A DNA stretch of 64,000 nt, taken from contig NZ_CP058557.1 in the NCBI RefSeq assembly GCF_018141165.1, positions 2,852,001 to 2,916,000 on the forward strand, written 5' to 3'. The stretch comes from Alkaliphilus sp. B6464 (GTDB taxonomy: Bacteria > Bacillota > Clostridia > Peptostreptococcales > Natronincolaceae). The notes below the pieces were generated by a model. That model saw only the letters and a list, made by a program, of their open reading frames with translations, was not told the origin of the DNA and made no database searches. Shown here piece after piece: positions 1-64,000 of the stretch (positions are counted from its first letter, which is position 1; every line of letters starts with the position of its first letter). Position numbers and translations under genes: made by a program.

Positions 1-73
1 GCAAAGCCTTTACCAATGGTACTCCTGTAACTGCTAAACCAATAACTAGTACATTTTTACTCTTTAGATTCAT
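1..73 (-). CDS. murD: UDP-N-acetylmuramoylalanine--D-glutamate ligase, N-terminal fragment (cut by window edge)
   Basis: Only the first 24 codons lie in the window. They read MNLKSKNVLVIGLAVTG and onward, the N-terminal Rossmann-like strand and glycine loop expected of MurD. An AGCAGGTG ribosome site precedes the ATG at 73 (a second ATG at 77 is in another frame). It follows mraY by 16 bases on the same strand, the usual dcw order mraY-murD. The call rests mainly on context because so little is visible. Confidence 0.8.
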   Translation of the reverse strand, partial: MNLKSKNVLVIGLAVTGVPLVKAL

Positions 74-89
74 ACATACACCTGCTTTC

Positions 90-1088
90 TTAATTTAAAG
101 CCAATACTCCTACTAAGCAAAGAATAACGGTAACAATCCAAAACACGATTACTACCTTAGTTTCTGCCCATCCACTAAGCTCATAATGATGGTGCAATGG
201 GGTCATTTTAAATATACGTTTTCCTGTCAGTTTATATGAAACTACTTGTAAAATAACCGATAAAGTTTCTGCAAAATATATACCACCTACTATAGGTATA
301 ATTAAAGCTACATTCATAAGTATGGCAACAGCCGAAATTGCTCCCCCTAATGCTAATGAACCTGTATCTCCCATAAAAACCTGAGCTGGATGAGAATTAA
401 ATTTTAAAAAACCTAGACATGCTCCGGTTACTGCAGCAGAAAAAATAGCTAGGCTAGTATAGCCCCAGTTCATAGCCAATAGAGCAAAGAAAGCTGCAAT
501 AATAAGAGTTACACCAGAGGCTAATCCATCTAAACCATCAGTTAAATTTACACTGTTTACAGTAGCTACTACTACAAAGACTATAAATGGTATATATAAA
601 ATTCCTAAATCTAAGTATTGAGGTATAACAATATTCCCAAAAGTAAAGCTTCCTTTTATAAATGGGACAATTATTTTAGTTCCCATAACAGAAATACTAG
701 ATTGATATATTGCTAGAAAAATTGCAACTACGATTTGAAGACTTAATTTTTGATATGCCCTTAGCCCTAAAGACCTTTTTAATACTACCTTTATAAAGTC
801 ATCAATAAATCCAATAAATCCAAAGGCCACAGTGGCTCCTAATGCAACTAATAAATCTCTGTTAATTAAGCCTGATGTAAAGGAAGTAACTAATATAGAT
901 GCAATTATAATTATGCCTCCAATAGTAGGGGTTCCAGTTTTTTGTAAGTGACTTTTAGGCCCCTCTTCTCTTACTGTTTGACCCACTTTAAGTTTCTTTA
1001 AAAATGGAATTATTAATGGTCCCAAGATTAGGGTAACAAAAAATCCTATAATAATAGTGTATATAATCTGTCTATGTTCTAACATCAT
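90..1088 (-). CDS. mraY: Phospho-N-acetylmuramoyl-pentapeptide-transferase MraY
   Basis: Integral membrane enzyme that transfers phospho-MurNAc-pentapeptide to undecaprenyl phosphate, forming lipid I. The 332-residue length is normal. Many hydrophobic segments are present with the family motifs: the aspartate pair in GFIDDFIKV, NLTDGLDGLA, HPAQVFMGDTGSLALGG, and the late MTPLHHHYELSGW loop. Two tandem ATGs (1088 and 1085) follow a GAGAGGAG ribosome site, so the exact start is uncertain by one codon. The gene starts 4 bases after the murF stop, so the two are probably translationally coupled. Confidence 0.97.
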   Translation of the reverse strand: MMLEHRQIIYTIIIGFFVTLILGPLIIPFLKKLKVGQTVREEGPKSHLQKTGTPTIGGIIIIASILVTSFTSGLINRDLLVALGATVAFGFIGFIDDFIKVVLKRSLGLRAYQKLSLQIVVAIFLAIYQSSISVMGTKIIVPFIKGSFTFGNIVIPQYLDLGILYIPFIVFVVVATVNSVNLTDGLDGLASGVTLIIAAFFALLAMNWGYTSLAIFSAAVTGACLGFLKFNSHPAQVFMGDTGSLALGGAISAVAILMNVALIIPIVGGIYFAETLSVILQVVSYKLTGKRIFKMTPLHHHYELSGWAETKVVIVFWIVTVILCLVGVLALN

Positions 1089-1092
1089 TGTA

Positions 1093-2484
1093 TTATCTCC
1101 TCTCTTGTAAAAACCTTACAATTTCCTCCATTGTCATACCTCTAGAACCTTTTACTAAAATTGCATCATTTTCATTTATATGCTTTTCTAGAATATTGAT
1201 AGCTTCCGTATTGTTAGGCACTGAAAAAATTTTCCGCTCATCTAGGCCATGTTCCTTAGCTTCTAAACCTATCCAATCGGCCATATCCCCAACAGTAATT
1301 AATATATCAATTTTCTTTCTAGCTAAATACTCTCCCACGCTTCTGTGTCCTTCTTCCGCAAAGCTTCCCATTTCAAACATATTACCTAATACTGCAATCT
1401 TTCTATTAGCTTTCATGGTTTGTAAAACATCTAAAGCTGCTTTCATAGAATCCGGACTAGCATTATATGCATCATTAATAATTTTCATATTATCCTTCTC
1501 TATTACTTCTAGCCTCATTTTAGATGGTTCGAAGTGGTCTAATCCCCTTTGTATTTCTTCTACAGTCATATCATATTTTAGACCAATCCATACTGCAGCT
1601 AATCCATTATATACATTATGTAAACCAAGCTGTTTTATTTTAAATGTTATAGGCTTACCTTCAATATTTACTGTAAAGTTACTTCCACTCTCACCTAAAT
1701 CCTCAATCTTAATAGGGTAAAAATCATTACTAGAGGATAGTCCATAAAAAATTACTTCATAATCTTTATTAGTTTTATCAATATTTTTTAAATGTTCATC
1801 ATCTCCATTAACTAGCAAATAGTTTCCCTTAACTAGGTTAGTAGCTATCTCCATCTTAGCCTTCATAATATTCTCTTTACTACCAAAATGTTCGATATGA
1901 GAAACGCCAATATTTGTTATTACTCCAATTTGTGGATTTACAATATTAACTAGATCTAATATTTCTCCATAGGATGACATACCCATTTCAAGTACAGAAA
2001 TCTGATGGTGATTTTCTAAATTTAAAAGCGTCATAGGTAGGCCAATCTGGTTATTAAAATTACCAATGTTCTTATGTACACTATACTTACCAGATAAAAC
2101 CCCACTAATTAAGTCCTTAGTAGTTGTTTTTCCAACACTACCTGTAACACCTATAAATGGAATATTAAATAGGTTACGATAGTAGCGCCCTATATTCATT
2201 AATGCTTCTAAAGTATCCTTTACTTGTATAATAGTTATATCCTTAGGTATACTTATATTTTCTAGCTTACCTTCTTGTATTAGTACGGCACTGGATCCAT
2301 TTTTTATGGCATCTTCAATAAACATATGTCCATCAAAATTTTCACCTATTAAAGGAATAAACATGCTACCTGCTTCAATTGTACGAGTATCTGTAGATAT
2401 TTTATTAACTGTCTCCTTATTACCTTTATTAATTATAACACCATTACATGCCTCCACAATGGCTTCAATACTTTGTTCAATCAT
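1093..2484 (-). CDS. murF: UDP-N-acetylmuramoyl-tripeptide--D-alanyl-D-alanine ligase MurF
   Basis: Cytoplasmic Mur ligase that adds D-Ala-D-Ala to the UDP-MurNAc-tripeptide. The 463-residue protein has the ATP loop GSVGKTTT at about residues 115-122, a central ligase domain with NDAYNASPDS, and the C-terminal domain ending in KGSRGMTMEEIV, all typical of MurF. Its ATG overlaps the murE TGA as ATGA (2481-2484), so the two are translationally coupled. The downstream gene mraY starts 4 bases after its stop. Confidence 0.97.
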   Translation of the reverse strand: MIEQSIEAIVEACNGVIINKGNKETVNKISTDTRTIEAGSMFIPLIGENFDGHMFIEDAIKNGSSAVLIQEGKLENISIPKDITIIQVKDTLEALMNIGRYYRNLFNIPFIGVTGSVGKTTTKDLISGVLSGKYSVHKNIGNFNNQIGLPMTLLNLENHHQISVLEMGMSSYGEILDLVNIVNPQIGVITNIGVSHIEHFGSKENIMKAKMEIATNLVKGNYLLVNGDDEHLKNIDKTNKDYEVIFYGLSSSNDFYPIKIEDLGESGSNFTVNIEGKPITFKIKQLGLHNVYNGLAAVWIGLKYDMTVEEIQRGLDHFEPSKMRLEVIEKDNMKIINDAYNASPDSMKAALDVLQTMKANRKIAVLGNMFEMGSFAEEGHRSVGEYLARKKIDILITVGDMADWIGLEAKEHGLDERKIFSVPNNTEAINILEKHINENDAILVKGSRGMTMEEIVRFLQERR

Positions 2485-3944
2485 ATTAGTCCTTCCTTCC
2501 TAGCTATTTCTATTGCTACCTTACGATCATCGAAAGGTAGCACATCTTTACCTATAGTTTGTGTTACTTCATGACCCTTACCTGCAATAATAATTATATC
2601 GTTATTTTTTGCAATTTTCATGGCATATTCTATTGCAGATTTTCTATCCTCTACAACCTTATATTTATCTGTTACTTTTTTTATGCCTGCTTCAATCATT
2701 TCTATTATTTTTAAGGGATCTTCAGTTCTTGGGTTATCAGATGTAATAACGCTATAGTCACTAAGTCTACCAGATATTTCACCCATTACAGATCTTTTAG
2801 TTATATCCCTATCTCCACCACATCCAAATACTGTAATTATGCGATTTTTAGCGAATTCCTTGGCAGATTGAAGTATATTTTCAAGAGCGTCTGGAGTATG
2901 AGCATAATCTACGATTACTGCAAAATCCTTTATTTCTTCAATTATCTCAAATCGCCCTGGTATACCCTTCATACCATTTAGTCCAGTACATATTTCGTCT
3001 AAGCTTAATCCAAGAATGTAGCAGATTACAATTGCTGGCATTATATTATAAACAGTAAATATACCAGGTATTTTAACATAAATAGATCTTGTCCCAACTG
3101 GTGTATGTATGTCAAAATGTACGCCTTTAATATCTACATTTATATTAGTAGCATAAATATTAGCCTTTTCTTTAATACCGAAGGTAAGTAAAGGTACTCT
3201 AAGTTTTTTTATTTCATCTGCTATAATCTTTCCATGAAAATCATCGACATTAATAATATTACATAATGTTGTCTTATAAAACAACTTTTTCTTTGCATTT
3301 CTATAATTATCCATATTGCTATGAAAGTCTAGGTGATCTGGAGTTAAGTTAGTGAATACGCCTATAATGTATGTACATCCTTCTACCCTTCCTAATTCTA
3401 AAGCATGGGATGAAACTTCCATTATACATGTATCTATTTCTTTTTTTATCATTTCAGCAAATATTTTTTGCAAGTCTAAGGCTTCTGGCGTAGTTCGAAC
3501 AGCCTCCCTTTCTATATCTCCAATCCAGTTTGATATAGTACCAATTAGACCAACGTTTTTGCCATGAAACTCCAAAATACTTTTAACCATATATGTAATT
3601 GAAGTTTTTCCATTTGTACCTGTAATACCTATTACCGGTAATTGTTTTGTAGGTTCCTCGTAAAAACGATTTGCAATTAATGCCATTACTTTTCTCGAAT
3701 CTTCAACTTGAATAACAGTTACATCATCTGTTTCAATTTCCTTTTCTGTAATAATTGCTGTAGCACCTCTATTAATTGCATCTCTTACATATAAATGTCC
3801 AGTAGTTTTAAAACCATCTATACATATAAATAAATTGTCTTTTTTTATTAATCGTGAATCAAAATGAACATCACTAATCTCTATATCAATATTTCCTTTA
3901 ACTTTAATAACTTCAATATTGTTTAATAATTCTTTTAAGAGCAT
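2481..3944 (-). CDS. murE: UDP-N-acetylmuramoyl-L-alanyl-D-glutamate--2,6-diaminopimelate ligase MurE
   Basis: Adds the third amino acid of the peptidoglycan stem peptide. In the 487-residue protein the ATP loop GTNGKTS is at about 109-115, DYAHTPDALE near 346-355 and DNPRTEDP at 403-410. In this family DNPR is characteristic of enzymes specific for meso-diaminopimelate rather than lysine, so a DAP-type wall is inferred. The start follows a GGAGGTG ribosome site. A terminator-like hairpin separates it from the upstream penicillin-binding protein gene, so part of the cluster's transcription may stop before murE. Confidence 0.96.
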   Translation of the reverse strand: MLLKELLNNIEVIKVKGNIDIEISDVHFDSRLIKKDNLFICIDGFKTTGHLYVRDAINRGATAIITEKEIETDDVTVIQVEDSRKVMALIANRFYEEPTKQLPVIGITGTNGKTSITYMVKSILEFHGKNVGLIGTISNWIGDIEREAVRTTPEALDLQKIFAEMIKKEIDTCIMEVSSHALELGRVEGCTYIIGVFTNLTPDHLDFHSNMDNYRNAKKKLFYKTTLCNIINVDDFHGKIIADEIKKLRVPLLTFGIKEKANIYATNINVDIKGVHFDIHTPVGTRSIYVKIPGIFTVYNIMPAIVICYILGLSLDEICTGLNGMKGIPGRFEIIEEIKDFAVIVDYAHTPDALENILQSAKEFAKNRIITVFGCGGDRDITKRSVMGEISGRLSDYSVITSDNPRTEDPLKIIEMIEAGIKKVTDKYKVVEDRKSAIEYAMKIAKNNDIIIIAGKGHEVTQTIGKDVLPFDDRKVAIEIARKEGLI

Positions 3945-3989
3945 CTGGACACCTCCAAGTACTATTAGGTATTATTAACTGTTATGGTG

Positions 3990-4042
3990 CTTTTTAAAAG
4001 GCAACTAAAAATTAAAGTATAATTCTTTAATTTTTAGTTGCC
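3990..4042 (-). terminator. Terminator-like hairpin between the pbp gene and murE
   Basis: A perfect 18-bp stem (4000-4017 with 4025-4042) and a 7-base loop are followed on the minus strand by TTTTAAAAAG. The stem begins GGCAACTAAAA. It lies within the dcw cluster, 43 bases after the pbp stop and 56 bases before the murE start. It could be a partial terminator or attenuator. The T run is short, so full termination is not certain. Confidence 0.6.
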
Positions 4043-4084
4043 CACTTTAAAAATATTATTATGTCATATACACCGTTATCGATC

Positions 4085-6253
4085 TTATTCGGGCTTGAAT
4101 TCAACACTTATTATTGTACCTGTTTCAACCGTTGTACCTACCTCAGGATATTGACTAGATGCTAAGCCACTTCCACTTATTTTTAGCTTTAGACCCAAAT
4201 TATTTAAAATTATATTAACTTCCTTTATAGTCTTACCCTTTAAATCTGGAACTTCTACAGTGGAAGGAATATTTTCATTTGGTTTAGTATAAAGTAAAAT
4301 AATAGATTTTTCTGGTACATTAGCCCCTGGCTTTGGGAACATATCAACAACGATAGCATTTTCATCTGCATAATATTCTGGTTCAGTCCTAAATTGAAGA
4401 TTATTGTCAAGTAATATTTTAGATGCTTCTTTAACAGTAATATTTCTAACCTCAGGTATTGTTACTTTTGCTCTACCAAACTCCTCTTCCTCTTTATCCG
4501 TATATCTTGGCTTAATATCTAGATACCTAAGTGACTCTTCCAATACTTCTTTAACTATTGGAGCTGCCGTTGTACTTCCGTAAGTACTAAAGCCCTGTGG
4601 CTCGTCAACTATTGCTAATATAGCTAGCTTTGGATCATCAGCTGGTGCTATTCCGACAAATGAAGATACATATAATCCTTGGGCATAACCTTTTCCAACA
4701 ACTTTTTGTGCTGTACCAGTTTTCCCTCCCACCCTATATCCAGGAATATATGCATGACTTCCAGAACCATCAGCAACAACTGCTTCCATCATCTCTCTCA
4801 TTATCTTAGAAGTTTTTTCCGAAATAACCTGTCTAATCATTGTTTCTTCAAAGCGATGAACTACATTACCATCATCATCAGTTAACTCCTTGACTATTCT
4901 AGGCTTCATTAACTTTCCATCATTTGCAATAGCGGCTACTGCATTAACTAACTGTATTGGTGTTACAGAAATACTTTGACCAAATGAAATTGTTGCAAGT
5001 TCCACTGGTCCCACATTATTTACAGAATACATAAGAGACTTTCTCTCTCCTGGCAAATCTATTCCTGTAATATCTGATACACCAAATCCATCTAAATAAT
5101 TATAAAATGTTTCTACTCCCATTTTCTGTCCTAACTCAACAAATACCGGATTACACGAGTTTTGTACTGCCTCTACTAAGGTTTGATGCCCATGAGGATT
5201 ATACCATCTCCAACATCTAATCCTCTGTCCTGACACCATTATATATCCGTTATCAACAAATGTACTCTGCGGTGTGACAACTCCCTCTTCTAGAGCTGCA
5301 GCTGTAGTTAGTAGCTTGAACGTAGATCCCGGTTCATAGGTATCATTTATTACTGGATTCCTCCACATAGCGTACCATGCTTCTAATTGCTTCTCTTGAT
5401 CCATTGTCTCAATTTGTTTTTTTAATTCTTCATCTAATGGGGTCCTTGGAGAGTTAGGATCATAATCTGGTTTAACAGCCATTGCCAACACTTCACCAGT
5501 CTTAACATCAGTTACAATTACAGACACACGTTTCGCCTTATTAACTTCTAATGCATTTTGAACTGCCTTTTCTGCAAAGTGCTGTATAACCTCGTCTATT
5601 GTCAACACCACATTGAGACCATTCTCTGCTTGGTGATACTTTTCTGTACTAAAAGAAAGTTGTCTACCAGCTCCATCTGTATTTTTAATCCATCTACCTG
5701 GTATACCACTTAGATATTTTTCATACTCTAACTCAATGCCAGACATACCCTTATTATCATCAGTTGTATGACCAAGAATATATGCAGCAAAGTTTCCATA
5801 AGGATAAAACCTTTTATTATCTTCAGAAACAGAAATACCCTTTAGTCTTTCTGCTCTAATCGCTTTTGCGCGTTCATCATCGATATATGGAGCAATCTTT
5901 ACTATATACTGGCTAGTTTTTATTTTTTTCAATACTGTTTCTTCATCTAATTCTAAAATACTCGATAAAACTGCTGCTGTTTTTTCAGGTTCCTGTACTT
6001 CGTTAGGATGTACCCATACTGTATTTGTACTGGCACTTATTGCTAGTTCTTTTCCATTTCTATCATAAATTACTCCGCGTTTTGCAGGTATAGGAATATC
6101 CCTGGTTTGATATTTATTGGCTAAATCCTTATACTTTTCTCCTCTTACTATCTGTATCCACCCTAGTCGTATTATAAGTCCAAATAAAACTAAAGATACG
6201 GCTGTGAAAATAAATAAAAGTCTTCTTTTGCTAGAAATACTAGGTTGTGACAC
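4085..6253 (-). CDS. Class B penicillin-binding protein with two PASTA domains (SpoVD / PBP2B type)
   Basis: Septal transpeptidase that crosslinks peptidoglycan. The 722 residues comprise a cytoplasmic tail, one membrane segment (about 11-30), a PBP dimerisation domain (about 50-210), a transpeptidase domain with STFK (310-313), SCN (366-368) and KTG (511-513), and two C-terminal PASTA repeats (about 597-720). In bacilli pbpB and the sporulation paralogue spoVD sit side by side here. This cluster has only one such gene, so it may serve division, sporulation, or both. It lies 14 bases downstream of the ftsL-like gene. Confidence 0.93.
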   Translation of the reverse strand: MSQPSISSKRRLLFIFTAVSLVLFGLIIRLGWIQIVRGEKYKDLANKYQTRDIPIPAKRGVIYDRNGKELAISASTNTVWVHPNEVQEPEKTAAVLSSILELDEETVLKKIKTSQYIVKIAPYIDDERAKAIRAERLKGISVSEDNKRFYPYGNFAAYILGHTTDDNKGMSGIELEYEKYLSGIPGRWIKNTDGAGRQLSFSTEKYHQAENGLNVVLTIDEVIQHFAEKAVQNALEVNKAKRVSVIVTDVKTGEVLAMAVKPDYDPNSPRTPLDEELKKQIETMDQEKQLEAWYAMWRNPVINDTYEPGSTFKLLTTAAALEEGVVTPQSTFVDNGYIMVSGQRIRCWRWYNPHGHQTLVEAVQNSCNPVFVELGQKMGVETFYNYLDGFGVSDITGIDLPGERKSLMYSVNNVGPVELATISFGQSISVTPIQLVNAVAAIANDGKLMKPRIVKELTDDDGNVVHRFEETMIRQVISEKTSKIMREMMEAVVADGSGSHAYIPGYRVGGKTGTAQKVVGKGYAQGLYVSSFVGIAPADDPKLAILAIVDEPQGFSTYGSTTAAPIVKEVLEESLRYLDIKPRYTDKEEEEFGRAKVTIPEVRNITVKEASKILLDNNLQFRTEPEYYADENAIVVDMFPKPGANVPEKSIILLYTKPNENIPSTVEVPDLKGKTIKEVNIILNNLGLKLKISGSGLASSQYPEVGTTVETGTIISVEFKPE

Positions 6254-6267
6254 ATAAATTTCCCCCT

Positions 6268-6759
6268 TTAAATCCTTATATAGCTAACTAGTTTTGAAAA
6301 AAAACTACTCAAATTTTTATTTTCGTCTTGTTGACCAAAATTATCATCCTTTGCTTTATTAATCTCGCTAGTAAGCATTGCAACCTTTGTAGGATTGATA
6401 TTAATATATATCATTTGGTCTGAAGATGGGTAATCCATTCCTAATCTGGTTTTTGCTTCATTTTCAATCCATCCTGATTTTGAAACCTTTTCAACTTCTA
6501 CTCTCAACTTTTCCTTTTCAGTCTCTAATTTCTCTATCTGATTTTGCAAGCTATTAACTCTATGCTTTACTTCGGTAATAGCCATGAATCTTGTTAATAA
6601 TAATATGCTAAAGGCAAATACAGTAGCAAGAGCAATAGCTATAACAAATTTTTCGAATTTATAGTTTTTCTTTAGCTTTTTGTTTTTACGAGTTTTAGGC
6701 TGTTGCTTTTCTTCTACTTGTTCATGTATATAAGCAGATTCTTTTCGGGCTAATACCAA
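6268..6759 (-). CDS. ftsL: FtsL/DivIC-like septum protein
   Basis: Small bitopic membrane protein of the divisome. The 163 residues contain a basic N-terminal cytoplasmic region rich in Lys, one membrane helix at about 40-60, and then a heptad-patterned coiled coil (VNSLQNQIEKLETEKEKL and onward), the classic FtsL layout. The sequence is poorly conserved in the family, so identification uses topology and position between rsmH and the PBP gene. The start is a TTG, preceded at about 10 bases by GAGAGG. The nearby ATG at the ribosome site is in a frame that stops early. Confidence 0.82.
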   Translation of the reverse strand: MVLARKESAYIHEQVEEKQQPKTRKNKKLKKNYKFEKFVIAIALATVFAFSILLLTRFMAITEVKHRVNSLQNQIEKLETEKEKLRVEVEKVSKSGWIENEAKTRLGMDYPSSDQMIYININPTKVAMLTSEINKAKDDNFGQQDENKNLSSFFSKLVSYIRI

Positions 6760-6792
6760 TTTTATTCATCCTCTCTCCAATTTAGAACTGGA

Positions 6793-7728
6793 CTATATTT
6801 TTTCAATTACACGTAACTTAGCACTTCTCGATCTTGGATTTATTTCTAGTTCTTCATCTGTAGGTAATATTGGCTTACGTGTAATTATTTTAACCATAGG
6901 TTTTTTATTACATTGACAAATAGGAAACTCTGTTGGACAAGTACAAGGATTACTAAGAGCTCTAAAAGCATTTTTTACAATTCTATCTTCTAGAGAATGA
7001 AATGTAATAATACAGATCCTTCCACCTTTATTAAGTTTTTCAACTGCTGCTTCTATAGTATTTCTAATAATATCCAGTTCCCCATTTACTTCTATTCGTA
7101 TAGCCTGAAATGTCCTCTTGGCTGGATGTGGTCCATCAATACGAGCCCCCTTAGGGATTGCCCGTTTAATAATATCTACCAGCTGGTGAGTAGTAACTAT
7201 CTCTTCATCATTTCTAAACTTTACAATAAACTGTGCTATACGTTTTGCCCATTTTTCTTCCCCATAACTTTTGATTACATCTTCAAGATCTTGTTCAGAA
7301 TAGTTATTTACAATGTCTTTAGCTGTTAAAATGTTGCGGTTGTCCATTCGCATATCTAACGGCGCATCATTCATATAAGAAAATCCTCTTTCAGCCTCGT
7401 CTAGCTGATGGGAAGATACGCCTAAATCAAGAAGGAGCCCATCAAATCCTAACATTCCAAGGCTTTCTAATACACAACTTAAATTACTAAAATTATCTCT
7501 AACTAATTTAACTCTATCCATCATATTCGACAGTTTTTCAGAAGCTGCTTTAATCGCATTTTCATCCTGGTCAATTCCAATTAATAAGCCATTTTGTCCT
7601 AAACGCTTTGCAATTTCCTTAGAATGACCCGCACCTCCCAGAGTACCATCTACATAAATACCATTTTCTTTTATATTTAAGTTTTCTATGCACTCTTCTA
7701 ATAATACTGATATATGTTTAAATTCCAT
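6793..7728 (-). CDS. rsmH: 16S rRNA (cytosine-1402-N4)-methyltransferase RsmH
   Basis: Methylates C1402 in the ribosomal decoding centre using S-adenosylmethionine. The 311-residue length is standard. Visible family motifs are HISVLLEE near the N terminus, the SAM loop [10 protein letters not shown] (about 28-37), [27 protein letters not shown], and [14 protein letters not shown] with a small Cys-containing segment near the C terminus. Formerly mraW, it is the usual second gene of the dcw cluster. It starts 22 bases after mraZ. Confidence 0.97.
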
Positions 7729-7750
7729 CTAATCACCTTCATCATATATA

Positions 7751-8182
7751 TTAAATACCTAGTTCTGCCATTTTACTTGCTATCTCATCATAGCTTAAAT
7801 TTTCATCACTATTGTATTCTTGCCATTCTACATTGCTCCAAATTTCTATTCTTGTACCTACTCCTATAATTACTGCATCTTTTTCTAAAATAGCATGTTC
7901 TCTTAAATTGGTGGGGATTCTTATTCTTCCCTGACTATCTAATTCACATTCAGTTGCTCCAGAAAAAAAGAATCTCACAAATGCTCTTGCATCCCTATTT
8001 GTTAATGGTAATTGCTTTAGTTTATTTTCTAATATACTCCACTCATCCATAGAATAAATAAATAAGCAATTATCCAATCCCTTTGTAAGGATGAAACGCT
8101 CACCGAGTTCTTCTCTAAATTTTGCTGGAATACTCACTCTTCCCTTAGTATCTACCGAATGTCCATATTCCCCAATAAACAT
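7751..8182 (-). CDS. mraZ: Transcriptional regulator MraZ
   Basis: AbrB-fold DNA-binding protein that controls the dcw operon by binding repeats ahead of its own gene. I chose the ATG at 8182, giving [15 protein letters not shown] and 143 residues, the family's usual length, with AAAGGTGGG as ribosome site. A longer reading frame opens at 8224 but would run into the operator boxes. Two SpoVT/AbrB-like halves are visible, each with a D-x-(K/Q)-GR-(V/I)-x-IP motif ([18 protein letters not shown]). It heads the rsmH-ftsL-pbp operon. Confidence 0.96.
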
Positions 8183-8209
8183 TTTCATCCCACCTTTATG
8201 GGCTTTTAA

Positions 8210-8235
8210 CCCACTACATACCACTCTGCACCACT
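8210..8235 (-). promoter_or_regulatory. MraZ operator: three AGTGG boxes with 10-bp spacing
   Basis: On the minus strand AGTGG occurs three times (8231-8235, 8221-8225, 8211-8215), exactly one helical turn apart, 28-53 bases upstream of the mraZ start. MraZ proteins are known to bind such (A/T)GTGG(G/T)-type direct repeats upstream of mraZ. Spacing and position match that model, so autoregulation of the cluster is the natural reading. Confidence 0.85.
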
Positions 8236-8434
8236 TTTACATACTAATTCTATCATTTTTCCTAAAATCCTTCTATATATTAAATTAAATTGCAAAAAAT
8301 AAAAAAAGTCGTATATTTTATCACATCGACTCCTGTCACAAGTAAAAGTTAGTCTAAATTGTTAATTGCTCAAAATATTGTTAGTCTCTAGTTTTTTAAT
8401 ATGTTAGCCTAATAAAAAGATATTTAGTTTTTCA

Positions 8435-8468
8435 AAAAAATAAAAAGCTGCCGTTTCCCATGGCAGCT
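8435..8468 (-). terminator. Intrinsic terminator downstream of the Spo0E-like gene
   Basis: AGCTGCC (8446-8452) pairs with GGCAGCT (8462-8468) over a 9-base loop. On the minus strand the stem is followed by TTTTTATTTTTTT. It is the only strong stop signal between the small Spo0E-like gene and mraZ. The rest of the gap 8236-8596 is AT-rich and contains no convincing gene. Confidence 0.85.
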
Positions 8469-8596
8469 ATGATTAGCTATCTAATATATTAGTATAACTA
8501 TTATTAAAATTTTGTAATTAACTATCTAGGTTTTTAGTATAGTTAATTCTATATATTTAAAACATGTTTTTATCTTTAACTAGTTATTAAGGTAAC

Positions 8597-8746
8597 TTAG
8601 TTAGAAGTTAATTTTATCTGTTTATAGTAACTCACTATCAATTCATCTAGTTGAGTACTCAAATCATATATTAAGCTATTGTCTACCTTATTTAAAATCA
8701 TTTCATTTAACATCCCCTGTAATCTCTCGATTTCATTTTTCAACAT
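8597..8746 (-). CDS. Spo0E-like aspartyl-phosphate phosphatase (49 residues)
   Basis: Spo0E-family proteins dephosphorylate Spo0A~P and delay sporulation. The short product begins MLKNEIERLQGMLNEMI and carries LSTQLDELIVSYYK at about 29-42. This fits the family signature S-x-x-L-D-x-L-I-x-x-Y-Y in a two-helix hairpin of typical size. GGGGTGA lies just upstream of the ATG. A strong sigma-A promoter (8811-8839) and a terminator (8435-8468) bracket it, so it looks monocistronic. Its location between lgt and mraZ gives no further clue. Confidence 0.85.
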   Translation of the reverse strand: MLKNEIERLQGMLNEMILNKVDNSLIYDLSTQLDELIVSYYKQIKLTSN

Positions 8747-8810
8747 GTTTTCACCCCAATTTTCCTTTTCTCATGTTTAACAATGTCATTATACGATTAG
8801 TCATGATTAA

Positions 8811-8839
8811 ATATTAGTTAAATAATCAAAGTTTGTCAA
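8811..8839 (-). promoter_or_regulatory. Sigma-A-type promoter for the Spo0E-like gene
   Basis: On the minus strand a perfect -35 TTGACA (8834-8839), a 17-base spacer and -10 TAATAT (8811-8816, 4 of 6 consensus) point at the small gene, whose start is about 65 bases downstream. Confidence 0.7.
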
Positions 8840-8999
8840 ATAAAATTAGGGTGATTTATATTCATATTATTGATATTTTCTGTTTTTTTCTCTTAATTTC
8901 TCGATTTAATAATCTAAATCTTTCTTTATGGATAACTTTGTATTATTATAGAGTTTTTTTGTGCTTTATATAAATATCAAATAATTATTCTTTATAAAT

Positions 9000-9734
9000 C
9001 TATTCTCTTATTCTCCGCTTTCTTAAAATTTGACCCATTAAAATGGCACCTATAATGCTTACTATACTTATCAATTGAGCAACTCTAAACGGTCCAAACA
9101 TTAAACTATCAGTCCTTAAACCTTCTATAAAATATCTCGCAATAGAATATAAAATTAGATACAGAATAAATATTTGCCCCTCATACTTTTTCTTTTTAGA
9201 GTAATACAATAAAAATATAAAAACTCCAAAATTCCATAATGATTCATACAAAAAAGTTGGATGCACTTTAACTCCATTTATTTCAATACCCCAAGGTAGG
9301 TTTGTAGGTCCTCCATGAGCTTCCTGATTAACAAAATTACCCCATCTTCCAATTGCCTGCCCTAATATAATACTTGGAGCGCATATATCAGCTAAAGTCC
9401 AAAACCCAATTTTTTTATACCGACAAAATAAATACCCGACTAATACACCCGCAATAATAGCGCCATGTATAGCTAAACCCCCATTTCTTGTATTTATAAT
9501 CTCTTTTGGATTTTTACTATAATAATCCCAGCTGAAAATAACATAATATGCCCTCGCTCCAACAATTGCTGCCGGTACAGCTATAAGTGCTAAATCCATT
9601 ATAACATCATTATATAAACCCTCTTTTTTAGCACGATAAGTAGCTACTGCGATTCCAAACAATATACCTAGAGAAATCAAAATACCGTACCAGGCAATAT
9701 CTACTCCGAAAATTCTAAAAGCTATCGGATCCAT
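9000..9734 (-). CDS. lgt: Prolipoprotein diacylglyceryl transferase
   Basis: Membrane enzyme that transfers diacylglycerol from phosphatidylglycerol to the lipobox cysteine of prelipoproteins. The ATG at 9734 (MDPIAFRIFG) is preferred because GGAGAGG lies 8 bases upstream. It gives 244 residues. Seven hydrophobic segments are present with the family motifs LAIHGAI and GRWGNFVNQEAHGG and the late YSIARYFIEGLR. Substrates in this window include the opp binding proteins, the YhcN-like protein and the lipoprotein at 51711-52226. A plausible promoter (TTTCAA, 16 bases, TATAAT) lies upstream. Confidence 0.96.
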   Translation of the reverse strand: MDPIAFRIFGVDIAWYGILISLGILFGIAVATYRAKKEGLYNDVIMDLALIAVPAAIVGARAYYVIFSWDYYSKNPKEIINTRNGGLAIHGAIIAGVLVGYLFCRYKKIGFWTLADICAPSIILGQAIGRWGNFVNQEAHGGPTNLPWGIEINGVKVHPTFLYESLWNFGVFIFLLYYSKKKKYEGQIFILYLILYSIARYFIEGLRTDSLMFGPFRVAQLISIVSIIGAILMGQILRKRRIRE

Positions 9735-9870
9735 TTTTAACACCTCTCCTATAATTTACTATAAACATATTTTAAAATCGATATAGTAGATTATATTACA
9801 TTTGACCAATATTGAAAAGGCAATCGGTAATATTTTAAAATTGGAAGGATGCCATATATAACTCATACAA

Positions 9871-11163
9871 CTAGGATCCCTTTATTATCGACAGAACCTG
9901 TCTTTCTTTTAAGAAGTGATTTTTTAATCTTTCTTCAACTTTTTCAAAAGAAGTTTCTTTTAAAACATCTATGTATTCAATAAAATTTATATCCTTAAAA
10001 AAATATGATATAAAGGAGCTTCCAATGAATTCTATAGAGTTAAAATAACTAAGATTTTCTCCAATTTGCTTTTTCTTTATACGCTGAAAGTCCTCCTTAT
10101 TAAGCCCTTCTTTTATTTTTTTCTCTATATAATTATTAGTAATCTTTAATACTTCCTTAGGATCCTTTGACTCTCCACCAATAATAGTATGTCCATAATT
10201 TAAACCACCTGAATACTCTCCTCCAAAAGAATCATCAATTAGCCCTTTATCATATAAACTTTCAAATAGTTCTGAGCTCTTTCCAAATAGAATGTCTAAT
10301 AAAAGCCTTAATTCTACCTCCTTCTCTAAAAGTTTCCGTCCCTTTAAATCTAAATCAATATCCTTATATCCAATATAAAATAAAGGTGTAGATACAGACA
10401 TCTCCTCTTCCATTAGTACTTGGCCTATTGATATACTTTCCGCTGGATAATACCTGTCTATATCAATTGGATCTTTATTTTTAGAACTATCTTTAAAATA
10501 TTTTTCTATAGTTTGAAACACTTTATCTTTATCTAAATCTCCAACTATAAATACAGCCATGTTGCTAGGATGGTAAAATGTATTGTAGCAATTGTATAAA
10601 TCTTCTTCTGTAATTTTATTTACACTTTCTACAGTTCCTGCAATCTCATTTTTTACTGTATGTTCCTTATACATAGATTTAAGTAAATTGAAATATCCTT
10701 TCCATTCTGGGTTATCATCATACATTTTAATTTCTTGTGCAATAATACCCTTTTCTTTTTCCACATTTTCCTTAGTAAAATATGGAGACTGAACAAAAGA
10801 AATTAAGTCCTTTAAGTTTTCATAAAAATGATCAGTTGAAGTAAAGTAATATGCAGTAATATTAAAATTAGTATATGCATTTACATTAGCTCCCCTAGCG
10901 GCAAATTTATCAAAAGCATTACCTTCAGGCTCTTCAAACATCTTATGCTCTAAAAAATGTGCAATACCTTCAGGAACCTCATAGACATTATCTTCTTTGT
11001 TTGTTTTAAACTTTAGGTCATTAGATCCAAAGTTAGTAGCAAACATAGCATATTGTTTCGTATATCCCTTTTTAGGCATATAAAATATTTTAAGTCCATT
11101 ATTTAATCTCTTTTCATAAACTATCTCTTTAATTAAATTCCCTCTATGTTTAATAATTTCCAT
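9871..11163 (-). CDS. M16 family zinc peptidase, catalytic member (YmfH-like)
   Basis: Insulinase/pitrilysin-type metallopeptidase. From the ATG at 11163, which has an AGGGAGG ribosome site, the product has 430 residues. The inverted zinc motif HFLEH is at 69-73 and the third ligand is probably E144 in AQEIKMYDDNP. The C-terminal half is the usual non-catalytic M16 domain. It lies 13 bases after a paralogue that lacks the zinc motif, the arrangement of B. subtilis ymfF-ymfH and of mitochondrial processing peptidase. The substrate is unknown. Confidence 0.88.
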   Translation of the reverse strand: MEIIKHRGNLIKEIVYEKRLNNGLKIFYMPKKGYTKQYAMFATNFGSNDLKFKTNKEDNVYEVPEGIAHFLEHKMFEEPEGNAFDKFAARGANVNAYTNFNITAYYFTSTDHFYENLKDLISFVQSPYFTKENVEKEKGIIAQEIKMYDDNPEWKGYFNLLKSMYKEHTVKNEIAGTVESVNKITEEDLYNCYNTFYHPSNMAVFIVGDLDKDKVFQTIEKYFKDSSKNKDPIDIDRYYPAESISIGQVLMEEEMSVSTPLFYIGYKDIDLDLKGRKLLEKEVELRLLLDILFGKSSELFESLYDKGLIDDSFGGEYSGGLNYGHTIIGGESKDPKEVLKITNNYIEKKIKEGLNKEDFQRIKKKQIGENLSYFNSIEFIGSSFISYFFKDINFIEYIDVLKETSFEKVEERLKNHFLKERQVLSIIKGS

Positions 11164-11176
11164 AAAGTATACCTCC

Positions 11177-12445
11177 CTATGCTTCATTTGTAAGAAAATA
11201 AATAGTATCTAGCTTTATTTTCTTTGCAACTTCTACAATCTGATCTATTGTAACTGACTCTATTTTTATAATTAAGTCTTCTATAGGCTCAATATTATTA
11301 CTAAATACTTGACCATATAAATACTCTGCTAAACTACTAGAGCTATCCCCAAATTCTCTTATTGAGTTAATGATTGACTTTTTAGCATAATCTATTTCCT
11401 GATCTGTAATATTTCCTTTTTCCATTTCAATTAGCTGCCTAGCAATTACATCCTTTGTCATTTCGAAATTCTCTATCTCTATACCACTGCTAATCAACAT
11501 TAGAGACTTGTATTTTTCAACTCTTGAAAAAATATAATAACAAAGACTATTTTCTTCTCTCACTTTTATAAAAAGCTTAGAGTGAGCCCCCCCACCCAGT
11601 ATACTCGAATATAGCATTAATGCAGGATATAAAGTGTCATAATAAGGTATATTTGTTCTATACCCTAATGTTAGTTTGCCTTGGCTAATATCTGCTTTTT
11701 CTTTTATTTCCTTTACTCTTAAATGTTTTACTTCTTCTATTTTGTTTTCAAGATAAACAATTTCATCAATATTTATTTTAAGCGTATTTAGCAATATTTC
11801 TTTTATATCATTATGCTTCATATTTCCGACGGCTATAATATCTAATGGGCTAGTTGTAATCACTTTTTTATAGTGATTATACAGACTTTCTGCGGTTATA
11901 TCCTCTAAATCCAATACATTACCATATTCATAAATACCGTAATTTTCATCTTTACACATTATCTCAATACATCTATCTATTGCATATTTCATTTTATCGT
12001 TGATACGACTATTTATGCGATTTTTTAAATTTTCCTTTTCTTGATTAACATAACTTTTTATAAATGAATCATTATCCAAAATAGGATTTATTAGAATATC
12101 ATTGGCAAGCTCCACACCTTCCTGTAAAACATTGCCCTTTCCTATATAATTTTCATCAGCTACAGACATTGAAAATCTAATAATTTGTCTCTCGCCCTTT
12201 TTAGCTACATCACCAAATACATATGCACCGTATAAATCCTCTAGCTTCTTAGATAAATCCTTAGAAGTTTTATATGTATTAGTACCTCTCTGTAACACCA
12301 TTGGTAAAAGTGCATTGTATGTAACCTCTTCCTTAATCAAGGGTCTTTGGAAATAAAAATTAATTAGGTTTGTTTTAAACTTATCTTCATTAAGTGTATG
12401 TAAACATACATTTTTTTTAATTTCTTCACTTTTAATTTTATTCAT
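11177..12445 (-). CDS. M16 family peptidase-like protein, non-catalytic partner (YmfF-like)
   Basis: The 422 residues have M16 architecture, but the segment aligned with the zinc site reads MVLQRGTNTYKTSKDL with no HxxEH. It keeps the later glycine-rich GGGAHSKLFIKVREENSLCY segment that is conserved in non-catalytic subunits and C-terminal domains. It is therefore probably the non-catalytic half of a heterodimer with the next gene. The ATG follows TAGGAGGTATACAA. The membrane protein gene upstream ends 20 bases before this start, so all three are likely one operon. Confidence 0.85.
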   Translation of the reverse strand: MNKIKSEEIKKNVCLHTLNEDKFKTNLINFYFQRPLIKEEVTYNALLPMVLQRGTNTYKTSKDLSKKLEDLYGAYVFGDVAKKGERQIIRFSMSVADENYIGKGNVLQEGVELANDILINPILDNDSFIKSYVNQEKENLKNRINSRINDKMKYAIDRCIEIMCKDENYGIYEYGNVLDLEDITAESLYNHYKKVITTSPLDIIAVGNMKHNDIKEILLNTLKINIDEIVYLENKIEEVKHLRVKEIKEKADISQGKLTLGYRTNIPYYDTLYPALMLYSSILGGGAHSKLFIKVREENSLCYYIFSRVEKYKSLMLISSGIEIENFEMTKDVIARQLIEMEKGNITDQEIDYAKKSIINSIREFGDSSSSLAEYLYGQVFSNNIEPIEDLIIKIESVTIDQIVEVAKKIKLDTIYFLTNEA

Positions 12446-12465
12446 TTGTATACCTCCTAATGTAA

Positions 12466-13620
12466 TTACTTATTATCCTTATATTTTGCAAGCTCTATTC
12501 TTTTTAATAATTCTTGAAGCATGTATTCATCTGGTGTCCACCCATATATCTGGATAAATTTTATATCTTGTGGAGCTTCCAAGGATTTTATTACATTTTG
12601 TACCATTTCTAAAGAAGAATTCTTTTGAGATTGATTTGAAATATGTACAATTATAATCTGCCCAACACCATATTCCATTAGTCTTTCCATTTCTTCCTCA
12701 ATTAACCTTTTATTTAAAAAACTTAATCTAATTTTATTATTATCATATCCATCTTTTTTTAGTAAATTTCTTATTTTTTCTCTAAATAAAACATCTTGCT
12801 TTATATAAGTTTCATTTAAGGTTTCTTTATTAAATATCTCTCCAATTAATATTATTCCAGCTCTACTTTTATCCATAACCTGTATGCTCGAATTAACTTT
12901 TTCTAAATATGATTTTGCTATTAACTCACTATCCCATAGATAGTTAGTAGATTTAAGTTTCACATCTTCAGTTTGAAATTTAGTCTCTTGAACTATACCC
13001 TGGTGTAGCTCTATATCTTTTGTTCCTACTAATGAAATGGGTGTAATAATAATTTGAGAGTTCCCATTATTTATTGCTTGTTGTATGGTTTCTTCTATAT
13101 AAGGAGCTTGATTTACATATCCTTTATAAACTACATAATCTTCCCCTAGATTTTCTTGTAGCTTTTTGGTCATTAGTTCACTATAAAATGTATTTATATT
13201 CCTACCAAGCTTTTCTATCAAAATCTTATGCTTATATAAATCAAAAGGTAGTTTATAAAACTTAAGAAATGCATTAGTATCTTTGAAGTTTTTAATAAGA
13301 ATTGATGGTTTATATGTTGGTGGGTCAATGTCAAACAATAATATAATTGCCGTTTTATTATCACCGATATTATTATTAAACTTTTCATATGCAATTTCAT
13401 ATTTGCTACCTATAAGAATAGTATTTGCAACCAAATATCCTATAATTAATCCACTTATAGCTTTTTTATAATATCCAAATCTATTATTTTTTTCTTTACT
13501 AATTATCAGATATAATAAAATTCCTAAAATCATATATAATATCCTCTCAAATGTACCATTTGTAAGAAGACTTAGTATTGTAATTAATATAAATAAAAAA
13601 GATCTGATAAAAATACTCAT
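12466..13620 (-). CDS. Membrane protein with a possible chelatase-like fold, function unknown
   Basis: The start is the ATG at 13620, 5 bases after GGGGGG, giving 384 residues. Two or three hydrophobic helices lie in the first 80 residues. The soluble remainder contains two similar strand-helix elements, an AINNGNSQIIITPISLVG segment and a later MEYGVGQIIIVHIS segment. They resemble the repeated halves of class II chelatases (CbiX/ferrochelatase type), but I see no convincing metal-binding histidine pair, so enzyme activity is not claimed. It sits 20 bases upstream of the M16 peptidase pair, which suggests a shared envelope-associated job. Confidence 0.55.
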   Translation of the reverse strand: MSIFIRSFLFILITILSLLTNGTFERILYMILGILLYLIISKEKNNRFGYYKKAISGLIIGYLVANTILIGSKYEIAYEKFNNNIGDNKTAIILLFDIDPPTYKPSILIKNFKDTNAFLKFYKLPFDLYKHKILIEKLGRNINTFYSELMTKKLQENLGEDYVVYKGYVNQAPYIEETIQQAINNGNSQIIITPISLVGTKDIELHQGIVQETKFQTEDVKLKSTNYLWDSELIAKSYLEKVNSSIQVMDKSRAGIILIGEIFNKETLNETYIKQDVLFREKIRNLLKKDGYDNNKIRLSFLNKRLIEEEMERLMEYGVGQIIIVHISNQSQKNSSLEMVQNVIKSLEAPQDIKFIQIYGWTPDEYMLQELLKRIELAKYKDNK

Positions 13621-13670
13621 CTTTACCCCCCTTTCCAAATCAAATACTTCTTAATATGAATATATGTAGT

Positions 13671-13713
13671 CAAAAATGAATAAAGACGAAGAATATCTTC
13701 GCCTTTATTCATT
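13671..13713 (-). terminator. Intrinsic terminator of the YhcN-like lipoprotein gene
   Basis: A 17-bp stem (13675-13691 with 13697-13713, one G-U pair in the minus-strand RNA) with a 5-base loop is followed by ATTTTTG on the minus strand, just after the stop codon at 13718. Confidence 0.85.
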
Positions 13714-13717
13714 CTAT

Positions 13718-14311
13718 CTATGCACCTGGGGTTATTCTCCTGATAATTTCTTCTACTTCTGTAGCAAACCCGCTTATTGGGCGGCCTTGTCCTATATCTC
13801 TAGCTATATTTCCTATTCTTGTAAATAAATCTGGGTCTGCAGTTACAGAAACCCTATCTATATTTCTATCAGCTTTTTTAACTGCGTCCTCTACTTCTTT
13901 TTTAATTTGAGCATTTAAATTTCCCTTTGTACCTGATGTCAAATTAATACCAACCAATGCAGTACTATCAGTAATAACTACTGTTGCACTTTTAACATCC
14001 TTTAATTTAGTAACTTCTTTTACAATCTTATCAGCCCTATCAGATAAAACTCTATTATCTGTAGTTGTCCTATTATCTGTAGCTATTCTATTGTCTGTAG
14101 TCATTCTATTGTTTTCTGGTGCCATTCTGTTTCCTGGTGCCATTTCGTTTGTGTTTGGAAGATTAGTACCAGTTGTAGTTCTATTCCTGTCTATAGTTTG
14201 TTGATTTGGAGCGGTTCGGGGCACTGGTCTTTCAGCTGGTCTACATCCTATTGATGCTATTGATACAAGGAGTACAATGCAAATTACTAATAACATATTT
14301 TTATTTTTCAA
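13718..14311 (-). CDS. YhcN/YlaJ family sporulation lipoprotein
   Basis: Secreted lipoprotein of the spore coat/cortex family. It has a signal peptide with lipobox ASIGC (Cys at about 23) and then a linker rich in Asn, Arg, Thr and Pro. The conserved C-terminal domain (about 88-190) has RADKIVKEVTKLKDVKSATVVI and DNRIDRVSVTADPDLF-like elements. The linker contains a six-residue repeat ending in TDNR, mirrored by an 18-bp DNA repeat at about 14052-14105. It is transcribed divergently from ychF and has its own terminator. Confidence 0.85.
   Translation of the reverse strand: MKNKNMLLVICIVLLVSIASIGCRPAERPVPRTAPNQQTIDRNRTTTGTNLPNTNEMAPGNRMAPENNRMTTDNRIATDNRTTTDNRVLSDRADKIVKEVTKLKDVKSATVVITDSTALVGINLTSGTKGNLNAQIKKEVEDAVKKADRNIDRVSVTADPDLFTRIGNIARDIGQGRPISGFATEVEEIIRRITPGA
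14052..14105. repeat. Three 18-bp tandem repeats in the YhcN-like linker
   Basis: The unit beginning CTATTATCTGTAG recurs at 18-base steps with a few changes. It encodes the repeated xxTDNR hexapeptide. In-frame copy changes would only alter linker length. Confidence 0.75.
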
Positions 14312-14438
14312 AATATCACCTCCTATATATATTGTTGCTCTTAGATGTTTTTTTATTTAACTACTTTTTTCACTATTTTCTATTGATTAACATGGTTTTT
14401 TTTTCATATTTTTGCATACTACTACTTTAAACATATTA

Positions 14439-14467
14439 TTGCTAACAAATGTAGAATAATGTATAAT
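14439..14467 (+). promoter_or_regulatory. Sigma-A-type promoter for ychF
   Basis: TTGCTA (14439-14444), exactly 17 bases, then a perfect TATAAT (14462-14467), about 65 bases before the ychF ATG. Confidence 0.75.
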
Positions 14468-14532
14468 CTTATCTGTGTGCATTTTGTTATAGATTTTAAT
14501 TTTATATTTTATATATAGAGAGGAAGATTTAG

Positions 14533-15627
14533 ATGAAACTAGGCATTGTTGGTTTGCCTAATGTTGGGAAAAGTACATTATTTAATGCAATTACACAGGC
14601 AGGAGCAGAATCTGCTAACTATCCGTTTTGTACTATAGAACCCAACGTAGGAGTTGTATCAGTACCTGATTATAGATTAAATATTCTTAGAGATATGCAT
14701 AAATCTGAAAGAGTACTGCCGGCTGCAATTGAATTTTATGATATTGCAGGTCTTGTAAGAGGTGCTAGTAAAGGAGAAGGTCTAGGAAATAAGTTTCTAT
14801 CTCATATCCGGGAAGTAGCTTCAATTGTTCACGTAGTTAGATGCTTTGAAGATTCAAATATTACTCATGTTGATGGAAACGTTGATCCTTTAAGAGATAT
14901 AGAGACAATAAATCTTGAACTTATTTTTTCAGATTTAGAAGTAGTTGAAAAGAGAATTCAAAAAACTGAAAAGCTACTAAAAAGCGATAAAAATTTAGCA
15001 GCAGAGCTTGAACTTCTAAAAAAGGTTGCAGTAGCTCTGGAAGAGGGGATCTCTGCTAGAGCTCTCGAGTATGATGAGAATGAAACTGAAATACTTAAAA
15101 CATTTAACCTACTATCTACAAAACCTATTATATACGTAGCGAATGTTTCTGAAAATGAAGTTGCAGAGGACGGAGTAAATAATCCATATGTACAAAAACT
15201 AAGAGAGTTTGCTAAAGGCGAAGAAGCAGAAGTAGTTGTTATTTGTGCTAAAATAGAAGCAGAAATAGCAGAGCTAGATGAAGATGAAAAACAAATGTTT
15301 TTAGAAGAGTTAGGATTAAAGCAATCAGGTTTAGATCGTCTAGTACAAGCATCTTACTCACTTTTAGGTCTTATTAGCTACTTAACAGCAGGCCCAAAGG
15401 AAGTAAGAGCTTGGACTATTAAAAAAGGAACTAAGGCACCTGGAGCGGCAGGTAAAATTCATACAGATTTCGAGAGAGGATTTATTCGTGCTGAAGTAGT
15501 AGCTTTTAAAGATTTAGTAGAACACGGTAGCCATACAGCAGCTAAAGAAAAGGGGCTTGTACGTCTTGAAGGCAAAGAATATGTAGTACAGGATGGAGAC
15601 GTTATTTTATTTAGATTTAATGTGTAA
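14533..15627 (+). CDS. ychF: Ribosome-binding ATPase YchF (Obg-family)
   Basis: Universally conserved TRAFAC P-loop protein that prefers ATP over GTP and binds ribosomes. It is linked to oxidative stress responses. The 364-residue product begins MKLGIVGLPNVGKSTLFNAIT, with the G1 loop at about 7-15, the switch region DIAGLVRGASKGEGLGNKFL (about 69-88), an unusual G4 region (YVANVSE) in place of NKxD, and a C-terminal TGS-like domain with REVRAWTIKKG-like and HTDFERGFIRAEV motifs. It is the main plus-strand gene in the first half of the window and has its own promoter and terminator. Confidence 0.97.
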   Translation: MKLGIVGLPNVGKSTLFNAITQAGAESANYPFCTIEPNVGVVSVPDYRLNILRDMHKSERVLPAAIEFYDIAGLVRGASKGEGLGNKFLSHIREVASIVHVVRCFEDSNITHVDGNVDPLRDIETINLELIFSDLEVVEKRIQKTEKLLKSDKNLAAELELLKKVAVALEEGISARALEYDENETEILKTFNLLSTKPIIYVANVSENEVAEDGVNNPYVQKLREFAKGEEAEVVVICAKIEAEIAELDEDEKQMFLEELGLKQSGLDRLVQASYSLLGLISYLTAGPKEVRAWTIKKGTKAPGAAGKIHTDFERGFIRAEVVAFKDLVEHGSHTAAKEKGLVRLEGKEYVVQDGDVILFRFNV

Positions 15628-15630
15628 AAA

Positions 15631-15656
15631 GGAAGAGTCTGTGACTCTTCCTTTTT
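15631..15656 (+). terminator. Intrinsic terminator of ychF
   Basis: GGAAGAGTC (15631-15639) and GACTCTTCC (15643-15651) form a perfect 9-bp stem with a 3-base loop followed by TTTTT. The stem is flanked by AAAAA, so it may also act on convergent transcription from the minus strand. Confidence 0.95.
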
Positions 15657-15766
15657 ATCTATTTTTTAGCTTTTTAAATTTGCTTAATATTTCATTAGGA
15701 AGTAATATTTTTATATATTTACTTCCATTTCTTCCAATTTTAACAATTCTAAAGATAGATCCCTAC

Positions 15767-16741
15767 TTATTCATCTAGTTCTGGTACAACATTAGGCGCC
15801 TTTTCTCCAGATAAAGCTCTAACAAGGTTAGTAGCAGCTAACATAGCCATCTCAGAACGTGTTTTCTCAGTGGCTGATCCTATATGAGGTACTGTAACTA
15901 CATTCGACATTTTAAGAAGAGGATTATTTGGCTCAATCGGTTCTTTATCATAAACATCTAACCCTGCGCCAAATATTTTTTTATTTTCAAGGGCTTCAAT
16001 TAACGCTTTTTCATCTACTGTTTGTCCTCTAGAAGCATTAATAAAAATTGCTTTTCTTTTCATTAAATCAAATTCTTTAGAGCCTATAAGATGATATGTA
16101 TCATTATTAAGTGGAGTCATTAATACAATAAAGTCACTCTGCTTTAAAAGTTCTTCAAAGTCACAATATTTTGCGCCTAAAGATTCTTCTATTTCATACT
16201 TTCTATTTCTATTGTAATAAAGTACTTCCATATCAAAACCAAATTTTGCCCTTTTTGCTACAGCCTCACCTATTCTTCCCATGCCGATTATACCAACAGT
16301 GGCATGGTGAATATCTAGACCAAAAAGATTCTCATTATCCTGTAGTTTCCATCTGCCATCCTTCATATATCTATCTAGTTCTGTAATTCTCCTAGCAGTA
16401 GATAACATAAGAGCGAATATTAAATCTGCAACAGAATCATCTAATACTCTTGGTGTATTGGTTCCTATAATATTTCTTGTCTTCATTGCTTTTAAATCGA
16501 AATTATTGTATCCAACTGAAACATTACTAACAACCTTTAGTTTTGGAGCACGATGTAATAGTTCTTCATCAATACTAATTCCAGCTAAAAGCAAACCTTC
16601 TTTATCATGAATTTTTTTTAGTAATTCACTTCTAGGAATGGGGCCTTCTCCTTCCCACTTCTCATAATCACAAAAATTAGCAATATAGTCTTCGACTTTC
16701 TTCGGAATTTTTTGTGCAATATATACTTTGTGTTTGCCCAA
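15767..16741 (-). CDS. D-2-hydroxyacid dehydrogenase (glyoxylate/hydroxypyruvate reductase-like)
   Basis: NAD(P)-dependent reduction of a 2-keto acid is expected. It has the dinucleotide loop VGIIGMGRIGEAV (about residues 148-160), the LMTPLNNDTYHLIG and INASRGQTVDEKAL motifs holding the catalytic Arg, AGLDVYDKEP with the Glu, and VPHIGSAT with the catalytic His. The start is uncertain: TTG at 16741 has GGAG 8 bases upstream and is preferred over the GTG at 16750, giving 324 residues. It may act on glycerate, glyoxylate or hydroxypyruvate. The sequence does not decide. Confidence 0.88.
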   Translation of the reverse strand: MGKHKVYIAQKIPKKVEDYIANFCDYEKWEGEGPIPRSELLKKIHDKEGLLLAGISIDEELLHRAPKLKVVSNVSVGYNNFDLKAMKTRNIIGTNTPRVLDDSVADLIFALMLSTARRITELDRYMKDGRWKLQDNENLFGLDIHHATVGIIGMGRIGEAVAKRAKFGFDMEVLYYNRNRKYEIEESLGAKYCDFEELLKQSDFIVLMTPLNNDTYHLIGSKEFDLMKRKAIFINASRGQTVDEKALIEALENKKIFGAGLDVYDKEPIEPNNPLLKMSNVVTVPHIGSATEKTRSEMAMLAATNLVRALSGEKAPNVVPELDE

Positions 16742-16815
16742 TGTGATCACTCCAATCTATTTTTGTATTTAGTTATATTATAATAGAGCAAGATCTTGAT
16801 TTACACTACCTCTAT

Positions 16816-17388
16816 TTAATCTTGTGCAAGCTTAGCTCCCATTTCATATGCTGTTTGAAGAAGTTCTTTAGAGTCACCTACAAAAACTTCATCTGTATTA
16901 TCCACAAGCATATTATATGAGTATTCAGTATTAATTGCTTTAAAAAATAGATCCATAACTACTGTAGCTCCAATAAACCCTTCTTCTGGCTGTTTTGCTC
17001 CTCCTACACATACAAACATGCCTTTTCTTCTTTTATTTTTATCTATTGAGGATTTATTTAATACATATTTACTAGACCAAAAGGATTGGCATCTGTCAAT
17101 CATAGCCTTCATTATAGCTGTTACAGAGTTAAAATACATAGGTGATCCAATAACTATAATGTCAGCATGATTAAACTTATCGTAAATGCCTGTCATATCA
17201 TCCTTTTTATAGCAATGTCCAGTTTTACCACAAGAATTACAAGATATACAAGGTTCAAATTTTAAACCCCCTAATTCTATTTTCTCTACTTCCACTCCTT
17301 GTGATTTTAGACCTTTAATTACTTCACTTAATAAAATGTCTGTGTTCATTTTAATTCTTGGACTACCTAAAATAACTAAAGCTTTCAT
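16816..17388 (-). CDS. NAD(P)H-dependent FMN reductase / iron-sulfur-flavoprotein-like protein
   Basis: Flavodoxin-like fold protein: MKALVILGSPR at the start binds the FMN phosphate, and IIVIGSPMYFNSVTAIMKAMIDR follows. Between them is a compact cysteine motif CISCNSCGKTGHC (CX2CX2CX5C), as in archaeal and clostridial iron-sulfur flavoproteins, so a [4Fe-4S] cluster is possible. The start at 17388 gives 190 residues. A GTGGGGG ribosome site lies upstream. The electron acceptor is unknown. Confidence 0.82.
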   Translation of the reverse strand: MKALVILGSPRIKMNTDILLSEVIKGLKSQGVEVEKIELGGLKFEPCISCNSCGKTGHCYKKDDMTGIYDKFNHADIIVIGSPMYFNSVTAIMKAMIDRCQSFWSSKYVLNKSSIDKNKRRKGMFVCVGGAKQPEEGFIGATVVMDLFFKAINTEYSYNMLVDNTDEVFVGDSKELLQTAYEMGAKLAQD

Positions 17389-17452
17389 CTTAAAACCCCC
17401 ACTTATCAAAATTCAAATTTCTTTGATGCTACCAGATCGACCAAAGGCCCAC

Positions 17453-19273
17453 TTAAAAACCTCCTGCTCCTCCACCGCCAGCACCACCTCCTCCGCCACC
17501 AGTGAAGCCTCCACCGCCTCCTACTGGGGGAGTAACGCTACTGAAAGAATTATTAATACTTTTATTAAATACATTACTTTTATCATTGTTTAAAATAAAG
17601 TACCAATACATCCATCCATATCCATAAGGAAAAGTACTTTCACCGTAGTTTGTTTCAATATTAAACTTATTTAATATATCATTATCAATACCTAATGCTA
17701 AACCATATATTAAGGAAATATCTTTTGGATATTTAGCTAAATCATCTGTTGAATCATCTTTTTTAAGCTTTTTCATATATTTTTTAAATTCCAGCCATTT
17801 TCTATATTGTTCATATCCATAATCAGATTTTCTTGATAGCAACACGATGCCTTGTATTAAAATTAAAACTGAAGTACCCAGTAATACAAACCCAAATGCA
17901 GATTCATAAACTAAAGTTACTATACTAATAATTAAAGATATGGGAAAAAGCAACACTAGTGGCAGGCCAAACTTTTTAGTACTATTATCAAAATATCCCT
18001 TTGTAATTACATCTTTCTTTATTCTCCTCTGCCACTCCAAATAATGTTTTGTAAAAATTGATCCATTAGTTTTGCTATAGTTTTCTATATCCTTAGTAGT
18101 TACAGTTTGGCCATCTCCCATATCGTTAATTAACCAACCTATAAAGTACCTTTCGTGGGACATTAGCTTATCGTCTTCTTCCCTTACCTTAGTTATAGTA
18201 AAGTCCTTTAACACATCTTGTTTCTTTTTAAACTCGTCTCCATCCTCTATCCTTACATAACCTTTTCTATAGAGATCAAGTATTGTAGCAATTATGGTGT
18301 TGCCACTAATAGTATTGCTTGTAATATATGTAGCTATAGCCGGAGTACAGTCTTCAGGCACATCTAAATATTTTCTTTCTTGTTGAATATCAGTTAATCT
18401 TCTAGTCTTAATAGCTAGCAAAGTAAATATAACAACTTCAATTGCCGAAACTATAGCTGCAATTTTGGCAAATAGAGCTCCCCTTGCTTCCCTTTTAATT
18501 CTATTCTCTTCAATTTCCTCTTGTAGCCGTGCTTCTTCATTCATAATATTTGAGTAAGCATCTTTATCTACAATATTTTGCGAAGCAAATATAAATTCTC
18601 TTGGAAAAAGTATCCTTCCCTCTATAAATGTATCTTTTGGTACATCCTCTACTTGTAAATTAATAGTATTATCTGATATTTTATTTATTTCTCCGTTTAA
18701 AGGACCATGAGCAAAAATTTTCACTTTATGGTTTACATCTTTTTCAGGCAGTTTTATATTCACAGAGAAAAAATCTATAGGAGTATCATTTTCTGTTCCT
18801 AAAAATTTATAATAAAGCTCACCTATATCATTGTACTTTTTTCCAATATTTTTTATTGTATAGATTATTCTAAATGTCTTTTCTTCATTTTTAGATGGAG
18901 AAAATATTTGTAATATTACACTATTGTTTTTCTCTTTGGCTAAGAAAACATTACTATCTCCTTTTTTGGCATCTTCTACTTTTTTGTACTCTAAAACTTT
19001 GTCTTTACTGTTTTCTACTACACGTATCCCCTCAATACCTGAGGTGTTTTCTAAAACTATTTCTCTAAATACACCATTATATTTTCCACTAAACTTAAAT
19101 GTTATATCTTCTACTATTGAAAGGTCCCCATTTTCTAAAATATTGGATTCTACCAGCCATTGGGTAATACCTAATGACTCTTCTCCGCTTGACATTATAG
19201 TAGAGCTTATAACCGTTGTTAAAGTAAGAAGTAATAAGGCTATAATTCTAAATGATCTTTTAATTTCAAACAC
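17453..19273 (-). CDS. DUF2207-domain membrane protein with glycine-rich tail
   Basis: Uncharacterised envelope protein. It has a signal-like hydrophobic segment at about 9-30, an extracytoplasmic DUF2207 beta domain (ITQWLVESNILENGDLSIVEDITF) to about 230, and a membrane helix near 268-288. A cytoplasmic winged-helix-like region follows, with two more helices near 430-475. The C terminus is almost pure glycine (GGGGGFTGGG), as in many DUF2207 proteins. The start is a GTG, but the GAAGGA ahead of it is closer than ideal, so the exact start is uncertain. The tail DNA is GC-rich compared with its surroundings. Confidence 0.82.
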   Translation of the reverse strand: MFEIKRSFRIIALLLLTLTTVISSTIMSSGEESLGITQWLVESNILENGDLSIVEDITFKFSGKYNGVFREIVLENTSGIEGIRVVENSKDKVLEYKKVEDAKKGDSNVFLAKEKNNSVILQIFSPSKNEEKTFRIIYTIKNIGKKYNDIGELYYKFLGTENDTPIDFFSVNIKLPEKDVNHKVKIFAHGPLNGEINKISDNTINLQVEDVPKDTFIEGRILFPREFIFASQNIVDKDAYSNIMNEEARLQEEIEENRIKREARGALFAKIAAIVSAIEVVIFTLLAIKTRRLTDIQQERKYLDVPEDCTPAIATYITSNTISGNTIIATILDLYRKGYVRIEDGDEFKKKQDVLKDFTITKVREEDDKLMSHERYFIGWLINDMGDGQTVTTKDIENYSKTNGSIFTKHYLEWQRRIKKDVITKGYFDNSTKKFGLPLVLLFPISLIISIVTLVYESAFGFVLLGTSVLILIQGIVLLSRKSDYGYEQYRKWLEFKKYMKKLKKDDSTDDLAKYPKDISLIYGLALGIDNDILNKFNIETNYGESTFPYGYGWMYWYFILNNDKSNVFNKSINNSFSSVTPPVGGGGGFTGGGGGGAGGGGAGGF

Positions 19274-19504
19274 TTCCTTCTTTTTCTAATATTTACTATG
19301 AATTTATTTACTTCTTTAATTTAATTATAGGTTAGTTTTTGTATTAACTCAAATCATTATGAAAAATCATTAGACACTATTACATAGACTCCTATAATAC
19401 TTAATTTTTTAACCTTCATTTAAATTTCAAATGCTACCAATGTTCACAGTCTATTATTTCTTAAAAATGATTGGTAATTGGAAATTTTATACTTTTCTAT
19501 ATAT

Positions 19505-19542
19505 AAAAAAATCCTACTACAATAAATGCAATAGGATTTTTT
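19505..19542 (-). terminator. Terminator of the pduL-deoC operon
   Basis: AAAAAATCCTA (19506-19516) pairs with TAGGATTTTTT (19532-19542) around a 15-base loop and ends in a T run on the minus strand. It could work in both directions. The rest of the 19274-19549 gap shows no gene. Confidence 0.8.
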
Positions 19543-19549
19543 GAAAAAT

Positions 19550-20218
19550 CTAATAACCTTCTACACTACTATTTTCATCTTTTACTATACTTACAGATGC
19601 ACTTGCACCAATGCGTGTAGCTCCTGCTTCTATCATTGCTAGAGCAGTTTTTAAATCCCTTACTCCACCAGAAGCCTTTACTCCCATTTCAGGACCTACT
19701 GTTTCTCGCATAAGCTGTACATCTTCTACTGTTGCACCACCTGTACTAAAACCTGTGGAGGTTTTAACAAAGTCCGCTCCAGCTTTTTTGGCTAGTTTAC
19801 AAGCTAATATTTTTTCTTCATTAGTTAACAAACAATTCTCAATAATTACTTTAACTATAGCTCTACCACTTGCAGCATCGACTACAGCTTTAATATCATT
19901 TAAAACCTCTTCTTCCTTACCTTCTTTAAGTGCTCCGATGTTGATTACCATATCTATTTCTTTAGCACCATTATCAATAACATCTTTAGTTTCAAATGCT
20001 TTAGCCTCTGAGGTCATAGCTCCTAAAGGAAATCCTACTACAGCAGCTACTTTAACATCGGTTCCCTTTAATTGTTCATAGGCAAAAGCAACATTTACTC
20101 CATTAACACAAACAGAAAAAAATCCATGTTCCCTTGCTTCCTCACATATCTTTTTAATTTCGTCTTTCTTTGTTTCAGGTTTTAATAGTGTATGATCTAT
20201 ATATTTTGCTATATTCAT
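19550..20218 (-). CDS. deoC: Deoxyribose-phosphate aldolase
   Basis: Cleaves 2-deoxyribose-5-phosphate into acetaldehyde and glyceraldehyde-3-phosphate. The 222-residue product has IDHTLLKPE at the N terminus, [15 protein letters not shown], and the Schiff-base lysine in [18 protein letters not shown], with the second lysine in VKASGGVRD. It follows pduL by 15 bases. Acetaldehyde from this step could become acetyl-CoA and then acetyl phosphate through the PduL enzyme, a reasonable but unproven coupling. Confidence 0.97.
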
Positions 20219-20233
20219 AATACATCCTCCAAA

Positions 20234-20812
20234 TTAATCTATAATCAACTCTACCATCTCGCCATTTTTAAGAGCAGCTGCATTTCCTTCATCTACGTCG
20301 ATATGCATTTCCAGCGCATATGTTTCATGAGCCCTTACTAATACATTTTCAAATATAACGGCTCTTTCTCCAGTTGTTCTAACTTTTACTCTTTGCTTAT
20401 CTACTACACCAAAAGCCTCTGCATCGCTAGTATGCATATGTATATGTCTTGCTGCAGCAATTACCCCTTCTTGCATTTCTACTTCACCATTTGGTCCTAC
20501 TATTTTAACTCCTGGACTACCTGCAACATCTCCAGAATCTCTTATTGGAGGCTTAACTCCTAAAACAAAGCCATCTGCTAATGATATTTCAACCTGTGTT
20601 TTTCCTCTAGCTGGTCCTAGTACTCTTACACCTTTAATTGTTCCTTTAGGACCTACTAAATCTACCTTCTCTTCCGCAGCATACTGTCCTGGTTGCGATA
20701 AATCCTTAAACTTAGTTAGATCATAGTTTTTTCCAAATAGTGCTTCAATATCCACCTGACTTAGATGAATATGTCTGTTTGATAGTGCAGCTGGCAACAT
20801 TTTTTTACTCAC
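20234..20812 (-). CDS. pduL: Phosphate propanoyl/acetyltransferase PduL
   Basis: Exchanges acyl-CoA and acyl phosphate. The 192 residues show the two PduL beta-barrel halves, with the metal-binding histidine motifs SNRHIHLS (about 11-18) and ARHIHMH near 124-130. The N terminus begins directly MSKKMLPAALSNRHIHLS, with no amphipathic encapsulation helix, so a cytosolic acetate-pathway role is more likely than a microcompartment one. No shell genes are nearby. The GTG start has a GGAGGAGG ribosome site. It forms an operon with deoC. Confidence 0.93.
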   Translation of the reverse strand: MSKKMLPAALSNRHIHLSQVDIEALFGKNYDLTKFKDLSQPGQYAAEEKVDLVGPKGTIKGVRVLGPARGKTQVEISLADGFVLGVKPPIRDSGDVAGSPGVKIVGPNGEVEMQEGVIAAARHIHMHTSDAEAFGVVDKQRVKVRTTGERAVIFENVLVRAHETYALEMHIDVDEGNAAALKNGEMVELIID

Positions 20813-20886
20813 AATAATTCCTCCTCCAGTACTTTTAGCCTTTACATAGCTAATAAAAATATGAATTTATAATATTAAAATCATGG

Positions 20887-20929
20887 TTGTATACAATATT
20901 ATTATACGTGCTTTTAAATTAAAAATCAA
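20887..20929 (-). promoter_or_regulatory. Promoter and palindromic operator of pduL-deoC
   Basis: On the minus strand TTGATT (20924-20929), 17 bases, then a perfect TATAAT (20901-20906). The perfect palindrome TTGTATACAA (20887-20896) covers the expected start of transcription, a position suited to a repressor. Such sequences recall GntR-family operators, but the regulator is not identified. Confidence 0.6.
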
Positions 20930-21017
20930 ACATAGCTATATAAAATTCTAATTTTTCTTAATCTTTATATAAATAAAAGCTAATTTAGACGGAGCTAGAA
21001 CTATTAGCTATCGGATA

Positions 21018-21059
21018 AAATAATAATATTTTGAGGAAAGCATTTGTATTATTATTTTT
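21018..21059 (-). terminator. Probable terminator of the aro operon
   Basis: A 12-bp stem of A and T only (21018-21029 with 21048-21059), 18-base loop, ending in ATTATTATTTTAT on the minus strand. It lies 40 bases after the aroA stop. It is weak in base composition but well placed. Confidence 0.5.
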
Positions 21060-21098
21060 ACTTTCAAATTAGATTTACATAATATGGTTATAGTATAT

Positions 21099-22382
21099 CT
21101 ACCTAATTATTTTCTTTAATATGTCTTCAAACTCCGGAAAAGATATCGATATACAGCTAGACCCTAAAACCTTTGTCTGGCCTTCTGCCATCATTCCAGC
21201 AATAGCCAATGCCATAGCTATTCTATGATCAGCACCACTATCCACTACTGAACCTTTTAGTTTAGTAGGTCCTTCTATTATCATTCCATCCTCTGTTTCT
21301 TCTATTTTTGCTCTCATCTTTCTCAGTTGGGTTACCATCATTTCGATCCTGTTGGATTCTTTAACCTTCAGTTCTTCTGCATTTCTTATAATAGTTTTAC
21401 CTTCTGCAAAGGTAGCAGCAACGGCTAATATGGGTATTTCGTCTATTAGCCTTGGAATTATATTGCCTTCTATGGTTGTTCCTATTAAATTACTATTCTT
21501 AACCATAAGATGTCCGTATCTTTCTCCATTAGATACTTTTTCAGAAATTATTTCAATATTAGCTCCCATAGACTTTAATGCATCTATAATGCCTGTTCTA
21601 GTTGGATTAAGTCCAACATTCTCGATTAGAAGTTCTGACTTAGGTGAAATTAGGGCTAGAACAATTAAAAATGCAGCAGATGAAATGTCTCCAGGAACAA
21701 AAACCTCATTACCTACTAGTTTTTGACTACCCTCTATTTTTATAAAGGTCTCATCTTTTTCTATCTTACCTCCAAAATGATTGACCATTATTTCTGTATG
21801 ATCCCTCGTTACTTCAGGTTCCTCTATTACAGTAGTACCCGTGCTCTGTAGCCCGGCTAAAATAATAGCGGATTTAACCTGAGCACTAGCTACAGGCAGT
21901 TTATAATTAATTGCTTGCAGGTTACCACCCTTTATTATAATAGGAAGCAAGTTATTTTTCTCTACAAAACTAATATTTGCTCCCATTTCCTTCAGTGGAT
22001 CTGTAATTCGTTTCATAGGTCTGCTTTTTAAAGAATGGTCCCCAGTAAAGCAATAGCTATTATTACTCCCACTAATTAAACCTAACAATAATCTAACAGC
22101 AGTACCTGAGTTGCCTGCATCTAGCTGTCCATAATACGGTTTATAGTGTTTGGGCGGCATACCTTTAACTACTGTAATATCATTTTGTTGCTCTACTATT
22201 ACTCCTAATTTTCCAAGGCAATTTATAGTGTTTTTAACATCCTCAGATAATAATAGATTATGTACATGGGTTTCATTTTCTGCAATACCGCCTAGCATAA
22301 TACTTCTATGGGAAATGGACTTATCTCCTGAAACTGCTATTTTCCCAATCACTTTATTTACTTTACTTACAACTAAATCCAT
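21099..22382 (-). CDS. aroA: 3-phosphoshikimate 1-carboxyvinyltransferase (EPSP synthase)
   Basis: Joins PEP to shikimate-3-phosphate. The ATG at 22382 (MDLVVSKVNKVIGKI), with GGAGG 5 bases upstream, gives 427 residues, the normal length. Motifs are GDKSISHRSIMLG, LDAGNSGTAVRLLLGL, PGDISSAAFLIV, and the ESNRIEMM and DHRIAMALAIAG segments. The start lies inside the end of aroB, overlapping by 20 bases. This is the last gene of the aroC-aroB-aroA operon. Confidence 0.97.
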   Translation of the reverse strand: MDLVVSKVNKVIGKIAVSGDKSISHRSIMLGGIAENETHVHNLLLSEDVKNTINCLGKLGVIVEQQNDITVVKGMPPKHYKPYYGQLDAGNSGTAVRLLLGLISGSNNSYCFTGDHSLKSRPMKRITDPLKEMGANISFVEKNNLLPIIIKGGNLQAINYKLPVASAQVKSAIILAGLQSTGTTVIEEPEVTRDHTEIMVNHFGGKIEKDETFIKIEGSQKLVGNEVFVPGDISSAAFLIVLALISPKSELLIENVGLNPTRTGIIDALKSMGANIEIISEKVSNGERYGHLMVKNSNLIGTTIEGNIIPRLIDEIPILAVAATFAEGKTIIRNAEELKVKESNRIEMMVTQLRKMRAKIEETEDGMIIEGPTKLKGSVVDSGADHRIAMALAIAGMMAEGQTKVLGSSCISISFPEFEDILKKIIR

Positions 22383-23460
22383 AATTAACCTCCGCAATGG
22401 CTTTTCTGATAATTTCCATAGGTATGTTATTAAATACCTTTACTTGTTCTTTGTCTGTAGGTAGTACAAATGTAATATAATTATCCTTATTCTTTTTATC
22501 CATAGCCATAGACTTTAATATTTCTTCACCATTAAATTTATATTCAAATAGATTAGAATAGTATTTATATATTATCTTTTTTATAAACTTATAATAATCT
22601 GCTGTAATTAACCTAAGAAAAAAAGATAGATTAGCAGCAAGTAATAACCCTAATGCTACAGCCTCGCCATGAAAAAACTTATTGAAGCTAGTGGATGATT
22701 CTATCCCATGAGCAAATGTATGTCCCAAATTTAACGTTTGCCTAAGTCCAAGGTCCATTTCATCCTTTATTACAATTTGCTCCTTCATTTTAATACATTT
22801 TAAAATTATTTTATCTAAATCTATATCTCTATTTAAGTACTTCACATAGTTTTTATCTAAATCAACTAATAGGTTGTAGTCCCCTAGCATTCCATATTTT
22901 ATAACTTCTCCAAATGCAGCTATAAATTCCCTATTAGGTAATGTATTTAAAGTATTAGTATCTACAACTACAGCTTTTGGATGATAAAATGTGCCTAACA
23001 GATTTTTGAAGCCTTCGTAGTTTATACCAGTTTTCCCTCCAATACTACTATCTACCTGTGCTAAAAGAGTGGTAGGTATGTGAATCATATCTATTCCTCT
23101 CATATATGTAGATGCCACGAAACCACCTAAATCACCAATTACTCCTCCGCCTACAGCAATAAGTACTGAGTTTCTATTATATTTTTCATCAGTTAGCTTA
23201 TCTATAATTTTTCTATAGTTATCAATAGATTTACTTTCCTCTCCAGATGGAATTATAAAGTGATCAAACTTAGCTCCATTGTTCTTTAATACATCTATTA
23301 TTGTTTTGCCATAATGATTAAATACATTTTCATCTGTAAGCATAAATACAAACCTGTTTTTAATATAGGAACTTAATAATGAATCAAGCTTCACTATTAA
23401 ATCCTTAGCCATATATAGAGGATAGGGTTCTCTACCTATATTTATTTGTGTACATAGCAT
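22363..23460 (-). CDS. aroB: 3-dehydroquinate synthase
   Basis: NAD- and metal-dependent cyclisation of DAHP to 3-dehydroquinate. The 365-residue product has SGEESKSIDNYRKI, GGGVIGDLGGFVASTYMRGID, IPTTLLAQVDSSIGGKTGIN, and the metal-site NLGHTFAHGIE, all standard for AroB. An AAGGAG ribosome site precedes the ATG. The aroC stop is 1 base upstream and the 3' end overlaps aroA by 20 bases, so the three shikimate genes are tightly coupled. Confidence 0.97.
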   Translation of the reverse strand: MLCTQINIGREPYPLYMAKDLIVKLDSLLSSYIKNRFVFMLTDENVFNHYGKTIIDVLKNNGAKFDHFIIPSGEESKSIDNYRKIIDKLTDEKYNRNSVLIAVGGGVIGDLGGFVASTYMRGIDMIHIPTTLLAQVDSSIGGKTGINYEGFKNLLGTFYHPKAVVVDTNTLNTLPNREFIAAFGEVIKYGMLGDYNLLVDLDKNYVKYLNRDIDLDKIILKCIKMKEQIVIKDEMDLGLRQTLNLGHTFAHGIESSTSFNKFFHGEAVALGLLLAANLSFFLRLITADYYKFIKKIIYKYYSNLFEYKFNGEEILKSMAMDKKNKDNYITFVLPTDKEQVKVFNNIPMEIIRKAIAEVNYGFSCK

Positions 23461-23461
23461 A

Positions 23462-24619
23462 TTATCTACTCCTTAAATAGTCTATATATCTTTTATAGTT
23501 TGATAGCATCTCCTCTATACTATCTCCCCCAAACTTTTCCACCATTTCCATTGCTATAATAAAGGCACATATTCCTTCTGCTACAACAGACGCTGCTGGT
23601 ACTGCACAATTATCACTTCTTTCTACTATAGCTTCTTTTTCTTTCTTAGTTAACATATTTACTGTTTTTAGTGGCTTAGTAAGTGTAGGTATAGGTTTCA
23701 TATATCCCCTTATAATAATATCCTCCCCATTACTTACACCTGCTTCAATTCCGCCTGCTCTGTTAGTATTACGATAATATCCTTGTACTTCAGAATACCC
23801 AATTTCATCATGGAACCGAGATCCTGCTTTACTAGACCCATCTATTCCATCCCCGATCTCTACAGCCTTAATTCCTTGCAATCCCATAATACCTTGGGCT
23901 AATATTCCGTCCAATTTTCTATCAAAATGAGCATAGCTCCCTAGCCCGACTGGAACATTTCTAATTACTACTTCAAATGATCCACCTAAGGAGTCCCCAG
24001 TTTGTTTGGCCATCTCTATTTCTTGTATCATTTCTACTTCCACATTAGTATCAATACATCTTACTGGAGATTCATCTATTCTATTTTTATAATTAAATAT
24101 GTCTTTTTGGCAAAATCTATAGTTAACTTGTCCAATTGATATTACATGACCTAATATTTCTATATTAAATATAGATAAAAATTGCTTGGCTATACTACCA
24201 ACCGCTGTACGAATAGCAGTTTCTCTAGCACTAGCCCTTTCTATTACATTTCGGATATCCATGTGATTGTACTTCAATGCTCCTACTAAATCTCCATGAC
24301 CTGGACGAGGTTCTTTAATATGATTTTGTTCCCCTTCTAGCTTTTCAAGTCCCATAATATTTGTCCAGTTTTTATAGTCAATATTTTCAATCATAATAGT
24401 TAAAGGGCTACCTAGGGTTTTACCGTCTCTTACTCCAGTAATTATCTCTACTCTATCCTTTTCTATTTTCATTCTATTGCCCCTACCATATCCCTGCTGT
24501 CTTCTTCTTAAATCTTCATTTATAATATTTATATCAATAGGTATGTTTGAAGGTAAACCTTCTATAATTGCTACTAATCCTTTTCCATGAGACTCTCCAG
24601 CAGATAAATAACGAAGCAT
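23462..24619 (-). CDS. aroC: Chorismate synthase
   Basis: FMN-dependent last step of the shikimate pathway. The ATG at 24619 (MLRYLSAGESHGKGL) is placed 8 bases after AAAGGGA, giving 385 residues. The three family signatures are present: GESHGKGLVAIIEG, RRRQQGYGRG with RPGHGDLVGALKY, and RASARETAIRTAVG. It is the first gene of the aro operon. The terminator of the SpoIIE-type gene lies only 30-60 bases upstream and no clear promoter is seen between them, so transcription may partly read through that hairpin. Confidence 0.96.
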   Translation of the reverse strand: MLRYLSAGESHGKGLVAIIEGLPSNIPIDINIINEDLRRRQQGYGRGNRMKIEKDRVEIITGVRDGKTLGSPLTIMIENIDYKNWTNIMGLEKLEGEQNHIKEPRPGHGDLVGALKYNHMDIRNVIERASARETAIRTAVGSIAKQFLSIFNIEILGHVISIGQVNYRFCQKDIFNYKNRIDESPVRCIDTNVEVEMIQEIEMAKQTGDSLGGSFEVVIRNVPVGLGSYAHFDRKLDGILAQGIMGLQGIKAVEIGDGIDGSSKAGSRFHDEIGYSEVQGYYRNTNRAGGIEAGVSNGEDIIIRGYMKPIPTLTKPLKTVNMLTKKEKEAIVERSDNCAVPAASVVAEGICAFIIAMEMVEKFGGDSIEEMLSNYKRYIDYLRSR

Positions 24620-24647
24620 ATTCTTCATCCCTTTCACACTATTAACT

Positions 24648-24678
24648 ATAAAAAGAGAGAGCATATATCCCTCTCTTT
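24648..24678 (-). terminator. Terminator between the SpoIIE-type gene and aroC
   Basis: AAAGAGAG (24652-24659) pairs with CTCTCTTT (24671-24678). On the minus strand the stem is followed by TTTTTAT. It sits directly after the stop codon at 24683 and just ahead of aroC. Confidence 0.75.
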
Positions 24679-24682
24679 ACAC

Positions 24683-26464
24683 CTATTTATTATTCATAAT
24701 AATTAGCATTATATCATCTTTTGGTTGTTCCTGATTAGTATGTATAAATAATTCTTCTCTAATTTTATCATTAATCTCATCATTGCTCTTGCTATAATTA
24801 TCTATTAATATTTTTTTAAGTCTATCTATGCCAAACATTTCTCCATCAACTCCATAGGCCTCGATAATACCGTCCGTAAAAACACAAATTAATTCATAAT
24901 CGGATACATTATAGTAATCATCTTCGTATTTTGTATCACAGAAGATTCCTAAAGGTAACCCTCTGTTAAACACAATTTCTTCAGCTATAATAGTAGTACC
25001 TTCTTTTTTTATACCTATAGGGAAATGGTGTCCTCCATTTGCTATATTTGTCCTATGAGTCTTTAAATCAATAATAGCAAGTCTAGCTGTGGCATATATA
25101 TCTAAAGAATTAAAGTCCTCACATAGATTATGATTAATTATAGTTAAAATTTCCGCGGCGGTTTTTTTATCATCTATACAGGACTTTAGAGCACCTTTAA
25201 TCATAGCAGAGAAATAATTAGCTAAAATACTATGTCCCATAACATCTGCAATGAAAATACACAAGAAGTGATCATTCATAAAAAATATATCACAAAAGTC
25301 CCCACCTAAGTTAGCCGTAGGATAAAAATAGTAAGATACTTTAGTCTTATTTGGTAGTGTAATGTTATTGTTAGGCATAATTAATCTTTGTTTTTCCTGA
25401 ACAAGTTCTAATTCCTTTTCCATCATTTTATGCTCAATTAGTTTAGATGCATTTTTGTATCTCTCTATAGCAAATATAATTTGTGTAGCAAATATATTTA
25501 ATATCTTCAAATCATCTTCACTATATCTTGATGCATTAGCAACTGCTATATATCCAATCACAATATCATCAATAACTAAATTGTGATAAAGTATAGTTCT
25601 TATACTTTCATTTTTAATAAATGAGGGTATATTGCCTTCATTAAAATATTTTCCATTAATTATCTTATATTGTTTATCTTTGAGCTTTATATGAAGATTT
25701 TCTGCCAATACTTTTAAATCCTTATTTTTTCCATATGTACTTTCATGGTAAATTCCTTTATCAAAGCCCTTCATAACTATAATAGCAGATTCGCTAAAAG
25801 TTACGTTGCATATTTGTTTGCTCAAAGGCTTTAAGAAACTATCTAAATTTAAGTTTTTATACAACTCATCCGTAGCCTTATTAATAAAATTCAGTGATCC
25901 TCTTAACTTTTTGATCATAAAATCTGAATCTCTTTTTTTTCTTGTTATTTCAATAGATAATCCTATTAAAGAAGCTACTGATGCAATAAAATCTATATCT
26001 TCATCTGTATATTGTGCGCTTTCTTCAATAAAGAAGCAAGTCATGAACCCAATAACCTCATTACTAGATATAAGCGGAAAAACTGCCCTAGATTTATAAC
26101 CTTCATTTTGCGCCAGAAATCGTTCACTTTTAGCGCGCTCGTCCTTAAAAATATCCTTTATCCATACTATTTTTTTCTCTCTAATTGCCTCATGTATATA
26201 GATAGGATAGCTGTCAAAAGCTATGTGATGCTCCTTTTTTTCATTCCTCTTAAAAAAATTCGGAATAAAATCTAAAGTCGAAGAACAAACTAAATGAGCA
26301 TATTTATAATCACGAATAAATAAATTAACACAAGCTTTAGCAGGAACTATTACATCTAGCATTTTTTCTATAATATCATCTTTTATGTCAAAGAAATTAT
26401 CTGTTGAAGTTACCATTGTAGAAATTTCTACTAATGCTCTTATTCTGCTATCAGCATATTGCAT
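24683..26464 (-). CDS. GAF-domain protein serine/threonine phosphatase (SpoIIE/RsbU type)
   Basis: Probable signal-responsive PP2C-type phosphatase that would dephosphorylate an anti-sigma-factor antagonist. The 593 residues hold two GAF-like sensor regions (about 15-180 and 210-345), a short coiled linker (KMMEKELELVQEKQRL) and a C-terminal SpoIIE domain with NLGGDFCDIFF, IADVMGHSILANYF, NGGHHFP and CVFTDGIIEA, the metal-binding aspartates of the family. No membrane helix is seen. No antagonist or anti-sigma gene is adjacent. The next upstream gene is the Mrr-like membrane protein, 24 bases away and perhaps cotranscribed. Confidence 0.88.
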   Translation of the reverse strand: MQYADSRIRALVEISTMVTSTDNFFDIKDDIIEKMLDVIVPAKACVNLFIRDYKYAHLVCSSTLDFIPNFFKRNEKKEHHIAFDSYPIYIHEAIREKKIVWIKDIFKDERAKSERFLAQNEGYKSRAVFPLISSNEVIGFMTCFFIEESAQYTDEDIDFIASVASLIGLSIEITRKKRDSDFMIKKLRGSLNFINKATDELYKNLNLDSFLKPLSKQICNVTFSESAIIVMKGFDKGIYHESTYGKNKDLKVLAENLHIKLKDKQYKIINGKYFNEGNIPSFIKNESIRTILYHNLVIDDIVIGYIAVANASRYSEDDLKILNIFATQIIFAIERYKNASKLIEHKMMEKELELVQEKQRLIMPNNNITLPNKTKVSYYFYPTANLGGDFCDIFFMNDHFLCIFIADVMGHSILANYFSAMIKGALKSCIDDKKTAAEILTIINHNLCEDFNSLDIYATARLAIIDLKTHRTNIANGGHHFPIGIKKEGTTIIAEEIVFNRGLPLGIFCDTKYEDDYYNVSDYELICVFTDGIIEAYGVDGEMFGIDRLKKILIDNYSKSNDEINDKIREELFIHTNQEQPKDDIMLIIMNNK

Positions 26465-26487
26465 AATTCTTTCCCCCTAAACTTCTT

Positions 26488-27495
26488 TTACATATCATTT
26501 AATAGTTTTTCAAAGTCAACTCCCTTTTCTTCTTCATCCCTAGCCTTATTTATGATATTAGATAAAAAAGTAATAAATGCTAATGCCAAAATAATGCTAG
26601 ATACAATCATGTAATAAATAGTATACGGTGTATACCAAGCTGTTATTGCAAGATAAATACTTAAAATAACATATCCCTTAATCTTATTTTTAGATAAAGC
26701 TACCTTTTTGTATTTATACCATTTCTTTTCTCTTCTGCTTATTTTACTTTCAATTATTTCATCTATTTCTTCATCATTAGGGAATAAGCCATTATTTTCA
26801 ATTATTTTTAGTAACTGCTCTTTGTTTACAAGTAATAGTCCATATCTTCCATTTAACTTGCTTACAAAGTCATAACTATCGTTAGTAAAATCTGATGTTG
26901 TAACTAAAATGCCTTTTTTTATCTTGTTATCCGTTAGCAAATAAAGAAATTCTTTTACTTCCTTTAGCTCTACATCAAAATCACTTTTATATATATTAAA
27001 TAATAACATAATTTCTTCTTCCCTGTATACAGAATTTAACAATATATATCTTTGATCACATTCTATAAAATTAAATTTACTAAAACCCATAGGTGCAAAT
27101 ACTTCTCTGATATACTCTTTCATTTCATCAACTGTCTTATTCATAATTTCATTGTAAACCCTTTGACTTGCAACATACCGCCTTTTTTGCTCTTTTAATT
27201 GTTCAAATTTATGTTTTCTCCCCATTATAGCTAAGCTATGTACTATAATAAAGCTAACTGTGGAAAGTAATATGGATAAGTATAATTTGTTTGTTTTTAA
27301 ATATAGATATAAAAATGCTATAAAGAACACAAATATTCTCCAAATAGAATAGTCAAATACTTTAGCAAAATTATTCCTTTTATCATCTTTAACACTTAAG
27401 TAATAGTTTTTAAAACGCAGACTATTACTTCTATTTTTTTTATGACCTTTTAATTGATTAGCTATAAAGCGAAATAGTGAATCTATTTTTTTCAT
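26488..27495 (-). CDS. Membrane protein with degenerate Mrr-like restriction endonuclease domain
   Basis: The 335 residues have two membrane helices at about 51-67 and 70-90, a soluble central part, and two more helices at about 273-315. The centre (about 120-235) looks like an Mrr-type PD-(D/E)xK fold: the downstream signature KKGILVTTSDFT (193-204), then YGLLLVNKEQLLKII, closely follows the Mrr pattern G-(I/V)-x-VTT-x-FT. At the catalytic strand the usual (Q/E)xK appears as IYK (168-170) and the upstream acidic residue is unclear, so nuclease activity is doubtful. AGGAGG precedes the ATG. Confidence 0.6.
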   Translation of the reverse strand: MKKIDSLFRFIANQLKGHKKNRSNSLRFKNYYLSVKDDKRNNFAKVFDYSIWRIFVFFIAFLYLYLKTNKLYLSILLSTVSFIIVHSLAIMGRKHKFEQLKEQKRRYVASQRVYNEIMNKTVDEMKEYIREVFAPMGFSKFNFIECDQRYILLNSVYREEEIMLLFNIYKSDFDVELKEVKEFLYLLTDNKIKKGILVTTSDFTNDSYDFVSKLNGRYGLLLVNKEQLLKIIENNGLFPNDEEIDEIIESKISRREKKWYKYKKVALSKNKIKGYVILSIYLAITAWYTPYTIYYMIVSSIILALAFITFLSNIINKARDEEEKGVDFEKLLNDM

Positions 27496-27645
27496 TTTTT
27501 ATCCTCCTATATATTGGACTGAAACTATACATATAAATAATATTATTTCTACTTTTTCCAATAATAGTAAAGTTATACTTAAGAGAAATAAAAAAAGACC
27601 TTCTTTCATATTTACTTCAACTTTTGGGTACAGATTTACGCAATA

Positions 27646-27684
27646 GAATAGCCACAGGATACATGAAATATCCTGTGGCTATTC
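27646..27684. repeat. Perfect 16-bp inverted repeat (hairpin) without a T run
   Basis: GAATAGCCACAGGATA (27646-27661) and its exact complement (27669-27684) enclose a 7-base loop. Neither strand has a T run after it, so it is not a standard terminator, although it sits between two minus-strand genes. A role as an mRNA 3'-end stabiliser, processing site or protein-binding palindrome is possible. Confidence 0.8.
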
Positions 27685-27741
27685 AAAAACTTAGAAAACA
27701 TACTTATTGAGCTTGGCCTAATTACAAAAAAAATTTTTTAT

Positions 27742-27915
27742 TTAACCCATAGCTTTTTCTAACTTATCTAAATGTTGTAGAGGAAAATGTCTTAACAGTT
27801 CTTTAAACTGCTCAACAGTTAATCCAGAAGTTGTTGTGTAAATCTCGATTTTTTCATCTAATCCAGCATTGATAAATCTAGTTTTTATTTCCTCAAAATT
27901 TACTGATGAATTCAT
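27742..27915 (-). CDS. Uncharacterised 57-residue protein
   Basis: Starts at the ATG at 27915 behind a strong AAGGAGGG site. The product is small, soluble and helical by appearance (NFEEIKTRFINAGLDEKIE, then LTVEQFKELLRHFP and LDKLEKAMG), with no signal peptide or cysteine. I do not recognise the family. Two short helical elements separated by a threonine-rich turn could be a protein-binding module. It stands alone on the minus strand between hpt and the Mrr-like gene, with a T-rich stretch after its stop. Confidence 0.65.
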   Translation of the reverse strand: MNSSVNFEEIKTRFINAGLDEKIEIYTTTSGLTVEQFKELLRHFPLQHLDKLEKAMG

Positions 27916-28049
27916 ATTAAACCCTCCTTGAATAGATTTCAATTATAGTATGAATATATATATACTTTTCTATTCAAAGTACATAAGTTTAATATGATAT
28001 TAATTTATTCTATAGATAACAATTCTAAATCTCATCTAATATATAAATT

Positions 28050-28589
28050 TTACTTATATGTTTCTTCTTTTAACGAGGCTACATAAGGCAAGTTTCTATA
28101 TTTTTCTCCATAATCAATTCCATATCCTACAATAAACTTATCTGGTATTTCAAATCCTATATAATCAATATTTAGATCACATTTTCTTCTTTTAGGTTTA
28201 TCCAGTAGTGTACATATTTTTAAACTCTTAATATTTCTTGACTTTAAATTATCTGTTAAATATTTTAAAGTTAATCCTGTATCTATAATATCCTCTATAA
28301 TTAGAACATGTTTTCCTTCTACTTCTAGGTCTAAATCTTTTAATATTCTAACTATACCAGAGCTTTCTGTAGAATATCCATAACTAGAAACAGCCATAAA
28401 GTCAATATAAACAGGTATATCAATTTCACGTATAAGATCTGCCATAAAAACATTGGCGCCTTTAAGCACACCTACTACAACTACTTCATCATCTCTATTA
28501 TAATCTTTTGATATTTTCTCACCTAATTCCTTTACCTTACGAGAAATATCCTCCTTTGAAAATAATATTTCTTCAACATCATTATGCAT
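28050..28589 (-). CDS. hpt: Hypoxanthine phosphoribosyltransferase
   Basis: Purine salvage: hypoxanthine or guanine plus PRPP gives IMP or GMP. The 179-residue product has the PRPP loop VLIIEDIIDTGLTLKYL (about residues 93-109), VVGVLKGANVFMADL, and the C-terminal IGFEIPDKFIVGYGIDY base-binding segment. An AAGGGTG site precedes the ATG. It stands alone on the minus strand, and the gap to the cobalamin adenosyltransferase holds only that gene's terminator. Confidence 0.96.
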   Translation of the reverse strand: MHNDVEEILFSKEDISRKVKELGEKISKDYNRDDEVVVVGVLKGANVFMADLIREIDIPVYIDFMAVSSYGYSTESSGIVRILKDLDLEVEGKHVLIIEDIIDTGLTLKYLTDNLKSRNIKSLKICTLLDKPKRRKCDLNIDYIGFEIPDKFIVGYGIDYGEKYRNLPYVASLKEETYK

Positions 28590-28767
28590 ATGATCACCCT
28601 TTCTATTATCTTATAAGATAAAAAATTGTCTGATGCTATCACATCAACTTCTACTAATTTTTAACCTTTGTTAAAAATTTTAAGTACTAAGACTACTGCT
28701 AATATCTTTCTTCCTTAAAAACTGCCATCAAATTAGAAAAGTATCCTTTCTTGCTTGTAAATAAATA

Positions 28768-28806
28768 AATTGAGGAAATTATATATAATATACAATTTCC
28801 TCAATT
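28768..28806 (-). terminator. Probable terminator of the cobalamin adenosyltransferase gene
   Basis: A 13-bp inverted repeat with core TTGAGGAAATT (28768-28780 with 28794-28806) encloses a 13-base AT loop and is followed on the minus strand by ATTTATTTAC. The rest of 28590-28888 has no gene that I can support. Confidence 0.6.
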
Positions 28807-28888
28807 ATAACATAATATAATCTTTTTCTGAATATTTTCCTTTAAAATCATATTAATATTCGATGCATTAACTATTACATATTTACTT

Positions 28889-29413
28889 TTAAAATTCAAC
28901 GTATTTTAAATCACTTTCTAAGTACCTTGCTAATGCATAGATGGTATCGGATAATCGATTAACATATTTAATAAGTACATCACTAACATATTCCTCTTTC
29001 TTTAAGGTTAATATTCGTCTTTCTGCTCTTCTACAAATAGTTCTCGCCACATGAAGGCTAGCAGATGCTTTATTTGTTCCAGGAATTATAAATTTATCCA
29101 TCTTTGGCATCTTTTCTAAATAGTTATCTATAGTTTCTTCTAAATATTTAATCTGCTCTTCTGATACTTTTGTTTTGAATTTTTCGCCATTTTCAGTTGC
29201 AAGTTCTCCTGCAACATTGAACAATTCCCTTTGTATACGATATATTATTTCAACTATTTCCTTGTCATCTATAAAATTTCTTGCTAAGCCGAGCATAGAG
29301 TTTAATTCATCAATAGTACCATAACTTTCAACACGTATATCATCTTTTTTTACTCTTTTACCATCATATAAACTAGTTTCTCCACTATCCCCTGTTTTAG
29401 TATAAATTCTCAT
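28889..29413 (-). CDS. PduO-type cob(I)alamin adenosyltransferase
   Basis: Attaches the adenosyl group of ATP to cob(I)alamin, producing coenzyme B12. The 174 residues form the helical-bundle ATR family: TKTGDSGETSLYDGKRVKKDD at the N terminus, the ESYGTIDELNSMLGLAR segment, and the late ICRRAERRI motif. There is no cobalamin riboswitch in the short upstream gap and no B12 genes are near. The product probably serves B12-dependent enzymes elsewhere in the genome. Confidence 0.94.
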   Translation of the reverse strand: MRIYTKTGDSGETSLYDGKRVKKDDIRVESYGTIDELNSMLGLARNFIDDKEIVEIIYRIQRELFNVAGELATENGEKFKTKVSEEQIKYLEETIDNYLEKMPKMDKFIIPGTNKASASLHVARTICRRAERRILTLKKEEYVSDVLIKYVNRLSDTIYALARYLESDLKYVEF

Positions 29414-29536
29414 AAATAGCCCTCCTTATCTTATTATATATAAACAAAAACTCACCTATTTTATCCTATATATAACAATTCTAATATTGTACCCTCTTTT
29501 TGTGAAAGAGATACAGAATTATACTTTTAAGGACTT

Positions 29537-29588
29537 CTTAAAACTAAGTTCTTACTAGAGTTAATACCCAACAAGAACCCAGTTTAAG
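29537..29588 (-). terminator. Possible terminator of opp operon copy 1
   Basis: An imperfect long hairpin (29537-29553 with 29573-29588, two G-U pairs and one bulge in the minus-strand RNA) lies 33 bases after the oppF stop. It lacks a good T run, so it is weaker than the copy 2 terminator at 35742-35801. Confidence 0.45.
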
Positions 29589-29602
29589 CGAAAGATGAGT
29601 TT

Positions 29603-29626
29603 TATTATTTTATTATTTTATTATTT
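29603..29626. repeat. Three exact TATTATTT repeats across the oppF copy 1 stop codon
   Basis: The 8-bp unit occurs at 29603-29610, 29611-29618 and 29619-29626. It spans the TAA stop at 29621-29623 and replaces the sequence found at the same place in copy 2, so it marks the end of the duplicated block. Confidence 0.8.
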
Positions 29627-30589
29627 CGTAGACTTTAAATTTCCTGTAAAGTGGCATGCTACAAATGTTTCATTACCTATGTCTTTTAATTCTGGTGTTT
29701 CTTGCTTACAGATATCTTGTCTATACATACATCTTCCGTAGAAACGACAACCTGCCGGTGGATTAACTGGGCTTGGTACGTCTCCTTCTAGTAATATTCT
29801 TTCTTTCTTTATATCAATTTGCGGAACTGGAATAGCTGAAAGTAGAGCTTGTGTGTATGGATGCTGTGGTGATTTAAATATTGATTTGTAATCTGAAAGC
29901 TCAACAATTTTTCCTAAATACATAACGGCAATTCTGTCACTTACGTGTTTAACAACACTTAGGTCATGAGAAATGAATAAATAGGTTAGCCCCATTTCTT
30001 TTTGCAAGTCATCCATCAAGTTTAATATTTGCGCCTGAATAGATACGTCTAGTGCTGATACTGGCTCATCCTGTACAATAAACTTTGGATTTAGAGCTAA
30101 GGCTCTTGCTATACCTATTCTCTGTCTTCTTCCACCATCTAGTTCGTGAGGATAGACATTTGTAAGTCTTTCTGCCAAACCTACGGTATCCATTAGTTCT
30201 TTTACTCTTTTTTGCATATCAACTTTAGATTTAAATACTTTATTTACTACTAATGGCTCTGCAATAATATCTGATAAGCTCATTCTTGGGTTTAAAGATG
30301 CAAATGGATCTTGGAAAACTATTTGCATTTCTTGTCTCATTTGTCTCATTTGCTGTTTGTTAAATTGAAGAATATCTTTACCTTCAAATATTATTTCTCC
30401 ATCTGTTGCTTCTAATAGTCTTAATACTACCCTACCTGTAGTAGACTTACCACAGCCAGATTCTCCTACTAGTCCTAATGTTTCTCCCTTATTTATATAA
30501 AAGTTTACATCGTCCACTGCGTGGAGTAATCCTTTTTTAGTATTAAAATATTTTTTAAGATTTCTAGCTTCTATTAGTCTTTCTGCCAT
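29621..30589 (-). CDS. oppF: Oligopeptide ABC transporter ATP-binding protein OppF, copy 1
   Basis: One of the two cytoplasmic ATPases of the peptide importer. From the ATG at 30589 ([10 protein letters not shown], with AGGAGG 8 bases upstream) it has 322 residues. It has Walker [10 protein letters not shown] (about 42-50), Q-loop [11 protein letters not shown], Walker B FIVQDEP and D-loop SALD. The signature motif reads LDGGRRQR instead of the usual LSGGQRQR. The C-terminal oligopeptide domain has the cysteines of [14 protein letters not shown] and a later CHF, now known in this family to hold a [4Fe-4S] cluster. The product is nearly identical to copy 2 at 35816-36784, differing only at the last residues (KSTK versus KPAK). 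Confidence 0.95.
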
Positions 30590-30614
30590 TTTTTTCACCT
30601 CCTAGGTTAGTACT

Positions 30615-31583
30615 TTATTTTTCATATAATAAACAGTTAACGTAATGTCCTGGCTCTACTTCTGTCTTCTTAGGTATCCTTTTACTACATTCTGCTGTTG
30701 CCTTTGGACATCTTGGATGGAAAGGACAACCAGTTGGTAGATTCGTTGGATCTGGCATTAATCCCTTAATTGGCTTTAATCTATCTTCGTCTTCTTCGAT
30801 GTTTGGTATTGAATTAAATAGTCCTAATGTGTAAGGATGTTTTGGGTTTGTAAATAACTTTCTTTTATCTGTATATTCTACTACTTTTCCTGCATACATA
30901 ATAGCTACCTTATCGCATACATCTGCAACTATTCCTAGGTCATGGGTAATCATAATCATAGATGTTTTAAATTCTTCTTTAAGCTTTTTCATAAGTTCAA
31001 GTACCTGTGCTTGAATAGTTACGTCTAGTGCTGTTGTAGGCTCATCTGCAATAAGTAGAGTTGGGTTACAGGCAAGTGCTATCGCAATAACTACCCTCTG
31101 TCTCATACCACCACTAAATTGATGTGGATAATCCTTTGCTCTTTCTCCCGGAATTCCTACTGTTTCAAGCATTTCTTGAGCCTTTGCCCATGCTTGTTTT
31201 GCATTAACCTTTTGGTGGAGTTTTATAACTTCTCCAATTTGATCTCCAACTGTCATTACTGGGTTTAATGAAGTCATAGGATCTTGGAAAATCATTGATA
31301 TTTTATTACCTCTAACTTTTCTAAGTTCTTGTTGGTTTTTCTTTAAAAGGTCTTCACCTTCAAATAATATTTCTCCACTAACAATTTTACCCGGAGGGTC
31401 TGGAACAAGTTGCATAATTCCTAGAGCTGTTGTTGTTTTGCCAGCTCCTGTCTCTCCTACTAATCCTAGAGTCTCACCTTTTCCAACTTCTAAACTCATA
31501 TCTTCTACGGCACGGACTGTTCCATCCTCCGCTATATAATGAATAGCTAGGTCTTTTATTTCTAATAAATTATTTTTACTCAT
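30615..31583 (-). CDS. oppD: Oligopeptide ABC transporter ATP-binding protein OppD, copy 1
   Basis: ATPase partner of OppF. I prefer the ATG at 31583 (MSKNNLLEIKD), giving 322 residues. An upstream GTG at 31595 overlaps the AGGAG site. It has Walker A GETGAGKTT, Q-loop FQDPMTSLNPV, canonical signature FSGGMRQR, Walker B LLIADEP and the switch HDLG. The C-terminal domain shows CPFHPRCPKATAEC and a final CLLY, the Fe-S-type cysteine set. The protein is identical to copy 2 at 36810-37778, and only a couple of silent base changes separate the genes. Confidence 0.95.
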   Translation of the reverse strand: MSKNNLLEIKDLAIHYIAEDGTVRAVEDMSLEVGKGETLGLVGETGAGKTTTALGIMQLVPDPPGKIVSGEILFEGEDLLKKNQQELRKVRGNKISMIFQDPMTSLNPVMTVGDQIGEVIKLHQKVNAKQAWAKAQEMLETVGIPGERAKDYPHQFSGGMRQRVVIAIALACNPTLLIADEPTTALDVTIQAQVLELMKKLKEEFKTSMIMITHDLGIVADVCDKVAIMYAGKVVEYTDKRKLFTNPKHPYTLGLFNSIPNIEEDEDRLKPIKGLMPDPTNLPTGCPFHPRCPKATAECSKRIPKKTEVEPGHYVNCLLYEK

Positions 31584-31611
31584 TCTCTTTCTCACTCCTA
31601 TCCTTTTGAGA

Positions 31612-32523
31612 TTAGTTCTTTAGTCTAGGATCAAGTGCATCTCTTAATCCGTCACCTAGAAGGTTTAGAGCAAATATAGTAATCATAATTGCAAGGCCTG
31701 GAAATGTAGCTACATGCCAATGATCTCTAAGGTATTCACGACCACTAGATAGCATTGCTCCCCACTCTGGTGTTGGTGGCTGAATTCCTAAACCTATAAA
31801 GCTTAGTCCAGCTGCTGATAAAATTGCTCCCGCAACTCCTAATGTTGCTTGTACAATAATTGGTGCCATTGAGTTTGGCAGAATATGCTTTGTAATAATT
31901 CTAAAATCACTTGCTCCAACAGCTCTCGCCGCTTCAATAAACTCCTGATCCCTAATAGATAATACAGAAGCTCTAACTATACGGGCATAGGATGGAATCG
32001 ATCCAATACCTACGGCAATCATTACATTTTTAAGTCCTGGTCCTAGAGCTGCTACAATTGATATAGCAAGTAGGATTCCAGGAATAGCAAGTAAAATATC
32101 CATTACCCTCATAACAAAGTTATCTAATTTTCCACCATAATATCCTGCTATAGCTCCAAAAGCTCCTCCTATTATGGCAGAAATACCTACGGCTATAAAT
32201 CCAACTTGAAGAGAAATTCTTGAACCATAAATAATACGACTAAAAATATCTCTACCAAAGTTATCTGCTCCTAGTAAATACTTACCCCCTGGAGCTTGCA
32301 GTTTATCCTTTAAATTCTGATCGTCAAAACCGTATGGTGCAATAAAATCTGCAAAGATTGCTGCAAAGATTAAAAGTAAAATAATAAAAAGACCCACCAT
32401 AGCCATTTTATTTTTCTTTAATCTTCTCCACACATCACGCCAAGGGCCTGATTTTCTCTTTTTACTAACTGTTTTTTTATCCTGACCATCTATATTTTTA
32501 ACAATTGATTTTGTTTCTGACAT
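31612..32523 (-). CDS. oppC: Oligopeptide ABC transporter permease OppC, copy 1
   Basis: Inner permease subunit with an N-terminal cytoplasmic tail, one helix (about 39-61), and the five-helix permease core. The EAA-type loop EAARAVGASDFRIITKHILPN contacts the ATPases. 303 residues. From about residue 38 the protein is the same as copy 2, but the first ~35 residues differ clearly (MSETKSIVKNIDGQDKKTV here). Many silent changes appear in the shared part. A GGGGGC site precedes the ATG. It lies 16 bases upstream of oppD. Confidence 0.94.
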   Translation of the reverse strand: MSETKSIVKNIDGQDKKTVSKKRKSGPWRDVWRRLKKNKMAMVGLFIILLLIFAAIFADFIAPYGFDDQNLKDKLQAPGGKYLLGADNFGRDIFSRIIYGSRISLQVGFIAVGISAIIGGAFGAIAGYYGGKLDNFVMRVMDILLAIPGILLAISIVAALGPGLKNVMIAVGIGSIPSYARIVRASVLSIRDQEFIEAARAVGASDFRIITKHILPNSMAPIIVQATLGVAGAILSAAGLSFIGLGIQPPTPEWGAMLSSGREYLRDHWHVATFPGLAIMITIFALNLLGDGLRDALDPRLKN

Positions 32524-32643
32524 AGAGCTGCCCCCTTTCCAATTAACACATTAAATATTATTAATGCTTTTTTCTATAAAATAAATAGTTATTTTACAAT
32601 AACGAATTATATAACTTTCTTAATTAATAATTAATAATTAAAA

Positions 32644-33573
32644 CTACTTATATTGTGACTTAATTCTCGGATCTACAAAGGCATATAGAATATCTACAAG
32701 AAGGTTAATAATACTAAACGTAATAGCAATAAATAATACTCCACCTTGTACAACTGGGAAGTCTCTAGATTTAATAGAGTCTACCATTAAACGTCCTACT
32801 CCTGGAATAGAGAAAATAGATTCCGTTAATACGGCTCCGCCTAAAAGCCCCCCAAATTGAAGTCCGATAACTGTAATAATTGGAATAAGTGCATTTTTAA
32901 GGGCATGTCGATTTATTACAATGGATTCTGTCTGACCTTTAGCTCTTGCTGTTCTAATATAATCTTGACGCACTACTTCAAGCATACTAGATCTAGTCAT
33001 ACGAGTAATAATAGCTGCAGAGCTTGTTCCTATAGTAATTGCAGGTAATACCATGTGCTTTAGGCTAGTAAAGCCAGATGATGGAAACCATTTTAAATAT
33101 ACAGAAAAAAATAGAATCATCATAAGTCCTTGCCAGAAGTTTGGCATAGAAACTCCGATTAAAGCTGCAACCATACTAACTGAATCAAATATAGAATATT
33201 GTTTTGTAGCTGAAATAATTCCTGTAGGAATACCTAAAAGAACAGCAACTATAACCCCTGCGGCAGCTAATTTTAAAGTAGCTGGAAATCTATCTGTAAT
33301 TTCACCTACTACAGGTCGTTTTGTTACGTAGGATCTACCTATATCTTGATTAACTACTGCATTTTTAACATATCTACCATATTGAACAAGAAAAGGATCA
33401 TCTAACCCCATTTCCTCTCTTAATCTTTCAACTTCGGCTTTAGGTGCTGTCTCACCAAGCATAATTTTTGCAGGATCTCCAGGTGTAAAATACATTAGGG
33501 TAAATACTATAAATGATACGCCTAACATAACAGGGATTAACATAATAAGTCTTTTAAATATATATTTATGCAT
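32644..33573 (-). CDS. oppB: Oligopeptide ABC transporter permease OppB, copy 1
   Basis: Permease partner of OppC, 309 residues, with six hydrophobic segments and the EAA-type loop RTARAKGQTESIVINRHALKNAL. The N terminus MHKYIFKRLIMLIPVMLGVS is typical of the family. GAAAGGAGG precedes the ATG. It differs from copy 2 by only a few residues. Between this gene and oppA upstream is a 227-base gap with a hairpin at 33728-33759, which may lower its expression relative to the binding protein. The 120-base gap to oppC is AT-rich. Confidence 0.94.
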   Translation of the reverse strand: MHKYIFKRLIMLIPVMLGVSFIVFTLMYFTPGDPAKIMLGETAPKAEVERLREEMGLDDPFLVQYGRYVKNAVVNQDIGRSYVTKRPVVGEITDRFPATLKLAAAGVIVAVLLGIPTGIISATKQYSIFDSVSMVAALIGVSMPNFWQGLMMILFFSVYLKWFPSSGFTSLKHMVLPAITIGTSSAAIITRMTRSSMLEVVRQDYIRTARAKGQTESIVINRHALKNALIPIITVIGLQFGGLLGGAVLTESIFSIPGVGRLMVDSIKSRDFPVVQGGVLFIAITFSIINLLVDILYAFVDPRIKSQYK

Positions 33574-33727
33574 TTAAAATCCTCCTTTCTCAATTTCCTA
33601 ACTATAATTGTGCATTATAACAAAATCCTTCTTCATAAGATTTAAATATTAATTTTGTTGAAATCCATTACAGAAATTATAACCTTTTAACAATTTTATA
33701 AAGCAGATAATTTCCTCTGTTATATAA

Positions 33728-33759
33728 AATATAGGGCCATATAAATATGACCCTATATT
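33728..33759 (-). terminator. Intercistronic attenuator hairpin between oppA and oppB, copy 1
   Basis: A stem centred on TATAGGG and CCCTATA (33728-33741 with 33746-33759, one G-U pair in RNA) is followed by ATTTTATAT on the minus strand. A matching hairpin is present in copy 2 at 39779-39807. Partial termination here would make more binding protein than transporter, as is common in these operons. Confidence 0.75.
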
Positions 33760-33800
33760 AAAATGCAGTTACGACTTTACTATGCAGTTAAATTATACTA

Positions 33801-35366
33801 TTACTCGAAGTACACAGAACCTAATCTATGATGTCCTGCTGGATGTTGTACAAAACCTTTTACATTACTTCTTAGTCCTTCAACGTTTTCACCGTTGTTT
33901 AAGAATATCCATGGAGCATCATCTCTAACAATTTCTTGAACTTCTAAATATGCTTTTTCTCTTTCTGCTTGGTCTGTACTCCTTCTTGCTTTATCTAACA
34001 ATTCGTCAATTTTAGCATTACCATAGAATGTTCTGTTACCAGCATCTCCAAATTGTGAGGAGTGGAACAGAGGATATAGACCATAGTCAGGATCTCCTGT
34101 TACAGTAACCCATCCAAGGATAAACATGTCATGTTCACCTTTAGCTGTACCATCTAGATAAGCACCCCATTCAACTACCTTTACTTCAGCTTCAATATTG
34201 ATTGCTTTTAATTGGTTTTGAACAATTTCAGCTATATCCATTCTTACTTTACTATCGTTTGTCCAAATAGATGTTTTAAATCCATTTTCAAGACCTGCTT
34301 CTTTCATTAGCTCTTTAGCTTTTTCTACATTGTATTCGTATGGCACTAATTTTTGGTTTGAAGCCCAAACGTTTGGTCCTAATGGTCCGTTAGCTAGCTC
34401 TCCAACACCTTGCATTACAGCTTCGATAATTGAATCAACATCTACAGCATGGTTAATAGCTTGACGTACTCTCACATCATCAAAAGGTTTCTTTTGAACG
34501 TTAAATCCAATATATGTTGTTGATAAGTTTTCTTGTCTCATCAATACCAAATCTTTATCTTCTTCTATTCTTTTAACATCAGTTGGTAAAACATCATATA
34601 TAATATCAACTTCACCAGTTTCAAGGTTAATAGTTCTGTTTGTTGCTTCTGATATACTTCTAAATTTAACCTTTTCAACCTTAGCTTTTTCGCCATGATA
34701 TCCTTCAAATTTTGCTAGATTAATTTCATCACCATTTACCCAGCTTTCAAACTTAAATGGACCTGTTCCAACTGGTTTTTGTCCATAGTCATTTCCACCA
34801 TCTGTTACAGCTTTTTCATTTAAAATACTTGAAGCTGTATGGGCCAAGTGAGAAAGTAGTGGCGCAAATGGTTCTGTAGTAGCAATTCTAATTGTATAAT
34901 CATCTACTATTTCAATCCCATCTTTATTAATTGCTCCTACAATATGTCCAACATGTGGAGACTCTAAAGCTCTTAATAATGTAAATTTAACGTCACTTGC
35001 TTTGAACTCTTCACCGTTATGGAATTTAACACCTTGCTTTAATTTAAATTCAAATGTTAAATCATCAATCTTTTCCCAAGATTCTGCAAGGCCTGGTTGT
35101 AGCTCCATATTCTCATCTTGTACTACTAATGTGTCGTAAATTTGCTTAATAACCCTTGAAGATGCATTATCATTAGTGCCGTGTGGGTCTAGTGTTTTAG
35201 CATCTGAATTTTGAGCTACTACTAATGTGTCTTTTACAGATCCAGTATCCTTTGGTTGGTCTGTATCTGGATTGTCAGTTGTAGTAGTTTTTCCACATCC
35301 TACAACAATTAATGCAAATGCAAGAATCATGCTTAACAGCATTAATAATTTTTTGTTCTTTTTCAT
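33801..35366 (-). CDS. oppA: Oligopeptide-binding lipoprotein OppA, copy 1
   Basis: Cluster C substrate-binding protein (SBP_bac_5) that captures peptides and delivers them to OppBC. It has 521 residues with a lipoprotein signal and lipobox IVVGC (Cys at about 24). The mature part opens with KDTLVVAQNSDAKTLDPHGTND, and FEFKLKQGVKFHNGEEFKASDV is the family core. It resembles copy 2 at 39832-41382 closely but with many scattered substitutions and a different leader and linker. A GGGGG site precedes the ATG. It is the first gene of its operon. Confidence 0.95.
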   Translation of the reverse strand: MKKNKKLLMLLSMILAFALIVVGCGKTTTTDNPDTDQPKDTGSVKDTLVVAQNSDAKTLDPHGTNDNASSRVIKQIYDTLVVQDENMELQPGLAESWEKIDDLTFEFKLKQGVKFHNGEEFKASDVKFTLLRALESPHVGHIVGAINKDGIEIVDDYTIRIATTEPFAPLLSHLAHTASSILNEKAVTDGGNDYGQKPVGTGPFKFESWVNGDEINLAKFEGYHGEKAKVEKVKFRSISEATNRTINLETGEVDIIYDVLPTDVKRIEEDKDLVLMRQENLSTTYIGFNVQKKPFDDVRVRQAINHAVDVDSIIEAVMQGVGELANGPLGPNVWASNQKLVPYEYNVEKAKELMKEAGLENGFKTSIWTNDSKVRMDIAEIVQNQLKAINIEAEVKVVEWGAYLDGTAKGEHDMFILGWVTVTGDPDYGLYPLFHSSQFGDAGNRTFYGNAKIDELLDKARRSTDQAEREKAYLEVQEIVRDDAPWIFLNNGENVEGLRSNVKGFVQHPAGHHRLGSVYFE

Positions 35367-35741
35367 TGTTTTTCCCCCTTATATTAATATATTTATTTTG
35401 CCAAAGGGCAAAAATTGTAACTAAGTAATTGTGCTCAAACTCTGAACTTATCTACATATTATGTTTATTTATAATGATATATTACCGAAAAAACGGCAGA
35501 TACATTAGGTAAATACTTTACTGTTATGATCCTTAATTATAATTGCTATTTAAGATTCCAATCTGCAATTTTGCAAATTATATTTTCGTTTCATTTAAAA
35601 TTTTTAATTATGAGAATAGTCTTTTTTGTATTTCCTCTATTATATACCTGCATAAGTAAATATTGCAATAATAATTATTTTTTATTACATTTTGTTAATA
35701 TTTGTCCTCTTTTTTAATATTTTTGTTACATTTTTGTAATA
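35367..35741. other. AT-rich leader and spacer between the two opp operons
   Basis: This region lies upstream of oppA copy 1. A small inverted repeat TTTTGCC/GGCAAAA (about 35397-35413) sits 30-50 bases before its start. I see TATAAA-like boxes but no convincing -35/-10 pair, and no gene. A plus-strand frame at 35526-35717 has no ribosome site and AT-driven composition and is not called. Confidence 0.5.
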
Positions 35742-35801
35742 AATTAAAATAAAATAAAAATAGATAAGCCCCTTAACCATTATCGACGGTTAAGGGGCTT
35801 A
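35742..35801 (-). terminator. Intrinsic terminator of opp operon copy 2
   Basis: A perfect 14-bp stem containing AGCCCCTTAACC (35765-35778 with 35788-35801) and a 9-base loop is followed on the minus strand by TTATCTATTTTTATTTT. It is a strong stop 15 bases after oppF copy 2. Confidence 0.9.
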
Positions 35802-35815
35802 ATATCATTTTTTTA

Positions 35816-36784
35816 CTACTTCGCAGGCTTTAAGTTTCCTGTAAAGTGGCATGCTACAAATGTTTCATTACCTATATCTTTTAATTCTGGTGTTTCTTGC
35901 TTACAGATATCTTGTCTATACATACATCTTCCGTAGAAACGACAACCTGCCGGTGGATTAACTGGGCTTGGTACGTCTCCTTCTAGTAATATTCTTTCTT
36001 TCTTTATATCAATTTGCGGAACTGGAATAGCTGAAAGTAGAGCTTGTGTGTATGGATGCTGTGGTGATTTAAATATTGATTTGTAATCTGAAAGCTCAAC
36101 AATTTTTCCTAAATACATAACGGCAATTCTGTCACTTACGTGTTTAACAACACTTAGGTCATGAGAAATGAATAAATAGGTTAGCCCCATTTCTTTTTGC
36201 AAGTCATCCATCAAGTTTAATATTTGCGCCTGAATAGATACGTCTAGTGCTGATACTGGCTCATCCTGTACAATAAACTTTGGATTTAGAGCTAAGGCTC
36301 TTGCTATACCTATTCTCTGTCTTCTTCCACCATCTAGTTCGTGAGGATAGACATTTGTAAGTCTTTCTGCCAAACCTACGGTATCCATTAGTTCTTTTAC
36401 TCTTTTTTGCATATCAACTTTAGATTTAAATACTTTATTTACTACTAATGGCTCTGCAATAATATCTGATAAGCTCATTCTTGGGTTTAAAGATGCAAAT
36501 GGATCTTGGAAAACTATTTGCATTTCTTGTCTCATTTGTCTCATTTGCTGTTTGTTAAATTGAAGAATATCTTTACCTTCAAATATTATTTCTCCATCTG
36601 TTGCTTCTAATAGTCTTAATACTACCCTACCTGTAGTAGACTTACCACAGCCAGATTCTCCTACTAGTCCTAATGTTTCTCCCTTATTTATATAAAAGTT
36701 TACATCGTCCACTGCGTGGAGTAATCCTTTTTTAGTATTAAAATATTTTTTAAGATTTCTAGCTTCTATTAGTCTTTCTGCCAT
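35816..36784 (-). CDS. oppF: Oligopeptide ABC transporter ATP-binding protein OppF, copy 2
   Basis: The same protein as OppF copy 1 apart from the last residues (KPAK), including the LDGGRRQR signature variant, Walker [10 protein letters not shown] and the C-terminal cysteines. At the DNA level it is almost identical to copy 1, with differences at the 3' end. The start is the ATG at 36784 (322 residues). The stop is TAG rather than TAA. It lies at the end of its operon just ahead of a strong terminator. Confidence 0.95.
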
Positions 36785-36809
36785 TTTTTTCACCTCCTAG
36801 GTTAGTACT

Positions 36810-37778
36810 TTATTTTTCATATAATAAACAGTTAACGTAATGTCCTGGCTCTACTTCTGTCTTCTTAGGTATCCTTTTACTACATTCTGCTGTTGCCTTT
36901 GGACATCTTGGATGGAAAGGACAACCAGTTGGTAGATTCGTTGGATCTGGCATTAATCCCTTAATTGGCTTTAATCTATCTTCGTCTTCTTCGATGTTTG
37001 GTATTGAATTAAATAGTCCTAATGTGTAAGGATGTTTTGGGTTTGTAAATAACTTTCTTTTATCTGTATATTCTACTACTTTTCCTGCATACATAATAGC
37101 TACCTTATCGCATACATCTGCAACTATTCCTAGGTCATGGGTAATCATAATCATAGATGTTTTAAATTCTTCTTTAAGCTTTTTCATAAGTTCAAGTACC
37201 TGTGCTTGAATAGTTACGTCTAGTGCTGTTGTAGGCTCATCTGCAATAAGTAGAGTTGGGTTACAGGCAAGTGCTATCGCAATAACTACCCTCTGTCTCA
37301 TACCACCACTAAATTGATGTGGATAATCCTTTGCTCTTTCTCCCGGAATTCCTACTGTTTCAAGCATTTCTTGAGCCTTTGCCCATGCTTGTTTTGCATT
37401 AACCTTTTGGTGGAGTTTTATAACTTCTCCAATTTGATCTCCAACTGTCATTACTGGGTTTAATGAAGTCATAGGATCTTGGAAAATCATTGATATTTTA
37501 TTACCTCTAACTTTTCTAAGTTCTTGTTGGTTTTTCTTTAAAAGGTCTTCACCTTCAAATAATATTTCTCCACTAACAATTTTACCCGGAGGGTCTGGAA
37601 CAAGTTGCATGATTCCTAGAGCTGTTGTTGTTTTACCAGCTCCTGTCTCTCCTACTAATCCTAGAGTCTCACCTTTTCCAACTTCTAAACTCATATCTTC
37701 TACGGCACGGACTGTTCCATCCTCCGCTATATAATGAATAGCTAGGTCTTTTATTTCTAATAAATTATTTTTACTCAT
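36810..37778 (-). CDS. oppD: Oligopeptide ABC transporter ATP-binding protein OppD, copy 2
   Basis: Identical in protein sequence to OppD copy 1 (30615-31583). Two silent differences are visible in the DNA near 37613 and 37634. It has the canonical FSGGMRQR signature, Walker A GETGAGKTT and the cysteine-bearing C-terminal domain. The same start choice applies (ATG at 37778). It is followed by oppF after 25 bases. Confidence 0.95.
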   Translation of the reverse strand: MSKNNLLEIKDLAIHYIAEDGTVRAVEDMSLEVGKGETLGLVGETGAGKTTTALGIMQLVPDPPGKIVSGEILFEGEDLLKKNQQELRKVRGNKISMIFQDPMTSLNPVMTVGDQIGEVIKLHQKVNAKQAWAKAQEMLETVGIPGERAKDYPHQFSGGMRQRVVIAIALACNPTLLIADEPTTALDVTIQAQVLELMKKLKEEFKTSMIMITHDLGIVADVCDKVAIMYAGKVVEYTDKRKLFTNPKHPYTLGLFNSIPNIEEDEDRLKPIKGLMPDPTNLPTGCPFHPRCPKATAECSKRIPKKTEVEPGHYVNCLLYEK

Positions 37779-37806
37779 TCTCTTTCTCACTCCTATCCTT
37801 TTGAGA

Positions 37807-38718
37807 TTAGTTCTTTAGTCTAGGATCAAGTGCATCTCTTAATCCGTCACCTAGAAGGTTTAGAGCAAATATAGTAATCATAATTGCAAGGCCTGGAAAT
37901 GTAGCTACATGCCAATGATCTCTAAGGTATTCACGACCACTAGATAGCATTGCTCCCCACTCTGGTGTTGGTGGCTGAATTCCTAAACCTATAAAGCTTA
38001 GTCCAGCTGCTGATAAAATTGCTCCTGCAACTCCTAATGTTGCTTGTACAATAATTGGCGCCATTGAGTTTGGCAGAATATGCTTTGTAATAATTCTAAA
38101 ATCACTTGCTCCAACGGCTCTCGCCGCTTCAATAAACTCCTGATCCCTAATAGATAATACAGAAGCTCTAACTATACGAGCATAGGATGGAATTGATCCA
38201 ATACCTACGGCAATCATTACGTTTTTAAGTCCTGGTCCTAGAGCTGCTACAATTGATATAGCAAGTAGGATTCCAGGAATAGCAAGTAAAATATCCATTA
38301 CCCTCATAACAAAGTTGTCTAATTTTCCACCATAATATCCTGCTATAGCTCCAAAAGCTCCTCCTATTATGGCAGAAATACCTACGGCTATAAATCCAAC
38401 TTGAAGAGAAATTCTTGAACCATAAATAATACGACTAAAAATATCTCTACCAAAGTTATCTGCTCCTAGTAAATACTTACCCCCTGGAGCTTGTAGCTTA
38501 TCCTTTAAATTCTGATCGTCAAAACCGTATGGTGCAATAAAATCTGCAAAGATTGCCGCAAAGATTAAAAGTAAAATAATAAAAAGACCCACCATAGCCA
38601 TTTTATTTTTCTTTAGTCTTGTCCACACATCTATCCAAGGACCTCTTCTTTTTTTCTTAGCAACTGATTGTTTACCTTGTTCATCTATATCTTTAATAGC
38701 TACTTTTGTACTAGCCAT
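37807..38718 (-). CDS. oppC: Oligopeptide ABC transporter permease OppC, copy 2
   Basis: 303 residues. The permease core is the same as copy 1, with silent changes in the DNA. The N-terminal tail is different (MASTKVAIKDIDEQGKQSVA), and the sequence switches from diverged to near-identical around the first membrane helix, at RLKKNKMAMVG. AAAGGAGG precedes the ATG at 38718. The spacer to oppB (51 bases) is shorter than in copy 1 (120 bases). Confidence 0.94.
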   Translation of the reverse strand: MASTKVAIKDIDEQGKQSVAKKKRRGPWIDVWTRLKKNKMAMVGLFIILLLIFAAIFADFIAPYGFDDQNLKDKLQAPGGKYLLGADNFGRDIFSRIIYGSRISLQVGFIAVGISAIIGGAFGAIAGYYGGKLDNFVMRVMDILLAIPGILLAISIVAALGPGLKNVMIAVGIGSIPSYARIVRASVLSIRDQEFIEAARAVGASDFRIITKHILPNSMAPIIVQATLGVAGAILSAAGLSFIGLGIQPPTPEWGAMLSSGREYLRDHWHVATFPGLAIMITIFALNLLGDGLRDALDPRLKN

Positions 38719-38769
38719 ATATTTACCTCCTTTTCCAATTAACTTTGTAAACCTTTATTATATGAATGT

Positions 38770-39699
38770 TTATTTATACTGAGACTTAATTCTTGGATCT
38801 ACAAAGGCATATAAAATATCTACAAGTAGGTTGATAACACTAAAAGTAATAGCGATAAATAATACTCCACCTTGTACAACTGGGAAGTCTCTAGATTTAA
38901 TAGAGTCTACCATTAAACGTCCTACTCCTGGAATAGAGAAAATAGATTCCGTTAATACGGCTCCACCTAAAAGTCCTCCAAATTGAAGTCCGATAACTGT
39001 AATAATTGGAATAAGTGCATTTTTAAGGGCATGTCGATTTATTACAATGGATTCTGTCTGACCTTTAGCTCTTGCTGTTCTAATATAATCTTGACGCACT
39101 ACTTCAAGCATACTAGATCTAGTCATACGAGTAATAATAGCTGCAGAGCTTGTTCCTATAGTAATTGCAGGTAATACCATGTGCTTTAGGCTAGTAAAGC
39201 CAGATGATGGAAACCATTTTAAATGTACAGAGAAAAATAGAATCATCATAAGTCCTTGCCAGAAGTTTGGCATAGAAACTCCGATTAAAGCTGCAACCAT
39301 ACTAACTGAATCAAATATAGAATATTGTTTTGTAGCCGAAATAATTCCTGTAGGAATACCTAAAAGAACAGCAACTATAACCCCTGCGGCAGCTAATTTT
39401 AAAGTAGCTGGAAATCTATCTGTAATTTCACCTACTACAGGTCGTTTTGTTACATAGGATCTACCTATATCTTGATTAACTACTGCATTTTTAACATATC
39501 TACCATATTGAACAAGGAAAGGATCATCTAGCCCCATTTCCTCTCTTAATCTTTCAACGTCTGCTTTAGGTGCTGTCTCACCAAGCATAATTTTTGCAGG
39601 ATCTCCAGGTGTAAAATACATCAGGGTAAATACTATAAAGGATACACCTAACATAACAGGGATTAACATAATAAGTCTTCGTAATATATACTTATGCAT
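38770..39699 (-). CDS. oppB: Oligopeptide ABC transporter permease OppB, copy 2
   Basis: 309 residues and nearly identical to copy 1. Visible changes include MHKYILRR for MHKYIFKR, KADVE for KAEVE, FFSVHL for FFSVYL and ITFSVIN for ITFSIIN. It has the same EAA-type loop and six hydrophobic segments. GAAAGGAGG precedes the ATG. An intercistronic hairpin at 39779-39807 separates it from oppA. Confidence 0.94.
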   Translation of the reverse strand: MHKYILRRLIMLIPVMLGVSFIVFTLMYFTPGDPAKIMLGETAPKADVERLREEMGLDDPFLVQYGRYVKNAVVNQDIGRSYVTKRPVVGEITDRFPATLKLAAAGVIVAVLLGIPTGIISATKQYSIFDSVSMVAALIGVSMPNFWQGLMMILFFSVHLKWFPSSGFTSLKHMVLPAITIGTSSAAIITRMTRSSMLEVVRQDYIRTARAKGQTESIVINRHALKNALIPIITVIGLQFGGLLGGAVLTESIFSIPGVGRLMVDSIKSRDFPVVQGGVLFIAITFSVINLLVDILYAFVDPRIKSQYK

Positions 39700-39778
39700 T
39701 TAAAATCCTCCTTTCTAAATTTTCAAGCTATTATAAAGCATGTTTTAGAATATTTTTTATAGTATATAAATATAGGAG

Positions 39779-39807
39779 TATAGGGTCATTTCAACTATGA
39801 CCCTATA
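39779..39807 (-). terminator. Intercistronic attenuator hairpin between oppA and oppB, copy 2
   Basis: A perfect 11-bp stem TATAGGGTCAT (39779-39789) with ATGACCCTATA (39797-39807) and a 7-base loop. The stem core is conserved with copy 1 although the loop and flanks have changed, which implies selection for the structure. The following T content is modest. Confidence 0.7.
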
Positions 39808-39831
39808 AACATATAATTAATTACAATTAAT

Positions 39832-41382
39832 TTATTCGAAGTACACAGAACCTAATCTATGGTGTCCTGCCGGATGCTGTACAAAGCCTTTTACGTTACT
39901 TCTTAGACCCTCAACGTTTTCACCGTTGTTTAAGAATATCCATGGAGCGTCATTTCTAACAATTTCTTGAACTTCTAAATATGCTTTTTCTCTTTCTGCT
40001 TGGTCCGTACTCTTTCTTGCTTTATCTAACAATTCGTCAACTTTAGCATTAGCATAGAATGTTCTGTTACCAGCATCTCCAAATTGTGAAGAGTGGAACA
40101 GAGGATATATACCGTAGTCAGGATCTCCTGTTACTGCTGTCCATCCAAGGATAAACATGTCATGCTCACCTTTAGCTGTACCATCTATATAAGCACCCCA
40201 TTCAACTACTTTTACTTCAGCTTCAATATTGATTTCTTTTAATTGGTTTTGAACAATTTCAGCTATATCCATTCTTGATTTGTTATCGTTTGTCCAAATA
40301 GATGTTTTAAATCCATTTTCAAGACCTGCTTCTTTCATTAGCTCTTTAGCTTTTTCTACATTGTATTCATATGGAACTAATTTTTGGTTTGAAGCCCAAA
40401 CGTTTGGTCCTAATGGTCCATTAGCTAGCTCTCCAACACCTTGCATTACAGCTTCGATAATTGAATCAACATCTACAGCATGGTTAATAGCTTGACGTAC
40501 TCTCACATCATCAAAAGGTTTCTTTTGAACGTTAAATCCAATATATGTTGTTGATAAGTTTTCTTGTCTCATTAATACTAAGTCTTTATCTTCTTCTATT
40601 CTTTTAACATCAGTTGGTAAAACATCATATACAATATCAACTTCACCAGTTTCAAGGTTAATAGTTCTATTTGTTGCTTCTGATATACTTCTAAATTTAA
40701 CCTTTTCAACCTTAGCTTTTTCGCCATGATATTCCTCAAATTTTACTAGACTAATCTCATCACCGTTTACCCAGTTTTCAAACTTAAATGGACCTGTTCC
40801 AACTGGTTCTTGACCATAGTCATCGCCAGCATCTGTTACAGCTTTTTCATTTAAAATACTTGAACCTGGATGAGCTAAGTGAGCAAGTAGTGGCGCAAAT
40901 GGTTCTGTAGTAGCAATTCTAATTGTATAATCATCTACTATTTCAATTCCATCTTTATTAATTGCTCCTACAATATGTCCAACATGTGGCGATTCTAAAG
41001 CTCTTAAGAATGTAAATTTAACATCACTTGCTTTAAGCTCTTCACCGTTATGGAATTTAACACCTTGCTTTAATTTAAATTCGAATGTTAAATCATCAAT
41101 CTTTTCCCAAGATTCTGCAAGACCTGGTTGTAACTCCATATTTTCATCTTGTTCTACTAATGTTTCGTTAATTTGCTTAGTAACCCTTGAAGATGCATTA
41201 TCATTAGTGCCATGTGGGTCTAATGTTTTAGCATCTGAATTTTGAGCTACTACTAATGTGTCTTTTACTCCTCCGTTAGCACCACCAGTAGCGCCGTCAC
41301 CTGAGTTTCCACATCCAACAGCTACTAATGCTAGTACAATTATCATGCTTAATAATGCAAGCATTTTTTTGCTTTTAATCAT
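39832..41382 (-). CDS. oppA: Oligopeptide-binding lipoprotein OppA, copy 2
   Basis: 516-residue cluster C binding lipoprotein with lipobox VAVGC (Cys at about 24) and a short Gly/Asn-rich linker (GNSGDGATGGANGG) in place of the Thr/Asp/Pro linker of copy 1. The mature part matches copy 1 with scattered substitutions (for example TKQINETLVEQ versus IKQIYDTLVVQ), in places that may shape the peptide pocket. AAGGAGGAG precedes the ATG. A good promoter lies 126 bases upstream. Confidence 0.95.
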   Translation of the reverse strand: MIKSKKMLALLSMIIVLALVAVGCGNSGDGATGGANGGVKDTLVVAQNSDAKTLDPHGTNDNASSRVTKQINETLVEQDENMELQPGLAESWEKIDDLTFEFKLKQGVKFHNGEELKASDVKFTFLRALESPHVGHIVGAINKDGIEIVDDYTIRIATTEPFAPLLAHLAHPGSSILNEKAVTDAGDDYGQEPVGTGPFKFENWVNGDEISLVKFEEYHGEKAKVEKVKFRSISEATNRTINLETGEVDIVYDVLPTDVKRIEEDKDLVLMRQENLSTTYIGFNVQKKPFDDVRVRQAINHAVDVDSIIEAVMQGVGELANGPLGPNVWASNQKLVPYEYNVEKAKELMKEAGLENGFKTSIWTNDNKSRMDIAEIVQNQLKEINIEAEVKVVEWGAYIDGTAKGEHDMFILGWTAVTGDPDYGIYPLFHSSQFGDAGNRTFYANAKVDELLDKARKSTDQAEREKAYLEVQEIVRNDAPWIFLNNGENVEGLRSNVKGFVQHPAGHHRLGSVYFE

Positions 41383-41507
41383 TTTTACTCCTCCTTAGAT
41401 GTTATAATTTTTTGCTTTAGGTAAAAAGTAGTAGTGCTTCGTCTAATTGCAATTGTAGAAAAGTAAATTGCAAATGACATCATATTTGAATTTTTTAGAT
41501 TAAAAAC
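41383..41507 (-). other. 5' leader of opp operon copy 2
   Basis: About 120 bases between the promoter at 41508-41537 and oppA. Apart from the ribosome site I see no riboswitch or coding sequence. The remaining upstream stretch to 41751 is AT-rich and empty. Confidence 0.4.
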
Positions 41508-41537
41508 ATTATATAATCTCTCTAACGCTTATTGCAA
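41508..41537 (-). promoter_or_regulatory. Sigma-A-type promoter of opp operon copy 2
   Basis: On the minus strand TTGCAA (41532-41537), an 18-base spacer and a perfect TATAAT (41508-41513), upstream of oppA copy 2. No equivalent pair was found ahead of copy 1. Confidence 0.7.
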
Positions 41538-41751
41538 GGGTAATTGTCGAATTTTAAAATATCTTAATATTTGAAAATCACCATCTTTGTGACTTTATTA
41601 ACCAACCATATATATGTGTATTTGCCAATGCTTAAAGGTACCTTAATTTAAATTTGATTTTTAGATTTTTTCTTGTTTTTTAAAAAATTTTTAACTTTTC
41701 TTAACAAAGTTGACCAAGGTCTGAATTGTTTAAATATTTTATATTTATATA

Positions 41752-41792
41752 TAAAAAAAATAATACCTTGCAATAGGATACGAGGTATTATT
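41752..41792 (-). terminator. Intrinsic terminator of the MaoC hydratase gene
   Basis: AATAATACCT (41759-41768) pairs with AGGTATTATT (41783-41792) and is followed on the minus strand by a run of T (41752-41760). Confidence 0.85.
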
Positions 41793-41847
41793 TAAGTATA
41801 TCTATATTTAATTCTAAAATTATAACAACATAAAATTCTAAGACTTA

Positions 41848-42273
41848 TTATTTTTTTGCTCTTGGTGGCATAACAGTAGCAATTCCGTCTAATACAACTA
41901 TATCGTCCTGATTTGTACAAGTAGTTTTTAACTTCACTCTATTTTTCTCATTATTTATTTCTATAATTTCTACTGTCGCCTTAACAGTATCTCCAATTCT
42001 AACAGGAGCTAAAAACTTAAGCTCTTGACCTAGATAAATAGTTCCTGGTCCTGGCAAATACATTCCAAGAACTGCTGATATAAGCCCTGCACTTAACATT
42101 CCATGTGCAATTCGCCCTTTAAACATACTGATTTCTGCTTCTTTTTGATTAATGTGAGCTGGATTTAAATCTCCAGTAATTCCTGCATATAAGTATACAT
42201 CTGTTTCAGTAATTGTCTTTTCAAAGTATGCAGTATCCCCAATATTTAATTCCTCAATTATTTTCCCTCTCAT
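41848..42273 (-). CDS. MaoC-family (R)-specific enoyl-CoA hydratase-like protein
   Basis: Hot-dog fold enzyme of 141 residues that likely hydrates a trans-2-enoyl-CoA to the (R)-3-hydroxyacyl-CoA. The family active site is intact: YAGITGDLNPAHIN has the Asp and His of the D-x4-H pair at about 35-40, followed by IAHGML. The C-terminal segment GQELKFLAPVRIGDTVKA is also standard. It stands alone, between two peptide transporter operons on the same strand and with its own terminator, so its physiological partner is not visible. Confidence 0.9.
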   Translation of the reverse strand: MRGKIIEELNIGDTAYFEKTITETDVYLYAGITGDLNPAHINQKEAEISMFKGRIAHGMLSAGLISAVLGMYLPGPGTIYLGQELKFLAPVRIGDTVKATVEIIEINNEKNRVKLKTTCTNQDDIVVLDGIATVMPPRAKK

Positions 42274-42348
42274 TACACCCCAACTCCTATTCAGTAATAT
42301 TTTTAATTCTACTATTTTATAATATAACCAAATATTTCTTTATGCAAG

Positions 42349-42374
42349 AAAACAAGGAGGTGCTATTCCTCCTT
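42349..42374 (-). terminator. Terminator of the third peptide transporter operon
   Basis: AAGGAGG (42354-42360) pairs with CCTCCTT (42368-42374) with a 7-base loop. On the minus strand GTTTTC follows. It lies 24 bases after the small membrane protein gene, so that gene and the transporter probably end together. It could work on both strands. Confidence 0.7.
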
Positions 42375-42397
42375 ATTTTCATTAAAAATTTTCTCTA

Positions 42398-42589
42398 TTA
42401 TTTCATCCAAAGATTTAAAAGAAAAGCTACTAATAGAAAAGATCCTACAGTTCCTACAACGTAGGGAAATAAAACTTGGAAAAATGCTATAATAAATGCT
42501 AAAATATCAGTCCAGTCAAATTCTATTTTTTCATTTTGACCATTTTCCCAATATTCTGTCGGGTCCTGCTGCGATTGTTTCTTTAACAT
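42398..42589 (-). CDS. 63-residue single-helix membrane protein at the end of the third transporter operon
   Basis: Begins MLKKQSQQDPTEYWENGQNEK with a strong GGAGGGG ribosome site and ends in one or two adjacent hydrophobic segments (about 27-61). It starts 40 bases after the ATPase gene's stop on the same strand and precedes the operon's terminator, so it is probably cotranscribed. No family is recognised. A small regulatory or accessory subunit of the transporter is possible but unproven. Confidence 0.65.
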   Translation of the reverse strand: MLKKQSQQDPTEYWENGQNEKIEFDWTDILAFIIAFFQVLFPYVVGTVGSFLLVAFLLNLWMK

Positions 42590-42628
42590 TTCTACCCCTC
42601 CGTTACACTAGTTTTAGATTAATGCAAA

Positions 42629-43615
42629 TTATAGCAAATGACAAGCTACAAAATGTTCCGTAGCTACCTCTCTAAACTCAGGAACCTCTTCTTTACATCT
42701 TTCCATTGCATGGGGACATCTAGTATGGAATCTACACCCACTTGGTGGATTTGCAGGGCTAGGTATATCACCTTTTAAAATAATTCTATTCCTCTTCATC
42801 GTTGGATCTGCAATAGGAATAGCAGATAATAGCGCCTGTGTATATGGATGTAGTGGCTGCTTATATAGTTCGTCTTTTGGTGCTAATTCCACTAAGCTAC
42901 CTAAGTACATTACACCAATTCTGTCACTGATGTGTTTTACAACACTAAGGTCATGAGAAATGAATAAATATGTTAGCCCCATATCTTCCTGAAGATCCAT
43001 CAGTAAGTTTATAACCTGTGATTGTATAGAAACGTCAAGCGCAGAGACTGGTTCATCGCACACTATAAATTCTGGATTTAGTGCTAATGCCCTCGCTATA
43101 CCAATACGCTGTCTTTGGCCCCCACTAAATTCATGTGGATATCTTCTTATATGATAGGGTGCCAAACCACATTTTTCTATAATTTCACTAACCCTATCGT
43201 TTACTTCCTTCCCCTTTTTAGCTAATCCATGTTCGACTAAAGCTTCTCCTACAATTTGAGCAACGGTCAAACGTGGGTTTAAGGAGCTATATGGATCTTG
43301 GAATACGATCTGCATTTTAGTACGAAGTTTAATTAATTCCTCTTTTGGAAGACTGAAAATTTCACTTCCTTTATAGTAAACTTCACCATCAGTTTTTTCT
43401 AGGAGTTTTAGGAGTGTACGACCAGTTGTCGACTTACCACAGCCTGACTCACCTACAATACCTAAAGTCTCTCCCTTTTTAATGGTGAAGGATATGTCTT
43501 CAACAGCACGAACATGACCAACTGTTCGTTTTAAAAACCCACCTTTTATCGGAAAATACTTTTTTAAATTTTTAACTACGACTAAGTCCATATTTTCCTT
43601 TATTAGTTCTGCCAT
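42629..43615 (-). CDS. Peptide ABC transporter ATP-binding protein (OppF/DppF type), third operon
   Basis: ATPase subunit of 328 residues. Walker [11 protein letters not shown]-loop [11 protein letters not shown], canonical signature FSGGQRQR, Walker B FIVCDEP, and a C-terminal domain with [14 protein letters not shown] and CHLL. Unlike the tandem OppF copies it has the normal LSGGQ-type signature. Its ATG begins immediately after the stop of the upstream ATPase gene, and GGAGAGGTGG lies at that junction. Confidence 0.94.
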
Positions 43616-44599
43616 CTATTCCACCTCTCCTTCATTATCATATAACCAGCAACGAACTTTACGCCCTGTGTCTATAGACTTTAATTCTGGAACTTTACTT
43701 TGGCATATTTCCATTGCATGACTACATCTTGGATGGAATGAACACCCTTCTGGCATAGCTAAAGGATTTGGTACACTACCTGGTATTACATCTAATCTCT
43801 TTGCTCCACCTTCTAAGCTTGGTTTTGATTTCATTAGTCCAACTGTATAAGGATGTTTTGGCTTCTTAAATAAATCTACTACTTCAGCTTCTTCTACTAC
43901 TCTTCCAGCATACATGACTATAACATGATCTGCCATTTCTGCCACAACTCCTAAGTCATGGGTTATTAACATTATCGCAGTGTTTAGCTTCTCTTTTAAT
44001 TCTTTCATTAACTCTATAATCTGAGCTTGAATAGTAACGTCTAAAGCAGTGGTTGGCTCATCAGCAATTAAAAGTTTTGGATTACATGACAATGCCATGG
44101 CTATCATTGCTCTTTGCCTCATACCACCACTAAATTGATGGGGATAATCATCCACAACTTCTTCTGCTCTTGGTATACCAACAATTTTTAACATTTCAAT
44201 GCACTTTTCACGTGCGGCTTTTTTATCCATATTTTGATGAAGCATTATAGCTTCCATGATTTGACTTCCAATTGTAAATACAGGGTTTAATGAAGTCATT
44301 GGCTCTTGAAAAATCATTGCAATATCATTTCCCCTAATTCTTCGCATTTCTGATTCTGATAATTCTACTATATTTTTATCATCAAATATAATTTCTCCAT
44401 CAACAATTTTTCCTGGAGGTGTTGGGATAAGTCTCATAATAGACATTGAAGTAATACTTTTTCCACATCCTGACTCTCCAACTATTCCTAAAGTTTGACC
44501 TGGCTTTAAATTGAAATCAACACCATTTACAGCTGGTACAACTCCGTCCTCTGTATAAAAGTGGGTCTTTAAGTTTTTTACTTCCAATAAATTTTTCAT
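43616..44599 (-). CDS. Peptide ABC transporter ATP-binding protein (OppD/DppD type), third operon
   Basis: ATPase subunit of 327 residues: Walker [11 protein letters not shown]-loop FQEPMTSLNPV, signature FSGGMRQR, Walker B LLIADEP, switch HDLG, and a C-terminal CSFHPRCSHAMEIC with a later CWLY. It pairs with the next gene in the dimer of ATPases. GGAGGTG precedes the ATG. Confidence 0.94.
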   Translation of the reverse strand: MKNLLEVKNLKTHFYTEDGVVPAVNGVDFNLKPGQTLGIVGESGCGKSITSMSIMRLIPTPPGKIVDGEIIFDDKNIVELSESEMRRIRGNDIAMIFQEPMTSLNPVFTIGSQIMEAIMLHQNMDKKAAREKCIEMLKIVGIPRAEEVVDDYPHQFSGGMRQRAMIAMALSCNPKLLIADEPTTALDVTIQAQIIELMKELKEKLNTAIMLITHDLGVVAEMADHVIVMYAGRVVEEAEVVDLFKKPKHPYTVGLMKSKPSLEGGAKRLDVIPGSVPNPLAMPEGCSFHPRCSHAMEICQSKVPELKSIDTGRKVRCWLYDNEGEVE

Positions 44600-44614
44600 A
44601 TCTACACCTCCTAC

Positions 44615-45529
44615 CTATTGTTTTAGTCTTGGATCTAGTGCATCTCTTAATCCATCCCCTAGTAAATTCAAGCTCATAACGGTTACAAATATTGCAAGTC
44701 CTGGTGGTATCCATTGCCACCAACGATATTTAAGTACATATTGACTTTTAGCATCGGTTAACATATTACCCCAAGATGGTATTGGCGGAGCTACACCTAG
44801 ACCTAAGAAACTTAGGGAGGATTCCGTTAATATAGCTCCTGCAATTCCTATAGTAGCAGAAACTATTACAGATGCCATAGTATTTGGCAGAAGATGAGCT
44901 ACAATTTTTCTAAAATCGCTAATACCAAGTGCTGTAGCAGCTTCCATAAATTCTCTTTCTCTTAAAGACAGAATTTCTGCCCTTACTATTCTGGCAATAC
45001 CTGGCCAACCTAAAACACCTATTACGAGCATAATATTATAAATACTCGGCTTAAGCATAGCAACAATCGTAATAGCTATAGGCAAAAATGGCAAACAAGC
45101 AAAAACGTCTGCAACTCTCATAATTACATTATCTACACTTTTGCCATAGTATCCAGCTATACCTCCTAATAAAACACCCAGAACTATCCTTATTCCTGTT
45201 GAAACAAATCCTACAGTTAGGGAGATTCTACCACCATATAATAATCTTGTGAAAATATCTCGTCCTAGTGAATCTGTACCTAAAAGATGTTCGCTACCAG
45301 GTTTTGCATTTGAATTAACAAGATTAACAGCATCACGTCCATAGGGAGTTAAAAATGGTGCAAATATAGCTGCAATAGCCATTATTGTTATTACTATTAG
45401 TCCTAACATAGCTAATTTATTTCTCCTAAGTCGTTTCCACATTATTTTCCACGGGCCTATTACAGTACTTTCTGTAGCTAAGTTTTTTCCTTTATTAATA
45501 TCTATTTTTTGTTTTTTTTCACTTATCAT
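44615..45529 (-). CDS. Peptide ABC transporter permease (OppC/DppC type), third operon
   Basis: 304 residues with a cytoplasmic N-terminal tail, a first helix near 40-60 (KLAMLGLIVITIMAIAAIF) and a core of five more segments. The ATPase-contact loop is EAATALGISDFRKIVAHLLPN. GGGGGG precedes the ATG. It ends 15 bases before the OppD-type gene. Confidence 0.93.
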   Translation of the reverse strand: MISEKKQKIDINKGKNLATESTVIGPWKIMWKRLRRNKLAMLGLIVITIMAIAAIFAPFLTPYGRDAVNLVNSNAKPGSEHLLGTDSLGRDIFTRLLYGGRISLTVGFVSTGIRIVLGVLLGGIAGYYGKSVDNVIMRVADVFACLPFLPIAITIVAMLKPSIYNIMLVIGVLGWPGIARIVRAEILSLREREFMEAATALGISDFRKIVAHLLPNTMASVIVSATIGIAGAILTESSLSFLGLGVAPPIPSWGNMLTDAKSQYVLKYRWWQWIPPGLAIFVTVMSLNLLGDGLRDALDPRLKQ

Positions 45530-45547
45530 ATATATTTTCCCCCCTTC

Positions 45548-46513
45548 TTAATCTACTCTTATTCTAGGGTCTACAAATGCATAGGATATGTCTGCTACTA
45601 GGTTGCCAAATAAAGTAAAAATAGCTAAAAACATATTTATCCCCATCATTAGTGGATAGTCCCTTTGCAGTACTGCCTGATGTTGAAGTTTACCTATACC
45701 AGGAAGTACGAATACCATTTCAGTCATTAATGCGCCTGAAAATAGGGTAGGTAGAGAAAATCCTAGAAGTGTAATTACAGGTATTAAAGCATTTCTTAAA
45801 GCATGTTTATATATTACAACCTTTTCCCTTAAGCCCTTAGCTCTTGCTGTACGTACATAATCTTGTCTAATTACTTCTAGCATACTAGATCTTGTATATC
45901 TCATAAAACTTCCTGCACCACTTAAACTAAGAACTACCAAAGGCAATATACTATGTTTAAGTATGTCCGGAAAGTTTGTCCTAAATGATAGTGGCATACC
46001 AGGAGTCACTAAACCCGATATAGGAAACCATCGAATATCAATAGCAAACCATTTAATTAAAAGTAATGCAAAGAAAAATGTTGGGATAGATATTCCAATT
46101 AAGGCAAATACAGTACCACCATAATCAAAGATTGAATACTGTTTTGTTGCCGAAATTACTCCAATAGGTACAGCTATTATTAAACTTATTATTAATGATA
46201 CAAAAGAAATATAAAATGTTGCCCACATTCTTTCGCCTATTAGCTTTGCAACAGGCTGTTTTAATTGAATTGAATTACCAAAGTTCCCTTTTAGCATATT
46301 ACTAATGTAATCTATATATTGTTCTGGTCCAGATTTGTTGAGTCCATAGGCTTCTTCTAATCTTTGAAGTTGCTCTACAGTCATGTTTGGATCTGAATAA
46401 AATGATGCTAGGGGAGACCCTGGAGCTAACTGAAATATAGAAAAAAGCAGAATACTAACTCCAATCAAGATTGGAATTTGCTGTAGTAATCTTCTTACAA
46501 TAAACTTACCCAT
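45548..46513 (-). CDS. Peptide ABC transporter permease (OppB/DppB type), third operon
   Basis: From the ATG at 46513 (MGKFIVRRLLQQIPILIGVS), behind AGAAGGAGG, it has 321 residues. A longer frame starting at 46549 is less likely because it would begin ahead of the ribosome site. The permease has six hydrophobic segments and an EAA-type loop RTARAKGLREKVVIYKHALRNAL. It is clearly diverged from OppB of the tandem copies. Confidence 0.92.
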   Translation of the reverse strand: MGKFIVRRLLQQIPILIGVSILLFSIFQLAPGSPLASFYSDPNMTVEQLQRLEEAYGLNKSGPEQYIDYISNMLKGNFGNSIQLKQPVAKLIGERMWATFYISFVSLIISLIIAVPIGVISATKQYSIFDYGGTVFALIGISIPTFFFALLLIKWFAIDIRWFPISGLVTPGMPLSFRTNFPDILKHSILPLVVLSLSGAGSFMRYTRSSMLEVIRQDYVRTARAKGLREKVVIYKHALRNALIPVITLLGFSLPTLFSGALMTEMVFVLPGIGKLQHQAVLQRDYPLMMGINMFLAIFTLFGNLVADISYAFVDPRIRVD

Positions 46514-46600
46514 ATATAATCCTCCTTCTGTAAGGTTTAGTAAGTACATATAGCCTAGAGAACTAGGCTATATGTATATAGAATTGATTAGAAACTCTAA

Positions 46601-48310
46601 TTATTGAACAATTTCGATTAAATGAGAATTTGTTGACCATTGAGTGAACTCTGTAGGATTAAAGTTTTTAACTCTCTTGTTTACTAACCATGGGTTCATT
46701 CTTACATAAACGAATATATATGGTAGTTCTTCGTTAAATTCTTTAGCAAGCTCTAAGTAAATATCTTTACGCTTTGCTTCATCAAATTCAGTTTGACCTT
46801 TAACCATTAATTCTTCAATTTTATCATTTTGGAAATATCCTTTGTTGTTTCCTGGAGGTAATGTAGTCTTACTGAAAGTAGAATACATATCTGGGTCTGC
46901 AGTTAATCCCCAAGCCGCATTAGTAATATCCCACTTCCCTTTATTACCTGGATCACTTGTTAACTCCGATAAAGAGTTAAAGTCCATTAAAACGATTTCA
47001 CAATCTACACCGATTTGCTTCCAGTTTTCTGCCGCTAGAGCACTAACCTTTGTAGACCATTCTGCCTCATTGTAAGATGTCCATTTAAATGCTAATTTCT
47101 TTCCATCTTTGTATCTAAATCCATCGTTACCCATTGTCCAGCCAGCTTGATCTAATAATTCGCCAGCTTTTTCTGGATTATATTTATATTCGTTTAATTG
47201 GCTTAGGTCTGGATATGCCCAGGATACTGGTGAAATTGGAGTATGGGCAACTTGACCACCCAAGTCACCAAAGAAGGACTGAACAAATCCATGTCTATCT
47301 AGTCCATAAACAAGGGCTTGCCTAACTAATTTGTCTTGGAAAATTGGGTTTGTAAAGTTAAATGCAGCATATGCATAGCCGTTATTCCAGTTGTTAATTA
47401 ATTCTGAATGTTTATAACCTTCTATAACCTCGTAGTTTTCCTTAGCGTTTTCAAAGTTTACAGCATCTACAGAACCGACTTCAAACTCTGCTAATTCGTT
47501 TTCGTTAGCAACTACTTTCCATATAATACCATCAAGTTTTGGAGCACCTTGCCAGTAATCTTTGTTAGGCTCTAACTCCACATATTGCTCAACTTCATAT
47601 TTCTTTAATTTAAATGCTCCATTTCCTAATGGATCACGGTCTAAAGCTGCCATTTCCTCTGCATTTGCTTTTTCATAATAGTGTTTTGGTACTGGGTAAA
47701 AATTTGCTATTTGTCTTAATGTAACTGACATAGCTTTTTCTACAATAACTTCAACTGTATATTTATCTAATGCCTTTATACCTTCTGCAACTTCTGCTTT
47801 TCCATCTTTTACATCCTTAGCACCAACTATACTTTGTATTCCTGCGATATATAGTTTACCTTTATAATCTGGTGCTAATATTGTGTTATAGCTGAATACA
47901 ACATCATCAGCAGTTACTTCAGTTCCGTCATGCCATTTTATACCTTCTCGTAAATGGAAAGTATAAACTAATCCATCATCAGATACTTTATATTCCTTAG
48001 CTAAAGCACCATCTGTAGTTAAAGCTCCACTTGGCTCAACTTGTAGTAATGGATCAAATATTAATTCGTATATGTATCGATCATATGTCGTACTAGATGT
48101 AAGTGGGTTAAATATACCCTGCGGGCTTGTTCCACCTACTGTTAACACATTACCTCTTTCAGCACCTGGATAAACTGCACCTGGTTCTTCTGTCACTTCA
48201 TTTCCTGGGCCCGGTTCAACCGCAGCCGGTTCCTTAGGTGTACAACCTATAAGGAATGTAGATACTACCATTGCGAAAATCAATAATAATACAACACTTT
48301 TTTTCAACAT
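46601..48310 (-). CDS. Peptide-binding lipoprotein (SBP_bac_5), third operon
   Basis: 569-residue cluster C binding protein, longer than the tandem OppA proteins and only distantly similar. It has a signal peptide with lipobox FLIGC (Cys at about 23), then an acidic Pro/Glu/Gly-rich linker. The core includes YTFHLREGIKWHDGTEVTADDV and RDPLGNGAFKLKKYE. It is the first gene of the operon, with a ~260-base leader behind the likely promoter. The different binding protein implies a different peptide range from the tandem pair. Confidence 0.93.
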   Translation of the reverse strand: MLKKSVVLLLIFAMVVSTFLIGCTPKEPAAVEPGPGNEVTEEPGAVYPGAERGNVLTVGGTSPQGIFNPLTSSTTYDRYIYELIFDPLLQVEPSGALTTDGALAKEYKVSDDGLVYTFHLREGIKWHDGTEVTADDVVFSYNTILAPDYKGKLYIAGIQSIVGAKDVKDGKAEVAEGIKALDKYTVEVIVEKAMSVTLRQIANFYPVPKHYYEKANAEEMAALDRDPLGNGAFKLKKYEVEQYVELEPNKDYWQGAPKLDGIIWKVVANENELAEFEVGSVDAVNFENAKENYEVIEGYKHSELINNWNNGYAYAAFNFTNPIFQDKLVRQALVYGLDRHGFVQSFFGDLGGQVAHTPISPVSWAYPDLSQLNEYKYNPEKAGELLDQAGWTMGNDGFRYKDGKKLAFKWTSYNEAEWSTKVSALAAENWKQIGVDCEIVLMDFNSLSELTSDPGNKGKWDITNAAWGLTADPDMYSTFSKTTLPPGNNKGYFQNDKIEELMVKGQTEFDEAKRKDIYLELAKEFNEELPYIFVYVRMNPWLVNKRVKNFNPTEFTQWSTNSHLIEIVQ

Positions 48311-48651
48311 TTTGTTTCCCCCTTAAATATTTTTATTAGTTTAAAATTATAGTAAATATTTTTAAGCATACCCCCTTTCAAGTTATAATTTAATTTTAAA
48401 AGTCGTAGATGTTATAAATATTTATATTTTTTGTATAGCTATATATGTATTTTGTTCTTCTTGCCAGTTATAAAATAGCTTGATTATACTGCATATAGTG
48501 GTTCAAATTTATTATTATTTGTTATTAGTTTAAAAATATTCATCGATTCTTAATAATAGTAATCCTTATTTTATTACATTTTATTAATAATTTCAATAAT
48601 TTTTATTAACATTTGTAATAATTTTCAGTATTCAGATAATGGATCTTAGTT
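48311..48651 (-). other. Long leader region upstream of the third transporter operon
   Basis: AT-rich and without a supportable gene. It contains the promoter pair at 48568-48596. No hairpin-rich riboswitch fold is obvious by eye, and no clear terminator follows the M28-like gene that ends at 48652. Confidence 0.4.
48568..48596 (-). promoter_or_regulatory. Likely promoter of the third transporter operon
   Basis: On the minus strand TTGAAA (48591-48596), 17 bases, TAAAAT (48568-48573). It implies a ~250-base untranslated leader. A TATAAT nearer the gene (about 48487) lacks a matching -35. Confidence 0.5.
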
Positions 48652-50748
48652 TTATAGCTTTAATCTACTATCTGTTGATTTTAAGTTTATTACTTCCTTT
48701 GAAATAACATAAGGACTATATGTAAAAGTTGTTAATATGATAAATACTGTTAGAAACATAATTGTCAATTTTAAATAGTTCTTTGTCTGAGTCTCTTTAT
48801 TAAATATCCAAGTTACAAACAAAGAAAATAATAGAATTAATAGAATAACTATATATTGGGAGTTATAAAAAGATAGTAGTTTAGGATAAATAATAGAGTA
48901 TCTATAGTCATAAAAATTATTAAATCCCTTCATAAATACAATGTAAGTGACTAATGACACAAATAATAAGTAACTGGTCTTATTAAATTTCTTTGAAAAA
49001 TAATGTAATATAGTTATGATTAAAATAATCAATAGTAAAACAATACTTAAATAGACTATCATAGGTAAGGTAGAAAAAATATTATTAGCTAACATATAAC
49101 CCAAGGAAATTGACGTAACATTAACATCTTGCATAAGCAGTCCTGTAATTTCACTTATATTATGCTTAGTTTGCATGATTAAAACAGTAATGAAAAACGA
49201 CATCAATAAATATGTAGTTATAATCGGTTTAGAATTTAACCATAATCCTAGTTTATTTTGTTTAGATTTATTTGATATATAGCATTTTAAAAGCACTAAT
49301 ACAGCTCCAATAGGAATTAACCACCATGTAGCCATAAAAATATAAGCTACTTCTAAAAGTAAATGTTTATTCCCATAATATTCAATATAGTTATTGATTA
49401 AAATACCGACTTCTTTGATCTTAGATAGATTAATATTGCTAACAGTATTTAAAGTTGTACCAATATTTTCATTATTATTATAAGTAAGTATTGAAGCTAC
49501 AATGCCAGAATTTCTAAATAAGATATGTTCTCCATCCACATAACTATCATCTAACTCATGTGAAATTTCTAATTGATTACTAATATTATCAAATTGATTT
49601 AATACCTTCTTCCCTACTAATCTATTAACCCTTGGATTTAAAAATGTAGCAATTTTTAATATACTCTCTTCTGGTGCAGATACATTATCTAAATAAATTA
49701 TTTCAGTTTTCTCTGGTGGAACTAGAAGATCTCTTAAATACTCCATAATCCCTACAGATCCAATGTGTTTACCATTAAACCCTGCAAATACAATGGTAGA
49801 ATCTATCTTTTCATCTTTAGCTGCAAGTACACGGGCTAGTTCAAGCATTAAAGAGGTAGATGTAGCATTATCCGACGCTCCTAGATATTGTTCCTTTTTG
49901 CAATTCATTCCTAAGCCATCTATAGAGGTTGCTATTATAATATAATTACCATTAGGATAACTAGACCCTGGTATAAATCCATAAATATTATTAGATAAGA
50001 CTGTATTAAAAGAAATCGGCACATGTATATCAAGCTTATATCCTTCATTTGTATAAGAGATTAATTTCTCATACGTCCCATCATTTACACCAATTTTAAT
50101 AAATCCTTTAGTTGGAAGCCATTTGTTTTTATATCCTAAGTTAATATTTGGTTCTTTAATGGGATGAGTTTCTGGATAAATAATTACGCTAGTTTTTCCT
50201 ATATAGTATAATCTGTCATCTACTTCTTCTTGACTAAGTCCTAGCTTTTTTATGCTATCATCTTCATAGTTAATAAGAATAGCTTTATCTTTAAATTTAT
50301 CACTAGATTCAATAAGTTCTTTAGGATTAATAACATGTGTTATATTTCCTTTAAAGCTCCCTCCCATACTCATATTATCTAATCTAATTGTAAAGTCTTT
50401 CCTTTCTTCATATGAATCAACTATATCTCCATTGTTATTAATTACGTTAAACCTTGGTGATCCAATCCATTCAAAACTAACTGTTTCAAATTCTTTTTTA
50501 TATCCTTCTTCAATAAAACTATGTAATCCAATGGATTTAAAGTGATTTTCTATATACTCCACGGTTTTTTCATTACCTTTAGTACCAATTAATCTTCCTT
50601 CGTATTTTGCTGAGGTCAATATATCTATATGGGATTTAATATTAACTTCCTCAATATTTGCTTTTATTGGCTGCCCAATAGCATAGCCAGTTGTAAAGAC
50701 TAAAACAAATAATAAGAGAAAAATTAATTTTAAATATACATTTTTCAA
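48652..50748 (-). CDS. Membrane-anchored M28-like protein, predicted catalytically inactive
   Basis: 698 residues: a signal-like helix (about 7-26), an M28-type domain with an inserted PA-like region (about 30-450), and about seven membrane helices in the last third. Compared with active M28 aminopeptidases the zinc sites are damaged. The HxD motif reads TSID, the catalytic Glu-Glu pair reads Lys-His in FAGFNGKHIGSVG, and the final His before Thr reads Gly (NIGTTLNT). The bridging Asp in ASDNATS and the Asp in YLDN remain. The start is a TTG behind AGGAGG. A ligand-binding or regulatory role is possible. Confidence 0.7.
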   Translation of the reverse strand: MKNVYLKLIFLLLFVLVFTTGYAIGQPIKANIEEVNIKSHIDILTSAKYEGRLIGTKGNEKTVEYIENHFKSIGLHSFIEEGYKKEFETVSFEWIGSPRFNVINNNGDIVDSYEERKDFTIRLDNMSMGGSFKGNITHVINPKELIESSDKFKDKAILINYEDDSIKKLGLSQEEVDDRLYYIGKTSVIIYPETHPIKEPNINLGYKNKWLPTKGFIKIGVNDGTYEKLISYTNEGYKLDIHVPISFNTVLSNNIYGFIPGSSYPNGNYIIIATSIDGLGMNCKKEQYLGASDNATSTSLMLELARVLAAKDEKIDSTIVFAGFNGKHIGSVGIMEYLRDLLVPPEKTEIIYLDNVSAPEESILKIATFLNPRVNRLVGKKVLNQFDNISNQLEISHELDDSYVDGEHILFRNSGIVASILTYNNNENIGTTLNTVSNINLSKIKEVGILINNYIEYYGNKHLLLEVAYIFMATWWLIPIGAVLVLLKCYISNKSKQNKLGLWLNSKPIITTYLLMSFFITVLIMQTKHNISEITGLLMQDVNVTSISLGYMLANNIFSTLPMIVYLSIVLLLIILIITILHYFSKKFNKTSYLLFVSLVTYIVFMKGFNNFYDYRYSIIYPKLLSFYNSQYIVILLILLFSLFVTWIFNKETQTKNYLKLTIMFLTVFIILTTFTYSPYVISKEVINLKSTDSRLKL

Positions 50749-51015
50749 ATTTGTTACCTCCTAGATATTTTGTACTATTTAGAATTTTATACTATATTCT
50801 ATATATTCTGTAATTATCCTGCTAATATTTTCTAAATCTTTCTAAATTTTATATATACTTCTCAATCTATAGATATGCGTATTAACTTAACCTATTCTTA
50901 AAATATAATCCAAGCCTTTATTTAAACACGTTTTACAAAATATCTATTTAATAAGATTTATACTTTTCTATGGGTTATAAAACTAGAAGGATTACAATCT
51001 ATTTATAAAAAATAA

Positions 51016-51024
51016 TGATATAAT
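51016..51024 (+). promoter_or_regulatory. Extended -10 element for the Nudix gene
   Basis: TGATATAAT (TG-N-TATAAT) lies 40 bases before the Nudix start. No well-spaced -35 is seen. The rest of the divergent gap 50749-51063 is AT-rich and holds no gene. Confidence 0.5.
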
Positions 51025-51063
51025 AGAATACACCGAATATTAACAGGAGGAGCATTTCATACT

Positions 51064-51675
51064 ATGGATATTAAATTGATTAAAGAAACAATAAAAAGCA
51101 AGAAACCTGTTATTCTAGATATTATGTATGAATCTGCAGTTATTGTTCCAATAATTAAAGTGGATGGAGACTATCATATTCTTTTCCAAGTTCGATCCTT
51201 TTCGCTTAATACCCAACCAGGTGAAATATGTTTTCCAGGAGGTAGATTAGAAGATAATGAAGATGCATTTAGTTGCGCTATACGGGAAACATCTGAAGAA
51301 CTAAATATTTCTAAAGACAATATTGAAATTTTAGGTGAGCTAGACTACTTAGTAACTCCATTTAATATGGCTATATATTCATTTTGTGGAATTCTTAATG
51401 ATGTTCAATTTAATTCTATTGAATATAACAAAGATGAAGTTTCTTCTATATTTTCTGTACCTATAAAGGAGTTGTTAAAACAAGAGCCTCAAGTAAGTAA
51501 CATGACAATCCACACTGAGCCCATAGACAATTTTCCATTCCAGTTAGTGCAAAATGGAAAAGCATATGATTGGAAGTCAGGTATATACCCAGTTTATTTT
51601 TATAAGTACAAAGATCATATCATATGGGGAATTACTGCTAAAATATTAAAAGGTTTTTTAGATACATTTAAATAA
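51064..51675 (+). CDS. Nudix hydrolase, CoA-pyrophosphatase type
   Basis: Likely cleaves CoA or acyl-CoA to 4'-phosphopantetheine and ADP. The 203-residue product has the CoA-specific element LFQVRSFSLNTQPGEICFPGG (about 40-60), which runs into the Nudix box GRLEDNEDAFSCAIRETSEELNI. In the box the usual last glycine is Asn. AGGAGGAG precedes the ATG at a rather long spacing. It is transcribed alone, away from the M28-like gene and towards a lipoprotein gene on the other strand. Confidence 0.85.
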   Translation: MDIKLIKETIKSKKPVILDIMYESAVIVPIIKVDGDYHILFQVRSFSLNTQPGEICFPGGRLEDNEDAFSCAIRETSEELNISKDNIEILGELDYLVTPFNMAIYSFCGILNDVQFNSIEYNKDEVSSIFSVPIKELLKQEPQVSNMTIHTEPIDNFPFQLVQNGKAYDWKSGIYPVYFYKYKDHIIWGITAKILKGFLDTFK

Positions 51676-51691
51676 CACTCGTCGGATGCTA

Positions 51692-51736
51692 CGCAAAAAA
51701 GAAGAACCTATTAGTCTCCAACTATAGGTTCTTCTT
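51692..51736 (-). terminator. Terminator overlapping the end of the lipoprotein gene
   Basis: AAGAAGAACCTA (51699-51710) pairs with TAGGTTCTTCTT (51725-51736). On the minus strand TTTTTTG follows. The 5' arm for that strand lies inside the last codons of the lipoprotein gene, so its C-terminal Glu-rich codons also build the terminator. It can also serve the convergent Nudix gene. Confidence 0.8.
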
Positions 51737-52226
51737 CTGTATTTGTCTCAAAATAGTCAACTATCTTCTGTATACTATTGTTTTTTGAAGTAAAGTAATA
51801 GCCTTCTATATAAATAAACTTATCTTTTATTAACCCATAAATAGGTTCACTTGATGCAGGATAAAAGTTTACTGTGGCAACTAAATTTTCCGCAGAGGAA
51901 TGTTCATAATTATCTATGGCGCTATGTGCAAATATATCCTCTACTACTTTATTGATCTTTTCTCCAGTACTTATTTTGCCTATAATCTGATTGTCAAGAT
52001 TTTTAACTTCAATACTAGTAGACTTGTCCAATAGATCTCTTAATTGTGTTAATGTAAAACTATCCCGTTTTTGCATTTCTCCATTAACAATTGAATCTGC
52101 TAGACCTACATCCTCTTCTTCTAATGAATTATTATCCCCTTGTTTCTCTGTACATCCTGTCATCATAATAACTATAACACTAATTATAATTATCAATACA
52201 AGTAAGTGGTTTCTTATTAATTTCAA
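51711..52226 (-). CDS. Small lipoprotein of unknown function
   Basis: From a TTG at 52226, behind AAGAAGGTGA, it has 171 residues with a signal peptide and lipobox MMTGC. The mature part has QLRDLLDKSTSIEVKNLDNQIIGKI and a later IYIEGYYFTSKN segment. I do not recognise the domain, though the pattern of alternating strands is compatible with a small beta-rich envelope domain. No operon partner is evident. Lgt, encoded at 9000-9734, would modify its cysteine. Confidence 0.7.
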   Translation of the reverse strand: MKLIRNHLLVLIIIISVIVIMMTGCTEKQGDNNSLEEEDVGLADSIVNGEMQKRDSFTLTQLRDLLDKSTSIEVKNLDNQIIGKISTGEKINKVVEDIFAHSAIDNYEHSSAENLVATVNFYPASSEPIYGLIKDKFIYIEGYYFTSKNNSIQKIVDYFETNTEEEPIVGD

Positions 52227-52404
52227 AGCTATCACCTTCTTAATTAAATTTAAGCTTAATAATCTTATTTCTATTATTGCATTTATTTTAAAATCTATAA
52301 TTCAATAATATGTTTTTAAAAATATTTATATTGTACTTTTATTAATCCAACTACTACCTTGAAGTTTGTTATTAACTTTGAGTCTAGCCAAAGTATTTTT
52401 AACA

Positions 52405-55400
52405 TTAGCCACTAATAATTTTTTCGTAATTTACTTTCACTCCATCATCTAAATTTATATTTTTTATTTTATCAATAATTGACTCTTTATGTCTATGCAT
52501 ATATATTAAAAATTTAGAGTCTGCTTCTTTTTTACAATCTAACATCCAGTAAATTGGCCTTTTTTGATATATCTTTACATGATCTAAAAAGAAGTCCTTA
52601 AGAAAGTAACGTCTTAATTTTTCATTTGCAGTTTCATTTGTTTCTCCATATAAAACTGTAGCAACATAATTTAAGTTTTCCTCTAATGTCTCTTCTCCAA
52701 AGGTGATTTTTACAAACTCAATAAATCTACTTACTATATCATTTTTAGAAGATTTGTTCTCCGTAATAGGGATCATATTATCTGTTACAATATTAATAGA
52801 AGATTTTTTCCATCCACTCTTAGTATTTACTCTCCAAGCCCCATCTTGAAATTTAAATTTATACTTAAAATTTCCACCAGCATAAATAAGACCTTCCTCA
52901 TCTAGAGAATATCTGCCAAACATGCAACCTACTCCATATGAAATAAAGGATTTAATATCTCTTTCTTCCTTAGCTCTTTTAATTGTTATATTTTCATATT
53001 CAACTTCAGGAGTAAGCTCTTCCTGTATTCCATAAATATTAATAAATATACTATTTAACTTTTCTTCATTTTGCTTTAATCTATTAAATTGATATTCTGT
53101 AAAATCTGCCCAATTCTTATAAGCTTCCTTAATCGTTTTAGCTTTTAACTTATAATGTAATATCGGATGTTTTTTAAAATCCCATGAGATTTCAAAGGAA
53201 TCCCAGTCATTTTTTGAAATATTAATATTTTCAATAACTAAATTATCAATATCTCCATATATATTATTATCTACTGGTTCAATTATTGGTATGTTTTTTA
53301 TATCTCCAACTTGTATATTAAGACTAGGGTTTAAGAACTTCATATAATGATTTGATAATTTAGAAGCAACCAAGCCTAAAATGTAATAAAGCTTGCTTTT
53401 TTCAACAAATATCATAGATCCAGCAACATCAAAAATAAAGCCCTTTGGTGAAAGCCTAGGTCCAATATCCTTTCCAATAAAGGTATAGGTTATTCCTTCT
53501 TTGAAATAAAATTCTTCGTTTTTTATTGTTCTAGTATAATTGCCGTATAAATTTTCCGCGTACTCCTTAATTTCATAACCATTATTTTCCCAGTTTATAA
53601 CAAAACAATTATTGCCATACCATTTTCTATATCCTCCACCTTTATTATATGGGACCCATTTATAATTTAGGATATTAGAACTTGTATTAGAAAACCATAT
53701 TTTCTCCATATTTACCTCATACCAATATCTTAAAAACCTATTATTATCTGAAGTAGCCATACCCTGTCTAGGTTTCCCTATTTCATTTAATTTTTTGCCA
53801 TTTTCAAGGGTCTTAATCGTATTTTCTCCAATCCAGAATGCTATTTTACAACCTGGTATTCTTTTGAAAATATTTTGATCTATAATAAACTTATTCTCAC
53901 TGTTCTTTAGCACTTTACCTTCTACTTTTCTATCTCGCTCTCCTTCTCTATCAACTAATTTAATAAATGTAGATTCAGTCCCTACATTACATTTTCTAAT
54001 TACAAAAGTACTAATAGATACTGATGCATCTTTAAATCCATCATCCTCTAATTGAATCAAGCTTAGTAACTGATAGTTGTTAATTATATCCTTTCTTAAA
54101 TTCTCATAGGATGAAATAAATTGCCATACATTTGGAGTCATGAAACCAGCAAGGCCATTATCCTTTGTAAAATTCATATTCCTCATCATGAATACGGAAA
54201 ATAAATCATATTTATAGTCCCAATAGTGCTCTTCCACAAATCTTTTCAGTATATTATTAAATTTCCTTAGTCCACTGTAAGGGGGATTTGCCACAACTAC
54301 ATCATACTTCTGGCTCATAATCTTTCCCTGCTTAATCAAAAGAGGTAATTTCTCTAATATAATTTGTCTGTGTTGAAACTGAAATAGATCTGATGCGGGT
54401 AACCTCCTAATTTTTTCGATTTTCATTTCTAAGGACCCAAAGTCAATAGGTTTTATATTAAGTAATGCTCCATACTCTTTGGCATCTTGAAAAGTATTAA
54501 CTAAATACTCCACAGCCTCCCTAGAAACTTGACTTTCTAAATTAGATACCTCTGCGTTTATAAAAAAATCTATTGTCTCTTTAGAAATTTCGTTACTTTC
54601 TTGAATAGTTGCCAAGTTTAACCTCGGTTGATATTTAAAAATATTTTCATTTTTACTTCTTGCTTTCATTAAAAGTGCAAATGCTGCTAATTTTCCGACT
54701 CTGTCATCTATATCTAGTCCATAAAGATTTTTCTCCAATATAAGTATTGGAATTTCTTCTTTTGAATAACCTAAACTGGAGTAAATATCATAAAAAACAT
54801 CAAAGGCATGTACTAAAATATGTCCGCTCCCCATTGCAGGATCAAGCACCATTATTTTTTCAGGATCTAGGTCTGAACTTATACATTTTTTTAAGAATTC
54901 ATCATTTCTTAGATTAACATCTACATCTTCTATAAAGTACTCCCATTTTTTTCTTAACACTTCATTTGGATACGATTCTAGCCAGAGTTTTCCTAGGGAA
55001 TTTTCTACCATGTATTTAACAATCCATTTTGGTGTAAATATTTGTGTAGCAACAGGAATATTTTGTTTTGTTAGCTTTTTCTTTTTAAGATCTGAAAACA
55101 CCTCTTCTTTGCTTATTGAAAAGTAGTATTGATGAAGCCATCCTATTATTTCTATACCACAGTCACCTTTTTCTACTTCTAGTTTCTGTCCGCCACAACC
55201 TGATCCAATACTCCAATAGAATTCTTCTATATCTTGTAACACATCTATAATAATAGTGGATTTGTAAAAAATATTATCAGGGAATAATAACTCAATATAA
55301 TCCTCAATCTTTTCAAAAATTGTAGGCATTTGTTCTGCTAACTCATTACATATATTAATGAAAGCATATTTATCAAACTCATCCTTTTTAAAATTAAAGG

Positions 55401-55710
55401 ATATATAATCATTTACTTCCATAAACCTAATAGCTACTAATCGAATAAACCAAATATATGCAACATCCTCAATCAATTGTTCAAACCCATTTTCTTTAAT
55501 TTTATTAATCAAGTTGCTCCTTTGTTTTATTTCATATTTTTTAAAAGTTTTACTATCTTTTCCGCCTTTTACTTTAAAGCCATCTTCTAGATATTCAATA
55601 TCTAATATACAATTCTTTGTAATGCCAAGATCATAGATTCTTGCAATAATGCCTTCAGTCAATTTATGTCTTGCCTTAATGGCAAAATTTTTAATTGCTG
55701 TTTTATCCAT
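52405..55710 (-). CDS. pglX: PglX-like adenine-specific DNA methyltransferase, solitary
   Basis: 1101 residues. The start MDKTAIKNFAIKARHKLTE matches the conserved opening of BREX PglX proteins. The methyltransferase core has motif I VLDPAMGSGHILVHAFDVFY (about 289-308), YGLDIDDR, and the catalytic NPPY in VVVANPPYSG (about 473-482). A long target-recognition-like C-terminal half follows. Expected chemistry is N6-adenine methylation. No brxA, brxB, brxC, pglZ or brxL gene lies on either side, so here it is an orphan. AAGGAG precedes the ATG. Confidence 0.85.
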   Translation of the reverse strand: MDKTAIKNFAIKARHKLTEGIIARIYDLGITKNCILDIEYLEDGFKVKGGKDSKTFKKYEIKQRSNLINKIKENGFEQLIEDVAYIWFIRLVAIRFMEVNDYISFNFKKDEFDKYAFINICNELAEQMPTIFEKIEDYIELLFPDNIFYKSTIIIDVLQDIEEFYWSIGSGCGGQKLEVEKGDCGIEIIGWLHQYYFSISKEEVFSDLKKKKLTKQNIPVATQIFTPKWIVKYMVENSLGKLWLESYPNEVLRKKWEYFIEDVDVNLRNDEFLKKCISSDLDPEKIMVLDPAMGSGHILVHAFDVFYDIYSSLGYSKEEIPILILEKNLYGLDIDDRVGKLAAFALLMKARSKNENIFKYQPRLNLATIQESNEISKETIDFFINAEVSNLESQVSREAVEYLVNTFQDAKEYGALLNIKPIDFGSLEMKIEKIRRLPASDLFQFQHRQIILEKLPLLIKQGKIMSQKYDVVVANPPYSGLRKFNNILKRFVEEHYWDYKYDLFSVFMMRNMNFTKDNGLAGFMTPNVWQFISSYENLRKDIINNYQLLSLIQLEDDGFKDASVSISTFVIRKCNVGTESTFIKLVDREGERDRKVEGKVLKNSENKFIIDQNIFKRIPGCKIAFWIGENTIKTLENGKKLNEIGKPRQGMATSDNNRFLRYWYEVNMEKIWFSNTSSNILNYKWVPYNKGGGYRKWYGNNCFVINWENNGYEIKEYAENLYGNYTRTIKNEEFYFKEGITYTFIGKDIGPRLSPKGFIFDVAGSMIFVEKSKLYYILGLVASKLSNHYMKFLNPSLNIQVGDIKNIPIIEPVDNNIYGDIDNLVIENINISKNDWDSFEISWDFKKHPILHYKLKAKTIKEAYKNWADFTEYQFNRLKQNEEKLNSIFINIYGIQEELTPEVEYENITIKRAKEERDIKSFISYGVGCMFGRYSLDEEGLIYAGGNFKYKFKFQDGAWRVNTKSGWKKSSINIVTDNMIPITENKSSKNDIVSRFIEFVKITFGEETLEENLNYVATVLYGETNETANEKLRRYFLKDFFLDHVKIYQKRPIYWMLDCKKEADSKFLIYMHRHKESIIDKIKNINLDDGVKVNYEKIISG

Positions 55711-55900
55711 CTATATTTCTCCTTATTACTTATATATTTTAATATATATTTCTTCCATACCATGGGGCAATCCTTTCTGATATAATAATTATAAAATTCT
55801 ACAAACTTAGCTTAAATCCTTTTTTATCTTCGGTTATTGCCCGTAATATTGATAATGTGCTAAAATTAACTTAATCTATGCTAATATTGGAGGCGAAATT

Positions 55901-57571
55901 ATGGAGATATTTAAAATTGCATTAGATCTTGTAAATAGTCTTTCTCTAATGTTTGTTATAACCTTTCTATTATCAAAAACTAATTCATTTAAAAATTTAG
56001 TTTTAAATAAACAAAATACTTTTTATAATAAAATATTTTTAACTATAATATTTGGACTTTTTGGTATTTTTGGTACCTACTATGGGTTTCCCATAGATGG
56101 TGCTATTGCCAATTCTAGAGCAATAGGGGTTGTAGTAGCAGGATTATTGGGTGGTCCATTTGTAGGTATTGGCTCTGGACTTATTTCAGGTATCCATAGA
56201 TGGGCTATCGATATTGGAGGGTTTACAGCCCTTGCATGTATGTTATCTACTATTTGCGAAGGTATAATTGGAAGTATTGCATATAAGTACAAAAATAAAG
56301 TAAAAAGAAAGTGGCTACTAGGATTTTATATTACTGTATTAGCAGAAATACTACAGATGATCATTGTAATCTGTGTGGCTAAACCCTATGCTTTAGCCAT
56401 TAAGCTAGTAGGAAAAATAATTATGCCTATGACATTAGTAAACTCTGTAGGTGTTGCATTGTTTATCATACTTTTGGAAAACATTTATAAGGAACAACAA
56501 AGGGAAGCTGCGGCCCAATCAGAATTAGCTCTAAAAATTGCAGACAAAACACTACCAATATTAAGAAATGGTATTAACAGAGAAACTGCTTTAGCCACTT
56601 GCAATATAATACATTCAATAGCGAAGGTAGATGCAGTAGCAATTACCGAAGGCTCTGAAATTCTTGCCCACGTTGGCATTGGTTCAGACCATCACTTACC
56701 TGGGGAAATGATAAAGACATCCGTTACTAAAACAGTACTTGAGACTGAAAAATCTATTATTGTAGACAATCATAACAAAATTGGATGTCAAAATAAATCC
56801 TGTAAACTTAACTCTGTTATCATTGTCCCTTTATTTAAAAAAGATCGAGTTATAGGAGTATTAAAAATATATAAAACTAAAGAAAATGGCATTTCAGATG
56901 TAGATGTACAATTAGCTGAAGGATTAGCTAAACTTTTTTCAACTCAAATTGAACTTGCAGAGATAGATTATAATGCTCAGCTTTTATCTAAAGCCGAGCT
57001 GAAAGCGTTGCAAGCTCAAATTAATCCCCATTTTCTTTTTAATGCATTAAACACTATAGTATCTATGTGTAGAATAAATCCTGAAATTGCCAGAAAGCTA
57101 TTAATAAATCTAGGTAATTTCTTGAGAGAAAGCTTTAAAGAAAACAATGATATAGTTGATATAAATAATGAAATAAAACATGTGGAAGCCTATTTAGAAA
57201 TTGAACAGGCAAGGTTTGGAGATAAATTAAAAGTAGTCTATGATATAAATACTGATAACTTTCAAATTCCCCACCTAATACTGCAACCATTAGTAGAAAA
57301 TGCTGTTAAGCACGGTATATACCCTAAAAAAGAAGGTGGAACAATTGCTATAGCTATAAGGGATTATGGAGATTGCTATAATATAAAAATTGAAGACAAT
57401 GGTGTTGGATTTGATCAGCCCTTTGAAAAACCTACTAATCATGGAATAGGAATAAACAATATAGATAAGAGGCTTAAATCTATATATGGGAGTGATTATG
57501 GACTGAAAATTGAAAGCAAGAAAAGCTTAGGCACTAAAGTTTTAGTTAATATTCCAAAAAGGAGTGCTTAA
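55901..57571 (+). CDS. lytS: LytS-family sensor histidine kinase (BtsS/LytS type)
   Basis: 556 residues: six membrane segments of the 5TMR-LYT type (to about 200, with GFPIDGAIANSRAIGVVVAGLLGGP), a GAF domain (about 215-355), the His-kinase box INPHFLFNALNTI with the phospho-accepting His (about 379), and an HATPase domain (LVENAVKHG and DNGVGF). GGAGG precedes the ATG. The response regulator follows after 2 bases and the CstA-type transporter after that. This matches E. coli BtsSR-BtsT, which senses pyruvate. Pyruvate as the signal is inferred here. Confidence 0.92.
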   Translation: MEIFKIALDLVNSLSLMFVITFLLSKTNSFKNLVLNKQNTFYNKIFLTIIFGLFGIFGTYYGFPIDGAIANSRAIGVVVAGLLGGPFVGIGSGLISGIHRWAIDIGGFTALACMLSTICEGIIGSIAYKYKNKVKRKWLLGFYITVLAEILQMIIVICVAKPYALAIKLVGKIIMPMTLVNSVGVALFIILLENIYKEQQREAAAQSELALKIADKTLPILRNGINRETALATCNIIHSIAKVDAVAITEGSEILAHVGIGSDHHLPGEMIKTSVTKTVLETEKSIIVDNHNKIGCQNKSCKLNSVIIVPLFKKDRVIGVLKIYKTKENGISDVDVQLAEGLAKLFSTQIELAEIDYNAQLLSKAELKALQAQINPHFLFNALNTIVSMCRINPEIARKLLINLGNFLRESFKENNDIVDINNEIKHVEAYLEIEQARFGDKLKVVYDINTDNFQIPHLILQPLVENAVKHGIYPKKEGGTIAIAIRDYGDCYNIKIEDNGVGFDQPFEKPTNHGIGINNIDKRLKSIYGSDYGLKIESKKSLGTKVLVNIPKRSA

Positions 57572-57573
57572 TA

Positions 57574-58314
57574 TTGAATATAAGAGCTGTAATAATTGAT
57601 GATGAATATTTATCAATTGAAGAACTAACATTTTTACTATCTAAAATCCATTATATAGATATTGTCGGAAAGGCTGATTGTGGGATTGAAGGACTAGATC
57701 TTGTAAAAAAACTAAGGCCAGATTTAGTTTTTGTTGATGTAAGGATGCCTGATATTGATGGGATTCAACTTAGCAAAGAAATTAATAAACTAAATATTGA
57801 ATGTAAAATTATTTTTACTACCGCCTATGACCAATATGCGATAGAAGCCTTTGATGTAGATGCCATTGATTATATATTAAAGCCCTACGAAGAAGAAAGA
57901 GTTTTAAAGGCAGTTTCTAAGGTAAGATATATAATAGAAAACAATTATACAAATAATAATAAAGTATCAACAAACAATATTTCTCTTAATAAACTTCCTG
58001 TGCTAAAGGATGATAAGCTACTTTTAATAGATGTAGAGGACATTCTTCTAATATATACAGAGGATCGAAATATATTTATAAAAACAAATAAAGAGACATT
58101 TTCCTCTAGCAGTTCTCTACAAGAACTAGAAGAAAAACTTAACGAAAAAGGTTTTTTTAGAACCCATAGGAGTTATTTAGTTAATCTTAATAAGATAAGA
58201 GAAATTTCACCATGGTTCAATGGCTCCTATGTAGCAATTGTAGAAGGAATTAATGATGAAATACCAATAAGTAGAAATCAAGTGAAACTATTTAAACAAA
58301 TATTAGGAATTTAA
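57574..58314 (+). CDS. lytT: LytTR-family response regulator
   Basis: 246 residues: receiver domain with the acidic pocket IDDE (about 9-12), the phospho-accepting Asp in LVFVDVRMPDIDG (about 53) and Lys in DYILKPYEEE (about 103). A LytTR DNA-binding domain follows (about 140-244, with FFRTHRSYLVNLNKI). The start is a TTG behind AAGGAG, 2 bases after the kinase gene's stop. It probably activates the transporter gene downstream. I could not point to a certain binding-site pair in the 130-base spacer. Confidence 0.93.
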   Translation: MNIRAVIIDDEYLSIEELTFLLSKIHYIDIVGKADCGIEGLDLVKKLRPDLVFVDVRMPDIDGIQLSKEINKLNIECKIIFTTAYDQYAIEAFDVDAIDYILKPYEEERVLKAVSKVRYIIENNYTNNNKVSTNNISLNKLPVLKDDKLLLIDVEDILLIYTEDRNIFIKTNKETFSSSSSLQELEEKLNEKGFFRTHRSYLVNLNKIREISPWFNGSYVAIVEGINDEIPISRNQVKLFKQILGI

Positions 58315-58330
58315 TACTAGCCTTTCGACG

Positions 58331-58366
58331 CAAAAAACGGGTCTTTTAGATCTGTTTTTTGTTATT
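58331..58366 (+). terminator. Terminator of the lytS-lytT pair
   Basis: CAAAAAACGGGTC (58331-58343) pairs with GATCTGTTTTTTG (58349-58361) over 5 bases, with two G-U pairs, and the right arm itself contains the T run. It separates the regulatory genes from the transporter gene, which implies independent expression of the latter. Confidence 0.75.
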
Positions 58367-58446
58367 TGGTGCTTTTTTTGACTTTTTGAGAATAAAGAAT
58401 TATAAGATAATTAATGGAATATTAATAAATTAAGGAGGAGAAAAAA

Positions 58447-59946
58447 ATGACAACTTTTCTTATTGGGCTAGCAATACTTATTATTGGCGGACTTATTTAT
58501 GGAAAATACTGTGAGAGTGTTTTTGGTCCTGACGATAGACCTACGCCAGCTGTTAGTAAGGCTGATGGTGTAGACTATGTAGTAATGAAATCATGGAAAA
58601 ACAGTTTAGTGCAATTATTAAACATAGCAGGTACTGGGCCTATTCTGGGACCTATCCAAGGTATTTTATTTGGACCTATAGCATTTTTAACTATACCCCT
58701 TGGATGTGTTCTTGCCGGTTCTATGCATGATTATTTCTCTGGAATGATCTCTATGAGAAATGGTGGAGCTCAAATGCCTAAGATGGTAAATAAGTACTTA
58801 GGCGGTGGGGTTCATAAGGTATACAATATTATTATGTGGGTATTGATGCTTTTAGTTGGAGCCGTTTTTGTTTATACACCTGGAGACTTAATAGTTACTG
58901 AGTTAATTGGCCAGGAAGCTGTTGCTTCAAATAAGGTATTGTGGATAGTATATGGTGCTATATTTCTTTATTATCTAATTGCAACCTTATTCCCAATAGA
59001 TGCAATTATTGGTAAGGTGTATCCGGTGTTTGGTGGAATTCTTATACTATCAGCTGTTGGGGTTTTTGTAGGAATAATAATGGATGGTGGAGCGAATCTT
59101 ACAAATTTAGCTTTAAATGCTAACATATTCTCTCAACATCCTTCTAAACTTCCATTTATGCCTATATTCTTTATCACTGTTGCCTGTGGTATAATGTCAG
59201 GATTCCATTCAAGTCAAGCAACATTACTTTCTAGAACTGTTAAGAGTGAAAAAGAAGGAAAAATGACATTCTTTAACATGATGTTAGTAGAAGGATTTAT
59301 CGCCATGGTATGGGCTGCAGGAGCTATGATATTATTTAATAGAGGAACAGCTCTTGACACAAATGCAACTCTAATGATAGGTCTTGTTTCAAGAGAATTC
59401 CTAGGAAGTATAGGAGCAATCTTTGCGATTATCGGGGTTATAGTACTTCCTATAACATCAGGAGATACTGCATTTAGATCTTTAAGACTTATGATTGCAG
59501 AACAATTCAATATAGATCAAAGTGATGCTAAAAAGAGAGTCGCTGTTACTGCCGCTATATTTGTGCCAGCACTTCTAATATTAGGATATGCTAAATTAAA
59601 TCCAGCTGGGTTTAACATACTATGGAGATACTTTGCTTGGACAAACCAAACAGTTGGAATATTTGCACTGGCAATGATTACAGTTTACCTATCTATTCAT
59701 AAGAGAAACTATTGGATATCATTGATACCAGGTATGTTATATACATTTGTTATATCTAGTTATATCTTCCATGCTCCTATAGGATTTGGTTTAGAAGGCC
59801 GAATTGGTTCTATGTTTGGACTTAGCCCAGATAGTTATATGATTTCTTATGTATTAGGTGCAATTTGTGTATTACTTTACACATTTGGTATTTTTAAAAG
59901 AGCTTCTAATAAAGAAGAACAAATCTTACAAAATGCATTAGATTAA
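58447..59946 (+). CDS. cstA: CstA-family carbon starvation / pyruvate transporter
   Basis: Polytopic membrane protein of 499 residues, shorter than E. coli CstA (701). It starts MTTFLIGLAILIIGGLIYGKYCES, and the family motifs LLNIAGTGPILGPIQG and PITSGDTAFRSLRLMIAEQF are present. E. coli relatives carry pyruvate or peptides. AAGGAGGAG precedes the ATG. Together with the preceding LytS/LytT pair it forms a sensor-transporter unit. Pyruvate is the best candidate substrate by analogy with BtsT. Confidence 0.9.
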   Translation: MTTFLIGLAILIIGGLIYGKYCESVFGPDDRPTPAVSKADGVDYVVMKSWKNSLVQLLNIAGTGPILGPIQGILFGPIAFLTIPLGCVLAGSMHDYFSGMISMRNGGAQMPKMVNKYLGGGVHKVYNIIMWVLMLLVGAVFVYTPGDLIVTELIGQEAVASNKVLWIVYGAIFLYYLIATLFPIDAIIGKVYPVFGGILILSAVGVFVGIIMDGGANLTNLALNANIFSQHPSKLPFMPIFFITVACGIMSGFHSSQATLLSRTVKSEKEGKMTFFNMMLVEGFIAMVWAAGAMILFNRGTALDTNATLMIGLVSREFLGSIGAIFAIIGVIVLPITSGDTAFRSLRLMIAEQFNIDQSDAKKRVAVTAAIFVPALLILGYAKLNPAGFNILWRYFAWTNQTVGIFALAMITVYLSIHKRNYWISLIPGMLYTFVISSYIFHAPIGFGLEGRIGSMFGLSPDSYMISYVLGAICVLLYTFGIFKRASNKEEQILQNALD

Positions 59947-59961
59947 AATAGTATATAATTT

Positions 59962-59996
59962 AAACAGGATTACCTTTGAAAGTAATCCTGTTTTTT
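59962..59996 (+). terminator. Intrinsic terminator of cstA
   Basis: AAACAGGATTAC (59962-59973) pairs with GTAATCCTGTTT (59982-59993) over an 8-base loop, and the right arm runs into TTTTTT. Confidence 0.92.
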
Positions 59997-60018
59997 GTAT
60001 GACTACAGCAGTAAATAC

Positions 60019-60058
60019 TTAAAGGGACTATCCTTGATATTAGCGATAGTCCCTTTAA
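60019..60058 (-). terminator. Hairpin after the MscL-tail ORF
   Basis: A perfect 14-bp stem (60019-60032 with 60045-60058), core AAAGGGACTATC, lies 34 bases after the stop of the small minus-strand ORF. The T content after it on the minus strand is low. It may also back up the cstA terminator on the plus strand. Confidence 0.6.
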
Positions 60059-60091
60059 TATTTAATGAAAGTTTGTATTTACTTTCACTTT

Positions 60092-60208
60092 CTATTTTGC
60101 TTCAACCTTGTTTTGTTTTAAAATATCTCTTATTTCTTCTAATAAAAGTTCTTCCTTTGATGGTTTCGGTGGTGCTTGTGGTGCAAATTTTTTAAACTCA
60201 TTTAACAT
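60092..60208 (-). CDS. 38-residue ORF resembling the C-terminal bundle of MscL
   Basis: Starts ATG at 60208 behind TAGGA and reads MLNEFKKFAPQAPPKPSKEE followed by LLLEEIRDILKQNKVEAK. The segment APPKPSKEELLLEEIRDILK matches the conserved cytoplasmic tail of the large mechanosensitive channel MscL, a proline linker and then the (E/K)E-x-LL-x-EIRDLLK helix that forms a pentameric bundle. The membrane part of MscL is missing, and an in-frame stop lies 11 codons upstream. It is either a decayed mscL remnant or a short gene expressing only the tail. A hairpin follows it. Confidence 0.6.
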   Translation of the reverse strand: MLNEFKKFAPQAPPKPSKEELLLEEIRDILKQNKVEAK

Positions 60209-60241
60209 GAAATTCCTATCTTTGTAATAATTTTATTTGTT

Positions 60242-60508
60242 TTATCCTCTTATTAAATCTTTTATTCGTTTTTGTATATATTTTAAATCATAAGATATAA
60301 AATCTTTTTTTCCATTTACAATTATCGCTTCATCATCTATTCTATATTTTATAGTGAAATATCTTTTTTCTGCCTCTTCATCTATTTTATCACCATAACT
60401 ATCATACTTTTCATATTTCCACTGTCTTCCCTCTTGATAAATAATAAAATTCAACTTACCTTCTTCTAAGTCTTGTTGTATTTCTTCCGCTAATTCCTGC
60501 AATCTCAT
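60242..60508 (-). CDS. Uncharacterised 88-residue protein
   Basis: A strong CAGGAGG site precedes the ATG. The product is small, charged and soluble (MRLQELAEEIQQDLEEG at the start, then a strand-rich middle IIYQEGRQWKYEKYDSYGD and a basic C-terminal helix). No known domain is recognised and there is no signal peptide. It lies 33 bases upstream of the MscL-tail ORF on the same strand and may share its transcript. Confidence 0.65.
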   Translation of the reverse strand: MRLQELAEEIQQDLEEGKLNFIIYQEGRQWKYEKYDSYGDKIDEEAEKRYFTIKYRIDDEAIIVNGKKDFISYDLKYIQKRIKDLIRG

Positions 60509-60689
60509 TTAAAAACCTCCTGATAATCTCAGTTTATCTTTTACATAATTAAGATAATAAACTTTTGTGCTTCATATGTCAATAGGTTGAAATATAAATC
60601 ATTATATATTATAAGCTCTGGCAATAATTTAATGTATACTACTCATTAATTTGGATAAGATGATATAGTTATTGTTTTAAATTAGTACC

Positions 60690-60724
60690 TTGCATTAAAA
60701 GGTAGTATATTATATAATGTACTA
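60690..60724 (+). promoter_or_regulatory. padR promoter with overlapping operator palindrome
   Basis: TTGCAT (60690-60695), 17 bases, then a perfect TATAAT (60713-60718). A 22-bp palindrome with one mismatch, half-sites TAGTATATTAT and ATAATGTACTA (60703-60724), covers the -10, ending 25 bases before the padR start. A binding protein here would block RNA polymerase, so PadR autorepression is likely. Confidence 0.75.
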
Positions 60725-60749
60725 AAGAATATAATAGGGAGAGAAACTT

Positions 60750-61070
60750 ATGAACATACAATTTAAAAAAGGCGTACTAGAACTTTGTGTTCTTTCCTTG
60801 CTAGTTAAAAGAGATTATTATGGCTATGAGTTAGTAGAGCATATTTCTATATTCATAAGCATATCTGAAGGAACTATCTACCCTTTACTTAGAAGATTTC
60901 GTACAGAGGGATATGTAACTACTTACTTACAAGAATCTCAAGAAGGTCCACCTAGAAAGTATTACAAAATAACTTCTAAAGGCAAGGAAGTATATGATGA
61001 ATTAGAAATAGAATGGGAAAGTTTCGTTAATGGGGTTAATAATATTATAAGGGGTGTTTTTAATGAATAG
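60750..61070 (+). CDS. PadR-family transcriptional repressor
   Basis: 106-residue winged-helix regulator with the full PadR core: [39 protein letters not shown] (recognition helix and wing), [20 protein letters not shown]. Its last 8 bases overlap the following DUF1700/DUF4097 gene, an arrangement widely seen in Firmicutes, where the membrane protein is the partner of the regulator. GGGAGAG precedes the ATG. The effector is unknown. Confidence 0.93.
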
Positions 61071-62304
61071 AAAAGTATACTTAGAACAATTAAAATTTGC
61101 CTTACAAGGCATGCCTAATGATGAGTTGCAGGATATTTTGTATGACTACGAAGAACACTTTGACATAGGACTTTCTAAAGGAAAATCCGAAGCAGAAATT
61201 TCAAATGAATTAGGAGATCCTCAACAAGTTGCAAATAATTATAAAATAATATCTAATCCTGCTAATTATGATAAAAACTATAATAAAAATAACAATTATT
61301 CTAATGACAATACAAGCAAAATAATATCTAAAAAAATATTACCTATTTTAGCTGGAGTAACTATTGTGGTCTTTGGAGTTGGTCTACTATATTTAATGAT
61401 AAGCAATAATTATAGACCTGGAAATTTTATGAATATTATGTCTATAGATGGAGTAGTAAAATCTGAAACTATTGATAAAAACATGACTGAAGGTATTAAT
61501 GGAGTTAACAGCATTTCTGCTATTACCAGTTTTGTAGATATTAAAATTATTCCACAAGAAAGAGACGATGTAAGAATTTATTACCACGGAAGCATTATAT
61601 CCAATATTGTACCAGATTTAAATGTAACCAAAGAACTAAATAATTTAAAGATAGAGTTGAAAACTCGAAAAAATATTTTTACAAGTGTACGTAAATCTGA
61701 TTTAGTTTTAGAAATATTCGTTCCGACTACTTTTGATGGAAGTTATAATATAACTTCCTCTTCTGGCGATATAGATATAAGTGATTTAAAAGGAGAAAAG
61801 TTTAATATTAATGCTAGTTCTGGTGATATAGATATAAGTAATCTAAAAGGAGAAGAGTATAATATTTATGCTAGTTCTGGCGATATAGATATAAGTAATC
61901 TAAAAGGAGAAGAGTATAATATTAATGCTAGTTCTGGCGATATAGATGTAAAAAATATTAATGGTGAAACATTAAATATAGTAACTTCTTCTGGTAATAT
62001 TAATGCACAAAACTGTATAGGTTATTTATATATGACTAGTAGCTCGGGTGATATTATATTAGATCTTGAAAATACATCTGGAAATATAGATTTATCTACA
62101 TCTTCTGGAGATATGACATTAAAACTATCTGATAAATCAAACTATGCAGTTACAGGTTCAACTTCTTCAGGAACCTTTAAATCTAATATTCCAATGACTA
62201 TAGATGAAAATAAGAGTGGTAGATTTAAGGGAACAATAGGTTCTGGAGATAAATATATTAAGATATCAACTTCATCTGGAGATGTTAGATTTGATAAAAG
62301 ATAA
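61063..62304 (+). CDS. DUF1700 / DUF4097 membrane protein, partner of PadR
   Basis: Starts ATG at 61063 ([20 protein letters not shown]), behind AAGGGG, giving 413 residues. It has an N-terminal DUF1700/HAAS helical region (about 1-65, with [19 protein letters not shown] and [12 protein letters not shown]), a membrane helix (about 90-112), and then an extracytoplasmic beta-roll of DUF4097 type with many SSGDI/V turns. Four consecutive 19-residue repeats (SSGDIDIS, then LKGEEYNI and N-A) are almost the same. It is likely a sensor or surface protein. The function of this pairing is not established. Confidence 0.88.
61756..61980 (+). repeat. 57-bp tandem repeats inside the DUF4097 domain
   Basis: The word TCTGGCGATATAGAT (with one T/C change in a unit) starts at 61762, 61819, 61876 and 61933, exactly 57 bases apart. 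Each unit encodes one 19-residue beta-roll turn. The second and third units are the most alike, which points to recent copying. Confidence 0.9.
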
Positions 62305-62376
62305 ATAAAGTTTAAAGGATATTTTATTGAATTTATCCGAGAGTATAGATAAATATTAAATATTAATAGGAGAAAA

Positions 62377-62416
62377 GGAAAAATTCGCTAATAATTTAGT
62401 GAATTTTTCCTTTTTA
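62377..62416 (+). terminator. Terminator of the padR-DUF1700 operon
   Basis: GGAAAAATTCGCTA (62377-62390) pairs with TAGTGAATTTTTCC (62397-62410) with one G-T pair and is followed by TTTTTAT. It comes 73 bases after the stop codon. Confidence 0.88.
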
Positions 62417-62507
62417 TTATCTTCTTTTTTATATATTATGAATCTTAAAACCATTCTTTTATTAGAGCTCTATAAAAAAACACATGTCTAAATTTTCAAT
62501 AATATAA

Positions 62508-63149
62508 TCAATAGCCTAACTCCTTATTAACAATGATTACATGAATCCTTCCTTTCGCACTCTGTCTCTTAATTACTGTATATTCATTACAGATTCTACC
62601 CTCAGTTTTACAATCCATGCAATGCCCTACCTTTGTACAAGGATTATTTTTGTGAAGCCTTATATTATTAGCAGGGGCTGCCGTCTCCTCAACTCTTGAA
62701 ATAGCCTGCTCTATATTTTTTACTAACTTATTGATTCCTACTACTACTATAACTTGATCTGGTCCATATAACATAGCTGCTACTCTGTTCCCATTTCCAT
62801 CTACATTATAAAGTTCGCCATTTTCAGTAATAGCATTACTGCCTGTTAAGTATGTATTAGCAAAAAAACTCTGTCTAAAAATTTCTTTCATATCTGCAGG
62901 AGCTATACCTTCTTTATATCTATCTAAAAGTTTATAATTTCCCTTTCTAAGAAGATCAATAGCACCTATTTCAAAAAGTGTCATAGAACCCCCGATTCCT
63001 ACTAAGCTTCCTTCTTCTACTAACTCTTTAATTTTTTCCAAGGCTTCCTTTTCTGTTTCTACATAATATCCACTCATATTGTTATTTTCTAAATTTTTTA
63101 TGGTTCTTTGTACTCTAGCATCTACAATAAATTTAGCATTTGAATCCAT
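62508..63149 (-). CDS. LUD-domain protein (LutC/YkgG-like, DUF162)
   Basis: 213 residues. GIGGSMTLFEIGAIDLLRKGN and SNAITENGELYNVDGNGNRVAAMLYGP are signatures of the LUD (lactate utilisation) family. The C-terminal part adds a cysteine cluster NPCTKVGHCMDCKTEGRICNEY (CX5CX2CX6C) that may hold an iron-sulfur cluster. Stand-alone proteins of this type are common in Clostridia and their function is unknown. GGGGAG precedes the ATG. No lutA or lutB is nearby. Confidence 0.85.
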   Translation of the reverse strand: MDSNAKFIVDARVQRTIKNLENNNMSGYYVETEKEALEKIKELVEEGSLVGIGGSMTLFEIGAIDLLRKGNYKLLDRYKEGIAPADMKEIFRQSFFANTYLTGSNAITENGELYNVDGNGNRVAAMLYGPDQVIVVVGINKLVKNIEQAISRVEETAAPANNIRLHKNNPCTKVGHCMDCKTEGRICNEYTVIKRQSAKGRIHVIIVNKELGY

Positions 63150-63299
63150 TGCTTTCCACTCCCCATTTTTATACTATTATAACATATATAAATTATAATC
63201 TCAAAATTGATATGGTAAGTTTAATTTTTGGAATGACAGGATGTATTGTAAGAAATCAAAGTTCAGTACACAATACTATTACGGAAGGTCAGAAAGTGA

Positions 63300-64000
63300 C
63301 TATTTGTTAATGGAACTAAATATATTCCTTCTTAATTCCCATACATTGCATCCAAAATTACTTACTGCCGTAATACTAGTATTGTTAACTGTATCATAAC
63401 TCGATATAAAACTTACCCCTGGATCGCAACCTTGAAAATATGGTATATATGTATTATCTTCTATCTTACCAAGCCAAATACCATATCCATAGTATTCTGA
63501 ATTACTGCTACTTTGTACACTTAACATCTGTTCCAACATTTTATTAGAAATAAGTTTTTCACTTAATAAATTTGACCAAAACTTATTTATATCTAAAACT
63601 GTAGTAAATCCTCCTCCTGCACCAGTTCCTTTAACATCTACACTATAAATATTGGTATAATATTCTCCACGTTGTTTGTCATATATATACGAGTTAGCAC
63701 AATTTTCAGGTAATCTATCCAATTCATAGTAACCTGTATCAAACATACTACAAGGTTCAAAAACATTCTTTTTTAGGTATTCATCAAATAATTGACCTGT
63801 TAACTTTTCAATAATTAAACCTAATACAACAAAGCCAGTATTATTGTATTGAAATCTTTCTCCTGGTCGATACATCATAGCTTTGTTAATAAAAAGTGGT
63901 ATTAAATCAGATGACTTCCTAATTTTATAGTTAGGATAATCTTTCCACAACTCATCATATTCACTCATTATACTTTCATCAAAGTAATCTGGAATTCCAG
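63300..64000 (-). CDS. Beta-lactamase-family serine hydrolase, C-terminal part (cut by window edge)
   Basis: The frame continues past the window end: codons upstream of the first visible ATG read GIPDYFDESIMSEYDELWK, the standard stretch after the HTSG turn. The visible part has the Y-x-N motif as YNNTGFVVLG, the FDTGYYELDRLPENCA and GAGGGFTTVLDINKFW segments, and ends with the class C-like C-terminal helix (SINK). The catalytic S-x-x-K must lie off the window. It probably hydrolyses an ester or a D-amino peptide rather than conferring resistance, but this cannot be decided here. Confidence 0.85.
   Translation of the reverse strand, partial: GIPDYFDESIMSEYDELWKDYPNYKIRKSSDLIPLFINKAMMYRPGERFQYNNTGFVVLGLIIEKLTGQLFDEYLKKNVFEPCSMFDTGYYELDRLPENCANSYIYDKQRGEYYTNIYSVDVKGTGAGGGFTTVLDINKFWSNLLSEKLISNKMLEQMLSVQSSSNSEYYGYGIWLGKIEDNTYIPYFQGCDPGVSFISSYDTVNNTSITAVSNFGCNVWELRRNIFSSINK

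Follow-up and report, generated by a model that had tools for sequence, protein, structure and literature searches.

The window, a stretch of 64,000 nucleotides from Alkaliphilus sp. B6464 (contig NZ_CP058557.1), carries on its minus strand an open reading frame (ORF) of 38 codons with an ATG start at positions 60092-60208, as an earlier, sequence-only reading of this DNA had stated. Upstream, in the same orientation, lies a gene for an 88-aa LPD15-family protein (PF18828; 60242-60508, minus strand), which is also present at the corresponding loci of the two other genomes of the genus that were compared, G001 and G002. Free-standing 88-aa LPD15-domain proteins are found in all three genus genomes, in Anaerovirgula multivorans and in Alkaliphilus peptidifermentans. 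On the other side of the ORF, a convergent gene identified by family match as cstA-like (58447-59946, plus strand) forms a flank that is conserved in both G001 and G002, and a terminator-like site with 12 pairs and a T run follows this gene (59962-59993, plus strand). A sigma-70-like promoter match (11 of 12 positions; 60554-60582, minus strand) is located upstream of the LPD15 gene and could serve both this gene and the ORF; nine such sites occur in the region against 6.0 expected in shuffled sequence.

The downstream hairpin noticed earlier is confirmed as a strong computed fold of 22 pairs (53 nt; 60012-60064, minus strand) placed 3′ of the ORF, between it and the cstA-family gene. No run of T accompanies it on the minus strand, and its computed stability far exceeds that of the corresponding stretch of G001 (-32.2 versus -15.9 kcal/mol). 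An origin as a repeat element was considered and rejected, as the hairpin is single-copy in the genome and has no match beyond itself and its reverse complement.

The translation of the ORF, from 60208 to 60092 on the minus strand, is MLNEFKKFAPQAPPKPSKEELLLEEIRDILKQNKVEAK. A phmmer search against solved structures matched its tail to four MscL sequences with E-values of 3.7e-5 to 4.7e-5, and residues 10-33 align with residues 2-25 of a 29-residue MscL chain that is present in five copies in its entry (PDB code 4lku). Pfam is weak by itself here, since the score against the MscL channel family PF01741 is 12.7 bits, below the curated cut-off of 27.4. The assignment of the tail to MscL is borne out by a sister mscL gene, described below, whose DNA is 96% identical over 101 bases. 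An in-frame stop had been placed 11 codons before the ATG; the nearest is in fact the ninth codon before it.

The genome of G001, a sister within the same genus and the closer of the two others compared, has about 95% DNA identity to the window across the region and contains a complete mscL of 134 aa at the equivalent locus, where it follows the 88-aa LPD15-family gene and converges with the cstA-family gene, exactly as the ORF does in the window. Its product starts with MLNEFKKFA-LKGNVLDL and ends with VAPQASPKPSKEELLLEEIRDILKQDKVEAK. When the two loci are aligned at the DNA level, a single gap of exactly 288 nt (96 codons) falls inside the gene, and 115 of the 117 remaining bases of the ORF are identical to G001. 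The ORF thus corresponds to the sister MscL minus residues 10-105. Its codons 1-9 (MLNEFKKFA; 60182-60208, minus strand) match the N-terminus of the sister protein in 9 of 9 residues, so that the claim of a match to the cytoplasmic tail only does not hold. The following 29 codons (60095-60181, minus strand), ahead of the stop codon at 60092-60094 on the same strand, encode the MscL C-terminal linker and bundle helix; 27 of the 29 residues are the same as in the sister protein, and the C-terminal cytoplasmic helix is present in this alignment.

MscL has an established topology of a first transmembrane helix (TM1), a periplasmic loop and a second transmembrane helix (TM2). Because of this topology, together with the alignment to solved MscL chains, the lost part can be identified as TM1, the loop and TM2. 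It had been observed that no membrane segments are encoded upstream of the ORF, which is correct, but their absence is internal to the gene, where the ORF lacks the 288 nt that specify these segments in G001. The ORF therefore resembles the PF01741 channel in its native start, its nine N-terminal residues, its C-terminal bundle helix and its location at the locus of the sister gene, while it differs in having neither the two transmembrane helices nor the periplasmic loop, and hence no channel, and in its sub-cut-off Pfam score. The native start is accompanied by part of the amphipathic N-terminal S1 helix, for which the accessible text of PMC4917966 gives the consensus F-[K,R]-x-F-[A,I,L]-x-[K,R]-G; the first five positions of the motif are kept (FKKFA), and the remainder was lost at the junction.

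The hexanucleotide TTGCAC occurs twice in the intact gene, at positions 1523-1528 and 1811-1816 of the sister locus (L008), at a spacing of 288. The window retains a single copy at the deletion junction (60181-60186, minus strand), where alignment to G001 places the 288 missing nucleotides. Bacterial pseudogenes that arise by deletion between short direct repeats are a known class, and the ORF shares with them a single internal deletion with six-base repeats at its breakpoints and one repeat copy left; unlike in typical members, the length deleted here is by chance divisible by three, and for this reason the frame stays open. Breakpoint homology of at least 6 bases is found for 0.3% of the 59,685 possible breakpoint pairs in the sister mscL, a count that covers deletions of at least 60 nt in that gene. 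Since such homology is rare at random breakpoints, a deletion guided by the repeat is likely. It has to be taken into account, however, that the intact gene contains 25 pairs of repeats with a length of 6-7 bases and a spacing of at least 60, so that TTGCAC suggests the mechanism without proving it. In addition, 13 of 28 six-base pairings in this gene fall in frame, and neither the TTGCAC repeat nor its phase is special among the repeats of the gene.

Two further presence/absence differences between the window and G001 were seen. A stretch of 1659 bp (60703-62361), which holds a gene for a PadR-type regulator and a HAAS + DUF4097 gene with repeated SSGDIDIS segments, is missing from the matching site of G001, and a second difference of 843 bp is located at 49287-50129. 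At both sites the BLAST blocks share 9 bases on the G001 side; no repeat-mediated origin is claimed for the two, as only 3 and 0 bases are exactly repeated at the BLAST ends of the 843-bp and the 1659-bp difference, respectively.

In the third genome of the genus, G002, mscL is missing from this locus, and the end region of the cstA-family gene comes immediately after the LPD15 gene. No MscL profile or tail match was obtained anywhere in this genome, which is 92% complete. Among the 20 genomes of the family (G000-G019), MscL was found only in G001 and G012, and the distribution among relatives is patchy, with MscL present in 17 of the 60 genomes sampled, the window's own included. Loss of mscL, or its gain followed by loss, is common in this group. 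In two MscL proteins of the order, located from position 1501 of loci L010 (from G028) and L013 (from G031), a zinc-ribbon-like end of the type CPxC..CPHC replaces the helical bundle tail.

The window genome comprises 3.86 Mb in two contigs and is rated 100% complete with 3.68% contamination. A profile search of this genome with PF01741, which gave matches in 10 of 14 control genomes, returned no match. When the DNA of the intact sister gene was compared with the genome, the ORF locus was the only significant match (96% over 101 bases, E = 3.3e-41); the next-best DNA match had an E-value of 0.016 and consisted of short stretches, and a relocated or second mscL was discarded. The full-length mscL that had been proposed as worth looking for elsewhere in the genome was accordingly not found by either the profile or the DNA search. 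One match to the MscS family was detected in the window genome, and all three genus genomes are positive for this family.

Free-standing MscL tails were sought in 393 genomes of the order with a tail profile at E ≤ 0.05. The tail alignment consisted of the window and 8 of the 17 MscL loci (L008, L007, L001, L004, L006, L017, L012 and L011); L002, L003, L005, L009, L014, L015 and L016 were not part of it, nor were L010 and L013, both of which end in another domain. Matches were obtained in 162 of the 393 genomes. Among the matches listed, the stop-to-stop frame was shorter than 90 aa at 5 of 150 places, the window's own included. A match in G110 was rejected as the gene is split by contig ends, and one in G154 as it is a frame-broken relic in which a sequencing error is possible. 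This latter locus (L063; contig 80, about 3162-3427), from another family of the order, has the appearance of an independent mscL relic, with its pieces in different frames. The matches in G010 and G388 share only the EIRDLLK helix motif and were likewise dismissed as free-standing tails; they correspond to small proteins (L064 and L066, respectively) with one membrane helix apparent by eye, the MscL-tail-like EIRDLLK and no other MscL sequence. Among the 150 matches listed from the 393 genomes, which include three of the genus, there is no other intact free-standing MscL tail, and the suggestion that relatives might keep the 38-codon ORF in this form found no support there. Among the titles and opening abstract lines listed for the literature on the MscL C-terminal bundle and on mscL pseudogenes, no description of a natural tail-only MscL ORF was encountered.

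A ribosome site ahead of the ATG, as had been proposed, is present in the form of a Shine-Dalgarno-like AGGA (60214-60217, minus strand). Its computed pairing to the anti-Shine-Dalgarno sequence is weaker than that of the matching site in the sister gene (-7.0 versus -9.4 kcal/mol). The 33-base spacer that holds the site differs from G001 at four positions, three of which lie in or beside the Shine-Dalgarno sequence. A GGGG run precedes the mscL of G012 too in a loose alignment, which hints at most that the form seen in the window is the derived one. The spacer shows a higher proportion of changes than the LPD15 gene and the ORF combined (4/33 versus 9/384; p = 0.014), and it has not changed more than nearby intergenic DNA (18/277; p = 0.27). 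The substitution rate therefore does not demonstrate decay of the ribosome site, as the spacer is no faster than intergenic DNA and the changes are too few.

The ORF itself differs from G001 at 2 of 117 bases, with both changes nonsynonymous and none synonymous, numbers too small for a verdict on selection. The corresponding counts are 7 of 267 bases for the LPD15 gene and 11 of 145 for the stretch that follows the ORF. One of the compared positions is codon 13, which encodes P in the window; since P is also found at the aligned place in G012, the difference at this codon probably arose in G001. The comparison of the ORF with nearby intergenic DNA (2/117 versus 18/277; Fisher p = 0.075) was counted against the ORF being a relic, as were the intact frame, the intact start and the plausible ribosome site. 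The pooled local rate gives a probability of 0.025 for zero changes over 21.7 synonymous sites, and the rate of the LPD15 gene one of 0.13. However, the low change in the ORF may just as well stem from constraint at a time when both lineages still carried a full mscL, and the substitution tests do not distinguish selection on the shortened ORF from selection on the entire gene ahead of its deletion.

A functional micropeptide would be the result if the deletion product were translated and its tail helices assembled with one another into a small, soluble five-helix bundle that had acquired a new role. The match to the 29-residue chain of 4lku, with five copies per entry, agrees with such a bundle, as does an intact frame behind a plausible ribosome site. 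According to the accessible text of PMC6167328, the isolated C-terminal domain of E. coli MscL is pentameric, and that of PMC5722894 describes the bundle as remaining oligomerised even without the membrane segments. Given that the isolated tail oligomerises, a translated 38-mer could, by analogy, form a small soluble bundle. The likeness to the E. coli domain of 4lku extends over the aligned residues 10-33 of the ORF; the chain in that entry is, in contrast, a laboratory fragment, whereas the ORF comes from a natural deletion and has nine additional N-terminal residues. The frame and ribosome site had earlier been read as a mild argument for expression. The start, the position of the ribosome site and the frame were all inherited from mscL, however, and are for that reason not independent support for a new peptide. 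With no free-standing relative among the 150 tail matches listed from the 393 genomes, we regard a functional micropeptide as quite improbable, and no sign was seen that the 38-mer has taken on another function. The more specific proposal that the in-frame deletion turned a channel gene into one for a soluble five-helix bundle peptide with a severed piece of S1, which is translated and useful in the lineage, appears very improbable.

A peptide acting on a channel encoded elsewhere had also been envisaged, in which the 38-mer would mix with the tails of full-length MscL and tune the channel. MscL tails do associate as a bundle of five helices (accessible text of PMC5722894), but the 100%-complete window genome contains neither a full-length MscL nor any other significant DNA match to the gene. 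Mixing with full-length tails is therefore excluded for the genome as assembled, and the chance that it takes place in the organism is negligible. The assembly could itself be at fault, such that the species has a complete mscL from which 288 nt were lost in assembly. The 38-codon deletion product is indeed observed in one genome only. Assembly collapse, however, needs repeats far longer than 6 bases, the deletion is clean, and the assembly has the quality given above (two contigs, 100% complete, 3.68% contamination); an artefact of this kind is extremely unlikely.

We conclude, with a probability of about 0.92, that the ORF is the in-frame deletion relic of an ordinary mscL and is probably without function. 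Of the two possibilities raised from the letters, a last remnant of a lost mscL or a functional peptide, the former is supported by the syntenic, intact mscL of G001 and by the single 288-nt in-frame deletion. Relatives that carry a whole mscL here, with a frame broken elsewhere, had been named as an outcome that would speak against the earlier reading: such a relative exists, while the frame in the window is not broken and has been shortened in phase. In keeping with an mscL pseudogene, an intact orthologue is present at the equivalent locus of a close relative, and the essential domains are destroyed, here by the 288-nt gap.

In the most plausible sequence of events, an ordinary mscL located after the LPD15-family gene would have undergone one internal deletion of 288 nt, which slippage or short-homology joining between the TTGCAC repeats may have produced. 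With this step the pore helix TM1, TM2 and the periplasmic loop would have been lost, making channel formation impossible, and the nine N-terminal codons behind the native start would have come to share one frame with the 29 codons of the tail. The frame would still be open as the loss was a multiple of three and, presumably, as the event was too recent for a stop to accumulate. Any peptide translated from it would be short and cytoplasmic, with a helical tail, and would most likely have no role. The window organism has lost MscL function, and one detected MscS-family channel remains. The relic represents a small, clear case of a membrane protein gene that was lost in a single step and left behind a tidy ORF complete with a start, a ribosome site and a recognisable domain. 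Read alone, such relics resemble purposeful micropeptides, and syntenic relatives are worth checking first. The case fits a view of MscL as dispensable in this group.
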